Shown piece by piece: positions 1 through 64,000 of a stretch of 64,000 nucleotides of DNA (within the stretch, counting starts at the first letter, position 1; the number at the start of each line of letters is the position of its first letter). The translations under genes were made by a program, and so were the position numbers. Location of the stretch: positions 496,001 through 560,000 of the forward strand of contig JAJTWR010000431.1 of assembly GCA_021613335.1 (NCBI GenBank), written 5' to 3'. The stretch comes from Whitmania pigra (Eukaryota; Annelida; Clitellata; Hirudinida; Haemopidae). The notes below the pieces were generated by a model. The model saw only the letters and a list, made by a program, of their open reading frames with translations, was not told where the DNA came from and did no database searches.

Positions 1-865
1 GCTGAAGGATGGCGAGTTGCTCTTGGGCGCGCACGCCCGCCGACATGGCGATGAGCTCCGGCCGATGATCACTTGCTTTTTCCAAGTACGTTTCGAGCGG
101 CGGGAGCTTCTCCTCGGGTAGCTCCAATGGGCTCACCACTATCTCCAGCGGCTCCTTGGGGTCCCTGTCGATGAGCACCCGTATCGCGGCGAGCGCAGTC
201 GCGGCGCCGGATTCGGCCGCAATTCTTTGCGACTCGACTAAGGACATAAAGTATTCAGCTTTGAAGACATCTCGACGGGTGACCTGAGCGGATTTCTGCT
301 CCAGCATCCGGGTAACCATCGTCTTTGCTTCTTCGACGTTCTTTTTGGTATCCGCGAGTACTTTTAAGCCGAAATGCGCGAGGCAGTAGTTGTAGTATGC
401 TTGGGCAACTTGGAATTCGGCTTCGTCGGCAGCAGAAGTGGTGAGTGCCTGACCGGCCTCTACGCCGTAGCCGGCGGCCTTCGTCGCTGCGTTCAATTTC
501 CCAAAGGTGTAGATGGGCATGACGGCGGTCGCTTCGACCCGCATCATCACGCCCGGTGCGCCTAGGTTGAGATCGTACAGGTACGAGGCCGATGTCGTCG
601 GAGGGCCACCCAAACCATCGTTACGCGCTTCGGGCATGGGACCAGCGAGCATGAAGGTTGAGTCCACTTTGGGAATCCACGCGTTCCGCGCTTGGTCGTA
701 CATCGCCCGATAGATGCGTAGTTGTGCCTGAGCGCTCTTCACGCGGTGATCGTTCGCGCGCGCAAGACTAATGAGCTTATCCAACGTCAAAGGCTCAGCG
801 TACGCCGAGCGAAGCGCCATCAGCCCCAGGAGGGCACCAATCATGATTCGCTTCGTTCTGAGCAT
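1..865 (-). CDS. TolC-family outer membrane efflux protein, N-terminal part
   Basis: The reading frame is open on the minus strand from an ATG at 865 to the left edge, giving the first 288 residues of a longer protein whose C-terminus is outside the window. It starts with a signal peptide (MLRTKRIMIGALLGLMALRS then AYA, cleavage near residue 23), followed by a segment typical of TolC-like proteins (LTLDKLISLARANDHRVKSA), long amphipathic helices and a YGVEAG/YYNYC region. TolC-family proteins form trimeric outer membrane channels for efflux or type I secretion. No efflux pump partner is visible in the window. An alternative ATG lies at 844. It is divergent from the aldolase gene. The family call is from sequence pattern; the substrate is unknown. 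Confidence 0.8.
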   Translation of the reverse strand, partial: MLRTKRIMIGALLGLMALRSAYAEPLTLDKLISLARANDHRVKSAQAQLRIYRAMYDQARNAWIPKVDSTFMLAGPMPEARNDGLGGPPTTSASYLYDLNLGAPGVMMRVEATAVMPIYTFGKLNAATKAAGYGVEAGQALTTSAADEAEFQVAQAYYNYCLAHFGLKVLADTKKNVEEAKTMVTRMLEQKSAQVTRRDVFKAEYFMSLVESQRIAAESGAATALAAIRVLIDRDPKEPLEIVVSPLELPEEKLPPLETYLEKASDHRPELIAMSAGVRAQEQLAILQ

Positions 866-983
866 CAGCAAACGTATTAATTACAGGGGCTATTGGATTT
901 GAGGGAGTTTTACCGACCTTTGGCATATACCCCGGACGGAACCTACTACAAGTCGGCGCTAAACGCCGTGCAGGAGAAAAGCA

Positions 984-1901
984 ATGGTCCACAGTGAGCG
1001 CGTGAAGCAAATTCTGTCATGGTATCCTTCAGAGCCGCCCGGGGTACTCACAAATCTGGCTCGACTCCTCAACACCGGCACCTTAGCAGGCACTGGACGA
1101 CTCGTCATCCTGCCTGTCGACCAAGGCTTTGAGCACGGTCCCGCGAGGAGCTTCGCTCCCAATCCAGCGGGTTACGATCCCGACTACCACGCGCAGCTCG
1201 CCCTCGACTCCGGCTGCAACGCCTACGCGGCCCCGCTCGGCTTCCTCGATGCGGTCGCAGGCAAGCTTCGCGGAGAAATCCCGCTCATCTTGAAGCTCAA
1301 CAACTCCGACACGCTCGCCAAGACCGAGCATCCGATCTCCGCAGTGACGAGCAGCGTGAACGATGCGCTGCGCCTCGGTTGCTCCGCTATCGGGTTCACC
1401 ATCTACCCCGGGTCTGGCGACCGGAACCTCATGTACGAGCAGCTCCGAGAGCTGATCGAAGAGGCACGCTCTGTTGGTCTACCGACCGTTCTCTGGGCGT
1501 ACCCGCGCGGCGCTATCTCCAAGGACGGCGAAACCGGCATTGATGTCGTCGCGTATGCGGCGCAGATCTCCGCGCAGCTCGGCGCACACGTGATCAAGGT
1601 GAAGCCTCCAAAGGATTTCATCGAGCAACCAGAGGCGAAGAAGGTCTACGAAAAGTATGGAATTCCCACAAAAACCCTTGCAGACAGAGTTCGTCATGTG
1701 GTGCAGAGCGCCTTTAACGGAAAGCGCATCGTGATCTTCTCGGGCGGTGAGGCAAAAGATTCTTCGGCGATTCTCGAAGAAGTCCGCGGCATCAGAGACG
1801 GTGGGGGCTTCGGCTCGATCATGGGTCGCAACGCCTTCCAAAGGCCGCGCACCGAAGCGATTGAGCTGCTTCGCAATGTCATGGCGATTTACAGTTCATG
1901 A
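984..1901 (+). CDS. fbaB: class I fructose-bisphosphate aldolase (FbaB/DhnA type)
   Basis: This 305-residue protein matches the DhnA-type class I aldolases, which cleave fructose 1,6-bisphosphate to dihydroxyacetone phosphate and glyceraldehyde 3-phosphate through a Schiff base in glycolysis/gluconeogenesis. Visible landmarks are the N-terminal VILPVDQGFEHGP phosphate/active-site segment (about residues 41-53), LKLN near 103, GFTIYPGS near 137, the likely Schiff-base lysine in AHVIKVKPPKD (K205) and FSGGEAK near 253. The length fits the family. The ATG at 984 is preceded by AGGAG at 972, which supports this start. It is cytoplasmic, and stands alone, divergent from the TolC-like gene. Confidence 0.92.
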   Translation: MVHSERVKQILSWYPSEPPGVLTNLARLLNTGTLAGTGRLVILPVDQGFEHGPARSFAPNPAGYDPDYHAQLALDSGCNAYAAPLGFLDAVAGKLRGEIPLILKLNNSDTLAKTEHPISAVTSSVNDALRLGCSAIGFTIYPGSGDRNLMYEQLRELIEEARSVGLPTVLWAYPRGAISKDGETGIDVVAYAAQISAQLGAHVIKVKPPKDFIEQPEAKKVYEKYGIPTKTLADRVRHVVQSAFNGKRIVIFSGGEAKDSSAILEEVRGIRDGGGFGSIMGRNAFQRPRTEAIELLRNVMAIYSS

Positions 1902-1959
1902 AATAGTTTTCCGCGATTGGAGTTATTTCAGGTAGTTCACCCGCAATTCTGGAGAGAAA

Positions 1960-2706
1960 GTGAAGACGAAATTCCTGCTACTCCTCCCCATCACGCTCGT
2001 GATGATGAGTGCGGCGCCTCCGCCGCCAGTAAAGAAACCCGAAGCGCAGGCCAAGTTAACTCCTGCAGAGGTCAAGAAGGCCCTCTACGTGTACGGACTC
2101 CGCTTGTACCTCGGAACTCCGCTCCGCGACGGACCGTTGACCGACGCAGAACTCGCTGAGGTCATCAGCGGCTACTCGGACGCCGTCCACAAGAAGGCTC
2201 CCAAGTATCCGATCGACGAAGCGCTCGGAAAGAAGATTAGCCAGCTCATCACCGAGCGCCGTGCGGAGTTCACCAAGAACCAAGAGAAGATCAACTCCGA
2301 ATTCTTGGCGAAGAAGGCCGCCGAAGCGGGAGCGAAAAAGCTCGAAACCGGCACCATCATCTTCATCGCGAAAGAAGGTACCGGCTCGAAGCCGACTCCC
2401 GCCGATGAGGTCCGCTTCAACTACCGCGGCTCTCTCCCTGATGGCACCGAGTTCGATTCGAACAACGGAAAGGATCCCATCCGCGCCCCGGTCGGTCGGA
2501 TGATTCCATGTATCAGCGAAGTGCTCTCTTCGCTCGCCCCCGGCGGCAAGGGACAAGCAGTCTGCCCGCCAGCGCGAGCGTTCGGTGCCAACGGCAAGGG
2601 TGGTGTACCACCTGAATCCGTCGTCCTCGTCGACATCGAACTCCTCGAAGTCATCCCGCCCCCGCCGACCCCCGACGCCGGGACTCCTCCTCCCACCGGA
2701 AAGTGA
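1960..2706 (+). CDS. secreted FKBP-type peptidyl-prolyl cis-trans isomerase
   Basis: The gene begins at a GTG (1960) with GGAGAG just upstream. The product of 248 residues has a signal peptide (MKTKFLLLLPITLVMMSA), a helical N-terminal part and a C-terminal FKBP domain (about residues 125-225) with the recognisable VRFNYRGSLPDGTEFDSN, VGRMIPC and SVVLVDIELLEV strands, ending in a Pro-rich tail. This is the FkpA/Mip-like layout: a periplasmic prolyl isomerase/chaperone with an N-terminal dimerising helix region. The glycine-rich loop normally reading ipP..laYG is altered here to CPPARAFGANGKGG, so catalytic strength is uncertain. It overlaps or abuts a second FKBP gene, likely a tandem duplication. 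Confidence 0.85.
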   Translation: MKTKFLLLLPITLVMMSAAPPPPVKKPEAQAKLTPAEVKKALYVYGLRLYLGTPLRDGPLTDAELAEVISGYSDAVHKKAPKYPIDEALGKKISQLITERRAEFTKNQEKINSEFLAKKAAEAGAKKLETGTIIFIAKEGTGSKPTPADEVRFNYRGSLPDGTEFDSNNGKDPIRAPVGRMIPCISEVLSSLAPGGKGQAVCPPARAFGANGKGGVPPESVVLVDIELLEVIPPPPTPDAGTPPPTGK

Positions 2707-2720
2707 CCACGAGCACACCT

Positions 2721-3515
2721 ATGAAAAACTCTCTATTCATTCTCACCGCGCTCGCGGCACTCGCTGTCGTGGGCTGCAAGCCGAAAAAAGAAACCCTCGA
2801 TGCCGCAACCGTGGCAGCTCCACCGGCCCCCCCACCGCCGCCCCCACTCACGGCGGAGGAGAAGCAAAAGGTGTTCTACACCTTGGGTACCATCATCGCT
2901 CGCGAGAGCGGCTCGGAGCAGCTCGACTTGTCCGATGCCGAACTCGCGATCGTCACCAAGGGGCTTGAAGACGCCGCCCACAAGAAGCCCTACGAGACCG
3001 CCTTGAATGACCCCGGTGCGAGAGTCGAGCAGCTCTTCAAGGAGCGTGTTGAGGCACGCAGCGCCAAGGCGAAAGCGGCTGGCGCGGCTTTCCTCGCGAA
3101 GACCGCCAAGGATAAGGGCTACCAAAAGCTCCCGAGCGGCGTGCTCGTGAAGATTGAACGCCCGGGCACCGGCCCCTCGCCGACCGCAGATCAAACGGTC
3201 GCCGTCCACTATCGGGGCACCACTGTCGATGGGCAGGAGTTCGACTCCAGCTACAAGACCAACAACCCAGTGACCTTCCCGCTCCGAAGCGTCATCCCCT
3301 GCTGGACCCAAGGGATTCCGAAACTCTCGGTCGGTGCAAAGGCACGCCTCGTCTGCCCGCCAGACACAGCCTACGGTGAGCGCGGTGCCGGCCCCATCGC
3401 CGGTAACTCTACGCTCGTATTCGACGTGGAGCTGGTGCAGATTGTTCCTGCACAACCGCAAGCCCAACCGGAAGCAACACCACCCCCGGATGCGCCACCG
3501 GCTGAAAAGAAGTAG
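2721..3515 (+). CDS. FKBP-type prolyl isomerase lipoprotein
   Basis: This 264-residue protein starts with MKNSLFILTALAALAVVGC, a lipoprotein signal peptide whose lipobox ends in VVGC. A GTG at 2703 is in frame and overlaps the previous stop, but the ATG at 2721 gives the cleaner signal peptide. After a Pro-rich linker and a helical segment it has an FKBP domain (about residues 145-240): VAVHYRGTTVDGQEFDSS, PLRSVIPCW, VCPPDTAYGERGAG and STLVFDVELVQI. The AYGERG loop is closer to the active FKBP consensus than in the upstream paralogue. It probably folds periplasmic or outer membrane proteins while membrane-anchored. The two genes look like a duplication with retained domain order. Confidence 0.85.
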   Translation: MKNSLFILTALAALAVVGCKPKKETLDAATVAAPPAPPPPPPLTAEEKQKVFYTLGTIIARESGSEQLDLSDAELAIVTKGLEDAAHKKPYETALNDPGARVEQLFKERVEARSAKAKAAGAAFLAKTAKDKGYQKLPSGVLVKIERPGTGPSPTADQTVAVHYRGTTVDGQEFDSSYKTNNPVTFPLRSVIPCWTQGIPKLSVGAKARLVCPPDTAYGERGAGPIAGNSTLVFDVELVQIVPAQPQAQPEATPPPDAPPAEKK

Positions 3516-3547
3516 AGTACACAGCAGTCGACGAAAGGGAGGCTTCG

Positions 3548-4228
3548 ATGACGACCAGTGTCACGCAGGTATCTGGCAAAGAGGCAGGCTTCTTTTCGAG
3601 CTCCATAGGCTCGAAATTGGTGATGGCAGTAACGGGGGTGTGCATCTGGGCATTCCTCGTGGGCCATCTCCTCGGCAACCTCACGCTGTACGCGGGAGCG
3701 GAGACCTTCAATGGGTATGCCGCCCTGCTCGCATCGAAGCCCGCCCTCGTCTGGGTGGTGCGCATTGGCCTGCTCGTCACCTTTGTGCTCCACATCTACG
3801 CGGCGATTCAGACGAGCCGCCTCAACATGGCGGCTCGTCCCCAAGGCTACGCGTATGCTCGGCAAGTCCCGGCGCGCTACGCCGCCAAGTCGATGATGCT
3901 CTCCGGAGCGACCATCCTCGCGTTCCTCCTCTTCCACCTCGCCCACTTCACCTGGCAAGTCGTCGGCCCGCAGCCGCAGACGCATGACCCCTACCAAATG
4001 GTGGTCCTCGGGTTCCAACAGCCGTCCATCGTCATCTTCTACTTGGCCGGTCAATTCCTCCTCGCCGGGCACCTCTCCCATGGCCTCTACGGCATCTGGC
4101 AACATCTCGGCGTCGCCGGTCCACGGTTCACAAAAGCGGCGCATACCGCAGCGCTCGTCATCGGCTACGGACTCTGCGCGGCGTTCTCCAGCATTCCCAT
4201 CGCGGTCTTCCTGGGAGCCATCAAATGA
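3548..4228 (+). CDS. sdhC: succinate dehydrogenase cytochrome b558 subunit
   Basis: This 226-residue integral membrane protein is the haem-b anchor of complex II. It has about five hydrophobic segments (near residues 25-45, 70-92, 115-140, 155-180 and 195-220) with histidines in VGHLLGN, FVLHIYA, LFHLAHF and LAGHLSHG that fit the diheme b558 subunit of the Bacillus/epsilonproteobacterial type of succinate dehydrogenase. It transfers electrons from the iron-sulfur subunit to quinone. It is the first gene of sdhCAB, and its stop overlaps the sdhA ATG by 4 nt, which indicates translational coupling. A GGGAGG element at 3537 supports the ATG at 3548. Confidence 0.93.
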
Positions 4229-5499
4229 ATAAGATTCCAGAACCACTTACGACCAAACTCGAAGCGCCCGCTCCCGCCACAACCCTTCAGCAACGCTGGG
4301 CGAAGCTTCAGTCCGGCGAGCCCTCTGGGCCCATCGAGCAGCGCTGGACGAAGCACCAGTTCGAGATGAAGCTCGTCAACCCGGCGAACCGACGCAAGCA
4401 CAAGATCATCGTCGTCGGCACTGGCCTTGCCGGAGCGTCCGCCGCAGCTACGCTCGCCGAGCAAGGCTACGCTGTCGATGTCTTCTGCTACCAAGACAGC
4501 CCCCGCCGCGCCCACAGCATCGCTGCCCAAGGCGGCATCAACGCCGGAAAGAACTACCGCAACGACGGCGACTCGGTCTTCCGCCTCTTCTACGACACCG
4601 TGAAAGGCGGCGAGTGGCGCGCCCGCGAGTCGAACGTCTACCGCTTGGCCGAACTGTCGGTGAACGTCATCGACCAGTGCGTCGCCCAAGGAGTTCCCTT
4701 CGCCCGCGAGTACGGCGGTCTCCTCGACAACCGCTCCTTCGGCGGCGCCCAAGTTTCCCGCACGTTCTACGCGCGCGGGCAAACCGGCCAGCAGCTCCTG
4801 CTCGGCGCCTACCAAGCGCTCCAGCGACAAGCGGGTGCCGGCGCAGTGAACATCCACCCGCGGCACGAGATGCTCGACCTCGTGGTCGTCGACGGACAAG
4901 CCCGCGGTATCATCACCCGCGACCTCGTCTCCGGCGCCATCAAAGCGCACTCGGCCGACGCCGTGGTGCTCGCCACCGGCGGCTACGGAAACGTGTTTTT
5001 CCTTTCGACCAACGCCAAGGGCTGCAACACCACCGCCATCTGGCGTGCCTACAAGCGCGGCGCTGGTTTTGCGAACCCCTGTTTCACCCAGATTCACCCG
5101 ACCTGCATCCCGGTCAGCGGCGACTACCAGTCCAAGCTGACTTTGATGAGCGAATCGCTCCGCAACGACGGCCGAGTGTGGGTGCCGAAGAAGGCGCAGG
5201 ATCCACGCCACCCGAACGACATCCCTGAGGGCGAGCGCAGCTATATCCTCGAAATCAAGTACCCGAGCTTCGGCAACCTCGCTCCGCGCGACGTATCGAG
5301 CCGCGCGGTCAAAGAGGCCTGCGACGCGGGACTCGGCGTTGGACCTGGTGGTCGCGGCGTGTACCTCGACTTCAAGGACGCCATCGCCCGCCTCGGCCGC
5401 ACCCGCATCGAAGAGCGCTACGGGAACCTCTTCGAGATGTACGAGACGATTACTGGCGACAACCCCTACGAGCGCCCGATGCGCATCTACCCGGCGGTG

Positions 5500-5534
<35 letters not shown>

Positions 5535-6210
5535 CCTGATGTCCACCATCCCTGGGCTGCACGTGATCGGCGAAGCGAACTTCTCTGATCACGGCGCGAA
5601 CCGCTTGGGCGCCTCCGCGCTGATGCAGGGCCTCGCCGACGGATACTTCATCCTTCCGTCCACAGTCGCCCATTACATCGCGACCAACAAAATGAAGCCG
5701 GTGACCACCGATGCCCCGGAGTTCAAGGAAGCCATTCAAGGCACCGAAGAGCGCGTGAAGAAGCTCCTCGGCGCCAAGGGCAAGCGCTCCGCCGAGTCCT
5801 TCCACCGGCAGCTCGGCGGCATGCTCTGGGAGAAATGCGGCATGGCTCGCAACGCGAAAGGCCTCACCGAACTCCTCCAAGCCATTCCCGCGCTGCGCGA
5901 AGAGTTCTGGTCGCAAGTCTCGGTCCCGGGTACTGGCCAAGAGCTGAACCAGTCTCTCGAGGTTGCCGGGCGCGTCGCGGACTTCTTCGAACTCGCAGAG
6001 CTCATGACCCGCGATGCGCTCGAACGCGACGAATCCTGTGGCGGTCACTTTCGCGAAGAACACCAGGACTCTGAGGGCGAAGTGGTCCGGAACGATGAGA
6101 AATTCATGCACGTGGGCGTCTGGGAGTACCAAGCCGGTGGCGCCCCCAAGCGCCACATCGAACCACTCACTTTTGAACACGTTCACCCAGCGAAGCGGAG
6201 CTACAAATGA
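4225..6210 (+). CDS. sdhA: succinate dehydrogenase flavoprotein subunit
   Basis: The 661-residue catalytic subunit of complex II oxidises succinate to fumarate with covalently bound FAD. The Rossmann motif [20 protein letters not shown] occupies residues 61-80, and the covalent FAD histidine is in [15 protein letters not shown] (H97). IHPTCIP near residue 290 and [14 protein letters not shown] near 455 are family hallmarks. A 55-residue N-terminal extension precedes the Rossmann fold, which is usual for the b558-linked SdhA class found in Bacillus, Chlamydia and deltaproteobacteria. Both ends overlap neighbours by ATGA, so sdhC, sdhA and sdhB are coupled. Confidence 0.96.
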
Positions 6211-6956
6211 GTCACTCAGACAAGCCGATGCGCATCAAGCTGCATGTCTGGAAGCAACCGAAAACCGGAGCCCCCGGCGCGATGAAGGAATATGTCGCCG
6301 AGAACGTCAGCCCGCACATGTCGTTCTTGGAGATGCTGGACGTCGTCAACGCGAAGCTCGTCGATGAGGGCAAGGATCCCATCGCCTTCGATCACGACTG
6401 CCGGGAAGGCATCTGTGGCACCTGCTCCATGGTGATCAACGGGATTCCCCACGGCGGCAAGGGGCGCGTGACTGCCTGCCAGCTCCACATGCGGCACTTC
6501 AACGACGGGGATACCATCTACATTGAGCCTTGGCGCGCCCAAGCGTTCCCGGTGCTGCGCGACCTCGTCGTCGATCGTTCGGCGTTTGATCGCATCATCG
6601 CCGCTGGTGGCTACGTGAGCGTCAGCACCGGCGGAACGCCCGACGCCAACGCCATCCTGATACCCAAGCGTGAAGCAGATGCGGCGATGGACGCTGCCGC
6701 TTGCATCGGCTGCGGAGCCTGCGTCGCGGCCTGTAAGAACGCCTCCGCTATGCTCTTTGTCGGGGCGAAGGTTGCCCAGTTCTCGCACCTCCCGCAGGGG
6801 CAGGTGGAGCGCAAGGAGCGGGTACAGAAGATGGTCGCGCAAATGGACGCCGAGGGCTTCGGCACCTGCACCAACCTGTCTCAGTGCGAGGCCGTGTGCC
6901 CCAAGGGCATTAAGGTCGACGTCATCGCCCGGATGAACAAGGAATACCGCAGCTAG
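6207..6956 (+). CDS. sdhB: succinate dehydrogenase iron-sulfur subunit
   Basis: This 249-residue subunit passes electrons from FAD to the membrane anchor. The [2Fe-2S] cysteines are in [13 protein letters not shown] (C65, C70, C73 plus a later Cys), and the [4Fe-4S]/[3Fe-4S] cysteines are in [15 protein letters not shown] (near 168-182) and [14 protein letters not shown] (near 219-232). The start overlaps the sdhA stop by 4 nt. It completes sdhCAB; no malate dehydrogenase or other TCA gene follows. The 139-nt gap downstream contains an 8-bp inverted repeat at 7031-7052. Confidence 0.96.
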
Positions 6957-7030
6957 TACCTCCTCGGCGCAGCGGACTTTTTCGCTGCCCGAAGCCCACC
7001 CGGAGCAGAGAGGGAACGTGATCCTAGGGC

Positions 7031-7052
7031 AGATCTCTGTCGAAAGAGATCT
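7031..7052. other. inverted repeat between sdhB and the HEAT protein
   Basis: AGATCTCT at 7031-7038 is followed six bases later by AGAGATCT at 7045-7052, a perfect 8-bp stem. There is no T-run after it on either strand, so it is not a standard intrinsic terminator. It could be an mRNA 3'-end stabiliser of sdhCAB or an operator for the next operon. Confidence 0.35.
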
Positions 7053-7095
7053 TCAGCTACATGGTTTTGGTGTTCTGGCATAAAGTGGCTCCCTG

Positions 7096-8934
7096 ATGAC
7101 TTCTGGAACCTCCTCGCCGGAGCATGTGCCACCAGCGACTTCAGGCGTCCCTGGGCTGTCGACGCCTTCCGGAACGCGGCTTTCGCCCTCCCAGATCGTC
7201 CTGAACCCCGAGCAGGAACGAATGGTGGCGAGCGCAAGAGAAGTCTGCCTTGAGCTCATGAAGGGCATCAAGAGCATCGGCTTCTACCGGCACAACGTCG
7301 GAAGCTATCGCGAGTATTTGTCCCGAGCGCACCAAATCCTGACGCGGCACCTCGAACAATACAAGCAGCTCGCGCTGCGCTGCGAAGTCACGAACATGAC
7401 GATGTACCGGCAGGATATTTTTCCTGACGACACCCCTATCCCGTACAAATTCTTCAAGGACGGTATCCGCCAAATCATCTTCCGGCTGGGCTTCACCCTC
7501 GACGAACTTCTCACCTTCACCAACATTGCGCTCTCCGATCCCGATCGCGGGGCCGAAGATATCAACGCCCAGTTCTGGCGTTCGCAGATGCCGAACTTCG
7601 AATACATCATGATGGACGGCTTCCGGATGGATGAATTTTCGGAAGAGGAGATTGAAGTCGAGGTCGCCATCATCGTCGACTACCTCCAAAAACGACTGCG
7701 CGGTACCGGCAACGACTCCATCAACTTTGCGCACCTCACCGCCGAAGACCTCGAGGTGAAGTTCGATGAGGTCGACCAAGTTCGTGGCGTGGTGATTACC
7801 GGTCTCACTGCCACTGTCGAACTCAAAGCGCAGATGCAAAAGGAAATTGAAGAGGAAGAAACTCGCCGCCTCTTCCCAAAAATTATCGCCGCTATTTTTC
7901 ACGTGCTCGAATCGGGCATTCAGGACATCGAAGCCATCTCGGACATGCTGACCCAGCTCCTTGATGCGATGCTCCTCGAGGAAAACCTCGTCGCCATCTA
8001 CCAAATCGCGACCAAGCTGCGCTCGATGGCCCAAACCCAAGAGCCGTCTGCCCCTATTCCTCGGCTCTCGGAGGTTTTCGTCGGGCGTATGGCCGAGGAA
8101 CCGCGGATGCAAAAAGTCGGCGAGTTGCTTCGCGAGCACTTCAAACAGCACCGCGACGGATGCATCAGCTACTTGGGCTGCCTCTCCCCATCCGCAGCTC
8201 CCCTCATCATCGGGTTGCTCGAATCACTTGAAAACGCCGAGGCGAGAAAACTCATCATCCAAGTCCTCATCCCTCTCGCCCGGGCCAACCCGGAGCTCTT
8301 CGGCGAAAAACTCCGCACGACCGATCGCCCGCAGACCCAACGGGACATGCTGGAGGTCATCAACGCGGCGAACATCCCAGGAAAACTGCGCCTGCTCGTG
8401 CACCTCTTGAAGAGCAAGAACCTCGTCTTACGACTCGATGTGATGCAGTCCATCGCACTCATCGGTACCCAAGAGGCACGGAAGACCATTGTCCCGATGC
8501 TCGACGATACCCAACCCCAAGTGCGGCAGCACGCAGCGCAGCTCCTGCCGGAGTTCAACCGCGAGCACGCCTTCAACGACTTGAAGCGAATCATCCTCGC
8601 CAAAGACTTCGAGACACGCTCGGACGAGGAGCGCCAGGCCTTCTACGGGGCACTGGGTTCGACCGCCGTCCCGGGGGTCTACGCTTTCTTCAACAGCATC
8701 CTTCAGGCCAAGAGCGGCTTCTTCACTCTGAATCGCGGGAAAGTCATCAGCCAGAAGCTCCTCGCTATCTCCGGACTCGCGCGGGCCGGGACCATCCAAG
8801 CCATCAAGCTGCTGAACGATGTCGCTGAGGACAAATCGCAACCAGATGAAGTCGTCGAGAGTGCGAAGTTGCGGGTTGCAGAGCTCCGCTCGGCACTCTT
8901 CGGAGAGAAGCCGCCCAAAGGACCGCCCTCGTGA
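7096..8934 (+). CDS. HEAT-repeat-like helical protein of unknown function
   Basis: This 612-residue soluble protein has no signal peptide. The C-terminal half (about residues 350-605) reads as successive paired helices with HEAT features, for example LVLRLDVMQSIALIGTQEAR and PQVRQHAAQLL, so it probably forms an alpha-solenoid scaffold. The N-terminal half is mostly helical (KGIKSIGFYRHNVGSYREYL) and not recognised; part of it resembles the N-terminal region of the next gene product, in which a similar short 'IRSIRMYDEDN' segment occurs. The stop overlaps the GTG of the next gene by 4 nt, so the two products are likely partners. No catalytic motif was seen. Confidence 0.7.
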   Translation: MTSGTSSPEHVPPATSGVPGLSTPSGTRLSPSQIVLNPEQERMVASAREVCLELMKGIKSIGFYRHNVGSYREYLSRAHQILTRHLEQYKQLALRCEVTNMTMYRQDIFPDDTPIPYKFFKDGIRQIIFRLGFTLDELLTFTNIALSDPDRGAEDINAQFWRSQMPNFEYIMMDGFRMDEFSEEEIEVEVAIIVDYLQKRLRGTGNDSINFAHLTAEDLEVKFDEVDQVRGVVITGLTATVELKAQMQKEIEEEETRRLFPKIIAAIFHVLESGIQDIEAISDMLTQLLDAMLLEENLVAIYQIATKLRSMAQTQEPSAPIPRLSEVFVGRMAEEPRMQKVGELLREHFKQHRDGCISYLGCLSPSAAPLIIGLLESLENAEARKLIIQVLIPLARANPELFGEKLRTTDRPQTQRDMLEVINAANIPGKLRLLVHLLKSKNLVLRLDVMQSIALIGTQEARKTIVPMLDDTQPQVRQHAAQLLPEFNREHAFNDLKRIILAKDFETRSDEERQAFYGALGSTAVPGVYAFFNSILQAKSGFFTLNRGKVISQKLLAISGLARAGTIQAIKLLNDVAEDKSQPDEVVESAKLRVAELRSALFGEKPPKGPPS

Positions 8935-10247
8935 GCACCCCGAACGTCGTCCTCAATAAATCCGCTCCGCAGACTGCAGACTTTGACGCCCGCGCTCGAG
9001 AGGAAAACGAAAAGCTCCAGCAGCTCGGCCGCGCGGTCCTCAACTCGCTCTACATGCTCATCCGCTCCATACGCATGTACGACGAGGACAACACGGTCTT
9101 CGAGAAGCCGCTCTTCCAGTTGCAGGACACCATCAACAGCATCATCAAACGCGATGGGAAGATGGAAATCCTCGGCGTCAAAGATTCGATCTACCTAAAC
9201 GGCATGCTCATCAAGGTGGACATAACCGCCTTGGAGACTGTCCGTTCGCTCCTCGAAGAGATGCGCGCCAAGGATGTCGGCGGCATCACCATCAAGCGTT
9301 CCGTCACCATCCCGGAACTCAAAAACTTCATCTACATCTTCTCGAAAGATCAGGTGAACCTCGCCAACACCGACGGCCTCGACGAACGGAAGCTCATCAC
9401 CATGAGCATCTCCAAGTGGTCGAAGCTGCGGGAGAAGCTCGAAAACGAAAAGGACGAATCCGAGGCCAAGCTCGATCGCAAAAAGTACGCGGTCACCTGC
9501 TACGGCCGAGCAGTCTTCTTCGTCCGGAAGTGCCTCGAGGCCATCGCCCAAGGAAAGTCGATCAACACCATCCGCTCGCTGCGGATCATCCAAGACCTCA
9601 TCGACATCTCCTTCGACTACCGCACCCATTTCCTCGGCATGAGCACCATCCGAACCGATGCCGAATACCTTGCCTACCACCACGCCAACACCTGCCTCAT
9701 GGCGATCGTTCTCGGCACCGAGCTCGGGCTCACCAAGGCCCAACTGCGTGACCTTGGCTACATCGCCCTCTTCCACGAAATCGGCATGGGCGCGCTCCCG
9801 AAGGAGTTGCTCGCGAAACAAGGCAACTTGAGCGCCGAGGAGCGTCGCACCGTCGATAGCGCTCCCTTGCTCGGTCTCCGCGGCATCCTCCGCGAGAAGC
9901 CCATCACCCGAACGACGCTGCTGCGCATCGTCAGCACCTACGAGCAGCGCACAGACTTCGGTACCGCTGTCCACGACGCCCACGGCAATGTGCAGATGGT
10001 TGTACCCAAGGGCCCCCTCGGCCTCTCGGCGAAGATCATCGCTATCTGCTCCACCTACGACGCCCTCTCCTCGAAGCGGCCCTACCGCGATGCCTACGGT
10101 CCCGAGGTGGCGCTGATGCTCATGTGGAGCGAGCTTCGCCACAAGTTCGACCCCGACCTCCTGCGGGTCTTCATGAAGGTGATGGCGATACCTCCGCTGA
10201 AGATTCTCCCCGCGAACCAGCGGACCGTCACCCTCACTTCGATTTGA
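8931..10247 (+). CDS. degenerate HD-GYP domain protein
   Basis: The 438-residue product has an N-terminal segment (1-180) of unknown fold and an HD-GYP-like domain (about 225-410). HD-GYP enzymes hydrolyse cyclic di-GMP with metal ions held by His/Asp residues. Here the first His is kept (YHHANT, 250-251), but the HDxGK signature is HEIGMG (282-287), the histidines after the second helix pair are replaced (TVDSAPLLG, RIVSTYEQRTDFG) and the GYP triplet is absent. The late TYDALSSKRPYR element is retained. It is therefore probably catalytically inactive and may act as a nucleotide sensor or protein-binding module. The GTG start overlaps the HEAT gene stop by 4 nt; the 3' end overlaps the convergent rluD-like gene by 14 nt. 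Confidence 0.75.
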   Translation: MSTPNVVLNKSAPQTADFDARAREENEKLQQLGRAVLNSLYMLIRSIRMYDEDNTVFEKPLFQLQDTINSIIKRDGKMEILGVKDSIYLNGMLIKVDITALETVRSLLEEMRAKDVGGITIKRSVTIPELKNFIYIFSKDQVNLANTDGLDERKLITMSISKWSKLREKLENEKDESEAKLDRKKYAVTCYGRAVFFVRKCLEAIAQGKSINTIRSLRIIQDLIDISFDYRTHFLGMSTIRTDAEYLAYHHANTCLMAIVLGTELGLTKAQLRDLGYIALFHEIGMGALPKELLAKQGNLSAEERRTVDSAPLLGLRGILREKPITRTTLLRIVSTYEQRTDFGTAVHDAHGNVQMVVPKGPLGLSAKIIAICSTYDALSSKRPYRDAYGPEVALMLMWSELRHKFDPDLLRVFMKVMAIPPLKILPANQRTVTLTSI

Positions 10248-11094
10248 GCAGGCTCCGGCGAGCCGCGACGTAGTCTTTCGGAAGCGGCGCCTCAAACTTC
10301 ATGGCGCTTTCCGTGCGCGGGTGGCGAAACGCGAGCCGCCAAGCGTGGAGCGCTTGGCGAGCGATGGGTTCATCGGCGTCCTTCCGGCGGCGCCCGTACA
10401 CACTATCGCCGAGGATGGGAAACCCAGCTTCGGCGCAGTGCACCCGGATTTGGTGGGTGCGCCCGGTCTCGAGCGCCAACGCCAGCTCCGCACCCTCCCG
10501 CCCGCGGGCGAGCACCTGGAAGCGCGTCACCGCGAGTTTTCCGGTGCGGACCCGCCCGGTAAATTTGGTGCGGGAGCGCGGCGAGCGCCCAAAGGCTGTT
10601 CTCCACTCGCCCTCATCGGGCGGCGCTCCCCAGACAAGTGCCCGGTAGGTCTTCTCGACGGTCCGCGAAGAGAATTGCTCTTGGAGCGAGCGATGCGTTT
10701 GGTCATCCTTCGCGAGGACAAGTACTCCCGAAGTGTCCTTATCCAAACGGTGCACGACGCCCGGCCGCAACACCCCGCCCACGCCGGAGAGCGAGCGCGC
10801 ATGAAACAGCACCGCGTTCACGAGGGTTCCACGACTATGGCCAGGCCCGATGTGCACCACCATGCCAGCCGGCTTGTCGACGACGAGGAGCGACTCGTCC
10901 TCGTGCAAAATGGAGAGCGCGAGGTCCTCGGGAACTGCGGCCGCAGGCACCGGAGCAGGAATGCGCACCGCGAGCACTTCGCCACCCCGCAAGCGTCGGG
11001 CAATTTTTGCCGCCGCCCCATCGACTTCGACACGTCCGTCTTCGACGAGGCGCTGCAGGGCCGCTCGGCTGTGCTCGGGTAAGGACTGCGCCAA
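10234..11094 (-). CDS. rluD: RluA/RluD-family 23S rRNA pseudouridine synthase
   Basis: The protein has an S4 RNA-binding segment (SRAALQRLVEDGRVEVDG) followed by the pseudouridine synthase domain with the signature VVHRLDKDTSGVLVLAKD, where Asp is the catalytic nucleophile, and the family's RTHQIRVH motif. Such enzymes convert specific uridines of 23S rRNA to pseudouridine. The TTG at 11094 is the only standard start in frame, yet recognisable family sequence (GKRLDAFLAQ) continues for eight codons or more upstream. No ATG, GTG or TTG is in frame there before the neighbour's coding sequence, so a rare start (for example ATT, ATC or CTG near 11130-11150) is possible. Gene symbol is by family resemblance; RluA- or RluC-type specificity is not excluded. 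Confidence 0.82.
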   Translation of the reverse strand: MAQSLPEHSRAALQRLVEDGRVEVDGAAAKIARRLRGGEVLAVRIPAPVPAAAVPEDLALSILHEDESLLVVDKPAGMVVHIGPGHSRGTLVNAVLFHARSLSGVGGVLRPGVVHRLDKDTSGVLVLAKDDQTHRSLQEQFSSRTVEKTYRALVWGAPPDEGEWRTAFGRSPRSRTKFTGRVRTGKLAVTRFQVLARGREGAELALALETGRTHQIRVHCAEAGFPILGDSVYGRRRKDADEPIARQALHAWRLAFRHPRTESAMKFEAPLPKDYVAARRSLLKSK

Positions 11095-11138
11095 AAACGC
11101 GTCGAGGCGTTTGCCGCGATCGCTTGGGGTTACGACAA

Positions 11139-11408
11139 TTACCAGAGCTTCGATTTGATGTTTCCCTTCGGCTTCAGGATGACATCCACGATGGCCCGCT
11201 CGAAGAAGTTCTGTTTGTTGTAGATCTCCGGATTCACCCGGCTTCGGTAGAGCGCATTGCCTTCGTCGAGTTCCTCTTTGAGTTCGTCGAAAAAGGTATC
11301 GAGCTCAATGCTTCGGTGAATCTTCTTCTCGTTGTAAAGCGAGATATCCGAGGCAATCGCTCGCGCGAGCCGGAGCGCCTTCGTCAATTCTTCGTTCGTC
11401 ACGGCCAT
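11139..11408 (-). CDS. 89-residue conserved-looking protein of unknown function
   Basis: A small, charged, probably all-helical cytoplasmic protein starting MAVTNEELTKALRLARAIAS and containing SIELDTFFDELKEELDEG. The open frame could extend to 11495, but that would overlap the upstream gene; the ATG at 11408 leaves a 22-nt gap and a GGCAAGGC sequence upstream. I do not recognise a family. It sits between the J-like/HTH gene and the pseudouridine synthase in one minus-strand run, so it is probably co-transcribed with the MinD-like ATPase operon. Confidence 0.65.
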   Translation of the reverse strand: MAVTNEELTKALRLARAIASDISLYNEKKIHRSIELDTFFDELKEELDEGNALYRSRVNPEIYNKQNFFERAIVDVILKPKGNIKSKLW

Positions 11409-11430
11409 TGTGCCTTGCCTTTCAGAAGCC

Positions 11431-12351
11431 TCATCGATTCTTATTTTCCAGCATCGCGATGTAGCCTTTGACGACTTGCGCCGGGTCGAGCCCAATCTCT
11501 CGGGCGACGCTCATCAACATCCCTCGCAGGTACACCATCGCCGGAAGCCTATCTAAGCGATCGGATTCGATGCTCTCGATGTGCGATGAACCGATGCGCG
11601 TGCGCTCGGCGAGGCGCGCGACGGTGAGCCCTTGGGCGATACGCGCTTGGCGCAGGAGTTCGCCGTTCACGACCGTGCCGGGAGGTACATCGACGAGCCG
11701 CACTGGTACTGGAGTGCGCATGAGCACCGGCACTGGGGTCTCCATGAAGTTTGAGGACTCGTAGCCGTAGGGGACCTGTTTCTGGCGATCGTACACCCGT
11801 AGCGGCGCCGCCGCCGGCGGCGGACTCTCCGCCGGAGGTGGCGGCTCGATACTCGAGGAACGGGAGCGTTGCTCTTCGGACAGGCCCGTAGGTGCTGTGT
11901 CTCGCTGGAACGGAGGCAGGTCGCGTTGCGAGGGTGCGAGGTCTCGAGGCGGCGACTCACGATGGGGTTGCTTGGAGGATACATCCCGGTGGACGGTGGG
12001 CAGTTCCCGCGGGAAAGGCTCCGGGCGTTTGGCGTTCGTGGAGGAGTTGATGGGCCGCACTTCGGCGACCTTCTGGACGGGCGGATCGAACGTTGGGCCG
12101 CGCGTCGGTAGGCCCAAGCTCAGATCGTACTCTCGACGTTGCGCCGTATCTCCCAGCACCTCGGCCGCCGCCCGTATCCGCGAGCGCAACTGCTCGGTCT
12201 CCTCTTCGGAGGTGAGGCCATACAGGGAAACGGAATCCCCATCGTACAGTTTTAAGAGGCGTCGCGCTGCGAAGGCGATTTCTTCCGAGGTGGCGTCGAC
12301 CGACACCTCAAGGAGCTCATAATGGGAGGAATGGGCGGTGATTGGCTTCAT
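11431..12351 (-). CDS. J-like domain plus RodZ-type helix-turn-helix protein
   Basis: The 306-residue product starts with a segment shaped like a DnaJ J-domain (about 10-75: HYELLEVSVDATSEEIAFAA, then AAAEVLGDTAQRREYD). The HPD tripeptide needed for Hsp70 stimulation is absent, replaced around LYDGDSVSLYG. A Pro/Arg/Glu-rich low-complexity linker (80-195) follows, then a helix-turn-helix (about 225-300: LRQARIAQGLTVARLAERT) of the type found at the N-terminus of RodZ. No membrane segment is visible. Its ATG overlaps the stop of the upstream MinD-like ATPase gene by 4 nt. The combination suggests a regulatory or polarity-scaffold adaptor working with that ATPase; function is inferred from context only. 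Confidence 0.75.
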   Translation of the reverse strand: MKPITAHSSHYELLEVSVDATSEEIAFAARRLLKLYDGDSVSLYGLTSEEETEQLRSRIRAAAEVLGDTAQRREYDLSLGLPTRGPTFDPPVQKVAEVRPINSSTNAKRPEPFPRELPTVHRDVSSKQPHRESPPRDLAPSQRDLPPFQRDTAPTGLSEEQRSRSSSIEPPPPAESPPPAAAPLRVYDRQKQVPYGYESSNFMETPVPVLMRTPVPVRLVDVPPGTVVNGELLRQARIAQGLTVARLAERTRIGSSHIESIESDRLDRLPAMVYLRGMLMSVAREIGLDPAQVVKGYIAMLENKNR

Positions 12352-13307
12352 CGTTCGAGTGTGTAGAGAATATCCGCCATCCGGAGAATTCCTCGTGCTG
12401 CGGCGCTATCCGGGTATGCGCCGAGGAGTGAGGTTCGGTTTCTGACTGCGAGCAATACCGACTCATCGTGGCTCACCGCACCGAGAAAACCAAGTTCTAG
12501 ACCGAAGAATTTAAGCCAAGCGGAAGCGACCGAGGGGCCGATATCGAAGTCTTGGCGGGTGCGCGCTTGGTTCACCACTATCCACGGCCGGAACTGACGC
12601 ATCGCGACGTCGATGCGGTGCGCGTCGGCAGGGCGCGCGCGCTTCAGCTGTTCGACGACCTCCATCGGCGAGCTGCGGCCGCTGGCATCGCGCTTGGAGA
12701 AGGTCGTCGCGAGCAGCGTCGAAAAGCTCTGGTCCGGCGCGACCGCTTGGATGCGGCGCACGAAGGACGCCTTGAGGAATCGGTAGGCATTCTCGATGGA
12801 GGTTGGCTCCGGAAGAATGACCACGATGCCCTTGTCGGCCACCACGAAGAAGTCGATGACATTGAAGCTCGTGCCGGCGCCGAGGTCGAGGAGCACGTAA
12901 TCGACTTCCAGGGTGCGCAGGTGCCGAAACAACTTCGATTTCTGACTGTGCCGAGGGTTCGCCGCGTCGAGGCCGTCGCCAGCGCCGGAGATGAGCCACA
13001 GGCGCTCCTGCTGGGTCGGCACGAGGACTTCCTGCAAGCTCTCCACCCGATGCTCGATGAAATCCGAAAGGGTACGCTTCGGCGCTCCGAGCCCAAGGCA
13101 GGTGTGCAGGTTCGCACCGCCCAAGTCCACGTCGACAACCACGACCCGCGCTCCGCGGCGTGCGAGCGCCATCGCCAGGTTGGCGGAGACGAGGGATTTG
13201 CCGATGCCCCCCTTCCCACCACCGATAGCGATGAGCTGCGTCCCGCGCTTGCGTGCCGGTGCCCCAGTGGCCGGCTCTACCGGTGCGCTGGAGGCCTCAT
13301 TCGTCAT
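12348..13307 (-). CDS. MinD/FlhG-like deviant Walker A ATPase
   Basis: The 319-residue protein has the deviant Walker A motif IAIGGGKGGIGKSLVSANLA (about residues 26-45), then VVVVDVDLGGANLH (Walker A') and VLLDLGAGTSFNVIDFF (Walker B region). These P-loop ATPases dimerise on ATP and position division sites, flagella or other polar structures. The closest pattern is the FlhG/YlxH branch, but no flagellar genes are in the window. A short Ala/Pro-rich N-terminus (1-20) precedes the domain. It is the second gene of a minus-strand run beginning with the HNH gene (27-nt gap) and is coupled to the J-like/HTH gene by a 4-nt overlap. Confidence 0.85.
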   Translation of the reverse strand: MTNEASSAPVEPATGAPARKRGTQLIAIGGGKGGIGKSLVSANLAMALARRGARVVVVDVDLGGANLHTCLGLGAPKRTLSDFIEHRVESLQEVLVPTQQERLWLISGAGDGLDAANPRHSQKSKLFRHLRTLEVDYVLLDLGAGTSFNVIDFFVVADKGIVVILPEPTSIENAYRFLKASFVRRIQAVAPDQSFSTLLATTFSKRDASGRSSPMEVVEQLKRARPADAHRIDVAMRQFRPWIVVNQARTRQDFDIGPSVASAWLKFFGLELGFLGAVSHDESVLLAVRNRTSLLGAYPDSAAARGILRMADILYTLER

Positions 13308-13334
13308 GGGAGGGGCACCAAAAAAGACATGACG

Positions 13335-13928
13335 TCACTCCTCAAGGAGTTCGACGTTCCAATAAGAAGCTTCGACCAGACTCATAAAGGGCAACCAGGC
13401 TTTTCTTAACGGCTCCTTGTAGCCGCCGCGCAGTAAGGGAGTCCAGCGAGGGCGCAGCGGTTCTCGCAAGAGACGCATATTCGCCTGGACCGGTGTACGC
13501 CCGCCTTTGCGCAGGTTGCATTCGATGCAGGAGCAAACGACATTTTCCCAGCAGGTCTTACCGCCTTGGCTGCGGGGAAGCACGTGGTCTAAATTCAAGT
13601 CGACGCGCGGGAACTGCTTCCCGCAATACTGGCAGGTGTTTTCATCGCGCGCGTAGATGTTGAGCCGGGAGAAGCGTACCCGAAGGCGAGGAAGTTTCTC
13701 GTAGGCTGAAAGCGCCAGCACCCACGGAATTCGGATGCGCCTGGAGACAAGTCCGATGGACTCCTCCTCGTTCGTCACGCTGACCTCGGACCAACTCTGA
13801 AAATCATACACGCGGTACTGCTCGTCGACCGCGCGCGCGACTCCGAGGTACAGCATCGTCAAGCCTCGATAAACGCTGGTGACGTTGATCGGTTGGAACT
13901 TGCGATTGAGGATGAGTACAGTGGTCAT
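13335..13928 (-). CDS. HNH endonuclease family protein
   Basis: The 197-residue protein carries an HNH fold: CQYCGK (about 108-113), DLNLDHVLPRSQGG (about 119-132, with the DH catalytic pair), W-NVV and CxxCNLRKGG (about 143-152). The four cysteines would bind structural zinc. The N-terminal half (VLILNRKFQPINVTSVYRGL) is the region seen in the widespread single-gene HNH proteins of Myxococcota and other phyla, whose biological role is not settled; there is no associated methylase or integrase here. It is the leading gene of the minus-strand run that includes the MinD-like ATPase. Confidence 0.85.
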   Translation of the reverse strand: MTTVLILNRKFQPINVTSVYRGLTMLYLGVARAVDEQYRVYDFQSWSEVSVTNEEESIGLVSRRIRIPWVLALSAYEKLPRLRVRFSRLNIYARDENTCQYCGKQFPRVDLNLDHVLPRSQGGKTCWENVVCSCIECNLRKGGRTPVQANMRLLREPLRPRWTPLLRGGYKEPLRKAWLPFMSLVEASYWNVELLEE

Positions 13929-14017
13929 GGCCCGTGCTCTGTCAGTTTCCTGCCCCAGAAACGTTCATTTTCCTCCGAAGGTTCCAATCATACGGCAGTA
14001 GTTTACAATAACACCCA

Positions 14018-16165
14018 ATGGATATTCGAATCCAGAGCCTCCTCGTCGCGGCTATCGTCGCTACTGCGCTGGGAGTTGCTTCACTGCTTCGCGGCGAAAA
14101 GTCGAGGACCCAGACCTATTTTGGCCTCTTCTCGACCTCTACCGCTATTTACTACCTTATCGAGTTTTTAGCCTCGGTCGTCGCCACCGAGAAACACGGC
14201 ATCCTCTGGCCCTCGCGCTTTGGCATCGTCGCCGGAGCCTGCGTGCCCCTCGCGGCTGTCGCGTTTTACTTGGAGTTTTTGGGGCTGCGCCGCGCTCGCG
14301 CCACCGTCGCGCGTCGGCTCTCCTGGTTCTCGCTCCTCGCCGCGATAGTTGTCGCCATTACCCCGCTTGCCACCTACCTCTACGCCCGCATCGCCGTCGG
14401 TGCGCTCGTCATCGTCACCCTCGGCGTCCCGGTGCTGCTCTTGCGCTCCCGCATGGCGCAGACGACGCTGCGCGTCGAGCGGCTGCGCCTTCTGTACCTG
14501 ACCGTCGGCAGCGGGGCCTCGGTGTTCTTCACGGCGCTCGACCTGCTCACCGGCCTTGGCCTTCCGTTGCCCGCGCTCGGCCCGCTCGTCACTGTCCTCA
14601 ATCTGTACCTGCTCTCGCAGACCATCTCCTCGCTGCGGCTGATGGACCTGCACGAGCTCCTCGGGAAAATCGCCGCCCAATTCATTCTCGCGGCCATCCT
14701 CTCGGTGGTTTTCACCTTGCTCACCGTCTGGTGGCGAACCAACACCCCGCTCTTCCTCTTCAACACCTTCGTCGCCGCGCTGGTGCTCACCATCCTGCTC
14801 AACCCCTTGAGTAGTTGGGTCGGCAGCCGCGTCGTCGCCCTCGCCTTTCGGCAGCGCTTCGCCTTCTTGGAGCAGCTCCGAGAGCTCATCCAGCGGGGAG
14901 CCCACACCATCGAAGTCTCCGAGCTCGTCACCATGGTGCTTGATGGGCTCAACGAAACCCGGCGCATCACCCACGCCTCCATTTACGTGCTCTCGAACGA
15001 TCGCCCGGGCTTTCGGCTCCTCGACTACCGTGGCCCCGCGCCAGTGGCCTTTTTGGAGCCCCGCCAGAGCCGCTCGCTCCTCCTGCGCCCGGAGCGCGCC
15101 CAGCTCATTGAAACCGTCGAGCGCCGCATCGGCTCCCTCAACGAGCAGCCGAGCGAGGCTCGTCGGCAGCGCGAAGAAATCCGGCGGCTCAAAGACGCCA
15201 AAGGCGCAATGGAGCTCATGCAGGCCGGGCTCACCGCGCCGCTCTTCGGCGGCGACCGGGTGCTCGGCTTCTTCAACCTGCTCGACGAGCGGGTGCCCGA
15301 AGCCTTTGCCTCCGACGAGATTGCGGCGATTCTCGAACTCTCGGAACTCGTCGCCCGCACGCTCGAAAACTCGACCCTCTACGACAAGCTCCGCGAGCGC
15401 GACCGCCTCGCCGCCCTCGGAGAGATGGCTGCCGGTCTCGCCCACGAAATCCGCAATCCGCTCGGCGGCATCAAAGGCGCCGCCCAGTGCCTCGACCCTA
15501 CGCTGCTGCCCAAGGAAGACCGGGAACTCGTGTCCATCATCACCGAGGAAGTCGACCGTTTAAACGGAGTCGTCACCGCATTCCTCGACTACGCGCGCCC
15601 GCTGAAACAGAGCTTCGGCCCAACCGACATCAACGAGGTCATCGGTCGCACGCTACTGCTGTTGGAAAAGACCATTCCGGACTCGATTAAAGTGGTCACC
15701 GAACTCGCCGAGCGACTGCCCAAAGTGGAGGGCGACCCCGAACAGCTCCGGCAGGTGCTCATCAACCTCATCCAAAACGCAGTCCAAGCCTTCGAAGGCA
15801 AGCCGGGGGTCATCACCATCACCAGCACTCGCCCCGAATACCTGCTCCAATTCCGCGCCACGGACTTGGTGGAGATTTCAGTGAAGGACGACGGCCCGGG
15901 CATCCCGCTTGAGCAACACCCCAACATGTTCGTGCCGTTCTTCACCACCAAACAAAAAGGCACCGGCCTTGGGCTTGCGATTTGCCAGCGCATCGTCCGC
16001 AACCACGGCGGCAGCATCGCCCTCGTGAGCCGCCCGAACGAGGGTTCGACCTTCATCGTCCGACTCCCGGCAATTCCCATGGAGAACGCCGAGGAAGAGA
16101 GTGTGGCGACTTTCCCGTCGCTGCCGCAGCTTCGAGTGGCGTCGCGCCGTCGCGGCAGACGCTGA
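14018..16165 (+). CDS. membrane sensor histidine kinase with GAF-like region
   Basis: The 715-residue kinase has about eight N-terminal membrane helices (1-270), a GAF-like sensory region (about 285-450), and a C-terminal kinase core. The phospho-acceptor is H476 in AAGLAHEIRNPLGGIKG, with N box LINLIQNAVQAF, G1 VKDDGPGIP and G2 GTGLGLAIC following. The sequence around the His and the core resembles the NtrB/AtoS-like branch of kinases. It autophosphorylates and passes phosphate to a response regulator; none is adjacent, so it is an orphan here. The ATG at 14018 follows a divergent gap of 89 nt from the HNH gene. Confidence 0.88.
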   Translation: MDIRIQSLLVAAIVATALGVASLLRGEKSRTQTYFGLFSTSTAIYYLIEFLASVVATEKHGILWPSRFGIVAGACVPLAAVAFYLEFLGLRRARATVARRLSWFSLLAAIVVAITPLATYLYARIAVGALVIVTLGVPVLLLRSRMAQTTLRVERLRLLYLTVGSGASVFFTALDLLTGLGLPLPALGPLVTVLNLYLLSQTISSLRLMDLHELLGKIAAQFILAAILSVVFTLLTVWWRTNTPLFLFNTFVAALVLTILLNPLSSWVGSRVVALAFRQRFAFLEQLRELIQRGAHTIEVSELVTMVLDGLNETRRITHASIYVLSNDRPGFRLLDYRGPAPVAFLEPRQSRSLLLRPERAQLIETVERRIGSLNEQPSEARRQREEIRRLKDAKGAMELMQAGLTAPLFGGDRVLGFFNLLDERVPEAFASDEIAAILELSELVARTLENSTLYDKLRERDRLAALGEMAAGLAHEIRNPLGGIKGAAQCLDPTLLPKEDRELVSIITEEVDRLNGVVTAFLDYARPLKQSFGPTDINEVIGRTLLLLEKTIPDSIKVVTELAERLPKVEGDPEQLRQVLINLIQNAVQAFEGKPGVITITSTRPEYLLQFRATDLVEISVKDDGPGIPLEQHPNMFVPFFTTKQKGTGLGLAICQRIVRNHGGSIALVSRPNEGSTFIVRLPAIPMENAEEESVATFPSLPQLRVASRRRGRR

Positions 16166-16181
16166 CGACTGCGCGCAGGTG

Positions 16182-17237
16182 CTACTCGCTGCGCGGAGTC
16201 TCGCGGCGACGAGCGAGTTCCAAGGATTGCAGCTTCATCGCCTGGGTTTGCGCGAGGGCTTCGGCTTCGAGGAGCTTCACCCGCAAGGATTTCGCCTCGA
16301 GCTCGGCGCGGACCACTCGCCGCGCCAAATCTTCCCGGTCGCGCATCGAGTCGCCGCGGTCGCGCAAGGTATCCACCTGCGCCTGCAGTGAACGCGCGGT
16401 GCTCTGGGCGTCTTCGAGTTCTTTGCGCGCGGCCGTGAGTTCGCGGGTCAACGCTTCGACCTCGCGCTGCGCTTCCTGGAACGCCCGCTTGTTCACGTCG
16501 TAGCGCTCGCGCCAAGAGGACGCTTGGCGATGGGCAGCATCGAGGCGGTCCTTCGCGAAGGCGATGGGTTCCGGCGGAAGCTGAACCCAGGTGGGGTCGA
16601 GTTGCGGCAGAGGAGCCGCGCCCGCGAAGACCACGAAGTAGGCCGCTTCGCTCACGCCGGTCAGCGTGCCGTCGACCTGCAGGCCCTCGGTGCTTTCGAA
16701 GGCGAGCTGGTAGCCCAGTACCGGCGCCTGCGCCGCCGCCTGTATCGACGGGTAGCGATCGCCCAAGGCGTCGAGGAGCTGCCCATAGGTGACGATCGGC
16801 TCCTCGGGCTCGGAATCAAAAGCGCTCGCAAGCGAGAGCCCCGCCGGAGAGCGCAGTCCACCAAAGAGGTAGCCCTGCGGATGGACGAGGCGCATCAGCT
16901 CTTGCAGCAGCTCCGGAGAACGAACGTAGGGAGCAAAGTCCGCGACGGCCACCAAGTCGAAGCTCTCGGCTTCGAGGTCGTCGAAAGCAGCAGCGCGGAA
17001 GCGCAGCGACGGTCGCTCGTACTTCGCCCGGGCGGCGGCGATGGCGTCGAGGTCTTTATCCGCGGCCATCACGTAGCGCGCGCCACGCTCGCAGAGGAAA
17101 TCTGCGGAAGCGCCCTTGGTGCTCGCCACCGCATCGACTTCGAGGACCCGACGCCGGGAGAAGAGCCGTTCCGCAAAAACGTAGCGCGGCAGAAGCTCGC
17201 TCATCCCTAGTCGTTGGTAGCCAATGCCCATGCTCAT
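16182..17237 (-). CDS. methyltransferase-like protein with C-terminal coiled coil
   Basis: The first about 200 residues have a class I SAM-methyltransferase-like layout: RRVLEVDAVASTKGASADFL at motif I, MAADKDLDAI at the acidic motif II position, and FDLVAVADFAPYV at motif IV. The glycine-rich motif I is unusual (LEVDAVAST instead of LE.G.G.G), so SAM binding is doubtful. From about residue 230 to the end there is a long heptad-rich coiled coil (EVEALTRELTAARKELEDAQ). Ending the protein in a coiled coil suggests oligomerisation or a structural role. The start may be the ATG at 17237 or 17231. It is convergent with the histidine kinase gene, and divergent from the following membrane protein. 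Confidence 0.65.
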   Translation of the reverse strand: MSMGIGYQRLGMSELLPRYVFAERLFSRRRVLEVDAVASTKGASADFLCERGARYVMAADKDLDAIAAARAKYERPSLRFRAAAFDDLEAESFDLVAVADFAPYVRSPELLQELMRLVHPQGYLFGGLRSPAGLSLASAFDSEPEEPIVTYGQLLDALGDRYPSIQAAAQAPVLGYQLAFESTEGLQVDGTLTGVSEAAYFVVFAGAAPLPQLDPTWVQLPPEPIAFAKDRLDAAHRQASSWRERYDVNKRAFQEAQREVEALTRELTAARKELEDAQSTARSLQAQVDTLRDRGDSMRDREDLARRVVRAELEAKSLRVKLLEAEALAQTQAMKLQSLELARRRETPRSE

Positions 17238-17330
17238 CTCAAATCACGACGCCTATCTCGAAGAGTTCGGAGTGCGCATTCATGGTAAAGCATTTGGCTC
17301 GAAGCTCACCCAGCGAAAAGAACAGAATCA

Positions 17331-18260
17331 ATGGCTACTTCTACAACTTCTCTCGGCGGCAGAATCGTCCGCAGCATACGCAATTTCATCATCTTCTTCT
17401 TGTTCATCGGCCTCGCGGGCGCGGCGGTGTACGCCGTGTCGATGTTGAACGCGCGGACCTATTGGCTGGAGTACCGCGACGGGTCCATCATCGTCGCGAA
17501 AGGCAAGATGTGGCCCCAAGGGCGGGCCCCTTACACCCCGACCGATATGGCCTTGGCGCAAACCTACGCGCCAATAGCGGTGAAAGGTCAGCCGGTGGCG
17601 CTCCCGGAAGAGGGTTTCACCGAGCGCGATGCGCTAGACCGCGCGCTCTTCGACATCCTCGCGAACCTCGCCCAGCGGGGCATCTCCGGCGACGACGCCG
17701 AACAGCTCGCCCTCTCCGAAAACTACGTGCAGCGCACCGAGCGGCTTGCAAACCTCTCGACCGAGCAGATTGGGCGGCGGACCCGCATGCGCACCGAGCT
17801 TGCTTTTTTCACCGCCCGACGGCGCATCGACGAGGCGCGCCTCGCTCTGGAAGCCGCCCGCGCCGACTTGAAGACCGCCGCCGACGTCGATGCCCGCCAC
17901 CGCGATCGCGCGAACGAGTTGCTGCTCGCTATCGACCCGCAGTTGAAGATGCTCGTCGAAGCGCTGCGTGCGACGAGCGCGCTCGCGAGTTCTCCGAGCG
18001 GTGACACGACCGTCGCGCCGCAGATCCGCGAGGCGCTCGGAGCAGTCCTCGAAACCAAAGACGGCGGCGAAGCCGACGCCGGAGCTGCAGCACCGGCGAA
18101 CGGCGAAGGGCACAAGGACGCACCGGCGGCGAAAGAGGCGGCTCCCAAAGCCGCCGCACCGAAAGCTGCTGCCCCGAAGGCTGCTGCGCCCAAAGCGGCA
18201 CCGGCGAAGCCTGCGGCCCCGAAAGAAACCGCGCCCGCCTCGGAACCTATGCCTCGCTAG
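17331..18260 (+). CDS. single-pass membrane protein with Lys-Ala-Pro tail
   Basis: The 309-residue product has one N-terminal membrane helix (about 17-38: NFIIFFLFIGLAGAAVYAVS), a predicted extracytoplasmic or periplasmic helical domain (40-230) and a C-terminal low-complexity tail in which KAAAP is repeated four times (about 265-290). The tail resembles flexible cell-wall-contacting or histone-like Ala/Lys/Pro regions. I do not recognise the central domain. The 3' end overlaps the convergent NUDIX gene by 4 nt. Nothing in the neighbourhood defines its role. Confidence 0.65.
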   Translation: MATSTTSLGGRIVRSIRNFIIFFLFIGLAGAAVYAVSMLNARTYWLEYRDGSIIVAKGKMWPQGRAPYTPTDMALAQTYAPIAVKGQPVALPEEGFTERDALDRALFDILANLAQRGISGDDAEQLALSENYVQRTERLANLSTEQIGRRTRMRTELAFFTARRRIDEARLALEAARADLKTAADVDARHRDRANELLLAIDPQLKMLVEALRATSALASSPSGDTTVAPQIREALGAVLETKDGGEADAGAAAPANGEGHKDAPAAKEAAPKAAAPKAAAPKAAAPKAAPAKPAAPKETAPASEPMPR

Positions 18261-18889
18261 CGGCGCGCTTCGAGGAAGCGACGAAAGCCAAGTTCGGTCT
18301 TCGCGTCGGAGAACACGCCGCGCCGCAGCGCCTTGCGAACGGCTGCCAGTGAGCGCCAGCGCAGCTTCGCGCCTTCTTCGAGTGGGCTGCCATCGCCCTC
18401 CGGTGGGTGCTGCGCGAGGCCGGTCACGTCGGCGACGCACAGGTGGACCCGCTCGCTCACAATCCCCGGCGCGGGAAACATCGGCGCACCGAGGGGACGC
18501 AGCGCCCGCAGCGGCAACGCAATGCCCGCCTCTTCCAGCACTTCCGCCTGAGCGCGTCGCCGCACCTGGGCGGCACTCCGCTCGCCGTCTTCAAGCACCC
18601 CGGCCACAATTTCTTCAAAGAAGAGCGGCCGCGGCTCGCCTAGGCGCAGGTGCGCCGCCGGCCGCATGGTGGTTCGGGTGAACACTTCGATGCTCCCGGC
18701 GCGGCGTCGCCAGAGCACGACGGCGACCGCATCGAGGTTTCGGCGCTGCACAAGCTCGATGGCGTACTCGCGAGAGGTGGTTCCATCGGGGCGATGGTTG
18801 CGCGCGCGGAGCCGCTGCCACGACAGGAACTGTCCACCGGCGCTCTGCTCTTCACCTAGGACTTCGATGCGCATCGTTCGCCGCGTCAT
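18257..18889 (-). CDS. NUDIX hydrolase
   Basis: The 210-residue protein contains a NUDIX domain with the box around GVLEDGERSAAQVRRRAQAE followed by VLEEAGI. Spacing departs slightly from the consensus Gx5Ex7REUXEEXGU, and the usual RE is QAE, but the EExG metal-binding core is kept. Members hydrolyse nucleoside diphosphates linked to a moiety, such as ADP-ribose or nucleotide sugars; the substrate here is unknown. A longer in-frame start exists at 18922, but the ATG at 18889 is preceded by GGAGAGTCGAGG, which supports it. Confidence 0.8.
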   Translation of the reverse strand: MTRRTMRIEVLGEEQSAGGQFLSWQRLRARNHRPDGTTSREYAIELVQRRNLDAVAVVLWRRRAGSIEVFTRTTMRPAAHLRLGEPRPLFFEEIVAGVLEDGERSAAQVRRRAQAEVLEEAGIALPLRALRPLGAPMFPAPGIVSERVHLCVADVTGLAQHPPEGDGSPLEEGAKLRWRSLAAVRKALRRGVFSDAKTELGFRRFLEARR

Positions 18890-19000
18890 CCTCGACTCTC
18901 CATTTCTCACTTCGCCATGCACTGCGCCTGCCCGTTATTTTTGGCTAGGCCGGTATCCTTGACCACTTTCGAGTCGGATGGCTATATGCTTCGCCAATCC

Positions 19001-19072
19001 GGCGCCGTCGCCAAGTGGTAAGGCAAGGGTCTGCAAAACCCTCATTCCCCGGTTCGAATCCGGGCGGCGCCT
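19001..19072 (+). tRNA. tRNA-Cys (anticodon GCA)
   Basis: A complete cloverleaf is visible: acceptor GGCGCCG pairs with CGGCGCC (19065-19071), the discriminator is T at 19072, the anticodon loop CTGCAAA has GCA at 19033-19035, and the T arm is CCCGG-TTCGAAT-CCGGG. U73 is the identity base of tRNA-Cys. CCA is not encoded. The next gene's ATG lies one base past the discriminator. Confidence 0.95.
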
Positions 19073-19073
19073 T

Positions 19074-20687
19074 ATGTCCATGCGTTTGGTGCTGCTCCTC
19101 GCGTGCATCGCAGAGGCGAGCCCCGCTAGGGCGGAGCCCGTTCCCCTTCAGCGAAGCGAGAAGCAACCCAGCCTCGGTGTGCGGCGCACCACGTTCGCCG
19201 GTGGCGTCCCGGCGATTCCGGTGCGCCTCGCCGAACAGCTCGGCGAACTCACCCTCCAGAGCCGCGGGGGACTCACCCTGCGCGACGCCGCGGGCGGCGT
19301 CATCACCAAGCTTGCGCCTGGCGGCTCGGTGCGCATCGTCCGCAGGAGTGGCGAGCCGGCCACGGTCCTCGCGCGCCTCGTGCTCGCCGAGGTGCGCCTG
19401 CGCGAACGCGCAGAACTGCAAGACCTTACCCGCGAATTGGGGGAGCACGGCATCGCTTTCACTACGCAAGTGCTCGGCGACGTGGTGGGCATCGGTGGGC
19501 AGGTGCTCGACAATCGCATCTACGCGGTCATCCTCGACGAGCCGCCGCGCCCAAAAGCGGAGGCGATGAAGCGCCAAGCGGAATTGCTCGCCACCAAAGG
19601 CTACCGGACGACGCTCCTCGAAGACGTCACCGTGCCGTCGGCCGTGGCGCTCGCGGTGGTGGATGCCGATGGGCGGACCCTCGCCGAGGGGGCGGGCCCG
19701 CTCAAGGCGACGCCCGACACCGACGTGCCCCTCGAATACGCGCTCGGGGGAGCCGCGAGGCGGTACCGCGGCAACTTCATCCTCACTGCCGACCAGTACG
19801 GCACCATCGCGATTGTGAACGAGGTGACGCTGGAGGATTTGATGCGCGGGCTCGTCCCCGCGGAGATTTTTCCGAAGGCTCCCGCCGAGGCGCTGCGCGC
19901 TCAGGCAGTCACCGCCCGCGGGGAAGTGCTCGCGAAAATCGGTCGCCGGCACCGGGCCGACCCGTACTTCATCTGCGCCGAGCAACATTGCGCGGTGTAC
20001 CGCGGGGTCGCCGCGGAGACACCGACCACCGATGCGGCGGTGCTTGCCACCCGCGGCGAAGTGCTTCTCGACGCGCAGGGCTACCTCGTCGATTCGGTGT
20101 TCAGCGCGGTCTGCGGCGGACACACCGAGAACAACGAGGCGGTGTGGGGCACGCCGAAAGACCCTTCCTTGCGCGGCCGTCCGGACGTGCTGCCGGGGAA
20201 AAAACTCACCACCACCCCACAGAACCTCGGGGCGTTCCTCGCCGAGCGCAGCGCGTTTGCCTGCGGCAACGGCGCCTTCGCCACTGCGCAGCGCTTTCGC
20301 TGGACAAAGCGCATCACCCGCGACGAGGCCACCGCGTTCCTGCGGCACCTGCATGTGGGCGAGGTGATGTCGCTTGTGCCCACCGAGCGCGGGGTGTCTG
20401 GGCGGCTCATCGCCTTGCAGGTGTCCGGCACCGATGCGGCGGCGACCATTCGGGGCGAACTCAACATTCGCCGCGCCTTCGGCAACCTCAACAGCGCCAT
20501 GTTTACCATCCAAGAGGAGCGCCGCCCCGATGGCCGGGTCGAGGCCTGGACGTTTGATGGGGGTGGATGGGGACACGGCGTCGGGCTCTGCCAATTGGGG
20601 GCCATTGGCCGCGCCGAAGCTGGTCAACGCTACCGAGACATCCTCTCGCATTACTTTGGGGGCGCTCGGGTGGTTCGGATATATTAG
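19074..20687 (+). CDS. SpoIID/LytB-domain secreted protein
   Basis: The product (537 residues from the ATG at 19074; a second ATG is at 19080) begins with a signal peptide (MRLVLLLACIAEASPARA). The SpoIID/LytB domain is at about 250-537: EVTLEDLMRGLVPAEI, ALRAQAVTARGEVLAKI, FSAVCGGHTENN and GWGHGVGLCQLGAIGRAEAG. SpoIID-type proteins are lytic transglycosylases acting on denuded peptidoglycan glycan strands; in non-sporulating bacteria the role is in cell wall turnover. The start is 1 nt after tRNA-Cys, with no room for a Shine-Dalgarno sequence outside the tRNA. The next gene (TonB-like) begins 12 nt after the stop. Confidence 0.88.
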   Translation: MSMRLVLLLACIAEASPARAEPVPLQRSEKQPSLGVRRTTFAGGVPAIPVRLAEQLGELTLQSRGGLTLRDAAGGVITKLAPGGSVRIVRRSGEPATVLARLVLAEVRLRERAELQDLTRELGEHGIAFTTQVLGDVVGIGGQVLDNRIYAVILDEPPRPKAEAMKRQAELLATKGYRTTLLEDVTVPSAVALAVVDADGRTLAEGAGPLKATPDTDVPLEYALGGAARRYRGNFILTADQYGTIAIVNEVTLEDLMRGLVPAEIFPKAPAEALRAQAVTARGEVLAKIGRRHRADPYFICAEQHCAVYRGVAAETPTTDAAVLATRGEVLLDAQGYLVDSVFSAVCGGHTENNEAVWGTPKDPSLRGRPDVLPGKKLTTTPQNLGAFLAERSAFACGNGAFATAQRFRWTKRITRDEATAFLRHLHVGEVMSLVPTERGVSGRLIALQVSGTDAAATIRGELNIRRAFGNLNSAMFTIQEERRPDGRVEAWTFDGGGWGHGVGLCQLGAIGRAEAGQRYRDILSHYFGGARVVRIY

Positions 20688-20699
20688 ACCAGTTCAACC

Positions 20700-21875
20700 A
20701 TGCTCCGCACCCGCCCTGAGCCTCGTGAAAAGAGCGCCTATCGGCGCTGGCTCGCAGCAGTTGCGTTGGCATTGCTGTTCCACATCCTTGCGCCCGTCGT
20801 GTTCTCGCTTTCCTCGTCGTCGGCGTCGAAGACCCTTCACCCGCCCGCAGCGGCGGCCCGGCCAGCGTCGGTGCGGACGCTTTCCAAGGAGCAGTGGGCA
20901 AAGAATCGCACCCCTACCGCCACGCCCAAGCCGCGCCGGGAGGAAGAAGCCAAAGGCCAAGTGGTCGACGTGGCGCCGGGCAACAACGAGCGCCCGGAGG
21001 ACTCGCGCTTTTTGGCCGAGCGGAACAACAAGGTCGATAAGGAGACCCGCTCGCGCGACCAGACCAACGACTACCGCAACGCGATGCCGCAGCGCACTTC
21101 CAGCCAAAAGAGCGAGAGCACCGGCGCGCGCGAGCCGCAGAAGGCGACCGCCCGCGGCAACCGAGGTTTGAGCGACGACCCGAGGCCGGTGGCGCTCGGT
21201 GCCGTGCGCCCGGCGATGGAGATTCCAAGCACCAAGCGCAAAGGCGCCATCGACTTAAAGCCCGCGCCTGAAGGACCCGGCGCCTCGGTGCCCAAGCAAC
21301 GCGAGAGCTCCGAAATTCAGGGGAACGCGCAGAAGCTGAACGTCACTCCCGGAGTGCCCGGCTCCGACGCCGCGCCGTCCCCTGGGAGCCAGGGCATCCC
21401 CGGCATCGTCAACCTCCTCCCCAGCGCTTCGGCGGTGGCAGCCATCACCGGGGCGCCGTCGAACGATCACCTGCGCGACGTGGCCGAAGGCCCCGCCACC
21501 TTCCTCAACACCCGCGAATGGAAATACGCTGGCTTCTTCAACCGGGTGAAGCAACGGGTGAGCGCCACCTGGTCGCCCGCGGAGCCGCTGCGCGCCCGCG
21601 ACCCGAGCGGGCAGCTCTACGGCGGCCGCGACCGCTATACGACGCTCAACATTATCCTCGACGCCGAAGGGCGCCTCCGCTCGGCCTCGGTGGAGCAGTC
21701 GAGCGGCCTCGACTTCCTCGACCAGGAAGCTATCCGCGCCTTCCAGCAAGCCCAGCCCTTCCCGAACGTGCCGCCGGGGCTCCTCGCGAGCGATCAAACC
21801 GTGCAGTTCCAGTTCGGCTTCTTCCTCGAAATGACCGGCCGCCCCGGCATGAAGCTGTTCCGAGGGCCGCAATAG
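20700..21875 (+). CDS. TonB-like C-terminal domain protein
   Basis: The 391-residue protein has a short cytoplasmic N-terminus, one membrane helix (about 16-38: WLAAVALALLFHILAPVVFS), a long polar Arg/Lys/Pro-rich periplasmic linker (40-270) and a C-terminal TonB-type domain (about 285-375: VKQRVSATWSP, TTLNIILDAEGRL, SSGLDFLDQEAIRAFQQA). TonB transmits proton-motive energy to outer membrane receptors, but the EExBxD genes are not adjacent, so the partner is unknown. It could alternatively be a motility-associated AgmX/TonB-like protein of Myxococcota. It is the second gene in the run spoIID-tonB-CDF, with a 3-nt gap to the CDF gene. Confidence 0.78.
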   Translation: MLRTRPEPREKSAYRRWLAAVALALLFHILAPVVFSLSSSSASKTLHPPAAAARPASVRTLSKEQWAKNRTPTATPKPRREEEAKGQVVDVAPGNNERPEDSRFLAERNNKVDKETRSRDQTNDYRNAMPQRTSSQKSESTGAREPQKATARGNRGLSDDPRPVALGAVRPAMEIPSTKRKGAIDLKPAPEGPGASVPKQRESSEIQGNAQKLNVTPGVPGSDAAPSPGSQGIPGIVNLLPSASAVAAITGAPSNDHLRDVAEGPATFLNTREWKYAGFFNRVKQRVSATWSPAEPLRARDPSGQLYGGRDRYTTLNIILDAEGRLRSASVEQSSGLDFLDQEAIRAFQQAQPFPNVPPGLLASDQTVQFQFGFFLEMTGRPGMKLFRGPQ

Positions 21876-21878
21876 CCC

Positions 21879-22757
21879 ATGGTACCCGCTGACCGCACAC
21901 GGCAGATTCGCCGGGTCCTCTGGCTGGTGCTCATCGCCAACTGGGCGGTCGCTCTCGCGAAGACGGTTGTGGGTATTGCCATCCACTCGCAGGCAGTCAC
22001 CGCCGACGGCCTGCACTCGTTCATCGACGGCGCGAGCAACATCATCGGCCTCATCGCCATGTACTACGCGTCGCGCCCGGCCGACGACGGCCACCCCTAC
22101 GGGCACCAGAAGTTCGAGGCGATTGCGGCCCTCTCCATCGGCGCGATGATTGGCCTTGCGGTGATTGAGCTTGGCCACATGGCCATAAACTCCATCCTCG
22201 ACAATGTGCGCCCGGAAATCTCCAACAGCGTGCTGGTGATGATGGTGGTCACGCTCTTCATCAACATCGGCGTGAGCTACGCCGAACGACGTTCAGCCAA
22301 GAAGCTCTCCAGCACCCTCCTCGCCGCCGATTCCCAGCACACCGCCTCCGACGTGTTGGTGTCCATCGCGGTCATCGCCTCGCTGGTGTTGAGCCGCCTC
22401 GGCGTGCCCCGCGCCGACGGAGTCATCGCCCTTGTGGTGCTGTGCCTCGTGGCCGCCGCCGGATGGAACATCATCAAACAGGCCGCCGGCATCCTCGCCG
22501 ATGGAGCGCGGGTGAACCCCGAAGAGGTGAAGCGCATCTGCGCCGGGTTGCCGGAGGTGTTGGGCGTGCACGACATCCGGAGCCGCGGACTTGCTGGGGC
22601 GGTGTATGTCGACCTGAAAATCGACGTGGACCCGTCGCTCACCATCGCCCGCGCCCATGAAATCGCCGACAAGGTGGAAGAGGCCATCGGCCGCGCCTTT
22701 GCCGACGTAGTGGATGTCTTAGTCCACGTCGAGCCCGCCCACGCCGCGAGCAGCTAG
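21879..22757 (+). CDS. cation diffusion facilitator (CDF) transporter
   Basis: The 292-residue protein is a CDF-family metal/proton antiporter with six transmembrane segments and a cytoplasmic C-terminal domain (about 205-285). Site residues visible are TADGLHSFIDGASN in TM2 (H46 and D50) and AADSQHTASD in TM5 (H and D four apart), the HxxxD pairs of zinc-type members. It exports divalent metals such as Zn2+. The start is the ATG at 21879, 3 nt after the TonB-like stop. The gene ends exactly where the hairpin/minisatellite array begins. Confidence 0.9.
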   Translation: MVPADRTRQIRRVLWLVLIANWAVALAKTVVGIAIHSQAVTADGLHSFIDGASNIIGLIAMYYASRPADDGHPYGHQKFEAIAALSIGAMIGLAVIELGHMAINSILDNVRPEISNSVLVMMVVTLFINIGVSYAERRSAKKLSSTLLAADSQHTASDVLVSIAVIASLVLSRLGVPRADGVIALVVLCLVAAAGWNIIKQAAGILADGARVNPEEVKRICAGLPEVLGVHDIRSRGLAGAVYVDLKIDVDPSLTIARAHEIADKVEEAIGRAFADVVDVLVHVEPAHAASS

Positions 22758-22833
22758 CGGCGGCGCAAAATTCATGCCCGCTGGGGCGGGGCAACATTCA
22801 TGCCCTTCCGGGCGGGGGCGAAGGGGCAGGTCT

Positions 22834-22936
22834 GGTGACCCACAGTGGCCAATCCTTGATGAAAACTCGCGAAACACGCAAACGCGACTTGCGTGTTTTG
22901 ATGTGAATCATCCAGCATCGGCCTTTGTGGGTCACC
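22834..22936. repeat. nested hairpin copy 1
   Basis: Four nested complementary pairs fold the 103 nt: GGTGACCCAC with GTGGGTCACC (outer), GGCC with GGCC, GATGA with TCATC, and AAACACGCAA with TTGCGTGTTT (inner), around a 7-nt loop. The internal loops have equal lengths on both sides (3/3, 7/7, 9/9). This copy has all four pairs perfect. Confidence 0.9.
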
Positions 22937-23199
22937 GCACCCGCCGCTGTGGCTCCTCCCACTGCGGCGCCGCCCGGGTGGCTCAGAGCCTGAAGCGGCG
23001 CAAAATTCATGCTCGCGGGGCGGCGCACAATTCATGCCCATCGAGGCCGGAGCAGTATTCATCCGCCTCGGGGGCGGCGCAAAATCCATGCCCTTCGTGG
23101 CGGGGCAAAATCCCGGCCCTTCGTGGCGGCGCAAAATCCATGCCCGCTGGGGCGGGGCAACATTCATTCCCTTCCGGGCGGGGGCGAAGCGGCAGGTCT

Positions 23200-23302
23200 G
23201 GTGACCCACAGTGGCCAATCCTTGATGAAAACTCGCGAAACACGCAAATGCGACTTGCGTGTTTTGACGTGAATCATCCAGCATCGGCCTTTGTGGGTCA
23301 CC
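23200..23302. repeat. nested hairpin copy 2
   Basis: Same structure as copy 1, with all four stems intact and a few changes only in loops (for example the apical loop). It begins 366 nt after copy 1. Confidence 0.9.
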
Positions 23303-23566
23303 GCACCCGCCACTGTGGCTCCTCCCACTGCGGCGCCGCCCGGGTGGCTCAGAGCCTGAAGCGGCGCAAAAATTCATGCTCGCGGGGCGGCGCAAAATCC
23401 ATGCCCATCGAGGCCGGAGCAGTATTCATCCGCCTCGGGGGCGGCGCAAAATCCATGCCCTTCGTGGCGGGGCAAAATCCCGGCCCTTCGTGGCGGCGCA
23501 AAATCCATGTCCGCTGGGGCGGGGCAACATTCATTCCCTTCCGGGCGAGGGCGAAGCGGCAGGTCT

Positions 23567-23669
23567 GGCGCCCCACAGTGGCCAATCCTTGATGAAAACT
23601 CGCGAAACACGCAAACGCGACTTGCGTGTTTTGACGTGAATCATCCAGCATCGGCCTTTGTGGGTCACC
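23567..23669. repeat. nested hairpin copy 3
   Basis: The outer left arm reads GGCGCCCCAC instead of GGTGACCCAC, giving two mismatches with the unchanged right arm; the three inner stems are intact. It begins 367 nt after copy 2. Confidence 0.88.
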
Positions 23670-23828
23670 GCACCCGCCACTGCGGCTCCTCCCACTGCGG
23701 CGCCGCCCGGGTGGCTCAGAGCCTGAAGCGGCGCAAAAATTCATGCTCGCGGGGCGGCGCAAAATCCATGCCCATCGAGGCCGGAGCAATATTCATTCCC
23801 CTCGGGGCGAGGGCGAAGGGGCAGGTCT

Positions 23829-23931
23829 GGTGCCCCACAGTGGCCAATCCTTGATGAAAACTCGCGAAACACGCAAATGCGACTTGCGTGTTTTGACGTA
23901 ATTCTTCCAGCATCGGCCTTTGTGGGTCACC
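23829..23931. repeat. nested hairpin copy 4
   Basis: The outer left arm reads GGTGCCCCAC (one mismatch), and the right side of the GATGA/TCATC pair is changed (ATTCTTCC). The block after it lacks 15 nt present in most copies. It begins 262 nt after copy 3, matching four fewer 26-bp units. Confidence 0.88.
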
Positions 23932-24206
23932 GCACCCGCCACTGCGGCGCCGCCCGGGTGGCTCACCGCCTGAAGCTGCGCAAAAATTCATGCTCGCGGG
24001 GCGGCGCACAATTCATGCCCATCGAGGCCGGAGCAATATTCATCCGCCTCGGGGGCGGCGCAAAATCCATGCCCTTCGTGGCGGGGCAAAATCCCGGCCC
24101 TTCGTGGCGGGGCAAAATCCCGGCCCTTCGTGGCGGCGCAAAATCCATGTCCGCTGGGGCGGGGCAACATTCATGCCCTTCCGGGCGGGGGCGAAGGGGC
24201 AGGTCT

Positions 24207-24309
24207 GGTGACCCACAGTGGCCAATCCTTGATGAAAACTCGCGAAACACGCAAATGCGACTTGCGTGTTTTGACGTGAATCATCCAGCATCGGCCTTTG
24301 TGGGTCACC
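24207..24309. repeat. nested hairpin copy 5
   Basis: All four stems are intact as in copy 2. It begins 378 nt after copy 4, explained by one extra 26-bp unit and the 15-nt deletion in block 4. Confidence 0.9.
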
Positions 24310-24511
24310 GCACCCGCCACTGTGGCTCCTCCCACTGCGGCGCCGCCCGGGTGGCTCACCGCCTGAAGCTGCGCAAAAATTCATGCTCGCGGGGCGGCGC
24401 AAAATCCATGCCCGCTGGGGCGGGGGCGGGGGCGGGGGCGGCGCAAAATCCATGCCCGCTGGGGCGGGGCAACATTCATTCCCTTCCGGGCGGGGGCGAA
24501 GGGGCAGGTCT

Positions 24512-24614
24512 GGTGACCCACAGTGGCCAATCCTTGATGAAAACTCGCGAAACACGCAAACGCGACTTGCGTGTTTTGACGTGAATCGTCCAGCATCAGC
24601 CTTTGTGGGTCACC
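24512..24614. repeat. nested hairpin copy 6
   Basis: Outer and inner stems are intact, but TCATC is TCGTC and the right GGCC is AGCC. It begins 305 nt after copy 5. It is followed by four units, the last of which fades out at about 24775 before yraN. Confidence 0.88.
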
Positions 24615-24813
24615 GCACCCGCCACTGCGGCGCCGCCCGGGTGGCTCAGAGCCTGAAGCGGCGAAAAAATTCATGCCCATCGAGGCCGGAGCAGTATTCA
24701 TCCGCCTCGGGGGCGGCGCAAAATCCATGCCCGCTGGGGCGGGGGCGAAATCCATGCGCAGATCCCCCGAGCGCTGCATACCTTGAACAGGACGTTGTGC
24801 ATCGGGAGGGGTC

Positions 24814-25182
24814 ATGGACAGCCGAATGGAGCGGGGGCGTTGGGCGGAGGACCTGGTCGAAGAGTATGTCCGCAACAAGGGCTACCGCATCCGGGAGCGC
24901 AACGTGCGCACCCGCGGCGGAGAGCTCGACATCGTCGCCGAGCGCGGGCTGACGCTCGCCTTCATCGAAGTTCGCATGCGCAGCAGCACCCGCTTCGGCA
25001 CGCCCATAGAGACCATCAACTACGGCAAGCGGCAGCGGGTCATCCGGGCCGCCCAAGAGTACTGCCTTCGGCACCGGCTCTTCGCTCGCTCCATACGCTT
25101 CGACGTAGCTGGCGTCGGCCCGCAGGAGCGCGGCGGCGAAATCGAATACATCGAGGGCGCGTTCGAGGCCGAGTTGCCGTAA
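24814..25182 (+). CDS. yraN: YraN/UPF0102 family protein
   Basis: The 122-residue protein matches the UPF0102 family with a restriction-endonuclease-like (PD-(D/E)xK) fold: GRWAEDLVEEYV at the N-terminus, RTRGGELDIVA and LAFIEVRMRSS. The usual catalytic lysine of the family's VEVK is arginine here (FIEVRMR). Biochemical role of the family is not established. It is directly followed by rsmI (9-nt gap), a neighbour it has in many genomes. The ATG at 24814 has GGGAGGGG about 8 nt upstream, fitting a strong start. Confidence 0.9.
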   Translation: MDSRMERGRWAEDLVEEYVRNKGYRIRERNVRTRGGELDIVAERGLTLAFIEVRMRSSTRFGTPIETINYGKRQRVIRAAQEYCLRHRLFARSIRFDVAGVGPQERGGEIEYIEGAFEAELP

Positions 25183-25191
25183 AGAAGCGCC

Positions 25192-26031
25192 ATGGCGGGC
25201 ACATTGTTTCTCGTCGCGACGCCCATCGGAAACTTGGGCGACTTCACCGCGCGAGCCAAAGAAGTTTTGCAGAGCGTCGCGCTCGTCATCTGCGAAGACA
25301 CGCGCCATTCGCGGATACTGCTGGACGAATTCGGCATCACCACCGCCACCACGAGCCTCCCGGCCTTCGCCGAGAAAGCGCGCCTAGGCCGCCTCGTGGA
25401 GCGGCTTGCGGGCGGCGAAGACTTAGCGCTCATCTCCGACGCCGGTAGCCCCGCCCTCTGCGACCCGGGAGAAGCCCTCGCGGCGGCGGCCCTCGCCGCT
25501 GGCGCCGAGGTGCGGCCCGTGCCGGGTCCCAGCGCCCTCGTTGCGGCACTCACCGCGTCGGGCCTCCCGGCGAGCCGCTTCCACTTTCTCGGCTTTTTGC
25601 CCCGCGCCGCCGGCGAGGCGCGGGCGATGCTTCAGGAAGTCAAAGCGCTGCGCGCCACCCTAGCCTTCTACGAGTCGCCGCGCCGCCTCGAGCGGACCCT
25701 CGAACTCGCGATTGAAGTCCTCGGCGACGCTCGCCGGGCCTGCATCGCCCGCGAGCTCACCAAAATTCACGAGGAGTTCTTGCGGGGGACTTTGGGCGAG
25801 CTCCTGCAGCGCACCCGGGAGCGGGAGCTCAAGGGCGAGGTCGTCCTCCTCTGCGAGGGTGCGCCCGCGACACGCGAGAAAATCGACGAAGAGGCGCTCT
25901 CGGAGCGCATCCGGGCGGCCTTGGCGGAGGGCCTGCTCGTGAAGGAAGCCGCCCGGCGGGTCGCCGAGGAATGCGACCTACCAGTGCGGGAAGTGTATGC
26001 CCGAGCGCTGGCGCTCCGGGGTGGGGGCTAA
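25192..26031 (+). CDS. rsmI: 16S rRNA (cytidine1402-2'-O)-methyltransferase
   Basis: The 279-residue protein is a tetrapyrrole-methylase-fold enzyme: LFLVATPIGNLGDFTARA near the N-terminus, VICEDTRHSRILLDEFG, DAGSPALCDPGEAL and PGPSALVAALTASGLP are all family signatures. RsmI methylates the ribose of C1402 in 16S rRNA using SAM. It lies between yraN and glyQ on the same strand. Length fits the family. Confidence 0.94.
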   Translation: MAGTLFLVATPIGNLGDFTARAKEVLQSVALVICEDTRHSRILLDEFGITTATTSLPAFAEKARLGRLVERLAGGEDLALISDAGSPALCDPGEALAAAALAAGAEVRPVPGPSALVAALTASGLPASRFHFLGFLPRAAGEARAMLQEVKALRATLAFYESPRRLERTLELAIEVLGDARRACIARELTKIHEEFLRGTLGELLQRTRERELKGEVVLLCEGAPATREKIDEEALSERIRAALAEGLLVKEAARRVAEECDLPVREVYARALALRGGG

Positions 26032-26076
26032 ATTTTCGCGCCCTATTGACCCGAGAAACCCCTATATGGGCGACGC

Positions 26077-27048
26077 ATGTATTTTCAGGAACTCATCCAA
26101 CGCCTCCAGGCGTATTGGGCGGAGCTCGGCTGTATCGTCGCTCAGCCTTACGACATGGAGGTCGGCGCCGGGACGATGGCTCCCGCGACCTTCTTGCGGG
26201 CGCTCGGCCCCGAGCCTTGGAACATCGCCTACGTGCAGCCCTCGCGCCGCCCCGGCGACGGTCGCTTCGGCGAGAATCCAAACCGCCTCTTTCAGCACCA
26301 CCAGTTTCAAGTGCTCCTGAAGCCCTCCCCGGCCAACGTGCAAGAGCTGTACTTGTCGTCGATGCGGGCCATCGGCGTCGACCCGCTGGAGCACGACCTG
26401 CGCTTCGTGGAAGACGACTGGGAGTCGCCGACGCTCGGCGCCTGGGGACTCGGCTGGGAAGTCTGGTGCGACGGCATGGAAGTCACCCAGTTCACGTACT
26501 TCCAGCAGTGCGGCGGCTACGAGTGCCGGCCGGTCTGCGCAGAGCTCACCTACGGCCTCGAGCGCATCGCCGCGATGCTCCAAAAAGTCGAGAGCGTCTA
26601 CGACATCACCTGGGTGAAGGGCGTGAAGTACCGCGAGCTCTTCCACATGAATGAAGTCGAGATGTCCCAGTACGCCCTGCGCGACGCGAGCACCGAACAG
26701 CTCTTCGCGCAATTCGAGAGCTGCGAGGCCGAGTGCGCGCGCCTCGTCGGCGAACGGGCCCTCGCGCTCCCGGCCTACGACTATGCGCTCAAATGCAGCC
26801 ACGCCTTCAACCTGCTCGACGCCCGCGGCGCCATTTCAGTCACCGAGCGCGCCCAGTACATCAAGCGCGTCCGCGACAATGCACGCCTCTGCGCCACCGG
26901 CTACCTGAAGGCCCGCGCGAAGCTCGGCTACCCACTCATGAAAACCGACTGGGTCGTCGGCGAGCACCCGCCGTCGGAAAACGGCCAGCGCTCCCTAGAC
27001 TACTGGTCGAATGTGTCCTTCGACGAGAGCGAGGACAAACGTGCCTGA
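26077..27048 (+). CDS. glyQ: glycine--tRNA ligase alpha subunit
   Basis: The 323-residue alpha subunit of the bacterial tetrameric glycyl-tRNA synthetase contains the class II core: [59 protein letters not shown] and [12 protein letters not shown]. It forms glycyl-adenylate and charges tRNA-Gly with GlyS. The ATG at 26077 is the only sensible start. Its stop (27046-27048) overlaps the glyS GTG by 8 nt. Confidence 0.96.
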
Positions 27049-29122
27049 ATTGCTCTTCGAAGTCGGAAGCGAGGAGCTTCCGGCCCGCTTTGTCGACCCG
27101 GCGCTCGCAGCGTTGCAGGAGGGCTTTGTTGCCGCAGCCGCCGAAGCGCGCCTCCCCCACGGCGCTGTCGGCGCCTACGGCACGCCCCGGCGAATTGCCA
27201 TTCTCGTCCGTGGCCTCAGCGCCAGCACCGAAGCTGCCCACAAGCAAGTCACCGGCCCGTCCATTCGCGCCGCCTTCGACGCGCAAGGCGCCCCGACCGT
27301 CGCCGCCACCAAGTTCGCCGCGAGCGTTGGCCGAAGCGTGGTCGAGCTCTCCCGCGTGACGACGCCCAAGGGCGAATACCTCGCCGCCGACGTGACCGAG
27401 CCCGGTCGCCCCGCGCGCGAACTCCTGCCGGAACTCCTCCTCAAAGTGTTGAAGCAGATTCGCTTTCCCAAAGCGATGCGCTGGGGCGAAGGCGATGTAA
27501 CCTACGGCCGCCCGCTGCGCTGGATGGTGGCCTTGTACGACGGCGACATCCTGCCGCTGTCCTACGGCGACATCGAGAGCGGCCGCGAAACCCGCGGGCA
27601 CCGCTTCCACGCCCCGGCCCCGCTCCCGCTCGCCAAGCCCGCCGACTACGAAGCGGCCCTCGCACGCGCGCAAGTCATCGCCGACCCGCAGGCACGCCGG
27701 AAGCTCCTCTTGGAGCGCCTGTCCGCGAAGGCTGCCCAGGCCAAGGCCAAGCTCGTGGAAGACGAAGACCTCCTCGCGCAAGTGGTGAACCTCGTCGAAG
27801 ACCCGCATCCGGTCGTCGGCAGCTTCGCCGAGCGCCACCTGGACCTGCCTCGGGAAGTCCTCATCCAAGAGATGAAGACCCACCAGCGCTACTTCGCCCT
27901 CGCCGATAGCTCAGGCCGCCTCTTGCCCCGCTTCATCGCGGTGTCGAATACGTCGGTGCGCGACGAAGCGCTCTCCATCGCTGGCTACGAGCGGGTGCTC
28001 GCCGCGCGCCTCACCGACGCTCGCTTCTTCTTCGACGAAGACCGCACGATGCCGCTCCTTGAGCGCGCCAAGCGCCTCGTGCGCCGCACCTTTTTTGCGC
28101 CGTTGGGCTCGATGGCCGACAAGTCCGCACGCATCGGCGCGCTCGCCGAAAAGCTCGCGAAGCTCGTCGGGCGCGAGAGCGCCACGCCGACCATCCACCG
28201 CGCGGCCCCGCTCGCGAAGGCCGACCTCGAAAGCGGCATGGTCGGAGAGTTCCCAGAGCTGCAAGGCATCATGGGGCGGGAGTACGCGCTGCACGACGGC
28301 GAGAGCGCCGAGGTGGCCACCGCCATCGCCGAGCACTACCTGCCCCGCCACGCGGGCGATGCGCTCCCGACGACCGATGCCGGAGCGCTCATCGGCCTTG
28401 CGGACCGCTTTGACGCGCTCGTCGGCCTCTTCGCCTTGGGCAAGCGGCCGACCGGTGCCAAAGACGAGGCCGGTCTGCGCCGCGCCTGCCTCGGCGCCAT
28501 CCACATCATCCTCTCGCGCGGCTACCGCCTTCCGCTCGCTGCCGCACTGACTGAGGCACAGGCGCTCTACGCCGACGCCTTTGCGCGGCTGCGCAAACCG
28601 CCCCAGCGGCTCACCGAGGAGCTCCTGGAGTTCTTCCGCGGCCGCCTCGATGTGCTCTTCGCCGCGCGAGCGCGGCCAGACCTCGTCGCCGCGGTGCTCG
28701 CCGCTGGCGCCGACGACATCCTCGCCGCCGACCGGCGGCTCACGGCGCTACTCAGCTTCTCCGAGCACGCGGCGTTCCCGCAGCTCGTCCAGACCTTCAA
28801 GCGGATCCGAAACATCTTGGAGAAGTCGAAGGCGAGCGAACTGCTCGAAACCCCGGAGTCCGCGCTCCTCGAAGCTGGTGCCGAGCGAGAGTTTGCTGCC
28901 GCAGTCGCTACGAGCGAGCCGCTCGTGAAAGCGGCCATGCGCGAAGAGCGCTACGCCGACGCGTTCCTCGCTCTCGCGGCACTCGCCGCTCCGGTCGCCG
29001 CATTCTTTGAAGCAGTCCTCGTCATGGCCGAGGAACCACGCCTCCGCCAGAATCGCCTCCGTTTGCTGGCACAAGCCCAGCGGTTGCTCGATGGGCTCGT
29101 CGTTCTTTCGGAGGTGCAATGA
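27041..29122 (+). CDS. glyS: glycine--tRNA ligase beta subunit
   Basis: The 693-residue beta subunit begins [20 protein letters not shown], the family's diagnostic N-terminus, at a GTG (27041) that overlaps glyQ by 8 nt. Other landmarks are [35 protein letters not shown], and [17 protein letters not shown] (tRNA-binding and HD-like regions). The open frame extends 30 nt upstream but without family sequence. The stop overlaps the ATG of a lipoprotein gene, an unusual coupling of a translation gene to envelope genes. Confidence 0.95.
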
Positions 29123-30576
29123 ATTCACGCATCGCAACACTCGCGCTTGGCGCCCTGCTGCTCGCTTGCGAGACCTACGCCCCCGCGGCGATTCCCACAA
29201 ACCGCCTGTACTACCCGACGGGGCTCCAACTCATCGAGCGCGCCGGGTCCGCGAATGGCACCCTCGTGGTGGCGAGTGCAAACTTCGACAAGCGCTTCGC
29301 GAGCGGCTGGGTGACGGCCATCGACCTCGATGCGGTCCGGACCGACGCCGGTGTGGGACTCCCGAGCTTCGGCACGGTGCCAAGCCAAGGGCCGCTGCAA
29401 CTCACCGACTTGGGCGCCACCCAGACCATCGGCATTTCCAGCTTTTCCGGGCAAATGGGCAAGCTCGCGCTCGCTTCGCAGCGCTACCGCCTCGTCATCC
29501 CCACCCGCTCGGAAGGCATGCAGGTGATGGGTGTGGACCTCGCAGTAACGACCGACGGCGGCGTCGAGCTCTCGTGTTTCCCAGGGCCGCCCAAAGGCTA
29601 CGAGAAGCAGTGCTGGCGGATGGCGCCAACGCTCGTGCCTGCGGCGCTCCTGTCGAGCACCTCCGGTGTTCCTCGCGCTCCCGGCCCGTTCGGGGTTGGC
29701 ATTGGTGTGCGCACCTGCACAGCCGACGCCGACTGTGGCTCGCGGGCAAGTTGCAAAGCCGGAAAGTGCGTCACCTTCCTTGGGGACCCCTTTGCGGACA
29801 TCTGGGTGACCCACATCCAACAGGCCGACTCCCCCTACGGCTCCGGACTCAACTACCAAGGCTTCGCGGTGCGGCTTGAAAGCGACCGGCTCCAACTCAA
29901 CGACGCCTCGCAGTACGTGTACCTCGGTACCAGCGCGAGCTCGGCGGTGGCCGTCGGCCAGCGCTGGGTCTACGTCTCGGGGCGCTTTGGCAGCGGCACC
30001 ACGAGCTTGCTGAAAATCATCGACTCGAAAGCTGCGCCGGATGCGGGAGTGCTCGCAGTCGGCCTCGAAAGCTACTTCGCCGCGCTCGACACCCGCAGCG
30101 TGGCGCTCAACGCCGACGAGAGCCAGCTCTACATCATCGCTCGCTCCCCCGACGTCCTCTTCGAGGTCGCCCTCAGCTCCACCAAAACCGCAAGCCCCGG
30201 CGTGGTCCTCGGCCGTTCGACTCCGCTCTGTTCCGGAGCTACCGAGATGCAGCTCTTGTCGCGGGGCCCCGGCGCTGACCTCGTCGCCATCACCTGCTCC
30301 GGCGCCGGCTTGGTAGTGTTCTACGATCAAGGCGCTGGACAGATTACCGGGCAGATATCTGCGGTGGGAACGCAGCCCTTCGGAATTGTCGCCCAGCGGT
30401 ACGGCCCTGGAGCCCGCTTCTTTGTGAGCAACTTCTCCGACGGACAAATCGCGGTCATCGACGTAGCGGACCTCGCACGGCCTTGGCAGGCGCGAATTGT
30501 CGCCAAAATCGGCCGCAAACAGACCTGCCTCACAGCGACGGTGAAGACGCCAGAGTGCACCGGAGACGACCTATGA
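29119..30576 (+). CDS. large lipoprotein, probable beta-propeller-like
   Basis: The 485-residue protein starts [20 protein letters not shown], a lipoprotein signal with lipobox LLLAC. The mature part has repeated beta-rich segments with tripeptides of the type YVYLGTSAS, RWVYVSGRFG and LYIIARSPD, which resemble the blades of propeller proteins. One Cys pair cluster (CTADADCGSRASCKAGKC) inserts near residue 200, a small disulfide module of the kind used heavily by the Cys-rich family further along. I do not recognise a function. ATG overlaps glyS by 4 nt, and the stop overlaps the next lipoprotein by 4 nt. Confidence 0.7.
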   Translation: MNSRIATLALGALLLACETYAPAAIPTNRLYYPTGLQLIERAGSANGTLVVASANFDKRFASGWVTAIDLDAVRTDAGVGLPSFGTVPSQGPLQLTDLGATQTIGISSFSGQMGKLALASQRYRLVIPTRSEGMQVMGVDLAVTTDGGVELSCFPGPPKGYEKQCWRMAPTLVPAALLSSTSGVPRAPGPFGVGIGVRTCTADADCGSRASCKAGKCVTFLGDPFADIWVTHIQQADSPYGSGLNYQGFAVRLESDRLQLNDASQYVYLGTSASSAVAVGQRWVYVSGRFGSGTTSLLKIIDSKAAPDAGVLAVGLESYFAALDTRSVALNADESQLYIIARSPDVLFEVALSSTKTASPGVVLGRSTPLCSGATEMQLLSRGPGADLVAITCSGAGLVVFYDQGAGQITGQISAVGTQPFGIVAQRYGPGARFFVSNFSDGQIAVIDVADLARPWQARIVAKIGRKQTCLTATVKTPECTGDDL

Positions 30577-32747
30577 GACATTTCCCTTCGGGCCTCCTCC
30601 TCGCGCTCGTCGTTGGTTTCTCGATGTACGGTTGTACGCCGACCGGCGGCAGCAACATCGCCTCGCTCACGAGCGCCAAGCGCATGGTGTGGGTCGATGA
30701 ACTGCTTGCCGACGGCGGTTTCGCCAGTGGCGACGCTGGCTATGTCGGGCGCTACCTCGTCGTCGCCTCGACCGACACCAACGAACTTCGGGTACTCAAC
30801 CTCTTTCGCATTGGCCTTTCCGGTCGCGCCTACGTTCCAGCGCCGAACCCCACGGAGGCACTGTCCGTGCCCGTCGGCGACCGACCGCAGCTCTTAGCCT
30901 CAGATGTGGGTATCACCGATACCGGTCGCCGGGTCACCGGAGCCTATGTCTACGCGGCAGCAGTCGCTGGTACCGAAATCTCGGTGGTAGACGTAGCGCC
31001 GGACAAGTTCGTCAGCATGACCCGCTACCCCTTGGCGCTCGGGAGTCCAATTTCGGCGATGGTGGGCTGGATGGGAACCAAATTGACCGGGCTCCCCGCG
31101 ACGACCCGCCTCTACGTCGCGACCCTCGACGGCACCGACGGCGTCATCTCCTACCTCGAATTTCCCACCCGGGGCACCGGGCGAGGCGCGGCCATCTCGA
31201 AGGCGAGGCCAACCACCGTCATGCGTTTCCCCGGCGAGGCCGTGGTGTCGATGGTGATGCTCCCGCCCGCCTCGATACGCACCTACGACGGGAAGCCGTT
31301 CTGCGCGACGTCGTCGTGCATCGCGGTCGCGCTGCGCAAGGGTGCGACTGGCCGTTCGCTGCTCATCGACCTCGACACCAAAGAAATTGCACTCCTCGGC
31401 TTTCCCGGTCCGCTCGCGACGCTCGCCGAATCCTCCGACGGCATCCGGCTCTACGGAGTGCTCGCCCGCGACAAGTGCGACGAAGAAGCGTGCGGAGGAG
31501 TGATGGGAGTCGACACGAGCCTCGGCGCACCGCCGAAAGGGTTCGGGCTCATCAAGGACTTCACCGGACAGCCGATGCGCGCGCTCGGCCCGAGCCTCTA
31601 TCCGCGGGATGTCACCGTGGCACTCGGCGGCAGCATCTACCAGACGCTGCTCGACGCGGACGGTGGCCTCACCGCCGGTCAGCAGGAGTACGGCAGCTTG
31701 GGTATGTTCACGACCGGCGTTGGTTATGTCGTCCCGTTCGACGCGAACCTCGGCGCCCTCATCGACTTCGACGGACGGCGCCCGTCGCTCACTGCCGGGA
31801 TGCTCTACATCCCGATGGTCGACACCAACGACGCGGGTTACTTCTCCACCATCAACGCATCGGTGACCACCGACATCGTCGGCGCCCCCGACGCTTCGAG
31901 CTACTCCTCCACCCAATTCCGCTTCACGGTTACCCCCGACTCGGGCTTCACGCTCGATGGCGGCGCCACCGACGATATGACCAACATCACGCCTTCGGTG
32001 CTCACCATCGCCGACGGGTACTTCGTGAGCCAGCTCTTCTCGGCGACCTATGAGGGCATCATCGCCGGATTCTTCTCCCTAGAAGCAAAGCCGAGCGACG
32101 GCAAGAGCCTGCGCTACCCGGAGGGCTACCAGTCGCGGCTCGCGCTGGGCGACACGGTGATCTTCGCCACCTCCGACAGCGACGCTGGATACACCGACTG
32201 CGGCAGCTCGACGATTGTGGCGTTTGATGCTGGGCGCCTCGATGTGCGCGAAGTTCCCGCCGGTTGTGCGAATGCGCAAGCGGCCTATACCGTGCGCGCA
32301 GGAGCCGTGAGCCCGGTGGTCGTCGAGGGCACCATCGACGGCTATTTAGGGCGCACCGACGTGGGCCGCACGTTCACCTACGAGAAAACCTACAGCACCT
32401 ATCCCCAGAACTACGACAGCACCCACCCGGCGCTGGTGTTGCAGCTCGGCACAATCCCCCAAAAGCGCGGTTCCTACTGGGCGTTTCAGCTCGCTGGCTA
32501 CCTCGCGCCCTACTCGATGACCGTGAGCTCGTCGCTCTGTGGCTCCCCGGCCTATACCTATGTTCCCGGGTCCATACTCCTCGGCAATGCACCGACTTAC
32601 GTCAACTCCTCGACGCCGGTCTATTATTGGACAGCCTTCACCATTTATGAGGGAATGAGCGGCGTTGTTGAAATCCCGCTGCTCTTGGTTTCTGACCATT
32701 CATTCAAGTTGCTTTCCTCCGCAGACAACCTAGTGTGTTACAGATGA
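30573..32747 (+). CDS. large lipoprotein of unknown function
   Basis: The 724-residue protein starts at the ATG 30573 (ATGA overlap with the previous stop): MRHFPSGLLLALVVGFSMYGC is a lipoprotein signal with lipobox SMYGC. The frame is open for 90 nt upstream but lies inside the previous gene. The body is beta-rich, with Tyr-Val strands (GAYVYAAAVAG, TRLYVATLDG) like the previous protein, so the two may be related or work together at the outer membrane. No catalytic motif was recognised. It is transcribed with glyS and the first lipoprotein. Confidence 0.7.
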   Translation: MRHFPSGLLLALVVGFSMYGCTPTGGSNIASLTSAKRMVWVDELLADGGFASGDAGYVGRYLVVASTDTNELRVLNLFRIGLSGRAYVPAPNPTEALSVPVGDRPQLLASDVGITDTGRRVTGAYVYAAAVAGTEISVVDVAPDKFVSMTRYPLALGSPISAMVGWMGTKLTGLPATTRLYVATLDGTDGVISYLEFPTRGTGRGAAISKARPTTVMRFPGEAVVSMVMLPPASIRTYDGKPFCATSSCIAVALRKGATGRSLLIDLDTKEIALLGFPGPLATLAESSDGIRLYGVLARDKCDEEACGGVMGVDTSLGAPPKGFGLIKDFTGQPMRALGPSLYPRDVTVALGGSIYQTLLDADGGLTAGQQEYGSLGMFTTGVGYVVPFDANLGALIDFDGRRPSLTAGMLYIPMVDTNDAGYFSTINASVTTDIVGAPDASSYSSTQFRFTVTPDSGFTLDGGATDDMTNITPSVLTIADGYFVSQLFSATYEGIIAGFFSLEAKPSDGKSLRYPEGYQSRLALGDTVIFATSDSDAGYTDCGSSTIVAFDAGRLDVREVPAGCANAQAAYTVRAGAVSPVVVEGTIDGYLGRTDVGRTFTYEKTYSTYPQNYDSTHPALVLQLGTIPQKRGSYWAFQLAGYLAPYSMTVSSSLCGSPAYTYVPGSILLGNAPTYVNSSTPVYYWTAFTIYEGMSGVVEIPLLLVSDHSFKLLSSADNLVCYR

Positions 32748-32787
32748 ATCTCTTGGACAGCATCGTTGTCCTCGTCCGGGCCTGAGG

Positions 32788-33522
32788 ATGGAGTTTCCAG
32801 GAAAATCGCGCAAAGACGTCGACATCGCCGACCACCTCTGGGCCGTGTTCCACCGCATGGCTGCCCAGATGGGTGTGGATCGCGATGCGCTCATCAACCA
32901 AGCCATGTTCATGTTCGCGAGGGTCAATGGATTCCTCGAGAGCGAAGCCCAGTTGCATTCCTCGGCTTCCAAGCGCGGAACCGGCGAACATGTCTGGTCC
33001 AAGGAGAATGCGAGCCGCACGGAAACAACCCCTTCGTCACAGGCACGCGCCTCCATCGCGACTCCCTTTGCCTCTTCCGCTTCCGGCGTTGGTACCTCGG
33101 CAAAGGACTTCTCCAGCAAAGTTTTCGAGTCTGCCGCTGAAGCGGACAAGTCGCCCCGCGTCCGCGAATCCGCACTTCAACGCGATCCGCCGGACTTCGA
33201 CGAGCTGAAAGGCTCGCCCGTTGCTAGCGTTGACCGGTCCGCACAAAGCCTCTATCTCGTCCTCGCCGACGGAAAGCTCCACCGCATTGAGAAGGAGCGC
33301 TTCGTCATCGGTCGCGGCAAGCATTGCGACTGTTTCATCAGCTCCGGCAAGGTTTCGCGAGAGCACGCGCTTGTCGTTCGGGAGTTCGGCGAATACTTCA
33401 TCGAGGACTTAGGCTCGTCAAACGGCACCTGGTTCAACAAGCAGCGCATTCGTCGGCGGCGCATCGAAGACGGCGACGAATACTTCATCTGCTCCGACCA
33501 AATTAAATTCATCTATCGCTGA
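32788..33522 (+). CDS. FHA-domain protein
   Basis: The 244-residue protein has a C-terminal forkhead-associated domain (about 150-244): FVIGRGKHCDC, SGKVSREHALVV, FIEDLGSSNGTWFNKQRI contain the GR, S..H and N residues that bind phosphothreonine peptides. The N-terminal 50 residues (DVDIADHLWAVFHRMAAQMG, LINQAMFMFARVNGFL) are helical and reminiscent of a small DNA- or protein-binding fold, and the middle is a Ser/Ala-rich linker. It likely reads Ser/Thr kinase signalling. No kinase is next to it. It is 41 nt downstream of the lipoprotein gene. Confidence 0.85.
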   Translation: MEFPGKSRKDVDIADHLWAVFHRMAAQMGVDRDALINQAMFMFARVNGFLESEAQLHSSASKRGTGEHVWSKENASRTETTPSSQARASIATPFASSASGVGTSAKDFSSKVFESAAEADKSPRVRESALQRDPPDFDELKGSPVASVDRSAQSLYLVLADGKLHRIEKERFVIGRGKHCDCFISSGKVSREHALVVREFGEYFIEDLGSSNGTWFNKQRIRRRRIEDGDEYFICSDQIKFIYR

Positions 33523-33552
33523 GTTGCCGCCGATGTGATTGAGCTAGGAGCC

Positions 33553-36093
33553 ATGAGCTCCGACGCCTCACCGGTGACGCTGATCGACGCCTCGGGAATC
33601 ATCTTCCGCGCGTACCACGCGCTCCCCCCGCTCACGAACTCCCAGGGTACGCCCACCAATGCGGTGCTGGGCTTCACCCGCGTGCTGCTCAATCTCTTGA
33701 AAGAGCGCGGCGACAACCCGGTCGCCCTCGCCTGGGACTTGAACAGCCGCGACGGACGCCGGGAAATCGACCCCGCCTACAAGGCGAACCGCACCGATGC
33801 GCCCGACGACCTCATTGTGCAGTTCGACCTCACCCGGAAGGTCGCCGAAGTGCTGGGCATACCGGTCCTCGAATACTCCGGCTGGGAAGCCGACGACGTC
33901 ATCGCGACCGCGCTCGCGCATTGCCGCGCCAAGGGCGTGCCGGTGGAGATTGTCGCGTCGGACAAGGACTACCACCAGCTCCTCGGCCCCGGCGTCACCC
34001 TCTACGATCCGAACAAAAACACCATCGTCGAACCCGAGGCGGTCGAGAAGCGCTACGGCGTGACGCCCTCGCAGTGGTGCGACTTCCAGGCGCTCATCGG
34101 CGACACCGTCGACAACATCCCAAAGGTGCCCGGCGTCGGCGAGAAGACCGCCTCCCGGTGGCTCAAGTCGTTTGGCACCTTGGAAGCGCTCCTCGCGAAC
34201 GTCCAAGGTGTACCGGAGGCTCGCTTCCGACCGGTCCTCGAAGCGCACCGAGAGCAGATTCTGCGGGCGCGAAAGCTCGTCGAATTGCGGGCGGATCTGC
34301 CGCTGAAGCTCTCGGCGAACTCCTTCGCCCGTCGACCGGTCGACGAAAAAGCGGTCAAAGCGCTCTTCAGCGAACTCGATTTCCGGGCGCTCCTCGATGA
34401 GCGCAAAGAAGCCGTGGCTCCAGCGCCCGCGCCGACCTTTGCGGACGTGGACCTCCCGCGCCTGCTGAAAGCCTTGAAGCCCGGCGCGACGGTCGCGGTC
34501 ATTTCAGTGAGCGGGGGATTCTCCTTCGCCGCCGACGGTCGAGATGGCGCGTTCTTGCCACACTCGGCCATCGCCAAAGACCCCGGCGCGCTCACCCAAG
34601 CGCTCGCCCAGGTGCGGCTCGTCACCGACGACGGCAAGCGGCTCTGGCATGCGCTAGCAACGGCGGGCGTCACCGCGCCAGCCCCGGCGAGCGACATCCG
34701 GGTGCTCTCGTACTTGCTGAACCCCTCGCGCAAAGAGCACGGCCTCGTGTTCCTCGCCCGGGAACTGCTCTCGCGAGAGCTTCCGCCGGAGGCCTCCGAC
34801 GGAGGGACCGGCGCAAGCTGGGCGCAGGCGGCTCTCGAACTGTCGCCGCTTCTCTGGGAAGAAGCCGAGCAAGGCCCGACGGCGGCGCTCGCCCGCGACC
34901 TGGAGTTTCCGCTCGTCCCCATCCTCGCGAAAATGGAGTCCGTGGGGCTTCTCGTGGACCCCACAATCTTAAGCCAGCTCTCCACCACCGTGCAGGCGGC
35001 GGCGCGCACCTCGCTCGAAGAAATCCATCGCCTCGCCGGTCACACCTTCAACGTGGCCTCGCCCTCGCAGCTCGCGAAGGTGCTCTTCGAAGAGCTTGGG
35101 CTGCCGGTGCAAAAGCGCACCAAGAGCGGTCCCTCGACGGAGCACGAAGTCATGGAGAAGCTCGCGGAGCTGCATCCCCTGCCGCGGGCCATCATCGAAT
35201 ACCGCAACTACGCAAAGCTCCAGAGCACGTACTTGGCACCGCTCCCGAGCCTCATCCAGCCCGACGGGCGCATCCACACCACGTTCGACCAGACCGTCGC
35301 GGTGACTGGGCGGCTCTCGTCTATCAACCCGAACCTCCAGAACATCCCCATCCGAACCGAGCTCGGCCGCAACGTGCGCGCGGCCTTCATCGCCCCGCCC
35401 GGCCACAAGCTGGTGTCTGCGGACTACGACCAAGTGGAGCTGCGCATCCTCGCGCACCTGAGCCGCGACGAAGGACTCATCGCCGCCTTTCAGGCGCGCG
35501 AAGACGTCCACACCCGCACCGCAGCGCTGGTCTTCGACATCTCCACCGACGCCGTCACTCCCGAGCATCGGCGCACCGCGAAGATGGTCAACTACGGCAT
35601 CGCCTACGGGCTCTCGGCGCACGGCCTTGCGGCACGCCTCGGCATGCCGCGCGACGAGGCGACGAGAATCATCGACGGCTACTTCGAGCGCTTCCCGGGC
35701 ATCGCCGAATACATGCGCCGCACCATTCAAGAAGGACGCGAGCAGGGCTACGTGGAGAGCCTCTACGGGCGGCGCCGCCCGATTCCGGAGCTGCGCTCAA
35801 AGAACCGCGGCTTGGCCGCAGCCGCCGAGCGCATGGCGATTAACACACCCATTCAGGGCACCGCCGCCGACATCATCAAGCGGGCGATGCTTGCCATCGA
35901 CAAAGAGCTCTCGGCCACCTCCAAGGGTCGGCTGTTGATTCAGATTCACGACGAATTGCTCTTTGAAGTGCCCGAGGCAGAGGCCGAAGCAGTGAAGGCG
36001 CTCGCGGTGCGGGCGATGACGAAGGCTGGAGAACTCGTGGTGCCACTCGAAGTCTCGGCGGCCATTGGCCACTCCTGGGCCGAAGTACACTGA
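33553..36093 (+). CDS. polA: DNA polymerase I
   Basis: The 846-residue polymerase starts at the ATG 33553 (TAGGAG at 33545; an in-frame GTG at 33535 is less likely). The N-terminal 5'-3' exonuclease (1-290) has LIDASGIIFRAYHAL and EADDVIATALAH plus VASDKDYHQLL. The middle 3'-5' exonuclease region (about 300-460) lacks the DxE carboxylate motif, so proofreading is probably absent. The C-terminal polymerase has motif A (LVSADYDQVELRILAHLS), motif B (RRTAKMVNYGIAYGLS) and motif C (IQIHDELLFEV). It fills gaps in replication and repair. It ends 10 nt before a convergent gene. Confidence 0.96.
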   Translation: MSSDASPVTLIDASGIIFRAYHALPPLTNSQGTPTNAVLGFTRVLLNLLKERGDNPVALAWDLNSRDGRREIDPAYKANRTDAPDDLIVQFDLTRKVAEVLGIPVLEYSGWEADDVIATALAHCRAKGVPVEIVASDKDYHQLLGPGVTLYDPNKNTIVEPEAVEKRYGVTPSQWCDFQALIGDTVDNIPKVPGVGEKTASRWLKSFGTLEALLANVQGVPEARFRPVLEAHREQILRARKLVELRADLPLKLSANSFARRPVDEKAVKALFSELDFRALLDERKEAVAPAPAPTFADVDLPRLLKALKPGATVAVISVSGGFSFAADGRDGAFLPHSAIAKDPGALTQALAQVRLVTDDGKRLWHALATAGVTAPAPASDIRVLSYLLNPSRKEHGLVFLARELLSRELPPEASDGGTGASWAQAALELSPLLWEEAEQGPTAALARDLEFPLVPILAKMESVGLLVDPTILSQLSTTVQAAARTSLEEIHRLAGHTFNVASPSQLAKVLFEELGLPVQKRTKSGPSTEHEVMEKLAELHPLPRAIIEYRNYAKLQSTYLAPLPSLIQPDGRIHTTFDQTVAVTGRLSSINPNLQNIPIRTELGRNVRAAFIAPPGHKLVSADYDQVELRILAHLSRDEGLIAAFQAREDVHTRTAALVFDISTDAVTPEHRRTAKMVNYGIAYGLSAHGLAARLGMPRDEATRIIDGYFERFPGIAEYMRRTIQEGREQGYVESLYGRRRPIPELRSKNRGLAAAAERMAINTPIQGTAADIIKRAMLAIDKELSATSKGRLLIQIHDELLFEVPEAEAEAVKALAVRAMTKAGELVVPLEVSAAIGHSWAEVH

Positions 36094-36103
36094 CGCCCCG
36101 CCG

Positions 36104-36391
36104 CTACGGCGCAGTGCCGATGAGGGCCAGCTTCTCTTCGCGCGTAAGGCGTTTCAAGCGGGCCTCCATGGCCAAGGCTGCGCTCGCGCCCAACTTTCGC
36201 CGCTTGTAGACGACACTCACCGGGCGTCGCGAGCGGGTGTACTTCGCGCCGCGCCCACCGTTGTGCGCCACGAGGCGTGCCTTCAAGTCTACCGTCGCCC
36301 CGCAGTAGAGCGTGCCATCAGCGCAGCGCAGCAGGTAAACCCACCACCATTTTCGTTGGACCTGCTTCTTCGCTACCGCAGGTAGTGGCAC
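36104..36391 (-). CDS. GIY-YIG nuclease-like protein (UPF0213 type)
   Basis: A 95-residue single-domain protein: [17 protein letters not shown] is the GIY-YIG strand, followed by [20 protein letters not shown], typical of the YhbQ/UPF0213 branch with a small catalytic fold. The open frame extends far upstream through the msr gene, but the GTG at 36391 is the last start before the domain; it overlaps the msrBA stop by 19 nt. The family may act on DNA but a role is not established. Confidence 0.8.
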
Positions 36392-37431
36392 GTGTAGCCC
36401 CCGGGATTCTTCACCAGGTAGTCTTGGTGGTAGTCCTCGGCCTTCCACCACTTTGCGAAGGGCTTGAGCTCGGTCACTATCGGCGACTTCCAGCGCTTCG
36501 ACTCGTCGACGCGCTTCTTCACCTGCTCGGCCACTTGGCGCTGCGTGTCGTCCACATAGAAAATCGCTGAGCGGTACTGGGTGCCCTTGTCGTTCCCCTG
36601 GCGGTTCAACGTGGTCGGGTCGTGCATGCGGAAGAACCACTTCTCCAAGAGGTCCGCATAGGACAGCACCTGCGGGTTGAAGCGAATCTTCACCGCCTCG
36701 GCGTGGCCGGACTTCGAATCGTGGGTGTCCTCGTAGCGAGGGTTTTCCACCCAGCCGCCGGTGTAGCCGACCTCGGTGGAGATGATGCCGTCGACCTTCC
36801 GCAGGATGTCCTGCATCCCCCAGAAGCAGCCGCCCGCGAGGTAAGCGGTCTCTTCCTTCGCGGCGTCTTTCTTGGGGGCACCCTTGCTCGCCGCCTGGAA
36901 GAGCGGCAGGTACGCGCCGTAGCCAGACTCCTCCAGCTTCGCTACCGGAATGAAGCGCAGCGAGGCGGAGTTGATGCAGTAGCGCAGGCCGCCTTTGTCC
37001 TTGGGGCCGTCGTCAAAGACATGCCCTAAGTGCGAGTCGCCGTGGCGGGAGCGGACTTCCACCCGCCGCATGCCGTGGCTCGTGTCGCTCTTCTCGACGA
37101 TGTTGGGCTCCACCGGCTTCGTGAAGCTCGGCCAGCCGGAGCCGGATTCAAATTTGTCCTGCGAGGAGAAGAGCGGCTCGCCGCTCACGACATCGACATA
37201 GAGCCCAGCTTCGTGGTTGTTCCAGTATTCGTTTTGGAACGGCGGCTCGGTGCCGCACTGCTGGGTGACCCGGAACTGCTCGGGGGTGAGGCTGCGCTTG
37301 ACGGTGGACTCGTCGGGCTTGGTGTATCGCTTCATAGGTTCCTTCCGCGCTGGCGTAGGGCCTTGAGCGTGAGCGAGGCTCGCGGCGAGGAGCAATGAGC
37401 TGAAGGCCAGCAGGCGGTGCATGAGCGCCAT
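36373..37431 (-). CDS. msrBA: secreted MsrB-MsrA fusion, methionine sulfoxide reductase
   Basis: The 352-residue protein has a signal peptide ([21 protein letters not shown]), then an MsrB domain (about 45-170: [56 protein letters not shown] with the catalytic Cys) and an MsrA domain (about 190-352: [15 protein letters not shown] with the catalytic Cys, [20 protein letters not shown]). It reduces both methionine sulfoxide diastereomers. The zinc Cys pairs of MsrB are missing, as in the zinc-free class. The B-before-A order is the reverse of many fusions. A signal peptide implies periplasmic or envelope repair. Confidence 0.93.
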
Positions 37432-37467
37432 ACTAATGATGTCGTACTCTCGACGATAGCCCCTATT

Positions 37468-38148
37468 TCATGCGTTCGGGAGCGCGTCGCCGAGCAGCTT
37501 CACGAGGCGCTCGCGGCGAAGGCGGCGAGACCGCATGAATGGCACCGGCCCCACAAAGCGCAGCTTCGGGTAGCGGCGGGAAAGTTCCTGCGCGTTGAGC
37601 CGCACCGACGCATCGCTCTTCGCGCTCGTGGTGCACATGAGGACCACCAGCGCCACCCGCTGACGGCGGGCGCGGAGCTGCTCTAGGGTGAGCGAAGTGT
37701 GGTTCACCGTGCCGAGCCCAGCGCGGGCGACAACGACCACCGGCAAGCGCAGGGCGACGAGCAAGTCGAGCACGTCGTGCTGCTCATCGAGCGGCACAAA
37801 GAGGCCGCCGGCGCCTTCGACGACGAGGGAGCCGGGTGTGGCCGCGAGCGTCGCGACGACGCGCCGCACGTTCACCCGGCGCCGCTCCTGCCGTGCAGCC
37901 ATGCCCGGGGCGAGCGCCGCCCGAAATGCGTAGGCAGTTACTGATGTTCGGGGTTGGAGCCGTCCGGCGGCTTGCCAGAGGACTTCGCCATCATCGCTCG
38001 CGCCGCTCTCAAAGGGCTTAAATCCCTTGGGGGCGCGTCCTCGCTTCACGAGCAGCGATAGGAGCGCGGCGGCGACCTCGGTCTTGCCGACTCCGGTATC
38101 GGTACCAGTGACGAAGAATCGAGCGGGCCGTTCAGGCCGCTGCGGCAT
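37468..38148 (-). CDS. bioD: dethiobiotin synthetase
   Basis: The 226-residue enzyme makes dethiobiotin from 7,8-diaminopelargonate, CO2 and ATP. It has the P-loop VTGTDTGVGKTEVAAALL at the N-terminus, FKPFESGASD for substrate binding and VEGAGGLFVPL, all BioD signatures. It overlaps the upstream PilZ gene by 17 nt. No other biotin gene is in the window, so it is detached from the pathway here. Confidence 0.9.
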   Translation of the reverse strand: MPQRPERPARFFVTGTDTGVGKTEVAAALLSLLVKRGRAPKGFKPFESGASDDGEVLWQAAGRLQPRTSVTAYAFRAALAPGMAARQERRRVNVRRVVATLAATPGSLVVEGAGGLFVPLDEQHDVLDLLVALRLPVVVVARAGLGTVNHTSLTLEQLRARRQRVALVVLMCTTSAKSDASVRLNAQELSRRYPKLRFVGPVPFMRSRRLRRERLVKLLGDALPNA

Positions 38149-38449
38149 TGGGACGACTGGTACCGAGCATCACTTGGAGCTGCTTCGGCAGCGCGTCGAA
38201 GCGAATGCCGACGAGCGTCGAGAAGCTCGTGTCGGGGTCGCCGAGGCGGTTCCAGGTGACGGTCCCTTGGAACTCCACTTCGGATTGACCGACGAGGAAA
38301 TAGCCGATGACGCGGCTCCCGGGAGCCAACGGGACCGAGACTTCGGCGCGGAAGCCCCCAGTGGAGAAATCAGCAGCAATGCCGGGGATGCAGCGGTCGA
38401 ACGACACCGGCAGGCGGATAGAGCGGCGGAAGAGTTGGCGTTGGGTCAT
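38132..38449 (-). CDS. PilZ domain protein
   Basis: The 105-residue protein has the PilZ c-di-GMP-binding motifs: LFRRSIRLPV (RxxxR) near residue 7 and AADFSTGGFRAEV (D/NxSxxG) near residue 30. ATG 38449 is taken as start; the open frame extends to 38515 but the domain begins right after MTQRQL. The protein is a stand-alone binding domain, as is common in Myxococcota, where such proteins tune motility and polysaccharide. It is coupled to bioD, though probably functionally unrelated. Confidence 0.82.
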   Translation of the reverse strand: MTQRQLFRRSIRLPVSFDRCIPGIAADFSTGGFRAEVSVPLAPGSRVIGYFLVGQSEVEFQGTVTWNRLGDPDTSFSTLVGIRFDALPKQLQVMLGTSRPNAAAA

Positions 38450-38771
38450 GGCGGAAGAGTCGCACAGCTGGTTCGACCGTCGAGTTTTCTGCCTTAGGCC
38501 GTCGCGCGCGCCCAAGCGAGCAGTAGTTCATGACGCAGCAGGCAACATTGTATTAGTCCAGCTATCCAACTTTGTATTGACTTCAAGAGCGATGTGGCCA
38601 ACAGTGCTCAATAGGCAATCAGCGCATCGCCCCGCTGACGACGCGACTTCGGTCCCGAAAGTGAGGCCAAAGGCCATAAAATCAACGGTTTATAGCGCTG
38701 TTGCCTATCGGCATTTCCGCCGGTACTGATGTTGTTTCAGTGTAAATCAAAACGCCGACAAGGAGTTTCAC
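38450..38771. other. intergenic region between the PilZ and amidase genes
   Basis: 322 nt of divergent intergenic DNA. It contains a near-direct repeat of CAACATTGTATTAGT and CAACTTTGTATTGAC about 24 nt apart at 38543-38581. The strong Shine-Dalgarno AAGGAG at 38759-38764 belongs to the amidase. No convincing gene was seen; promoters for both sides must lie here. Confidence 0.5.
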
Positions 38772-40328
38772 ATGAAGAATTCAAGCTGGTTAGCTAAAGT
38801 AGCCCAGGGAGCCGGGTGGGGAGTTGTCGCCACAGCGCTCGTCCTCACATCTTGTTCGCACTCGGCGAACTCGGTCCGCAAATATCGGAGCTTCGAACGA
38901 GACCTCACGACTTCAGAGATTATTTATGCGCTCAGAGAGCGACGGATGTCCGCAGAGGCCTACTACCTTTCCCTCTTCAAATATGCAGAGATTAAGCCGG
39001 TAGCGGAGCTCAACGCCTTCATCAGTCTGAACAAGGACGGTGCACTCGCGAGCGCCCGCGCCCTCGACAAGGACATCGCTGCCGGGAAGCCGTTGGGGCC
39101 ACTCGCCGGAGTGCCGATTATCGTCAAAGACAACATCAACACAGCGCAATTGAAGACGACTGCCGGAACTGCCGCCCTCAAGGACTTGCAGGCGAAAGAG
39201 AACGCCCCTTCCGTCCAGCGGCTCATCGACGCAGGTGCGATTGTCGTGGGCAAAGCAAACATGCACGAACTCGCCTTCGGGGTCACCAGCACCAACCTCC
39301 ACTCAGGCATCGTGAAGAATCCCTACGACACCAAGAAAATCCCCGGTGGCTCCTCTGGCGGTACGGCGGTGGCCATCGCCATGCGCATCGCTCCGGCTGG
39401 CCTCGGGACCGACACCGGCGGCTCCACGCGCATTCCCGCGGCCCTCACCGGAACGGTGGGCCTACGTCCTTCTGTGGGCAATGGCGGCGTCGAGCGCTTC
39501 TACAAAGACGACAACGCTGTTGTGCCCATCAGCCACACCCGCGACACGGTAGGCCCGATGGGTCGAACGGTCGCGGATGTCGCCATCCTCGACATGTATA
39601 TCCGCAATGTCGGTTACCCCACCGAGATTTCGCTCAAGGGGCTTCGCCTCGGCGTGCCGAAGATTCTCTGGGATGGCCTCGACCCGAGCGTGAAGGCCGT
39701 TGCAGAAGCCGCCAAGAGCAAGCTGGAAGCTGCCGGAGTCACCTTCGTCTATGTCGACCTTCCGACGCTCTTCGACCTCAACTCGAAGATCTCCTTCCCT
39801 ATCGCGCTCACGGAGCCGCTGACCGACATCCCGGCCTACCTGCGGGCGAATGGCGAAGCCAAAATGTCGTTGGCTGAACTCACCGCTAAAATTAAGAGTC
39901 CCGACGTCAAGGCGACGTTCGACAATATCTTGTCCGGCGCGATGCGAGATTCCTACCAAGAGGCAGGGGCTATTCACCGCCCGGCCTTGCAAAAGCTCTA
40001 CGCGGACTATTTCAAGGACAACTCCGTCGACGCGATTTTGTTCCCGACAACCATCTTGCCAGCGACCGATATCGACGCGAAGAATGGTTCCAGCAAGGTG
40101 CAGCTCAACGGCAACTCCGTGGAGACCTTGTCGGCCTACCTGCGCAACGTCGACCCCGCTAGCAACGCCGGCATCCCCGGAATCTCCTTGTTCGCCGGGA
40201 TGACCTCCAGCGGCCTGCCGGTAGGCATTGAGCTCGACGCCCCGCTCGGCACAGACTCCCGTCTGCTCGGCATCGCGATGTCTGTAGAGAAGCTGCTGGG
40301 CACGGCCCCGCCGCCGCCACAGCTCTAA
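38772..40328 (+). CDS. lipoprotein amidase (amidase signature family)
   Basis: The 518-residue protein has a lipoprotein signal ending LVLTSC (C28) and the amidase signature catalytic triad: K119 in VPIIVKDNINT, cis-Ser about 194 in PGGSSGG and Ser218 in GTDTGGSTRIPA. AS-family enzymes hydrolyse amides (mandelamide, indoleacetamide, Glu-tRNA and so on); the substrate is not evident. Being outside the cytoplasm excludes a GatA role. The gene is alone, with its own Shine-Dalgarno sequence and an intrinsic terminator. Confidence 0.88.
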   Translation: MKNSSWLAKVAQGAGWGVVATALVLTSCSHSANSVRKYRSFERDLTTSEIIYALRERRMSAEAYYLSLFKYAEIKPVAELNAFISLNKDGALASARALDKDIAAGKPLGPLAGVPIIVKDNINTAQLKTTAGTAALKDLQAKENAPSVQRLIDAGAIVVGKANMHELAFGVTSTNLHSGIVKNPYDTKKIPGGSSGGTAVAIAMRIAPAGLGTDTGGSTRIPAALTGTVGLRPSVGNGGVERFYKDDNAVVPISHTRDTVGPMGRTVADVAILDMYIRNVGYPTEISLKGLRLGVPKILWDGLDPSVKAVAEAAKSKLEAAGVTFVYVDLPTLFDLNSKISFPIALTEPLTDIPAYLRANGEAKMSLAELTAKIKSPDVKATFDNILSGAMRDSYQEAGAIHRPALQKLYADYFKDNSVDAILFPTTILPATDIDAKNGSSKVQLNGNSVETLSAYLRNVDPASNAGIPGISLFAGMTSSGLPVGIELDAPLGTDSRLLGIAMSVEKLLGTAPPPPQL

Positions 40329-40351
40329 GCGCAGTTTATTCATCGGAACCG

Positions 40352-40386
40352 CGGCAGGGCTGAGTCATCGCCCTGCCGTTTTTTTA
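40352..40386 (+). terminator. intrinsic terminator of the amidase gene
   Basis: CGGCAGGGC (40352-40360) pairs with GCCCTGCCG (40370-40378) around a 9-nt loop, followed immediately by seven T residues (40379-40385). It sits 24 nt after the amidase stop and is a textbook rho-independent terminator. Confidence 0.92.
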
Positions 40387-40858
40387 TTCAAAATAATCTT
40401 CATCAAGAATCCTGTGTAGGTACTGCTTTGCGTTACCACTTTGTTGCTTTGCGGCACGTAAAGGATTGAAATGTTCATGGGGAAACGCAAAAATCGTCAC
40501 GCAAAAAAGACTATGTAAACTCACGCATTGACATTCTGCGTCGCAAGATAAGCTCGACTGTTACCAACAAATAAGCTTCGGAAAAACAATCATCAAAATG
40601 TTCCACAGAAAGCAATAAAACAACTTGCACACCAAGTTCACGGAGCGTAACAGCTTGCGGCGAGGACGATTGGTACTTGTGTAGCTGAAGAGGGGGAGCC
40701 TCATGTTTTATAAGCAGTATCCGGCATCGCAGAGAAGCTTCATTGCGAAGTTCCTACAGCGCTCACCTCTACCTCAAGCCTCATCCCTTCTTGAAAAACA
40801 CCCCCTTCGCACCCACGAAGGCGGCGCATTCCTATTATTCCCACTCTGGAGGATCTCA
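40387..40858. other. AT-rich intergenic region, no gene recognised
   Basis: About 470 nt of unusually AT-rich sequence (for this window) upstream of the first frameshifted lipoprotein gene. A TTGACA hexamer is at 40528-40533, but I find no matching -10 at a normal spacing. The open frame from 40703 continues into the lipoprotein gene and appears to be a fortuitous upstream extension. Confidence 0.4.
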
Positions 40859-42267
40859 ATGAAATTGCCGCATTTCTCGGTACTCAGCGCACTACTCAGC
40901 GCCATATTGCTCAATTGCGGACGAGCCCCGCAAGACTGTCCATCCGGTAGCAGTTCCTGTGATGGAGGTTGCCTCTCTCTCACATCGGACAAGTTCAATT
41001 GCGGCGCCTGCGGCAACACCTGCAGTAGGTACCAGGTTTGTAGTGAGAGCAAATGCGTGTGCGCCCCCGGGGTGCCTTTCGAGAACGGAGTGTGCGCGGG
41101 TTCAAAAATGAAACCATACGACATGCTCGTCGGGTGTGGATTGAGCGGCGAACTGATTCCCATAAATTCAGAAACCTATTCCACTGGAGCCATTAACACC
41201 TTTGGACGTGGAATTTCTGCAATCAGCATGATTGACGACACCGTGCTCATCGTTGAAGGCGCAGCCGGAATTCTGCACTCAGCACGAATGGCACTCAACG
41301 GCACGATTACTCCCTCGGTATGGACAACTACTCTCGAACAAACAGCTATGGCCATTGCAACAGATTTGGATCGCGCATATATCGTAACCGCTGGATACAG
41401 TATGTTACAGGTGGTACAGCGCAGGAATGCTACATTCACCCATCGGAATCTATTTCCAGTAAAAGCATCACTTGATGATGCAGATTTACGCTATGGAATC
41501 CTTGGCGAAAACGACGATTGGGATCGGCGCCAACACCACTGACATTCTGAAATTTGACGATGCGCTATGGGTTACGGCCCCTGGTGGATTCACCCCCGCC
41601 GTTGCACTTCCATTCCAATATATAGCCAAATACAGCATTCCTTCAACGACAGGCGTCAGCAAAGAACTCAAAAGATATAGCTTGCAGAATATTGACCTCA
41701 AGCCTTTCCTGACAGAAAGCCCTTTGCCAAGCCAGCCATGCTCGCGGCTCGCAACAAGCACTTATATGCTACACTTTACACAAGGATCTCAGTACGTATG
41801 ATGGTTTGCCAGGGGGCCCTGGGTTGCTCGCGCGCATTGATCTTGCCAACGACGCAGTCACCACCATAGGACTCGGAGATATATGCTTATTCCCAACCTC
41901 CGTTGCGGTCGTCGGAAAGTATCTCGCTGTATCGTGCAATGGAACTTATACAATCGACATGAATACTTTGAAAATCACGAAGGTGGAGAATTCTGGAATC
42001 GCGCTCATTGACGAATCCGATAAGCTAGTAGATTTTTATTCAGGGAGCTGTGCCGACAAGCCGAACTGCACTGATGTAGCAATGGGCACAACGATAGCCA
42101 TCGGCAACAAAATTATCACTGAACTCTCAGCAAACCGCGCAATCATCATTCTCAAGGTTGAGGCTGGCAAACTCGTCCCTGTCCGTGGAATCGACAATCC
42201 AATATCAGTTTGTTCTGAAACTTCACCGCAATCTAATTACGTTGGCGCGCTATTCGCGATTCCCTGA
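40859..42267 (+). pseudogene. Cys-containing lipoprotein gene broken by two frameshifts
   Basis: The ATG at 40859 follows CTGGAGGA and starts MKLPHFSVLSALLSAILLNC, a lipoprotein signal. A Cys-rich motif (CDGGCLSLTSDKFNCGACGN) follows, then a beta-rich propeller-like body. The frame ends at 41542, but the same protein continues in a second frame (about 41480-41801) and then in a third (about 41780-42267), each shift being +1. The continuation is clear from unbroken domain-like sequence (GIGANTTDILKFDDALWV; LSTYDGLPGGPGLLARIDL). Either the gene is a decaying pseudogene or two single-base sequence errors are present. Confidence 0.65.
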
Positions 42268-42396
42268 AATGCGCACCTCTGCCTGGGCCATGGTACGCAT
42301 AATATGCGAAGATTTCCTTAACTCGAGGCCTACATTGCCTCATGCACGCAATAGAATTCAACTTCACTCATCGACTTGTCATTGCAGGAGCATCTT

Positions 42397-44091
42397 ATGC
42401 AAACCATATTAAAATCACGCAGAGGCCACAACCTTCCTAGGTGCTTGCATTTCGTCGGCACTCTTCACTGTCTCATGCGGCAATGTACCTCCCGGACCGC
42501 CAGATGGTTCTGGCAACTTCGATGCCACCAAGAGCGATGCTGGAAGCGCCCTTTATATTCAGCATTTTGCCAAAACGGAGCCTACTGAATGTCCTTCGTT
42601 AAAAACCCCACGAGATGACATAGAATGTTTTTTGACGACGGTTCCCGAAAACTATGATGAGCCACAAGGACGAACCATTAAACTTGTTACTTTTGTTAGA
42701 CGCTCCCTTGCTCAACCATTCAAAGGCATTCTATATCTCGTAGAAGGTGGGCCTGGAGCCGATGGTAGTGCTTTTTTTGCAATGGGGCCCGAGATCACCA
42801 CATTATCAAGAGCCGGCTGGGATGTTGTCGTTATTCCTCATCGCGGAACTCGCACTTCCATGATTGCGTGCGACAATGCTCGCGCAGCTGATAAAGAGCT
42901 CAGTGTCTTCGAACGAGAGCGCGGCGATGTTCCGGCCTGCGCTCCCGATGAAAAAGGTGTAATTGTTGATGAAGCAGCTTGCGAAAAAGAAAAATCACTC
43001 CAAAAGCGAGCCCAAAATTGCGGCAAGGAGTTAGTCGATTCATTAGGCGGCGGCGACGCCGGCATCAATTCAGCAAATCAATACAACTCCGTGAATGCAG
43101 CGCGCGATATCATAGCAACTCTACCCGGCCTTCATCGAGGGGGCGAAGTTGCAATCTACGGAATATCGTATGGCACTTATGTGGCTCAGAGAGTGGCTCA
43201 ACTCTACCCAGACAAAATTCAGAAGATTATTCTCGACAGCCCCATGGGCCTAACCTCAAACATTGTGGACTACGACCTGTATAAGCAAGAAATGGTTGAA
43301 GGCATTCTCGACGATTGCATCAAAGATACTCGCTGCCACAAAAACCTCGGATTCGATACCGGGAAGGCTGCCCTTGCAGCAGCGTATCAGCAAATCAACA
43401 GCGGTAATTGCTATTTTCAGCCTGCGCCCTCTTCTCCGAAATTATACCCCTCATGGACAGCCTCCTACTACGACCGCTATATCGCTACTTGGGTGCCTAC
43501 CCCAATCTTCGCCCTTTACTCCCATACATCGTTTCCATAGCAGCTCGATGTGACCTACCAAGACTCACTGAGATTGCCGAAATTTTCAAAAACAAACTAT
43601 CAATATATTTTCCCGCCACCACGGAAATTGTTAATGATACATTATATGCAACAGTTGTGATGAATGAGTTTATAGATCAACATAACCCAGAATTTATGAC
43701 TCATGCCGAAGAAGTTAAGCAGAAGCTCCTGCTACGCTCAATTGGATCCGCGAATGCTTGGTCAACATTTATCAAACAATTTATTGTAGGCTGGGAATTC
43801 ATGCGATTTACTTCGATTCCCAAGTCTTATGCAACCTATCGCACCCCAACGCTTATTCTTTCAGCTGCTTATGACTTTGCAACTCCTCCACAGATTGCCG
43901 ATATAATTCAAGATCATCTTCTGAAGAACAATGTGCCAACTGAGTTATGGCGGCCAGTATATGCCAGCCATGGAGTAATGCCGTCAGCAGACGGATCCGA
44001 CGCTATCGATAATCGCTGTGGACTTAATCGGTTGATACATACCTTGATGGTGCTCCTGCGAGCACATTTAAGTGCGATGTACTCACCGTAG
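42397..44091 (+). pseudogene. alpha/beta-hydrolase lipoprotein gene broken by two frameshifts
   Basis: The start ATG at 42397 has CAGGAG upstream. The signal peptide continues after a frameshift near 42420 (FLGACISSALFTVSCGN, a lipobox-like sequence). The main body runs in frame to 43540, with a GxSxG elbow (YGISYGTYVAQ) and preceding EGGPGADGSAF, then shifts again near 43410-43530 into a frame ending at 44091, with the final segments TPTLILSAAYDFATPPQ and YASHGVMP (candidate Asp and His). The layout resembles TAP/proline-iminopeptidase-like exported hydrolases. It is inactive if the frameshifts are real. Confidence 0.65.
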
Positions 44092-44409
44092 ACTGGAACT
44101 TTGAGGATCCTAACCGCTCATCCAGTACGCTGATGAATCTCGGCATATTCCGATCAAGCCCCTGGGAGTAGCCGGATTTCAATAGCCTCGAGGCGAGCTA
44201 AATGTAGCAACTCTAGATGACTGCAATAATCTCAACTGCGATTCTCCCCAGAACCTTACAGTTATTGACGATTGCGTAATCACCGTCGAAAACTGGCCCC
44301 CGCGAACGTTTTGGGTCATCATGTAAAGCCCTGAAGTTGGCAGCCCCTTCGCCGCGAGGCGAGGGGGCCATTCCGCAGCGAACTCCACGGAGGCGATGCG
44401 CAGACTCAC
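44092..44409. other. intergenic region before chrA with a GC-rich hairpin
   Basis: 318 nt with no recognised gene. Near its end (44344-44366) CCCC(T)TCGCC pairs with GGCGAGGGG around a GCGA loop. It lies about 45 nt upstream of the chrA ATG, with no T-run, so it may be a regulatory hairpin rather than a terminator for the degenerate gene. Confidence 0.4.
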
Positions 44410-45615
44410 ATGTCGACCGAGCACCCCCAGGCACAGCCAAGTCGACTACGCATCCTCTTCGAGCTGGCAATTGCGTCCACCCGGCTGGGCCTCACGTCGT
44501 TCGGGGGGCCCATTGCCCATTTGGCGTACTTCCGGGCGGAGTTTGTCGCTCGCCGCAAGTGGCTCGACGACAAGAGCTATGGCGACCTCGTCGCCTTAAC
44601 CCAGCTCCTCCCGGGACCCGCGAGCAGCCAAGTCATCTTTGCCATTGGTCTCCAGCGGGCAGGCATCCTCGGGGCGATTGTCGCCTCCGCCGGATTCACC
44701 ATCCCCTCGGCGGGCCTCATGCTCGGGCTCGCCTACGGACTCGACAAGCTCCCCACCCGCGACGAGCGCGTGCTCCACGGGCTCATGCTCACGGCGGTAG
44801 CCGTCGTCGCCCAGGCCGCTTGGGGCATGGGGCGGCGCCTGTGTACCGATAGCAGCACCATCGCCATTGCTTTAGCGAGTGCCGCCGTGGCCCTGCTGCT
44901 GCCCGGCGTGATGAGCCAACTCCTGGTGCTCCTCTGCGGCGCCCTCTTTGGGTTGTGGCACTCCGCCGACATCGCCCATGAAGCCATCCAACTCGACGCG
45001 CCCAAACCCTCCCGTGGGGCCGTCATCGCGCTCATAACCTTTGCCGGGCTCCTCATTGGCCTGCCGATTGCCTCCCACCTCACCCACATTCCGGCCATTG
45101 CCACCTTCGACGGCTTCTACCGTGCCGGAGCACTCGTCGTCGGCGGCGGACACGTAGTCCTCCCCCTGCTCCGCATGGAGCTCGTCCCCCGGGGATGGAT
45201 CTCCGACGAACAATTCCTCGCTGGCTACGGTGCCGCCCAAGCGCTTCCCGGCCCGCTCTTCGCGGTGTCGGCCTACCTTGGAGCCTCACTGAACTCGACG
45301 ATGCCAGCATGGCTCTCGGGCCTCATGTGCCTCATCGCCCTGTTTCTGCCCGGGTGGCTGCTCATCGGCGGGGCCCTGCCATTCTGGCGGCGCTTGCGCG
45401 GGAAAGTCTACGCCTCTCGGGCGTTGGTCGGTGCCAATGCGGCCGTCGTCGGCCTCGTGCTCGCCGCGCTTTATACTCCGGTCATGACCGAGAGCGTCCA
45501 CAGCCCCAAAGACGCCGCCGCCGTCCTCATTGCCTTTGGACTCTTAGAGCACGGCAAGGCCCCGCCCTGGGCCGTCGGACTCATTCTTGCCGTGCTTGGG
45601 TACGCGATTCGCTGA
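44410..45615 (+). CDS. chrA: chromate transporter ChrA
   Basis: The 401-residue membrane protein has two homologous halves, each beginning with the CHR signature: TRLGLTSFGGPIAHLAYFRA then LVALTQLLPGPASSQ in the first, and FYRAGALVVGGGHVVLPLL then AGYGAAQALPGPLFAVSAYLG in the second. Ten or so hydrophobic segments are visible. ChrA exports chromate and can be driven by the proton gradient. It is close to the broken hydrolase gene and convergent with the Cys-rich gene. Confidence 0.93.
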   Translation: MSTEHPQAQPSRLRILFELAIASTRLGLTSFGGPIAHLAYFRAEFVARRKWLDDKSYGDLVALTQLLPGPASSQVIFAIGLQRAGILGAIVASAGFTIPSAGLMLGLAYGLDKLPTRDERVLHGLMLTAVAVVAQAAWGMGRRLCTDSSTIAIALASAAVALLLPGVMSQLLVLLCGALFGLWHSADIAHEAIQLDAPKPSRGAVIALITFAGLLIGLPIASHLTHIPAIATFDGFYRAGALVVGGGHVVLPLLRMELVPRGWISDEQFLAGYGAAQALPGPLFAVSAYLGASLNSTMPAWLSGLMCLIALFLPGWLLIGGALPFWRRLRGKVYASRALVGANAAVVGLVLAALYTPVMTESVHSPKDAAAVLIAFGLLEHGKAPPWAVGLILAVLGYAIR

Positions 45616-45639
45616 AGGTGCGCCTGGAAGCCCTCGTGC

Positions 45640-47770
45640 TCATTGAAAACACGTCTTGAAGAGGGACCCCGGCGTTTGCTTGCAAGTATAGCCAGTTTCA
45701 CAATCTTCAGGAACGAGACATCTCTGGGTGCTGGTGCAGTGACCCGAACAGGAAGGAGTTGCGCACTTGTTATCATTGTCGCACCGGGAAGAGGAGCAAT
45801 CCCTGTGGAGCCTGCAACTAGCTTTGAGAGGGCAATTTTGGTCATCCTTGCAATTCTTGGCACACTTTCCTCCAATGCAGCTTCCCGACATACATTCGCT
45901 ATCTGCCGTGCAGGCATCATCGGCGAGACATGCCGAACCTGAGGCGCAGTCCAGTCGGGTGCATCGCCCATTCTTACAAACAGCTCCAGCAATCCACGCA
46001 GCGCACTGCGAATCTGTGGTGCACTTGGCACCAGGAGCACAGCTAAAGGCATCGGTACATACTGCAATCACCGGTTCGGTGCAGATCCCTCCAGCGCAAT
46101 TCCCCGACCTACATCCCTCCGGGCCACTGCACGCTGTGCCACCGTCACAGTAAGTAGTGCACTTCGGTGTCTCAGCTTGAAAACACGACTTGAAGAGAAA
46201 CCCCGGCGCTTGCTTGCATGTTAAGCCTGGTGCACAATCTGCATTAACGAGACATCTATCGGCGCTGGTGCAGTGACCCGTACATCGAGGAGCTATGCAC
46301 GTTTTATCATCGCCGCACGAAAAAGAGGAGCAATCCCCGGAAATACTGCAACTAGCTTTGAGAGGGCAATTTTGGTCATCCTTGCAATTCTTGGCACACT
46401 TTCCTCCAATGCAGCTTCCCGACATACATTCGCTATCTGCCGTGCAGGCATCATCGGCGAGACATGCCGAAACTGAGGCGCAGTCCAGTCGGGTGCATCG
46501 CCCATTCTTACAAACAGCTCCAGCCAGCCGCGCAGCGCACTGCGAATCTGTAGCGCACTTGGCACCAAGACGACAGCTATTGGCATCGGTACATACGGCA
46601 ATCACCGGTTCGGTGCAGATCCCTCCAGCGCAATTCCCCGACCTACATCCCTCAGGGCCACTGCACGCTGTGCCACCGTCACAGTAAGTAGTGCACTTCG
46701 GTGTCTCAGCTTGAAAACACGACTTGAAGAGAAACCCCGGCGCTTGCTTGCATGTTAAGCCTGGTGCACAATCTGCAGTAACGAGACATCTATCGGCGCT
46801 GCCACAGTGACCCGTACAGGGATGAGTTATGCACTTCTTATCCTCGCCGCACGAAAAAGAGGAGCAATCACTGTTGACCCTGCAACTGGCTCCGAGAGGG
46901 CAATTATGGTCATCCTTGCAATTCTGGGCGCACTTTCCTCCAAGGCAGCTTCCCGATAAACAATCGCGATCTGCCGTGCAGGCATCATCGGCGAGACATG
47001 CCGAAACTGAGGCGCAGTTCGGCCGCGTACATCGCCCATTCGTACAAGTATTCCCCACCAGCCACGCAGCGCACTGCGAATCTGTGGTGCACTTGGCACC
47101 AGGAGCACAGCTAGAGGCATCGGTACATACTGCAATCACCGGTTCGGTGCACTTCCCTCCAGCGCAATTCCCCGACCTACATCCCTCCGGGCCACTGCAC
47201 GCTGTGCCACCGTCACAGTAAGTAGTGCACGTCGGTGTCTCAACTTTAAAACACGACTTGTAGAGAAAACCCGGCGCTTGTTCGCAAGTGTAGCCAGTTT
47301 CACAATCTTCAGGAACGAGACATCTTCCGCCGCTGGTGCAGTGACCCGTACATCGAGGAGCTATGCACTTATTATCATCGCCGCACGAAAAAGAGGAGCA
47401 ATCCCCGGAAATACTGCAACTAGCTTTGAGAGGGCAATTTTGGTCATCCTTGCAATTCTTGGCACACTTTCCTCCAATGCAGCTTCCCGACATACATTCG
47501 CTATCTGCCGTGCAGGCATCATCGGCGAGACATGCCGAAACTGAGGCGCAGTCCAGTCGGGTGCATCGCCCATTCTTACAAACAGCTCCAGCCAGCCGCG
47601 CAGCGCACTGCGAATCTGTAGCGCACTTGGCACCAAGACGACAGCTATTGGCATCGGTACATACTGCAATCACCGGTTCGGTGCAGATCCCTCCAGCGCA
47701 ATTCCCCGACCTACATCCCTCCGGGCCACTGCACGCTGTGCCACCGTCACAGTAAGTAGTGCACTTCGGT
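45640..47770 (-). repeat. four tandem 534-bp coding modules (178 aa each)
   Basis: The end of the large Cys-rich gene is four consecutive modules of about 534 bp, with boundaries near 46170, 46707 and 47240. Modules 2 and 4 (46171-46706 and 47241-47770) are nearly identical, including a 390-bp segment that translates to the same antisense peptide; the others differ more. Each module carries about 20 cysteines in the same order. Confidence 0.9.
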
Positions 47771-47774
47771 GTCT

Positions 47775-48300
47775 CAACCGGCGTTGTGCAATACCCACCG
47801 TCGCATTTGCCCGACTTGCAGTTGCTGTCGGCGGTACACGCTGTGCCTCCGTCGCAATTTGCCGTACACGGTGGTGTCCACAACCGGCGTTGTGCAATAC
47901 CCACCGTCGCATTTGCCCGATTTGCAGTTGCTGTCGGCGGTACACGCTGTGCCTCCGTCGCAATTTGCCGTACACGGTGGTGTCTCAACCGGCGTTGTGC
48001 AATACCCACCGTCGCATTTGCCCGATTTGCAGTTGCTGTCGGCGGTACACGCTGTGCCTCCGTCGCAATTTGCCGTACACGGTGGTGTCTCAACCGGCGT
48101 TGTGCAATACCCACCGTCGCATTTGCCCGACTTGCAGTTGCTGTCGGCGGTACACGCTGTGCCTCCGTCGCAATTTGCCGTACACGGTGGTGTCTCAACC
48201 GGCGTTGTGCAATACCCACCGTCGCATTTGCCCGATTTGCAGTTGCTGTCGGCGGTACACGCCGTGCCTCCGTCGCAGTTTGCCGTGCACGGCGGCGTCA
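47775..48300 (-). repeat. 105-bp coding minisatellite (35-aa Cys-rich repeats)
   Basis: Five nearly identical 105-bp copies start at 47775, 47881, 47986, 48091 and 48196. The first spacing is 106 because of the one-base insertion; the others are exactly 105. Two more diverged copies extend to about 48500. The copies encode CTANCDGGTACTADSNCKSG-type motifs. Confidence 0.92.
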
Positions 48301-48855
48301 CTTCCGGGGTTCTACACACCCCTCGATCGCACTTACCGGACTCGCAGTTGTTGTCGGCTATGCACGTGGTGCCATTTTTACAGTTTGCCGTGCACGGTGG
48401 AGTAACTGGAGCTGTACAAACACCATTCGCGCACTTGCCCGACTTGCAGTTACTGTCGGTGGTGCACGTTGTGCCACCATCACAGTTTGCCGTGCAGCTC
48501 CCGGTCTCAGGATCAGTGGTACACGCGACAGCAACAACACAGAGAATACCAACGAGGGTACGAGTATTCATAAGGCTCCAAATGTGCGACAAGACGAATG
48601 AAAAAGCGTCCTGGATGCCGTGGCTATGGACTTGCCAACCCACTAATTTTTTTCTTCACCATTCGCCAGCAAATTCGGGCGACATTCACCGATTTTAACC
48701 AGGCTGGAAGACCGAGAGTTTCCACAGCCGCGTAGAATGACCTACACCATGCTGTTGGGGAGACCTATAAGGCCCGTTGTGGTTCAGGTGATACTCAGTC
48801 CCCTACGGCGGCTACTATCGCTCGCCGGTCGCGCTTCGATGAGAAGGCCGAGGGG

Positions 48856-49458
48856 TCATTTTTGACATGTCTTATAGAGAAAGCCTGGCGCTTGCTTGCA
48901 AGTAAAACCTTTATCACAATCAGAGTCCAAGAGACATCTTTCCCCAGGACCGCAAAATCCTATACAATGTGGAAGCAAGCACTTTCCATCTTCGCTACAG
49001 TAGTCTGATGCGCAATCTGCCCCATCGGTAGCGGTACGACAACTATCACCTACAGCGCAATTATTATCATCCATACATGTCCTAGCGCACTTTCCTCCCA
49101 CACAACTCCCCGACATACAATCTGAATTTTTTCCGCAGGCCGAATCCACAAGGCATAACCCATACTCGGCGCATTTTGGCCGTGTACACCGCCTATTGGT
49201 GCATGTAGTTCCGACCAAATACGATGTACAAGCTGCATCTGTGTCACATTTTGCGCCTATCCGGCATTTCGAGGTAAAAGTTGTAATGTTCGTTTCGGTG
49301 CAGACCCCATTCGAATACCTGCCAGACGTGCAGGTAGCGTCGGCAGTGCACGGCGAGTCTTCTGGGCAATTTGAAGTGCACGCATCACTGCCTGAAGGCG
49401 CCGGCCAACAAGCAAGCGCGAACAGAGAGAGCATACCGACAAACTTCCAAGCATTCAT
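48856..49458 (-). CDS. Cys-rich lipoprotein, single module
   Basis: The 200-residue protein begins MNAWKFVGMLSLFALACWPA (lipobox LFALAC) and has about 24 cysteines in a repeating CxxxxxC...C pattern (CTSNCPEDSPCTADATCTSG; CRIGAKCDTDAACTS). It ends in CKQAPGFLYKTCQK, the conserved tail of the whole cluster. The order of Cys motifs matches one 178-residue module of the giant gene. It is likely a secreted, disulfide-rich surface protein. It is one of five minus-strand paralogues. Confidence 0.82.
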   Translation of the reverse strand: MNAWKFVGMLSLFALACWPAPSGSDACTSNCPEDSPCTADATCTSGRYSNGVCTETNITTFTSKCRIGAKCDTDAACTSYLVGTTCTNRRCTRPKCAEYGLCLVDSACGKNSDCMSGSCVGGKCARTCMDDNNCAVGDSCRTATDGADCASDYCSEDGKCLLPHCIGFCGPGERCLLDSDCDKGFTCKQAPGFLYKTCQK

Positions 49459-49721
49459 GTGGCCCCGAGGAGAGCGCTACGACGCGTAGAGAAGCGTTAT
49501 GGATGCGGCGTACTGCCCGGTGGGTACTAACTGCTTTGTCGTATTTTCACCAGCAGAAATTTGCTCGTGCGCGAAAATTATGTTGTCATCGGAATAGTGA
49601 GCTGGCCCGTAGCGGAGCCTTTGAGCGCCCTAGCGAGGGATCCTTTTTGTCTCACAGACGTTGATGCGAGGGCGAGAGCCCCCTATCTCTGCGGTCCGCA
49701 CTACGAGTCTACCTCAAAAGC

Positions 49722-50557
49722 TCACTGGCACGTCTTGTAGAGGAACCCTGGAGCTTGCTTACAGGTTAAGCCCGGTTTACAATCTGATTGCTGTAGACAG
49801 TTTTGTGACAGACTGCAGAGACTATTCGCCCCACACGGATTATTTTGGCATATATTATTCACACCAGAGCAGGACCCCGAACTGCATTCATCATCATCGA
49901 TACAGCTAGTACCATTGGGGCAATTTTGAGTGTCTATGCAATTTGCGGCGCACAAATTGTTTACACAGCTCCCAGACAGACAATCCTCATCTACGGAGCA
50001 AGGTGCGCCAGCAAGGCATGTGGAAGAGCTGGCGCAGTTCGGTTGAGTGCACCGATTATTCACACACGTATTCCCGGCCGCCCACGAATTGCAAGCACGG
50101 TCATTGTCGCATCGAGCTCCTAGAGCGCATTTTTCTGTGCAGGTGGAAGCGACAGGAGTCGCGCACACCTTTCCATCACAAAACCCCGACGCGCAGGACG
50201 CAGAACTCGTGCAGGCCATGCCGTTGGCACACCCGGTTTTTGTAGGACATGTTGGATTGGTTGCGGGCTTGCAGACGTTTTGATCGCAATTACCCGACGC
50301 GCAGCCCCCGGGGCCACTGCAGGCCGTACCATCGACGCAGCCGACCGTACATGGAGGAGTGGTCCTGGGCTTGCAAGTGCCCTGGTCGCATTTGCCGGTC
50401 GCACATTCGGCGTCGGTAGTGCACTTTATTCCGGCATCTCCGCCGCCATCTCCTCCAGCATCTCCGCCGCCATCTCCTCCGGCATCTGTTCCAGCATCAC
50501 AGTTGGACGAGTTCGCGCACTTTGAAGGAATTCCAGAGAATAACAAGAAAAGGCTAC

Positions 50558-50605
<48 letters not shown>

Positions 50606-50624
50606 AGGGGTTACGAATACTCAT
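49722..50624 (-). CDS. Cys-rich secreted protein with microsatellite signal peptide
   Basis: From the ATG at 50624 (MSIRNPLISLSLSLSLSPLS) the signal peptide is built by a GA/CT dinucleotide tract. The paralogue's lipobox (LVAFSC) is out of frame here and reads RSLFLLFSGIPS, so the protein may be exported by signal peptidase I instead of lipidated, or not exported. The mature part has a DAGTDAGGDGGGDAG linker, then about 30 cysteines in module order and the tail CKQAPGFLYKTCQ. 300 residues. An in-frame extension to 50678 includes the conserved leader and is probably untranslated. Confidence 0.8.
50558..50602. repeat. GA microsatellite inside a signal peptide
   Basis: A 45-nt alternating GA tract with one interruption (GG near 50572) codes for Leu-Ser repeats on the minus strand. 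The paralogue at 51840-51918 has only a short imperfect version (GAGAGAGATATATAGAGAGA). Dinucleotide tracts of this length slip during replication and change frame by two bases per unit. Confidence 0.95.
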
Positions 50625-50698
50625 AAAGCTCCAAAAAAAGTTTGCATGACCACCAGTCATGTGAACTGCGAATAGCAACTGCGCTTATAGCGTAAAAT

Positions 50699-50727
50699 TT
50701 ATCGGCCCACTAGCAGTTTTCTCGCAA
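50699..50727 (-). promoter_or_regulatory. candidate promoter upstream of Cys-rich gene 49722-50624
   Basis: On the minus strand TTGCGA (50727-50722) and CGATAA (50704-50699) are 17 nt apart. The same arrangement recurs at homologous positions upstream of two paralogues. A palindrome-like GCGCTTATAGCG follows. The hexamers are only fair matches to sigma-70, so this is a hypothesis. Confidence 0.35.
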
Positions 50728-50937
50728 CGCATGACGATTGCAGTAAAAATGAAAAACAACTGCACTAATGATGGCTCAAGCTTCATCTCGGCGGTAAGGA
50801 GCTTGAGGGGTGCGAACTGGAGAAAATTCTTGAAAGCCACCACAGCGATGGGACCGCAGCGGAATGACCTCGCAGAGCGATAAAACCGCAGGGTGACACC
50901 CACCCTGCGGTCCGTATTACGAGTCTACCTCAATAGC

Positions 50938-51918
50938 TCACTGGCACGTCTTGTATAAGAACCCTGGAGCTAGCTTACAGGTTAAGCCCGGTTTACAATC
51001 TGATTGCTGTAGACAGTTTTCGAGCTCACTGCAGAGACTTCTCGCCCCACACGAAGGATCTTTGCATATCTTTTCCACACCAGAGCAGAACCCCGAACTG
51101 CAATCTTCAGAAGCGATACAGCTAGTACCATTGGGGCAATTTTGAGTGTCTATGCAATTTGCTGCGCACAAATTGTTTACACAGCTCCGGGACCGACAAT
51201 CCTTATCTACGGAGCAAGGTGCGCCAGCAAGGCATGTGGAAGAGCTGGCGCAGTTCGCTTGAGTGCACCGATTATTCTCACAAGTATTCCATGCGGCGCA
51301 CGTTTTGTTTACACAGCGCTGGGACAGACAATCCTTATCTGCGGAGCAAGATGCGCCATCAAGGCAGCTCGAAGTTGCGGCACAATTTGGCTGATTGCAC
51401 TGATCATTCGGACATGTACGCATTTCGGCACAAGCTGTGCTACTTTCGCATCGAGCGCCGACAGCACAGTTTTCTGTGCAGGTGGAAGCGACAGGAGTCG
51501 CGCACACCTTTCCATCACAAAACCCCGACGCGCAGGACGCAGAACTCGTGCAGGCCGTGCCGTTGGCACACCCGGTTCTTGTAGGACATGTGGTATTGGT
51601 TGCGGGCTTGCAGACGTTTTGATCGCAATTACCCGACGCGCAGCCCCCGGGGCCACTGCAGGCCGTACCATCGACACAGCCGACCGTACAGGGAGGGGTG
51701 GTCGTGGGCTTGCAAGTGCCCTGGTCGCATTTGCCGGGCGCACATTCGGCGTCGGTAGTGCACTTTATTCCGGCATCTCCGCCGCCATCTCCTCCGGCAT
51801 CTGTTCCAGCATCACAGTTGGACGAGTTCGCGCACTTCGAAGGAATTCCAGAATAACAAGAAAAGGCTACGAGAGAGATATATAGAGAGAGATAGATTAA
51901 GGGGTTACGAATACTCAT
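50938..51918 (-). CDS. Cys-rich lipoprotein
   Basis: The 326-residue protein starts MSIRNPLIYLSLYISLVAFS then CYSG, a clear lipoprotein signal with lipobox VAFSC. An Asp/Ala/Gly linker (DAGTDAGGDGGGDAG) is followed by about 35 cysteines in module order and the CKLAPGFLYKTCQ tail. Relative to its neighbour it carries an extra internal CTENCAVGARCESSTACAEM-type segment. It is likely anchored to the outer membrane. It is the intact reference for the signal peptide of the adjacent paralogue. Confidence 0.85.
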   Translation of the reverse strand: MSIRNPLIYLSLYISLVAFSCYSGIPSKCANSSNCDAGTDAGGDGGGDAGIKCTTDAECAPGKCDQGTCKPTTTPPCTVGCVDGTACSGPGGCASGNCDQNVCKPATNTTCPTRTGCANGTACTSSASCASGFCDGKVCATPVASTCTENCAVGARCESSTACAEMRTCPNDQCNQPNCAATSSCLDGASCSADKDCLSQRCVNKTCAAWNTCENNRCTQANCASSSTCLAGAPCSVDKDCRSRSCVNNLCAANCIDTQNCPNGTSCIASEDCSSGFCSGVEKICKDPSCGARSLCSELENCLQQSDCKPGLTCKLAPGFLYKTCQ

Positions 51919-51992
51919 AAAGCTCCGAAAGAGGTTTGCATGACCACCAGTCATGTGAATTGCGAATAGCAACTGCGCTTATAGCGAAAAAT

Positions 51993-52021
51993 TTATTGAC
52001 CCACTAGCAGTATTCGCGCAA
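51993..52021 (-). promoter_or_regulatory. candidate promoter upstream of Cys-rich gene 50938-51918
   Basis: TTGCGC (52021-52016) and CAATAA (51998-51993) are separated by 17 nt on the minus strand. The sequence between and around them is conserved upstream of the flanking paralogues, with a GCGCTTATAGCG palindrome downstream. The prediction rests on this conservation. Confidence 0.35.
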
Positions 52022-52140
52022 TGCATGACGATTGCAGTAAAAATGAAAAACAACTGCACTAATGGTGGTTTCAGCTTCATCTCGGCGGTAGCGAGCTTGA
52101 AGGGTGCGAGATTCCCGCTCTACGAGTCTACCTCAAAAGC

Positions 52141-52935
52141 TCACTGGCAGGTCTTGTAGAGGAACCCCGGCGCCAACTTACAAGCAGCACCACTTTTGCA
52201 ATCGGAGTCCGCGAGACATTTTGCAAGCAGAGGGCATTGACCGGCACAGGTCGGTGTTGTGCACTTCCCATCGCAGGCGCCCGAGCTGCATTGATCCTTT
52301 GAGTTACAAGGACTTCCAACAGGACAGTTTAAGTCGTCCTTGCAATTCTTGGCGCAGTATCCTCCAACGCAACTTCTAGAAAGACAATTGTCATCTGCGG
52401 TGCAAGATTCACCAGCCAAGCACAAATCTTTTCGGCATGCTGGGTTACTGGCGCATTGCGGAGGGGGGGAGGCGCAGTTTTGCTGTGCACACCGAAAACT
52501 GACGCAGCTAGTCCCTGTTCTGATCGAGTTACAATCAGCGTCGGTGCCGCATTTCGCCCCAAGATCGCAGTTGTTGTGACAGGTAGTAGCCACGGGGGTT
52601 GTGCACACCTTGCCATCGCAATAGCCCGAAGCACAGGCCGCAGAACTTGTGCAGGCCGTGCCAACGTCACAGCCGACCGTACATGGAGTAGTAGTCGTGG
52701 GCTTGCAAGTGCCCTGGTCGCATTTGCCGGGCGCACATTCGGCGTCGGCAGTGCACTTTATTCCTCCATCTCCTCCAGCCTCTCCTCCTCCATCTCCTCC
52801 AGTGTCTCCTCCGGCATCTGTTCCAGCATCACAGTTGGAAGATTTCGAGCACTTTGAAGGAAATTCAGAATAACAAGAAAATGCTACAAGAGGGAGAATG
52901 ACTGGTAGCGAGATTAAGTGGTTACGAATGCTCAT
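52141..52935 (-). CDS. Cys-rich lipoprotein
   Basis: The 264-residue protein starts MSIRNHLISLPVILPLVAFS, then CYSEFPSK, a lipoprotein signal with lipobox VAFSC. The linker DAGTDAGGDTGGDGGGEAGG and about 30 cysteines follow, including the distinctive AQQNCASPPPQCASNPACRK segment, and the protein ends CKLAPGFLYKTCQ. It is the most diverged of the three MSIRN-type paralogues and the first in transcription order. Confidence 0.85.
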   Translation of the reverse strand: MSIRNHLISLPVILPLVAFSCYSEFPSKCSKSSNCDAGTDAGGDTGGDGGGEAGGDGGIKCTADAECAPGKCDQGTCKPTTTTPCTVGCDVGTACTSSAACASGYCDGKVCTTPVATTCHNNCDLGAKCGTDADCNSIRTGTSCVSFRCAQQNCASPPPQCASNPACRKDLCLAGESCTADDNCLSRSCVGGYCAKNCKDDLNCPVGSPCNSKDQCSSGACDGKCTTPTCAGQCPLLAKCLADSDCKSGAACKLAPGFLYKTCQ

Positions 52936-53011
52936 AAAGCTCCACAAAAGGTCTGCATGACCATCAGTCATGTATATTGCGATTAGCAAATGCGCTTATA
53001 GCGCAAAACTT

Positions 53012-53040
53012 ATTGACCCGCTATCATTATTCGCGCAACG
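53012..53040 (-). promoter_or_regulatory. candidate promoter upstream of Cys-rich gene 52141-52935
   Basis: TTGCGC and CAATAA with a 17-nt spacer on the minus strand, homologous to the sites at 50699-50727 and 51993-52021, followed by the perfect palindrome GCGC-TTATA-GCGC. Conservation in three copies is the evidence. Confidence 0.35.
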
Positions 53041-53319
53041 CATGTCGGCTGCAGTCCAAATGAAAAACAACTGCGTTTGTGATGGCTTTAACTTCACATC
53101 GGCGGCAATGAACTCGAGCGTTGCGAGTTGGAGGAACTACTGGGAGTCACCTCTGCGATGGGGCCAGAGCAATGTTTTCCGAGAGCCAACTGGTGGCCCC
53201 TCAATATTTGCGAGGCCAGAGCGAACCTTCCCAATGTCGATCGCTGCACGACACATCCCCCTCGAGGCGCATACCCAGAGGCGAGCCGACGTCAATGCCC
53301 CGTCGCTGGTGGCCCTCTC

Positions 53320-53359
53320 AAAAACACAAAAAAAGCTTCGAGCGTGAACTCGAAGCTTT
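53320..53359 (-). terminator. intrinsic terminator after tRNA-Glu
   Basis: On the minus strand AAAGCTTCGAG (53359-53349 read as its complement) and CTCGAAGCTTT form an 11-bp stem with a 6-nt loop, followed by a T-rich tract (complement of 53321-53334). It follows tRNA-Glu by about 25 nt and would end the lpxL-tRNA transcript. Confidence 0.88.
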
Positions 53360-53382
53360 CAGACCTGGCGAAGCCAGGATTT

Positions 53383-53455
53383 TGACCCTGCCGGGATTCG
53401 AACCCGGGTTAATGCCGTGAGAGGGCACCGTCCTAGGCCACTAGACGACAGGGCC
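53383..53455 (-). tRNA. tRNA-Glu (anticodon CTC)
   Basis: A full cloverleaf is visible: acceptor GGCCCTG with CAGGGTC (one G-U), anticodon loop CTCTCAC with CTC, T arm CCGGG-TTCGAAT-CCCGG, discriminator A. The D-arm GTCTAGTGGCCTAGGAC is characteristic of tRNA-Glu. CCA is not encoded. It is downstream of the lpxL-like gene and a small gene on the same strand. Confidence 0.93.
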
Positions 53456-53493
53456 CTGCTTGGGTGCGTCCCTAAGAGATTCGTGCGCGCTCG

Positions 53494-53775
53494 TCAAGGC
53501 TCGCTTCGCAACTCCCGGACAAGCGCCTCCAGTTCATCGAGCTTGCGCTCAAGGACTTGCTGCAGCGCCGGGTTGCGGGGAGCGTTCTCGAAGAGCCAGA
53601 GCACCTCGTCGGCCTGGCGCCCAATCCAAGCGCTGCGCTCGGTGCTGGCCTTGCGGCGGAGCAGGTCGAGCCCAGTTTCGAGTAGCAGGCGCGCCACCGC
53701 ATCGCGAGAGTCGAGCTTTTCGCGCCGCTTTCGACCTTCGCCGAGATGCATCGTCAAACGGGGCCGAACGCTCAT
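53494..53775 (-). CDS. 93-residue protein of unknown function
   Basis: The small charged helical protein (MSVRPRLTMHLGEGRKRREK, ARLLLETGLDLLRRKAS, LERKLDELEALVRELRSE) has no signal or membrane segment. It lies 36 nt after the LpxL-like gene and before tRNA-Glu on the same strand, so it is likely co-transcribed. The C-terminal coiled coil suggests dimerisation. No family is recognised. Confidence 0.6.
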   Translation of the reverse strand: MSVRPRLTMHLGEGRKRREKLDSRDAVARLLLETGLDLLRRKASTERSAWIGRQADEVLWLFENAPRNPALQQVLERKLDELEALVRELRSEP

Positions 53776-53811
53776 CGCTGCTACCTTACGGCACCTTCGC
53801 CAGAAGTGAAG

Positions 53812-54678
53812 CTATCTGCTGTCGTTTCTCTTCCAACGCCGGTGGAGCCAGAGCCATTGCTCCGGGTAGCGGCGAACGAAGCCCTCGATGCGCCGGGAAA
53901 CTTCTGTGGCGTGGGCAAGGACCGCCGCCGACCCGGACAGCCCCTCCGGTAGCGGCACCGGCCCCGACACTTCCATCCGCAGCTTGCCTTCGCTGCGCAC
54001 CGCCACCACGACGTAGGTGGGTACGCCGGTGCGTACCGCCGCCACCGAGAGCGCCGGGGAAGTCGTCGCGAGCCGCCCGAAGAACGGCACGAGGGTCGGA
54101 TTTCGGCGCGGCGAGGACTGGTCGACGAGCTGCACCACCGTCCGGCCCCGGCGAAGGGCCGCGAACATCTCCTTAAGCGCCCCGCGCTGGAGGATGAGTT
54201 CCACGCCGGACCGGCGGCGATTCTCCACACCGAGCGCGTTCCACCGACCGGAGAGTGGCCGCACCACGGCGGAGAGGCGCACCCCGCGTCGACTCATGGC
54301 CTCGGCGAACAGCTCCCAACTCCCGAGGTGCGCCGAGGCGACGAGCACCGGCTTTCCGGCGAGCGCGAGTGCGTCGAGGCCCCGCCAGTCGTCCACCTGC
54401 ACGGCGCTCGCCCAGGCGCTCTCGGAGAGCAAATCCGAAGTCACAAAGTCGAGCGCCGCCATGGCGAGGTTCCCGTAGGCTGCGCGGGCGATTCGCCGCC
54501 GCTCCTGGGGCGTCTTTTCGGGGAATGCGATGGCGAGGTTTTCGAGGGCGATTTTCCGACGGATGCCGAGCATCCAGGTCGTCGCGCCAACCAACACGGC
54601 AATAGCCCGACGCACGCGCTCTGGAAGCCAGCGAAAGAGCCGCAATTCGAGCGGGAGCTCGGCCATTCGCTGCTGCAT
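53812..54678 (-). CDS. lipid A late acyltransferase (LpxL/HtrB family)
   Basis: The protein (288 residues from the ATG 54678; 54666 is also possible) has an N-terminal membrane-proximal segment (VRRAIAVLVGATTWMLG) and the acyltransferase HLGSWE motif (H with E five residues later), then the RPLSGRWNALGVENRRRSG and GRTVVQLVDQSSPRRNPTLV segments. LpxL-family enzymes add a secondary acyl chain to lipid A. The specific acyl donor is not predictable. A longer frame up to 54816 is unlikely. Confidence 0.85.
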   Translation of the reverse strand: MQQRMAELPLELRLFRWLPERVRRAIAVLVGATTWMLGIRRKIALENLAIAFPEKTPQERRRIARAAYGNLAMAALDFVTSDLLSESAWASAVQVDDWRGLDALALAGKPVLVASAHLGSWELFAEAMSRRGVRLSAVVRPLSGRWNALGVENRRRSGVELILQRGALKEMFAALRRGRTVVQLVDQSSPRRNPTLVPFFGRLATTSPALSVAAVRTGVPTYVVVAVRSEGKLRMEVSGPVPLPEGLSGSAAVLAHATEVSRRIEGFVRRYPEQWLWLHRRWKRNDSR

Positions 54679-54839
54679 ACCGAATTTCGTCGAGGACTTG
54701 TCGATTCTTGGACGCCGGGGCGCGTGTAGCGCCGCTGCATTCTCGCCACACACTTGGATTGCATTTGCGCGGCGGCTGTGCCAAGCGCCCATGCTCGTGA
54801 CGACATTCGCCAACATCCCCGAGAGGAGGTGACACCGAC

Positions 54840-55034
54840 ATGACGACCGTACGCGTCAAAGACGGAGAGTCCATCGAGGGTGCTCTGAAGCGGTTCAAGA
54901 AAGCCACCGAAAAAGCCGGTATCCTCTCGGAAATTCGGAAACGAGAGCACTACGAAAAGCCCTCGGTGAAGAAGAAGAAAAAGGCCATCGCGGCAAAGAA
55001 GCGCGCCGTGAAGAAATCTCGGCGACCGTTCTAA
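54840..55034 (+). CDS. rpsU: 30S ribosomal protein S21
   Basis: The 64-residue basic protein [20 protein letters not shown] has the S21 consensus, including [15 protein letters not shown]21 sits on the 30S platform and helps initiation. GAGGAGG (54824-54830) is a strong Shine-Dalgarno sequence. It is the first gene of the macromolecular synthesis operon rpsU-yqeY-dnaG-rpoD, transcribed divergently from the lpxL gene. Confidence 0.95.
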
Positions 55035-55071
55035 GGGACCGGAAGCCGATCGCAACGACAGCGAGGAAGAC

Positions 55072-55527
55072 ATGACAACTCTACGAGAACGGCTCGACAA
55101 AGAGCTCAAAGAGGCGATGCGCGCGAAGGATGAGCATCGGCTCACCACCATTCGCGCGATCAAGAGCGCGGTGAAGTACAAAGAGGTCGAAGAGGCGGCG
55201 ACGACGCTCGACGACGCGGGCATCACTGCGGTCATTGTGGCGCTCGTGAAGCAGCGGCGCGATGCGATTGCCGAGTTCAAGAAGGCCGGTCGCGACGACT
55301 TGACGGTGAACGAGCAGCAGGAACTCGACGTGCTGCTCACCTACTTGCCGAAGCAGCTCACGAGCGAAGAGCTCACGGGCGAGGTTTCGGCGGCCATCAA
55401 GAGCGTCGGCGCCAAGGGCCCGCAGGACATGGGCTCGGTCATGAAAGTCTTGAGCGGGAAGCTCAAGGGCCTCGTCGATGGCCAGTTGCTGAGCGCCGAG
55501 GTCAAGAGGCAGCTCGCCGCACTCTGA
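55072..55527 (+). CDS. yqeY: GatB/YqeY domain protein
   Basis: The 151-residue protein is the YqeY family: TLRERLDKELKEAMRAKDEH and LDVLLTYLPKQLT then MGSVMKVLSGKLKG. The fold matches the tail domain of GatB, suggesting interaction with tRNA or mischarged tRNA, but its role is unproven. Location between rpsU and dnaG is typical in many bacteria. ATG 55072 follows GAGGAAG. Confidence 0.93.
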   Translation: MTTLRERLDKELKEAMRAKDEHRLTTIRAIKSAVKYKEVEEAATTLDDAGITAVIVALVKQRRDAIAEFKKAGRDDLTVNEQQELDVLLTYLPKQLTSEELTGEVSAAIKSVGAKGPQDMGSVMKVLSGKLKGLVDGQLLSAEVKRQLAAL

Positions 55528-55537
55528 GCCGCGTCCC

Positions 55538-57328
55538 ATGGCGGCCTTTATCCCGGAAGCGAAGATCCACGAGGTCCGCGAACGAACGGACCTCGTGGCT
55601 CTCATCTCGCGTAACGGCGTTGAGCTGAAGCGCAGCGGCCGGATGTTCAAGGGCCGCTGTCCGTTTCACCAGGAGAAGTCGCCCTCCTTCCACGTTTGGC
55701 CCGAAGACAAGCACTTCTACTGCTTCGGCTGCAACGCGAGCGGAGACGCCATCTCCTTCTTGCAGCGCCTCCTCGGAAAGAGCTTCGTGGAGGTGGTGCG
55801 GGAACTCGCGCAGGAGTGCAGCGTCGACCTCGAAAGCGATTTGGACCCGGCCTACCGGGAGCGGCTGCAGGTGAAGGAAGCGACCGACGTGGCCGCGGCG
55901 TATTACGCGGCGCAACTGCGCGAACCGTCGGGGGCTGCCGCGCGGACGTACTTGAAGGAGCGCGGTCTCACCGGCGAAATCGCTCGGAAGTTCGGGCTCG
56001 GGTGGGCGCCGCCTGGCTGGGAGAATCTTGCAAGCGAGCTTGCGAAGCGCGGCCTCGAAGAGCACGGCGAGCGCGCGGGCCTCATCGCCCCTCGGCAACA
56101 AGGCAAAGGTTTTTACGACGTGTTTCGGCAGCGGGTCATCATCCCCATTCGCTCGCCGGAGGGCCGGACTATCGCCTTTGGGGGGAGGCTTTTGGGCGAT
56201 GGCGAAGGCCCGAAGTACCTCAACTCGCGGGAGACCCGGCTGTACAACAAGTCGGAGGTGCTGTTCGCGCTGGATGTGGCGCGCAACGAGCTGCGCAAGC
56301 GTCGTTCGGCGGTGCTGTGCGAGGGGTACTTCGACGCCATCGCCCTGCACCAAGCTGGCATCGAAGAGGCGGTCGCCCTGTGCTCCACCAACCTCTCCAC
56401 GGCGCACTTAGGCCTCCTGCAGAAGTTGAACGCGCGGGAGGTTATATTTTTGCTCGACGGCGACGACGCTGGTCGCCAGGCGGTGGAGCGCCTCGCCGCC
56501 ACGGTGCTGAACCAGGGCCTCGCGGCGCGGGTCGCACTCCTGCCGCCGGGCGACGACCCAGACACCTTCGCGCGGCGCGTGGGCGGCGCGGCGGTGCGCA
56601 CACTTCTGGAGCAGGCAACACCTCTGAGCCAATATTTGCTGCAGACGGCGCTCCCCGAGGGGAGCAACGCCACGTTCGAAGCGAAGATGCAGGCCCTGTC
56701 TCGGCTTGCACCCATAGCGAACGGCCTACCCGCCGGATTACAACTAACAACCTTGACCCAATCCATCGCGACGCACTTCGGGTGGGAACCCGCGCAGGTA
56801 CGTAGCCGCCTGCAGGGAAAGCGCCCTTCCGCAGCGTCGGAGAGCCGCCCGGCGGCTACCGCAGCGGCAGCTCCGGCGGCCCCGCTCGACCCCTACGAGG
56901 TCATGTACTTGGCCTTCATCCTCGCCGACCCGGCCCTGTTGGAGAAGGATACCCACATGGCACGCGACGACCTGATCTCGCTCGAGATTCGCGCAGTCCT
57001 CGGATCGCTGCAGGCCGGCACGTCGCCGTCGGACGCGCTGTACGACAGCTCCGAGGAATTGAAGCACCAGCTCTCGGGCGCAACCCTGAAGCTTCCCCGC
57101 CAAGGGGATTTGCCCGACGCCTTCCAGAAGTTTTGCCTGCGCCTCAAGATTCAGGTCATCGACGCCCGCCTCCGCCGCCACGGGCGGCTCGCGTCCATGA
57201 GCCCCGGCGCGTCGACCGACATCACCGACGAGCTTCGGGACCTCTCCGAGGAGCGAAACGCACTTTTCCAGGCGAAAGCACGCTTAGAGCGCGTTTTGCG
57301 CGCTCCCCCGGAGCACCCGGGGCAGTAG
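55538..57328 (+). CDS. dnaG: DNA primase
   Basis: The 596-residue primase makes RNA primers for replication. The CHC2 zinc finger uses C41, H44, C62 and C65 (RCPFHQEKSPSFHV, FYCFGCNASGD). The TOPRIM domain (about 250-340) has VLCEGYFDAIALHQAGI and VIFLLDGDDAGRQA. The C-terminal helical domain (about 450-590) would bind the replicative helicase. It starts 10 nt after yqeY. Confidence 0.96.
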   Translation: MAAFIPEAKIHEVRERTDLVALISRNGVELKRSGRMFKGRCPFHQEKSPSFHVWPEDKHFYCFGCNASGDAISFLQRLLGKSFVEVVRELAQECSVDLESDLDPAYRERLQVKEATDVAAAYYAAQLREPSGAAARTYLKERGLTGEIARKFGLGWAPPGWENLASELAKRGLEEHGERAGLIAPRQQGKGFYDVFRQRVIIPIRSPEGRTIAFGGRLLGDGEGPKYLNSRETRLYNKSEVLFALDVARNELRKRRSAVLCEGYFDAIALHQAGIEEAVALCSTNLSTAHLGLLQKLNAREVIFLLDGDDAGRQAVERLAATVLNQGLAARVALLPPGDDPDTFARRVGGAAVRTLLEQATPLSQYLLQTALPEGSNATFEAKMQALSRLAPIANGLPAGLQLTTLTQSIATHFGWEPAQVRSRLQGKRPSAASESRPAATAAAAPAAPLDPYEVMYLAFILADPALLEKDTHMARDDLISLEIRAVLGSLQAGTSPSDALYDSSEELKHQLSGATLKLPRQGDLPDAFQKFCLRLKIQVIDARLRRHGRLASMSPGASTDITDELRDLSEERNALFQAKARLERVLRAPPEHPGQ

Positions 57329-57419
57329 ATGATTTGTCAGAGGGTAGGTTTATAGGTAGAGATACCCAGTTCCGGGATTCCGGCCCCGTTGACAGTGGGT
57401 CGGTGGAGATTTCGTCGAC

Positions 57420-59066
57420 ATGGCGACTAAGAAGAAAAAGCAAGCGCGCAAGGCTGAGAAGAGCCAAAAAGCTTCCGAGAAGCAGGAGAAGCGACTGCGC
57501 GCCGACAAGGCGAAGAGCGTAAAGCTGGCCACGAAGGGCAAGAAAGCCGTCGCGGCCAAGAAGAGCGTCGACGCCAAAGCCCCATCGGCGAAAACCGCAA
57601 AAGGCAAGGCTGCAGCGCCGAAGCGCGGCAAACCGGCACCGGAGAAAGACGTTGCCGCCATCGCCCGCGAGAAGCTGAAGAAGCGCGGGCGCGGCAAGCT
57701 CGAAGTCGTCGGCGATGAGGTTGAAGACCGCGCCATCGGCATGATGCAAGGCGCCGAGGTCGACAACGACGCCGAGCGCGACGAGCTCGACCCAGAGTCT
57801 CTGCGGGACAACAAAGAGATTGTGGCCTTCGTGGCGCAAGGAAAGCAGAAAGGTTCCGGCACCTACGACGACGCGAATGACACCCTTCCCAACGATGTCG
57901 TGTCGTCGGATCAACTCGACGACGTGATGTCGATGTTTGGCGACAACGAAGCCGAAGTTGCCGACGCGCAGAAGAACGCCGAGCCCTCCGACGGCAAAGA
58001 GAGCCTCCTCGTTGAGGAGGAACCAGCAGACGCCGAGGCCGAACCGGAAGAAGACGCCGCTGCGGCGCCGACGGCAGTCCCGCTGGTGGGGGTGCTCAAG
58101 GCGGAAGACGCGGGCAAGTCCAACGACCCGGTGCGCCTGTACCTGCGGAAGATGGGCGCGGTTTCGCTCCTCACCCGCGAAGGCGAAGTGGAGATTGCGA
58201 AGCGCATTGAGCAAGGCGAGAACGAAGTCGTCCGCGCGCTCCTCAATTGCAAGGTGGCCGTCACCGAGATGCTCGACATCGGCGAGCGCCTGAAGACTGG
58301 CAAGCTGCGCATCCGGGAAGTCTTCAAAGACGCACCGGAAGAGCCGCAGCGCGAGAATACCGAGGAAGACGGCGAGTTCGACCGGCCAGAGGGCGAAGGC
58401 GAACCGGCCGACGCTTCTTCGCGCACGGTCAACCTCAACGCCATAGAGATGAACCGGGTGGAGACCATCAGCGAGCAGTTGAAGGCGCTCGAAAAGCTCC
58501 ACAACAAGGCGGAGACTTTTGAAGAGACGCTCCACTCCGGCAAGAAGCTCTCCGACAAGAAGCGCGCCGAAGCAAAAGCGAGCCTCGACAAGTTAAAGCA
58601 GGAGATGCTGGGAGTGGTCGAGGAGATGCGGCTCTCCAAGAAGATGATCGACCGCATCGCCTACCACGTGCTGGAGCTGATAACGACGGTCGACCGCTCG
58701 GAGCAAGAGCTGTGGGACATCGAGCGCCACTACGGCCTCACCCCGCAAGACTTCGGCATCGAATTCCGCGAGTCCACCCGCCGCAAGGTGCGCCGCCCGG
58801 CAATTACCGGCGACCAGCGCGAGGCGATTGAGCGCGATGTGCGCGCGGCAGTGAAGCGCATCCAGCGCGTCGAGCAAGAGACGGGGATGTCCATCGACAC
58901 CCTGCGCAAACGCTACGACGCCATTCGCATCGGCGAGCGCAACGCCGAGCGCGCGAAATCGGAGCTCGTCGAGGCGAACCTGCGCCTCGTGGTGTCCATC
59001 GCGAAGAAGTACACGAACCGCGGCCTCCAATTCCTCGACCTCATCCAAGAGGGAAACATCGGCCTC

Positions 59067-59113
<47 letters not shown>

Positions 59114-59288
59114 CACCTATGCGACGTGGTGGATTCGCCAGGCAATTACCCGAGCCATCGCCGACCAGGCGCGGACTATCCGCATCCCGGTCCATATGAT
59201 CGAGACCATCAACAAGCTCATCCGAACGAGCCGCTACCTCGTCCAGGAAATCGGTCGCGAGCCCACTCCGGAAGAAATTGCAGAGAAG

Positions 59289-59320
<32 letters not shown>

Positions 59321-59681
59321 CCTCAAAATCGCGAAGGAGCCGATTTCTCTCGAAACGCCGATTGGCGAAGAGGAAGACTCGCACCTCGGCAACTTCATCG
59401 AGGACAAGGCGCTCGTGAAGCCCGACGACGCGGTCATCAACATGAACCTCGCAGAGCAGACCCGCAAGGTGCTGGCGACGCTCACCCCTCGCGAAGAAAA
59501 AGTCCTCCGCATGCGCTTTGGCATCGGCGAGAAGTCTGACCACACCTTGGAAGAGGTTGGCCAAGACTTCGAAGTGACCCGCGAGCGCATCCGACAGATT
59601 GAAGCGAAGGCGCTCCGCAAACTTCGGCACCCTTCCCGTTCCAAACGGCTGCGCAGCTTTACCGAGGGCGGCGGAGTATAG
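57420..59681 (+). CDS. rpoD: RNA polymerase sigma-70 factor
   Basis: The 753-residue housekeeping sigma factor has region 1.1 at about 133-185 ([19 protein letters not shown]), region 1.2 near 235 ([20 protein letters not shown]), region 2 around 510-600 ([40 protein letters not shown]), region 3, and region 4 at the end ([36 protein letters not shown]). The first about 100 residues are an unusual Lys/Ala-rich extension ahead of region 1.1, and an acidic insert ([15 protein letters not shown]) lies between 1.2 and 2. It directs RNA polymerase to -35/-10 promoters. Last gene of the rpsU-rpoD operon. Confidence 0.95.
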
Positions 59682-59691
59682 GAGCAGCAGC

Positions 59692-59763
59692 GGGCCTATA
59701 GCTCAACGGTAGAGCTGGCGGCTCATAACCGCTAGGTTCCAGGTTCGAATCCTGGTGGGCCCA
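59692..59763 (+). tRNA. tRNA with CAT anticodon (elongator Met or Ile2)
   Basis: A cloverleaf is visible: acceptor GGGCCTA with TGGGCCC, D-arm AGCTC-AACGGTA-GAGCT, anticodon loop CTCATAA with CAT at 59724-59726, T arm CCAGG-TTCGAAT-CCTGG, discriminator A. It is not the initiator type (no three G-C pairs next to the loop). Whether it is Met or lysidine-modified Ile2 cannot be read from the sequence alone. It follows rpoD by 10 nt. Confidence 0.9.
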
Positions 59764-59780
59764 TTTCGGCGACCAGCCTT

Positions 59781-59822
59781 TACGTCAGCAGCACTTACGT
59801 AAGCAGCCTCTACGTAAGCAGC
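59781..59822. repeat. three 15-bp direct repeats at the GNAT 3' end
   Basis: The core TACGTAAGCAGC (first copy TACGTCAGCAGC) occurs at 59781, 59796 and 59811, period 15. The last copy encodes the end and stop of the GNAT protein (KLLT), and the others lie between it and the tRNA. Confidence 0.8.
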
Positions 59823-60268
59823 TTGGTCATCTCCATGTGCGGAACGCCAGCATCGTCGAAGGGCTCCCCCGCCGGGGTGTAGCCGTGACGAATGTAGAAG
59901 TCTTTCCAACTGAGCTGCGCGTGGAGGCGCAGACCGGCGTAGCCGCGTCGGCGCGCTTCGGATTCGAGCTCGCTGAGTATGCGGGTGCCAATGCCATGTC
60001 GCCTATGGGCCGTGAGGACCGCCATGGAGCCGACCTTCCCCCAGGCGCCGCTCGCACCCGCCGGGGCTGAAGCTTCTACCAGGCGGCCTGTGCCGACGGC
60101 GTGCTTCTCCACGAGCGCGAGGAGCCGGTAGGCGATGTCGTCTTCGGAGTCGCGCTCAAGGGCGTCGGGGCTTCCGTGCTCTTCAATGAACACGACTTCC
60201 CGGACCGCGAGGGCCTGGTAAAGCTCGTCGTCTTTGGCGACTTTGATGATTTGAATCTTTGGCTCCAT
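59810..60268 (-). CDS. GNAT-family N-acetyltransferase
   Basis: The 152-residue protein (from the ATG 60268; a 183-residue version from 60361 is less likely) has a GNAT fold: VGSMAVLTAHRRHGIGTRIL is motif A with the acetyl-CoA pyrophosphate loop R-R-H-G-I-G, then ARRRGYAGLRLHAQLSWKDF and YIRHGYTPAGEPF. The N-terminal IIKVAKDDELYQALAVREVV is common in the ElaA/YkwB-type subfamily, whose substrates are unknown. It stands alone between tRNA and fdxA. Confidence 0.85.
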   Translation of the reverse strand: MEPKIQIIKVAKDDELYQALAVREVVFIEEHGSPDALERDSEDDIAYRLLALVEKHAVGTGRLVEASAPAGASGAWGKVGSMAVLTAHRRHGIGTRILSELESEARRRGYAGLRLHAQLSWKDFYIRHGYTPAGEPFDDAGVPHMEMTKLLT

Positions 60269-60391
60269 GGAAATGCGTAACTTGTGCTGCAGCTCCTCGG
60301 CAACGAGAAGTCGGCGCTGAAGTGCTGCGACGCTACGGACCCTTTCAACTCTCGATGGCACTCCCGGCGGCTACGCGCTGGTATCTGGGGC

Positions 60392-60727
60392 CTATGCCCC
60401 GGGTTTTGGGTCGAGCTCTCCGCGCTTGCCAGTCTTCGCTTTGTAGTCTTCCGCCGTGGGGAGTGGATCTCGCTTCGAGCTCAAGTTCGGCCACTTCTGC
60501 GAGAACTCCTGATTCAACGCGATGTACTCCCGGTACTGCTCCGGCACTTCGCCGTCGGGGAATATCGCCTTCGACGGGCACACCGGCTCACAGGCACCGC
60601 AGTCGATGCATTCGTCGGGGTGGATGACGATGAAGTTCGCACCCTCGTAGAAGCAATTGACCGGGCAGACCTCCACGCAGTCTGTGTACTTACATTTGAT
60701 GCAGGGCTCAGTGACGACGTACGACAT
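60392..60727 (-). CDS. fdxA: seven-iron ferredoxin FdxA
   Basis: The 111-residue ferredoxin begins [20 protein letters not shown], the hallmark of the 7Fe [3Fe-4S][4Fe-4S] type, with a second motif [16 protein letters not shown]. The C-terminal extension (60-111) is typical for FdxA. It transfers electrons in a soluble, cytoplasmic form. It lies 27 nt after asd on the same strand, so the two are co-transcribed. Confidence 0.95.
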
Positions 60728-60754
60728 GCTTAGCTCCTCTGTGTGAAGGTCCCG

Positions 60755-61816
60755 CTACTTGGGGCTACCAACCAGTTTGTGTCGGTGCAGAAGCTCCGCG
60801 AGAAGAATTGCACCCTTGGCGGCTCCGAACTTGGTGTTGTGCGAGACGAGCACAAACTTAAAGCCGTTGGTGAAAACCGGGTCAACCCGCAGACGACCGA
60901 TGGAGGTCGCCATACCGCCGTGCGTATCACGATCCAACCGCGGTTGTGGGCGATTGTCGCCTTCGACAATTTCAATCCAGCGTGGCGGTGACGACGGCAA
61001 ATCGGCAGCGCTCGGGTCGCCCTTGTAGTTGCGCAGGGCCTCGGTGACTTGTGCGAGTGTCGCCGGCTTCGCGAGGCCCACCGAGACTGCCTCGGTGTGT
61101 CCTTCGAGCACGGCTACCCGGGTGCAGGTGGCGGAGATGCGGAAGTTCGCCGGAGCACGGGGCGCGCCGAGAATTTTTTTCGTCTCGCGCTCGACCTTCT
61201 CCTCTTCCTTGGCAATGTACGGCACCACGTTGTCGATGATGTCGAGCGCCGGAACGCCCGGACTGCGCCCGGCGCCGGAGACGGCCTGCAGCGAGGTCAT
61301 CATCACCGCTTCGATGCCGAAGCGCTCCGCCAAAGGAGCGAGCGCCACCGCAAGGCCGGTCGTCGTGCAGTTCGGTATGGGGAGGATGAAGCCCTTCCAC
61401 CCGCGGTTGTTGGCCTTCGACAGCATCGACAAGTGCGAGGCGTTCACCGGCGGAATGAGGAGCGGCAGGTCGTCGTCGGTGCGGAAGGCGCTCGCCGTGG
61501 AAACTACCGGCAGGTCCTTCGCGTAGAGCGGCTCCAGTTCGCGAGCGACGTCGGCTTCGACTGCCGAGAAGACGAGGTCGAGTTCTTTTACCGGGAGCTT
61601 CGTCGGCTCGGCGAGGACCATCGCCGCCACTTTCGGGTCGGGAGCTTCCGGCAAAAACCAGCCGGCGCCGACCGCGTCGATGTAACGTTTGCCCGCGTTG
61701 CGCGGAGAAGCCGCGACAGCGGTCAATTCAAAAAACGGATGCCCTGCCAGGGCGACAATGAATTGTTGCCCTGCAAGCCCAGTAGCCCCAACGAGTCCAC
61801 AACGTAAACGCGACAT
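60755..61816 (-). CDS. asd: aspartate-semialdehyde dehydrogenase
   Basis: The 353-residue enzyme reduces aspartyl phosphate to the semialdehyde with NADPH, supplying lysine, methionine, threonine and diaminopimelate. The N-terminal GLVGATGLAGQQFIVAL binds NADP and PIPNCTTTGLAVAL contains the catalytic Cys. LQAVSGAGRSPGVP and RISATCTRVAVLEGHTEA fit the archaeal/fungal-type branch. ATG 61816 was chosen over 61846 because family sequence starts there. It is upstream of fdxA. Confidence 0.9.
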   Translation of the reverse strand: MSRLRCGLVGATGLAGQQFIVALAGHPFFELTAVAASPRNAGKRYIDAVGAGWFLPEAPDPKVAAMVLAEPTKLPVKELDLVFSAVEADVARELEPLYAKDLPVVSTASAFRTDDDLPLLIPPVNASHLSMLSKANNRGWKGFILPIPNCTTTGLAVALAPLAERFGIEAVMMTSLQAVSGAGRSPGVPALDIIDNVVPYIAKEEEKVERETKKILGAPRAPANFRISATCTRVAVLEGHTEAVSVGLAKPATLAQVTEALRNYKGDPSAADLPSSPPRWIEIVEGDNRPQPRLDRDTHGGMATSIGRLRVDPVFTNGFKFVLVSHNTKFGAAKGAILLAELLHRHKLVGSPK

Positions 61817-61894
61817 GGAGACAGCACCTACTCTTCCCAACGCCACATGGTCAAGGTTCCGAAGGGAGAGAGTGTCGGCACGCTGACATAGCGA

Positions 61895-64000
61895 TTACGG
61901 GGGTGCGAGGAGTTCGAGCAGGTCGTCGCGGGTGAGTCGAGTAGCGGCATCGCCACCTTCGAGGGCTTGTTCGAAGAGCGAGCGCTTCTTTTCCTGGAGA
62001 GCGAGGATGCGCTCTTCGAGCGTACCTAACGCTACGAGGCGGTACACAAACACGGGTCGCTCCTGGCCGATGCGGTGAACGCGCGCCGCCGCTTGCTCTT
62101 CCACCGCTGGGTTCCACCATGGGTCGCATAGGAAAACGTGGTCTGCCGCATGAAGGGTGAGGCCCGCGCCTCCGGCATGCAACGAAATCAGCATCACCGG
62201 CGGCCCTTGTGGCGACTGGAACTTCTCCACCACGGCGCCGCGGTCCACGGTGGAGCCGTCGAGGCGCAGGAAGTCGAGTCCGCGCTCGGTGAGGTGCGGT
62301 TCGACCTTGTCCAAGAAGCTCGTCCATTGGCTGAAGACGAGCGCCCGATGGCCGCTCTCCGCAAGTTCGGACAGCGACTCCACGAGGGACTCGACCTTGG
62401 AGGAGCTAGCGGCGGTTTGGCCGGGGACGAGCGCCCGGTGGCAGGCGGCTTGGCGCAGGCGGAGGATGGCTTCGAGGACCGCGAGGGTGTTGCCCTCTTC
62501 CGCCACGAGGGAGCGCGATGAATTCAAGAGGGCGTCGTAGACTTGGCGCTCCTCGCTCGACAGCTCCACGTAGCGCACCGACTCGGTACGCGGCGGCAGC
62601 TCGGAGGCGACGTCGCGCTTCAAGCGCCGCAGAATGAACGGGGCTATGCGCCGCCGCAGCGCGCCGAGCGCCGACGCGGAGCCGGAGTCGATGGGGGCGC
62701 TGAAGTCGTTCTGGAAACCGCTCCGGGTGCCCAAGAGCCCCTTGTTCGCGAAGTGCATGAGGCTCCACAGCTCTTCGAGGCGGTTTTCGAGCGGAGTGCC
62801 GGTGAGGGCGACGCGCGCCGAAGCGCGCAGGCGAAACGCCGCCGCGGCCGCTTGGCTCATCGGATTTTTGATGGCCTGTGCTTCGTCGAGGACGACCCAC
62901 TCCCACTCGCGCTCGGCGAGGCGCTCCACGTCGAGGCGCAGCACCGCGTAGGTGGTGAGGGTGAGGCCGCCGTCGGCGAGGGCGCGGCGCGGCCCGTGGT
63001 AGACGTTGAGCGGCAGGTCCGGGCGCAAGGCGGCGGCTTCGGCGCGCCACACGGGGATGAGGCTCGCCGGGCAGACGACAAGCGAGTTGGGTCGAAGTGC
63101 GGCGAGCGCTTGGCGGGTTTTGCCAAGGCCCATTTCGTCGGCGAGGATGCCGCCGAGGCCGGCCTCGCGCAGGAAGGTAAGCCAGGAAACGCCCTCGCGC
63201 TGGTAGCCGCGCAGGGCGCCTTCGAGGCTCGCGGGCACCGGGGCTTCGGGGAGTCCGGCGAAGCCCTCGACGAGCGGAGCGAGCTTCTGCAAGTCCATCG
63301 GCAGCGGCTCGTCGAGCGACTGCGCGAGCGCCGCGAGTGCCGGGAGCGCGTGGGCGGCGACTTCGCCCGATTCGTCGCGGGCGGCGAAGAGGCGAGCGAG
63401 GACTTCTTCGTGGGCAGTGAGCCACGGTGCGGGGACTTCCGCGAAGCCGCCGCCCGGTAAGGCCAAGACGCCGAGCCCCGCGCGGTAGGCTTCCCAGACG
63501 GCGTCCGCGTCGACTGCCGCCCCGCCCTCTTGGGTGCGGAACGTGAGGCGTGCCTGGGTGTGCGGGCGCCCGCGTTCGTCGGTAGTCGCGTGGAGTTCGA
63601 GGTGCGGGTGGAGCGTGCGCGCCTCGCCGACGAGTTCGCGAGCGGCGCCGCCGAGGAGGCCCGGCGCGCTGCGCAGGCGGGCGCGGAATTGGTCGACCTC
63701 TTTGCCCTCGAAGCGGGTGCGCCGCCCCGGCACGAGCGCGAGGGCTTGCCGCAAGTCTCGCGTGAGCTCGGCTTCTTTGCCGAGGTCTCGCAGCGGCATG
63801 GCGCCGCCGAGGAATACGAGGTTGCCCGCGTCGATGCGCGCCGACGGCGGGTTTCCGTAGACGAGGCGCGGGAGCACTTCGAGGGCGCCGGGCACGGTGG
63901 TGAGGGAGAGTTCCACGCGCGGAGCGAGCGCCGCGTCGATGCGTGGCACGCGCGTCGTGCGGACCCGCAGCCGCGCCCGGCGGGAGAGTTCCGGGAGCAC
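61895..64000 (-). CDS. SNF2-family DNA helicase, C-terminal part (partial)
   Basis: The frame is open to the right edge, so the N-terminus lies outside. The SNF2 core is complete: LGGILADEMGLGKTRQALAA (motif I), VVLDEAQAIKNP (motif II, DEAQ), LTGTPLENRLEELWSLMHF (III), FSQWTSFLDK (V region) and the C-terminal helicase HRIGQERPVFVYRL. Such ATPases translocate on DNA and remodel protein-DNA complexes. The first third (about 250 residues) is a beta/alpha region not recognised. The gene ends 78 nt before asd. Confidence 0.92.
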   Translation of the reverse strand: MLPELSRRARLRVRTTRVPRIDAALAPRVELSLTTVPGALEVLPRLVYGNPPSARIDAGNLVFLGGAMPLRDLGKEAELTRDLRQALALVPGRRTRFEGKEVDQFRARLRSAPGLLGGAARELVGEARTLHPHLELHATTDERGRPHTQARLTFRTQEGGAAVDADAVWEAYRAGLGVLALPGGGFAEVPAPWLTAHEEVLARLFAARDESGEVAAHALPALAALAQSLDEPLPMDLQKLAPLVEGFAGLPEAPVPASLEGALRGYQREGVSWLTFLREAGLGGILADEMGLGKTRQALAALRPNSLVVCPASLIPVWRAEAAALRPDLPLNVYHGPRRALADGGLTLTTYAVLRLDVERLAEREWEWVVLDEAQAIKNPMSQAAAAAFRLRASARVALTGTPLENRLEELWSLMHFANKGLLGTRSGFQNDFSAPIDSGSASALGALRRRIAPFILRRLKRDVASELPPRTESVRYVELSSEERQVYDALLNSSRSLVAEEGNTLAVLEAILRLRQAACHRALVPGQTAASSSKVESLVESLSELAESGHRALVFSQWTSFLDKVEPHLTERGLDFLRLDGSTVDRGAVVEKFQSPQGPPVMLISLHAGGAGLTLHAADHVFLCDPWWNPAVEEQAAARVHRIGQERPVFVYRLVALGTLEERILALQEKKRSLFEQALEGGDAATRLTRDDLLELLAPP

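What the first reader, a model, noticed from the sequence alone, without database searches (positions are those of the whole stretch)
22758..24775. 2-kb array with six copies of a 103-nt nested hairpin separated by 26-bp units
Each copy folds by four nested complementary pairs with symmetric internal loops (3/3, 7/7, 9/9) and a 7-nt apical loop, seen directly. The array is directly after a CDF transporter gene and before yraN. It does not fit a CRISPR, a REP/BIME or a standard transposon. It could be a structured RNA, a protein-binding array or a mobile repeat family. Stems in copies 3, 4 and 6 are broken in part without compensation, which argues against strict RNA selection.
Basis: seen in the sequence. 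Interest (0 to 1): 0.75.

Follow-up and report, generated by a model that had tools for sequence, protein, structure and literature searches.

The report
Local array of a dispersed palindromic repeat
A 2-kb stretch between two bacterial genes is a tandem array of a roughly 220-base non-coding palindromic repeat that also sits, more diverged, at several other places on the same chromosome; it looks like the short mobile or parasitic repeats known from many bacteria and is new as a family, not as a kind.

Summary
The array is real: six 103-nt hairpins, 95-100% alike, alternate with runs of a 26-bp unit (35 in all) in a 367-bp higher-order period. The window lies on a 2.94-Mb bacterial contig of a 178-Mb assembly; its nearest GlyQ matches (72-76%) include Myxococcaceae MAGs. 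Diverged copies (71-87% identity between sites) lie at seven or more other sites on that contig, between genes at the six sites read; three hold several copies, one mainly half-palindromes. The 26-bp unit is the element's own 5' module. Pairing shows no covariation beyond shuffles, and 22 of 28 single changes at pairs break them: RNA selection is not supported. Yet stem columns are better conserved than internal loops (87% vs 70%; p=0.00025), so the palindromic blocks matter as sequence. Best reading: a lineage-specific palindromic intergenic repeat (ERIC/BOX/MITE-like), amplified here by recombination or slippage (inferred). No homologue turned up in the searches made, which had limits. New member of a known kind.

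The parts
22758..24775 (+). whole array: higher-order repeat of 26-bp units plus palindromic core plus 3' module (period 367 bp, with deletion variants)
22834..22936 (+). palindrome copy 1 (33 of 34 pairs)
23200..23302 (+). palindrome copy 2 (33 of 34 pairs)
23567..23669 (+). palindrome copy 3 (31 of 34 pairs)
23829..23931 (+). palindrome copy 4 (31 of 34 pairs)
24207..24309 (+). palindrome copy 5 (33 of 34 pairs; its 111-nt match is identical to that of copy 2)
24512..24614 (+). palindrome copy 6 (32 of 34 pairs)
22762..22805 (+). 26-bp units, 2
22997..23171 (+). 26-bp units, 7
23364..23538 (+). 26-bp units, 7 (same order of unit types as the run before)
23731..23800 (+). 26-bp units, 3 (shortened run)
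23978..24178 (+). 26-bp units, 8 (one unit type doubled)
24371..24483 (+). 26-bp units, 4, with a short GGGGCG run inside
24661..24759 (+). 26-bp units, 4
21879..22757 (+). CDF cation-efflux transporter gene, upstream neighbour
   Evidence: PF01545, PF16916
24814..25182 (+). UPF0102/yraN gene, downstream neighbour
   Evidence: PF02021

Best explanation
A lineage-specific, non-coding, palindromic interspersed repeat of about 220 bp has spread over this bacterial chromosome and was amplified in tandem here. Its parts are a 5' module of some 26-50 bp with a tiny GCCC-loop-GGGC hairpin, a 103-nt inverted-repeat core, and a 3' module ending about GGCTCA..GCCTGAAGCGG. Shown: at least eight sites on one contig, 71-87% identity between sites, 95-100% inside the array, a 367-bp higher-order period with unit gains and losses, and several copies at three other sites, at one mainly half-palindromes. 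Inferred: the copies were dispersed by a transposase acting in trans on the palindrome (ERIC/BOX/MITE-like). Also inferred: the array then grew by unequal recombination or replication slippage, which hairpins and 26-bp units would favour, in a gene junction that tolerates inserts.
For: Whole-assembly BLASTN found other copies only on contig C360: 28 rows (both strands ring because the core is palindromic) and 27 rows with another copy as query, which adds a site at 1,112,251; the tool scores only its best candidates, so these are lower bounds. Fourteen full copies align through the core; at the six other sites read they lie between genes recognised by Pfam or by reading. The 5' module of dispersed copies matches the 26-bp unit. 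Identity is 95-100% within the array and 71-87% between sites. At 2.358-2.360 Mb left arms are repeated without right arms. Core GC is 0.45-0.56 in the 14 copies against 0.617 for the window. In seven site representatives, of 238 pair cells 203 are unchanged and paired, 22 single changes break a pair, 6 keep it, 2 are double changes (one paired) and 5 have a gap.
Against: No target-site duplication and no clear terminal inverted repeat were seen by eye in aligned flanks. No mobilising element was identified. Stem columns are better conserved than internal loops, which neutral decay after insertion does not predict. ORFs of up to 272 aa cross the array and ORFs cross some dispersed copies too; coding was set aside because 367 and 26 are not multiples of 3, without a codon test. 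No empty site is at hand: yraN was found in 0 of 30 relatives' loci around the CDF homologue (flanks up to 1.5 kb, some shorter), so insertion cannot be polarised.
Confidence: 0.75

Rival explanations
1. A structured RNA (non-coding RNA or cis-regulatory leader/3' UTR) whose hairpin is kept by selection on the transcript.
For: Stable fold in six of the seven strands folded (z -3.7 to -8.3, 0 of 200 shuffles as low); stems more conserved than internal and apical loops.
Against: The 1.752-Mb copy folds little better than chance (z -1.9, 8 of 200 shuffles as low). In the window Rfam rings only for three tRNAs elsewhere. Covariation score 0.051 against 0.049 in shuffles, 205 of 500 as high; pairs with a double change 1 against 1.4. 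22 of 28 single changes at pairs break them. Half-palindromes are amplified at 2.358 Mb. Orientation relative to neighbouring genes differs between sites (my reading).
Confidence: 0.08
2. An array of binding sites for a protein (nucleoid, replication or segregation factor, or a recombinase) that reads the palindromic blocks as double-stranded DNA; copy number is selected.
For: Palindromic blocks conserved as sequence: inner stem 93%, middle stem 89.5%, outer stem 82%, internal loops 70%; no covariation, as expected for a DNA site.
Against: Few sites found, with very uneven copy number; the flanking modules are copied too; the conservation may only reflect what dispersal needed.
Confidence: 0.12
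3. REP/BIME-type palindromes moved by a REP-associated tyrosine (Y1) transposase.
For: Intergenic, palindromic, clustered; the 26-bp unit can form a small hairpin (by eye).
Against: The one Y1_Tnp match in the assembly is on contig C53, none on C360; the 103-nt core is far longer than the 20-40 bp of REPs (abstract start of PMC3733652 in the listing).
Confidence: 0.02
4. Integron attC array.
For: A series of imperfect hairpins with internal loops.
Against: No GTTRRRY or RYYYAAC (motifs recalled, from no call) on either strand of the array; no integron-integrase match over the curated cut-off: 13 weaker rows, two places on C360, and such weaker matches ring in all 14 control genomes; no gene cassettes between hairpins.
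Confidence: 0.01

Closest known systems
ERIC (enterobacterial repetitive intergenic consensus)
   Same: Imperfect palindrome of just over 100 nt (ERIC size recalled), intergenic, dispersed, diverged copies. ERIC copy numbers of 30-711 per genome are given in passages of PMC10969869.
   Different: Fewer copies found; extra 5' and 3' modules and local higher-order arrays. No ERIC sequence was compared; whether Rfam holds an ERIC model was not checked.
BOX elements of pneumococcus
   Same: Modular element in which one module (boxB there, the 26-bp unit here) occurs in variable tandem numbers and the whole can form a stem-loop (passages of PMC3049150).
   Different: No BOX sequence was compared; here the multiplied module lies at the 5' end, and whole elements are also tandemly repeated.
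MITEs, e.g. Correia elements
   Same: Short, non-coding, highly base-paired, mostly intergenic, lower GC than surroundings (features from passages of PMC10969869 and PMC3049150).
   Different: No clear terminal inverted repeat at the outer ends and no target-site duplication seen; no parental insertion sequence identified.
REP/BIME
   Same: Extragenic palindromes in clusters.
   Different: Core 103 nt rather than 20-40 (listing); no Y1 transposase match on the contig.

Membership tests
MITE | short, non-autonomous, non-coding, several dispersed copies | tested here: met
   about 220 bp; at least eight sites on one contig; period and unit length not multiples of 3; no codon test made
MITE | terminal inverted repeats | tested here: inconclusive
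   long inverted repeat in the core, none clear at the outer ends, judged by eye
MITE | target-site duplication | tested here: inconclusive
   none evident by eye in aligned flanks; no empty site at hand
MITE | mobilised in trans by a related insertion sequence in the same genome | not tested
   only the Y1 transposase and integron integrase families were searched
ERIC | sequence match to ERIC | not tested
   Rfam at gathering threshold rings only for tRNAs, but presence of an ERIC model there was not checked and no ERIC sequence was compared
BOX | modular element with variable tandem module | tested here: met
   runs of 2 to 8 units of 26 bp; likeness of layout, not kinship
BOX | sequence homology to boxA/boxC | not tested
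   no BOX sequence was fetched
REP/BIME | Y1 (RAYT) transposase in the genome | tested here: not met
   none on C360; one match on C53, whose origin was not examined
attC array | R-box motifs and integron integrase | tested here: not met
   (motifs recalled)
CRISPR | near-identical repeats with unique spacers | tested here: not met
   26-bp units are contiguous and the longer intervals are themselves repeats, 95-100% alike in the core
structured RNA | covariation supporting pairing | tested here: not met
   (13 distinct rows, 34 pairs)

The most novel reading that the evidence does not exclude
The palindromic blocks are a conserved DNA recognition site of a lineage-specific recombination or chromosome-organising protein. 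In this reading the array is a bacterial satellite with higher-order repeats, kept amplified at a few chromosomal positions because it works there.
Probability: 0.1. Interest if true: 0.6.

Novelty: new member of a known kind. Interest (0 to 1): 0.27.

Why it matters
It documents a palindromic repeat family, not found elsewhere by the searches made here, in a small-genome bacterium whose closest sampled relatives are Myxococcaceae. It shows higher-order tandem structure, with ordered unit types gained and lost, in bacterial intergenic DNA. Such an array would be a candidate length marker between strains and a place to watch hairpin-driven amplification. It does not change any known mechanism.

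Tried and rejected
Structured RNA: Rfam, RNAalifold (28 pairs, 1 with a change on both sides, covariation term +1.1) and pair counts gave no support beyond a stable fold. Homologues elsewhere: one exact pattern in genome contigs and in viral contigs, 0 matches each; blastn against phages and plasmids, none; five relatives' genomes, 25 rows at E<=1, best E 0.027, which I take as chance; covariance model in 96 genomes of the family, 0; DNA in 145 genomes of the order, 0; blastn in 80 GlyQ loci, one 17-base row. Limits: the tool itself warns that the empty answers show nothing without a genome known to match; one search used stricter filters and scored 40 candidates per genome; a diverged homologue would escape the exact pattern; genomes very near the window's may be left out of the collections. 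Model R1 finds all 14 copies in held loci, but 10 of the 14 are its training rows. Protein coding: set aside by frame only. Terminators: 9 terminator-like sites against 3.2 (sd 1.9) in shuffles, 8 of them on the minus strand from 26-bp units; not convincing but not excluded. RAYT and attC: rejected. Synteny: yraN near the CDF homologue in 0 of 30 loci. 16S identification did not complete. Papers: keyword listings showed no title on this family; that is no proof that none is in print.

Mended on rechecking: the count of pair-breaking single changes (26) had taken 4 gap cells of the 1.752-Mb copy as breaks, and one of its three double changes was a gap; one search recounts without gaps.

Full report
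Observation. The 2-kb stretch between the CDF gene (21879-22757) and yraN (24814-25182) holds six 103-nt imperfect palindromes and 35 units of about 26 bp. A 113-nt stretch with copy 2 folds far better than shuffles (z -8.3, 0 of 200). TRF finds a 367-bp period. The order of 26-bp unit types repeats from run to run (2, 7, 7, 3, 8, 4 and 4 units), so the array is a higher-order repeat with whole units gained or lost.

Genome context. The window is part of contig C360 (2.94 Mb) in an assembly of 178 Mb and 381 contigs: a bacterial contig in what, by size, is probably a eukaryote assembly (inference). GlyQ from the window is 72-76% identical to its four best matches, two Myxococcaceae MAGs, a deltaproteobacterial MAG and a record titled Comamonas sp. 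KCTC 72670. That last title is probably a mislabel (my judgement): its genome is held in the same family as the Myxococcaceae MAG (G001). In that family 88 of 96 genomes have a CDF match at E<=1e-20, at most 58% identical. So no close relative is held.

Dispersed copies. BLASTN with copy 2 against the whole assembly gives 28 rows, all on C360; with the 1.914-Mb copy as query 27 rows, all on C360, one site new. These are lower bounds, since only 15 and 12 first-look candidates were scored; itself missed the full copy at 2.3596 Mb that one search found. Sites besides the window: 1.112 Mb (not read); 1.189 Mb, between an FtsK gene and an enoyl-CoA-hydratase-like gene; 1.752 Mb; 1.914 Mb, between rho-like and phosphatase-like genes; 1.941-1.944 Mb, two full copies, a half copy and a truncated one, with an SfsA gene before the full copies and a Fic gene after them; 2.200 Mb, two copies, after an RNA pseudouridine synthase gene; 2.358-2.360 Mb, one full copy and several left-arm copies (SfsA, Fic, FtsK and pseudouridine synthase by Pfam, the other names by my reading of translations). 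ORFs without a family assignment overlap some copies; I take them as chance ORFs of GC-rich DNA. Fourteen full copies were read and aligned. Identity is 95-100% within the window array, 98% and 88% for the two other same-site pairs, and 71-87% between sites.

Element anatomy. Flank alignments show homology from about GAGCAG.CACCGGCGCAAGAATCATGCCC to about GGCTCA..GCCTGAAGCGG, roughly 220 bp, with blurred ends. The 5' module is the 26-bp unit of the window: the unit pattern at up to one mismatch has 20 matches in the assembly, 19 of them on C360 and close to full or partial copies. By eye most units keep a GCC(C)-loop-(G)GGC mini-stem with differing loops; no statistic was made on this.

RNA or DNA? 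Folding: seven strands were folded (copy 2 of the window on both strands and five dispersed copies); z runs from -8.3 to -3.7, except the 1.752-Mb copy at -1.9 with 8 of 200 shuffles as low. On 13 distinct rows and 34 pairs 90.2% of cells pair, against 89.7% when 3' letters are dealt out anew (110 of 500 shuffles as high); double-changed pairs are 1 against 1.4, and the covariation score 0.051 against 0.049. Sliding the partner by 1-3 columns drops pairing to 37-43%, so the palindrome is real but shows no sign of upkeep by compensation. In seven site representatives, of 238 cells 22 single changes break a pair, 6 keep one, 1 double change pairs, 1 does not, and 5 cells have a gap (which replaces the gap-inclusive count). 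Against pure decay: stem columns average 87% pairwise identity, internal loops 70%, the apical loop 47%; the stem-loop difference has permutation p 0.00025 with columns treated as independent and one representative chosen per site. I read this as constraint on the palindromic blocks as sequence, either for dispersal (recognition by a mover) or for binding by a host protein.

Mechanism. Dispersal followed by local tandem growth explains the main facts: scattered diverged copies, near-identical local copies, periodicity, gain and loss of 26-bp units, and half-palindromes amplified at 2.358 Mb. Both steps are inferred; no relative with an empty site and no second strain was available. The mover is unknown. 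A Y1 transposase match is absent from C360, no integron integrase reaches its cut-off, and the two integrase-like places on C360 look Xer-like (my reading of weak scores that also ring in all 14 control genomes). A fragment that reads like a resolvase N-terminus lies near the truncated copy at 1.943 Mb (by eye). Transposase families other than Y1 were not searched.

Known kinds. BOX elements are modular, with a tandemly variable boxB between boxA and boxC, and their authors hold them to be parasitic (abstract and passages of PMC3049150). MITEs are short, intergenic and highly base-paired, and ERIC is counted among them (passages of PMC10969869). REPs are 20-40 bp (abstract start of PMC3733652, listing). 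The present element works like these in layout; no sequence of theirs was compared with it. Terminal repeats and target duplications remain unshown, so I do not file it as a proven MITE.

Verdict. Real, more than chance, best explained as local amplification of a lineage-specific palindromic intergenic repeat. Interest is modest.

Noticed in passing
window 47768-48493 (minus-strand ORFs 47774-48643 and 45640-48219): A 105-bp tandem repeat (6.9 copies) lies in Cys-rich repeat ORFs; the repeat motif is read in two overlapping frames, so the gene may be frameshifted.
   Followed up: partly
L030:2100-6001 (G000:C360:2358100-2362000): A larger repeat island: left-arm copies of the element in periods of 58, 166 and 224 bp, right-arm-like copies in a 124-bp period, and an 11-copy 15-bp tandem repeat.
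   Followed up: partly
L049:1257-1400 (about C360:1943.4 kb): A short stretch reads by eye like the N-terminus of a serine resolvase, near a truncated copy of the element and a Fic-family gene; possibly a decayed mobile island.
   Followed up: no
L032:3413-3504 and 5327-5418: A fragment 86% identical to part of an IMS-family (dinB-like) gene lies beside the element copy at 2.200 Mb, with a RhuM-family gene between them.
   Followed up: no
whole window (G000:C360): The bacterial contig is 2.94 Mb, small beside most genomes of the Myxococcaceae-MAG family (many 9-13 Mb, though four are 2.1-3.9 Mb), and lies in a 178-Mb assembly: perhaps a reduced, eukaryote-associated lineage.
   Followed up: partly
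window 50430-52830: Several 12- and 24-bp tandem repeats and a GA dinucleotide run within 2.4 kb.
   Followed up: no
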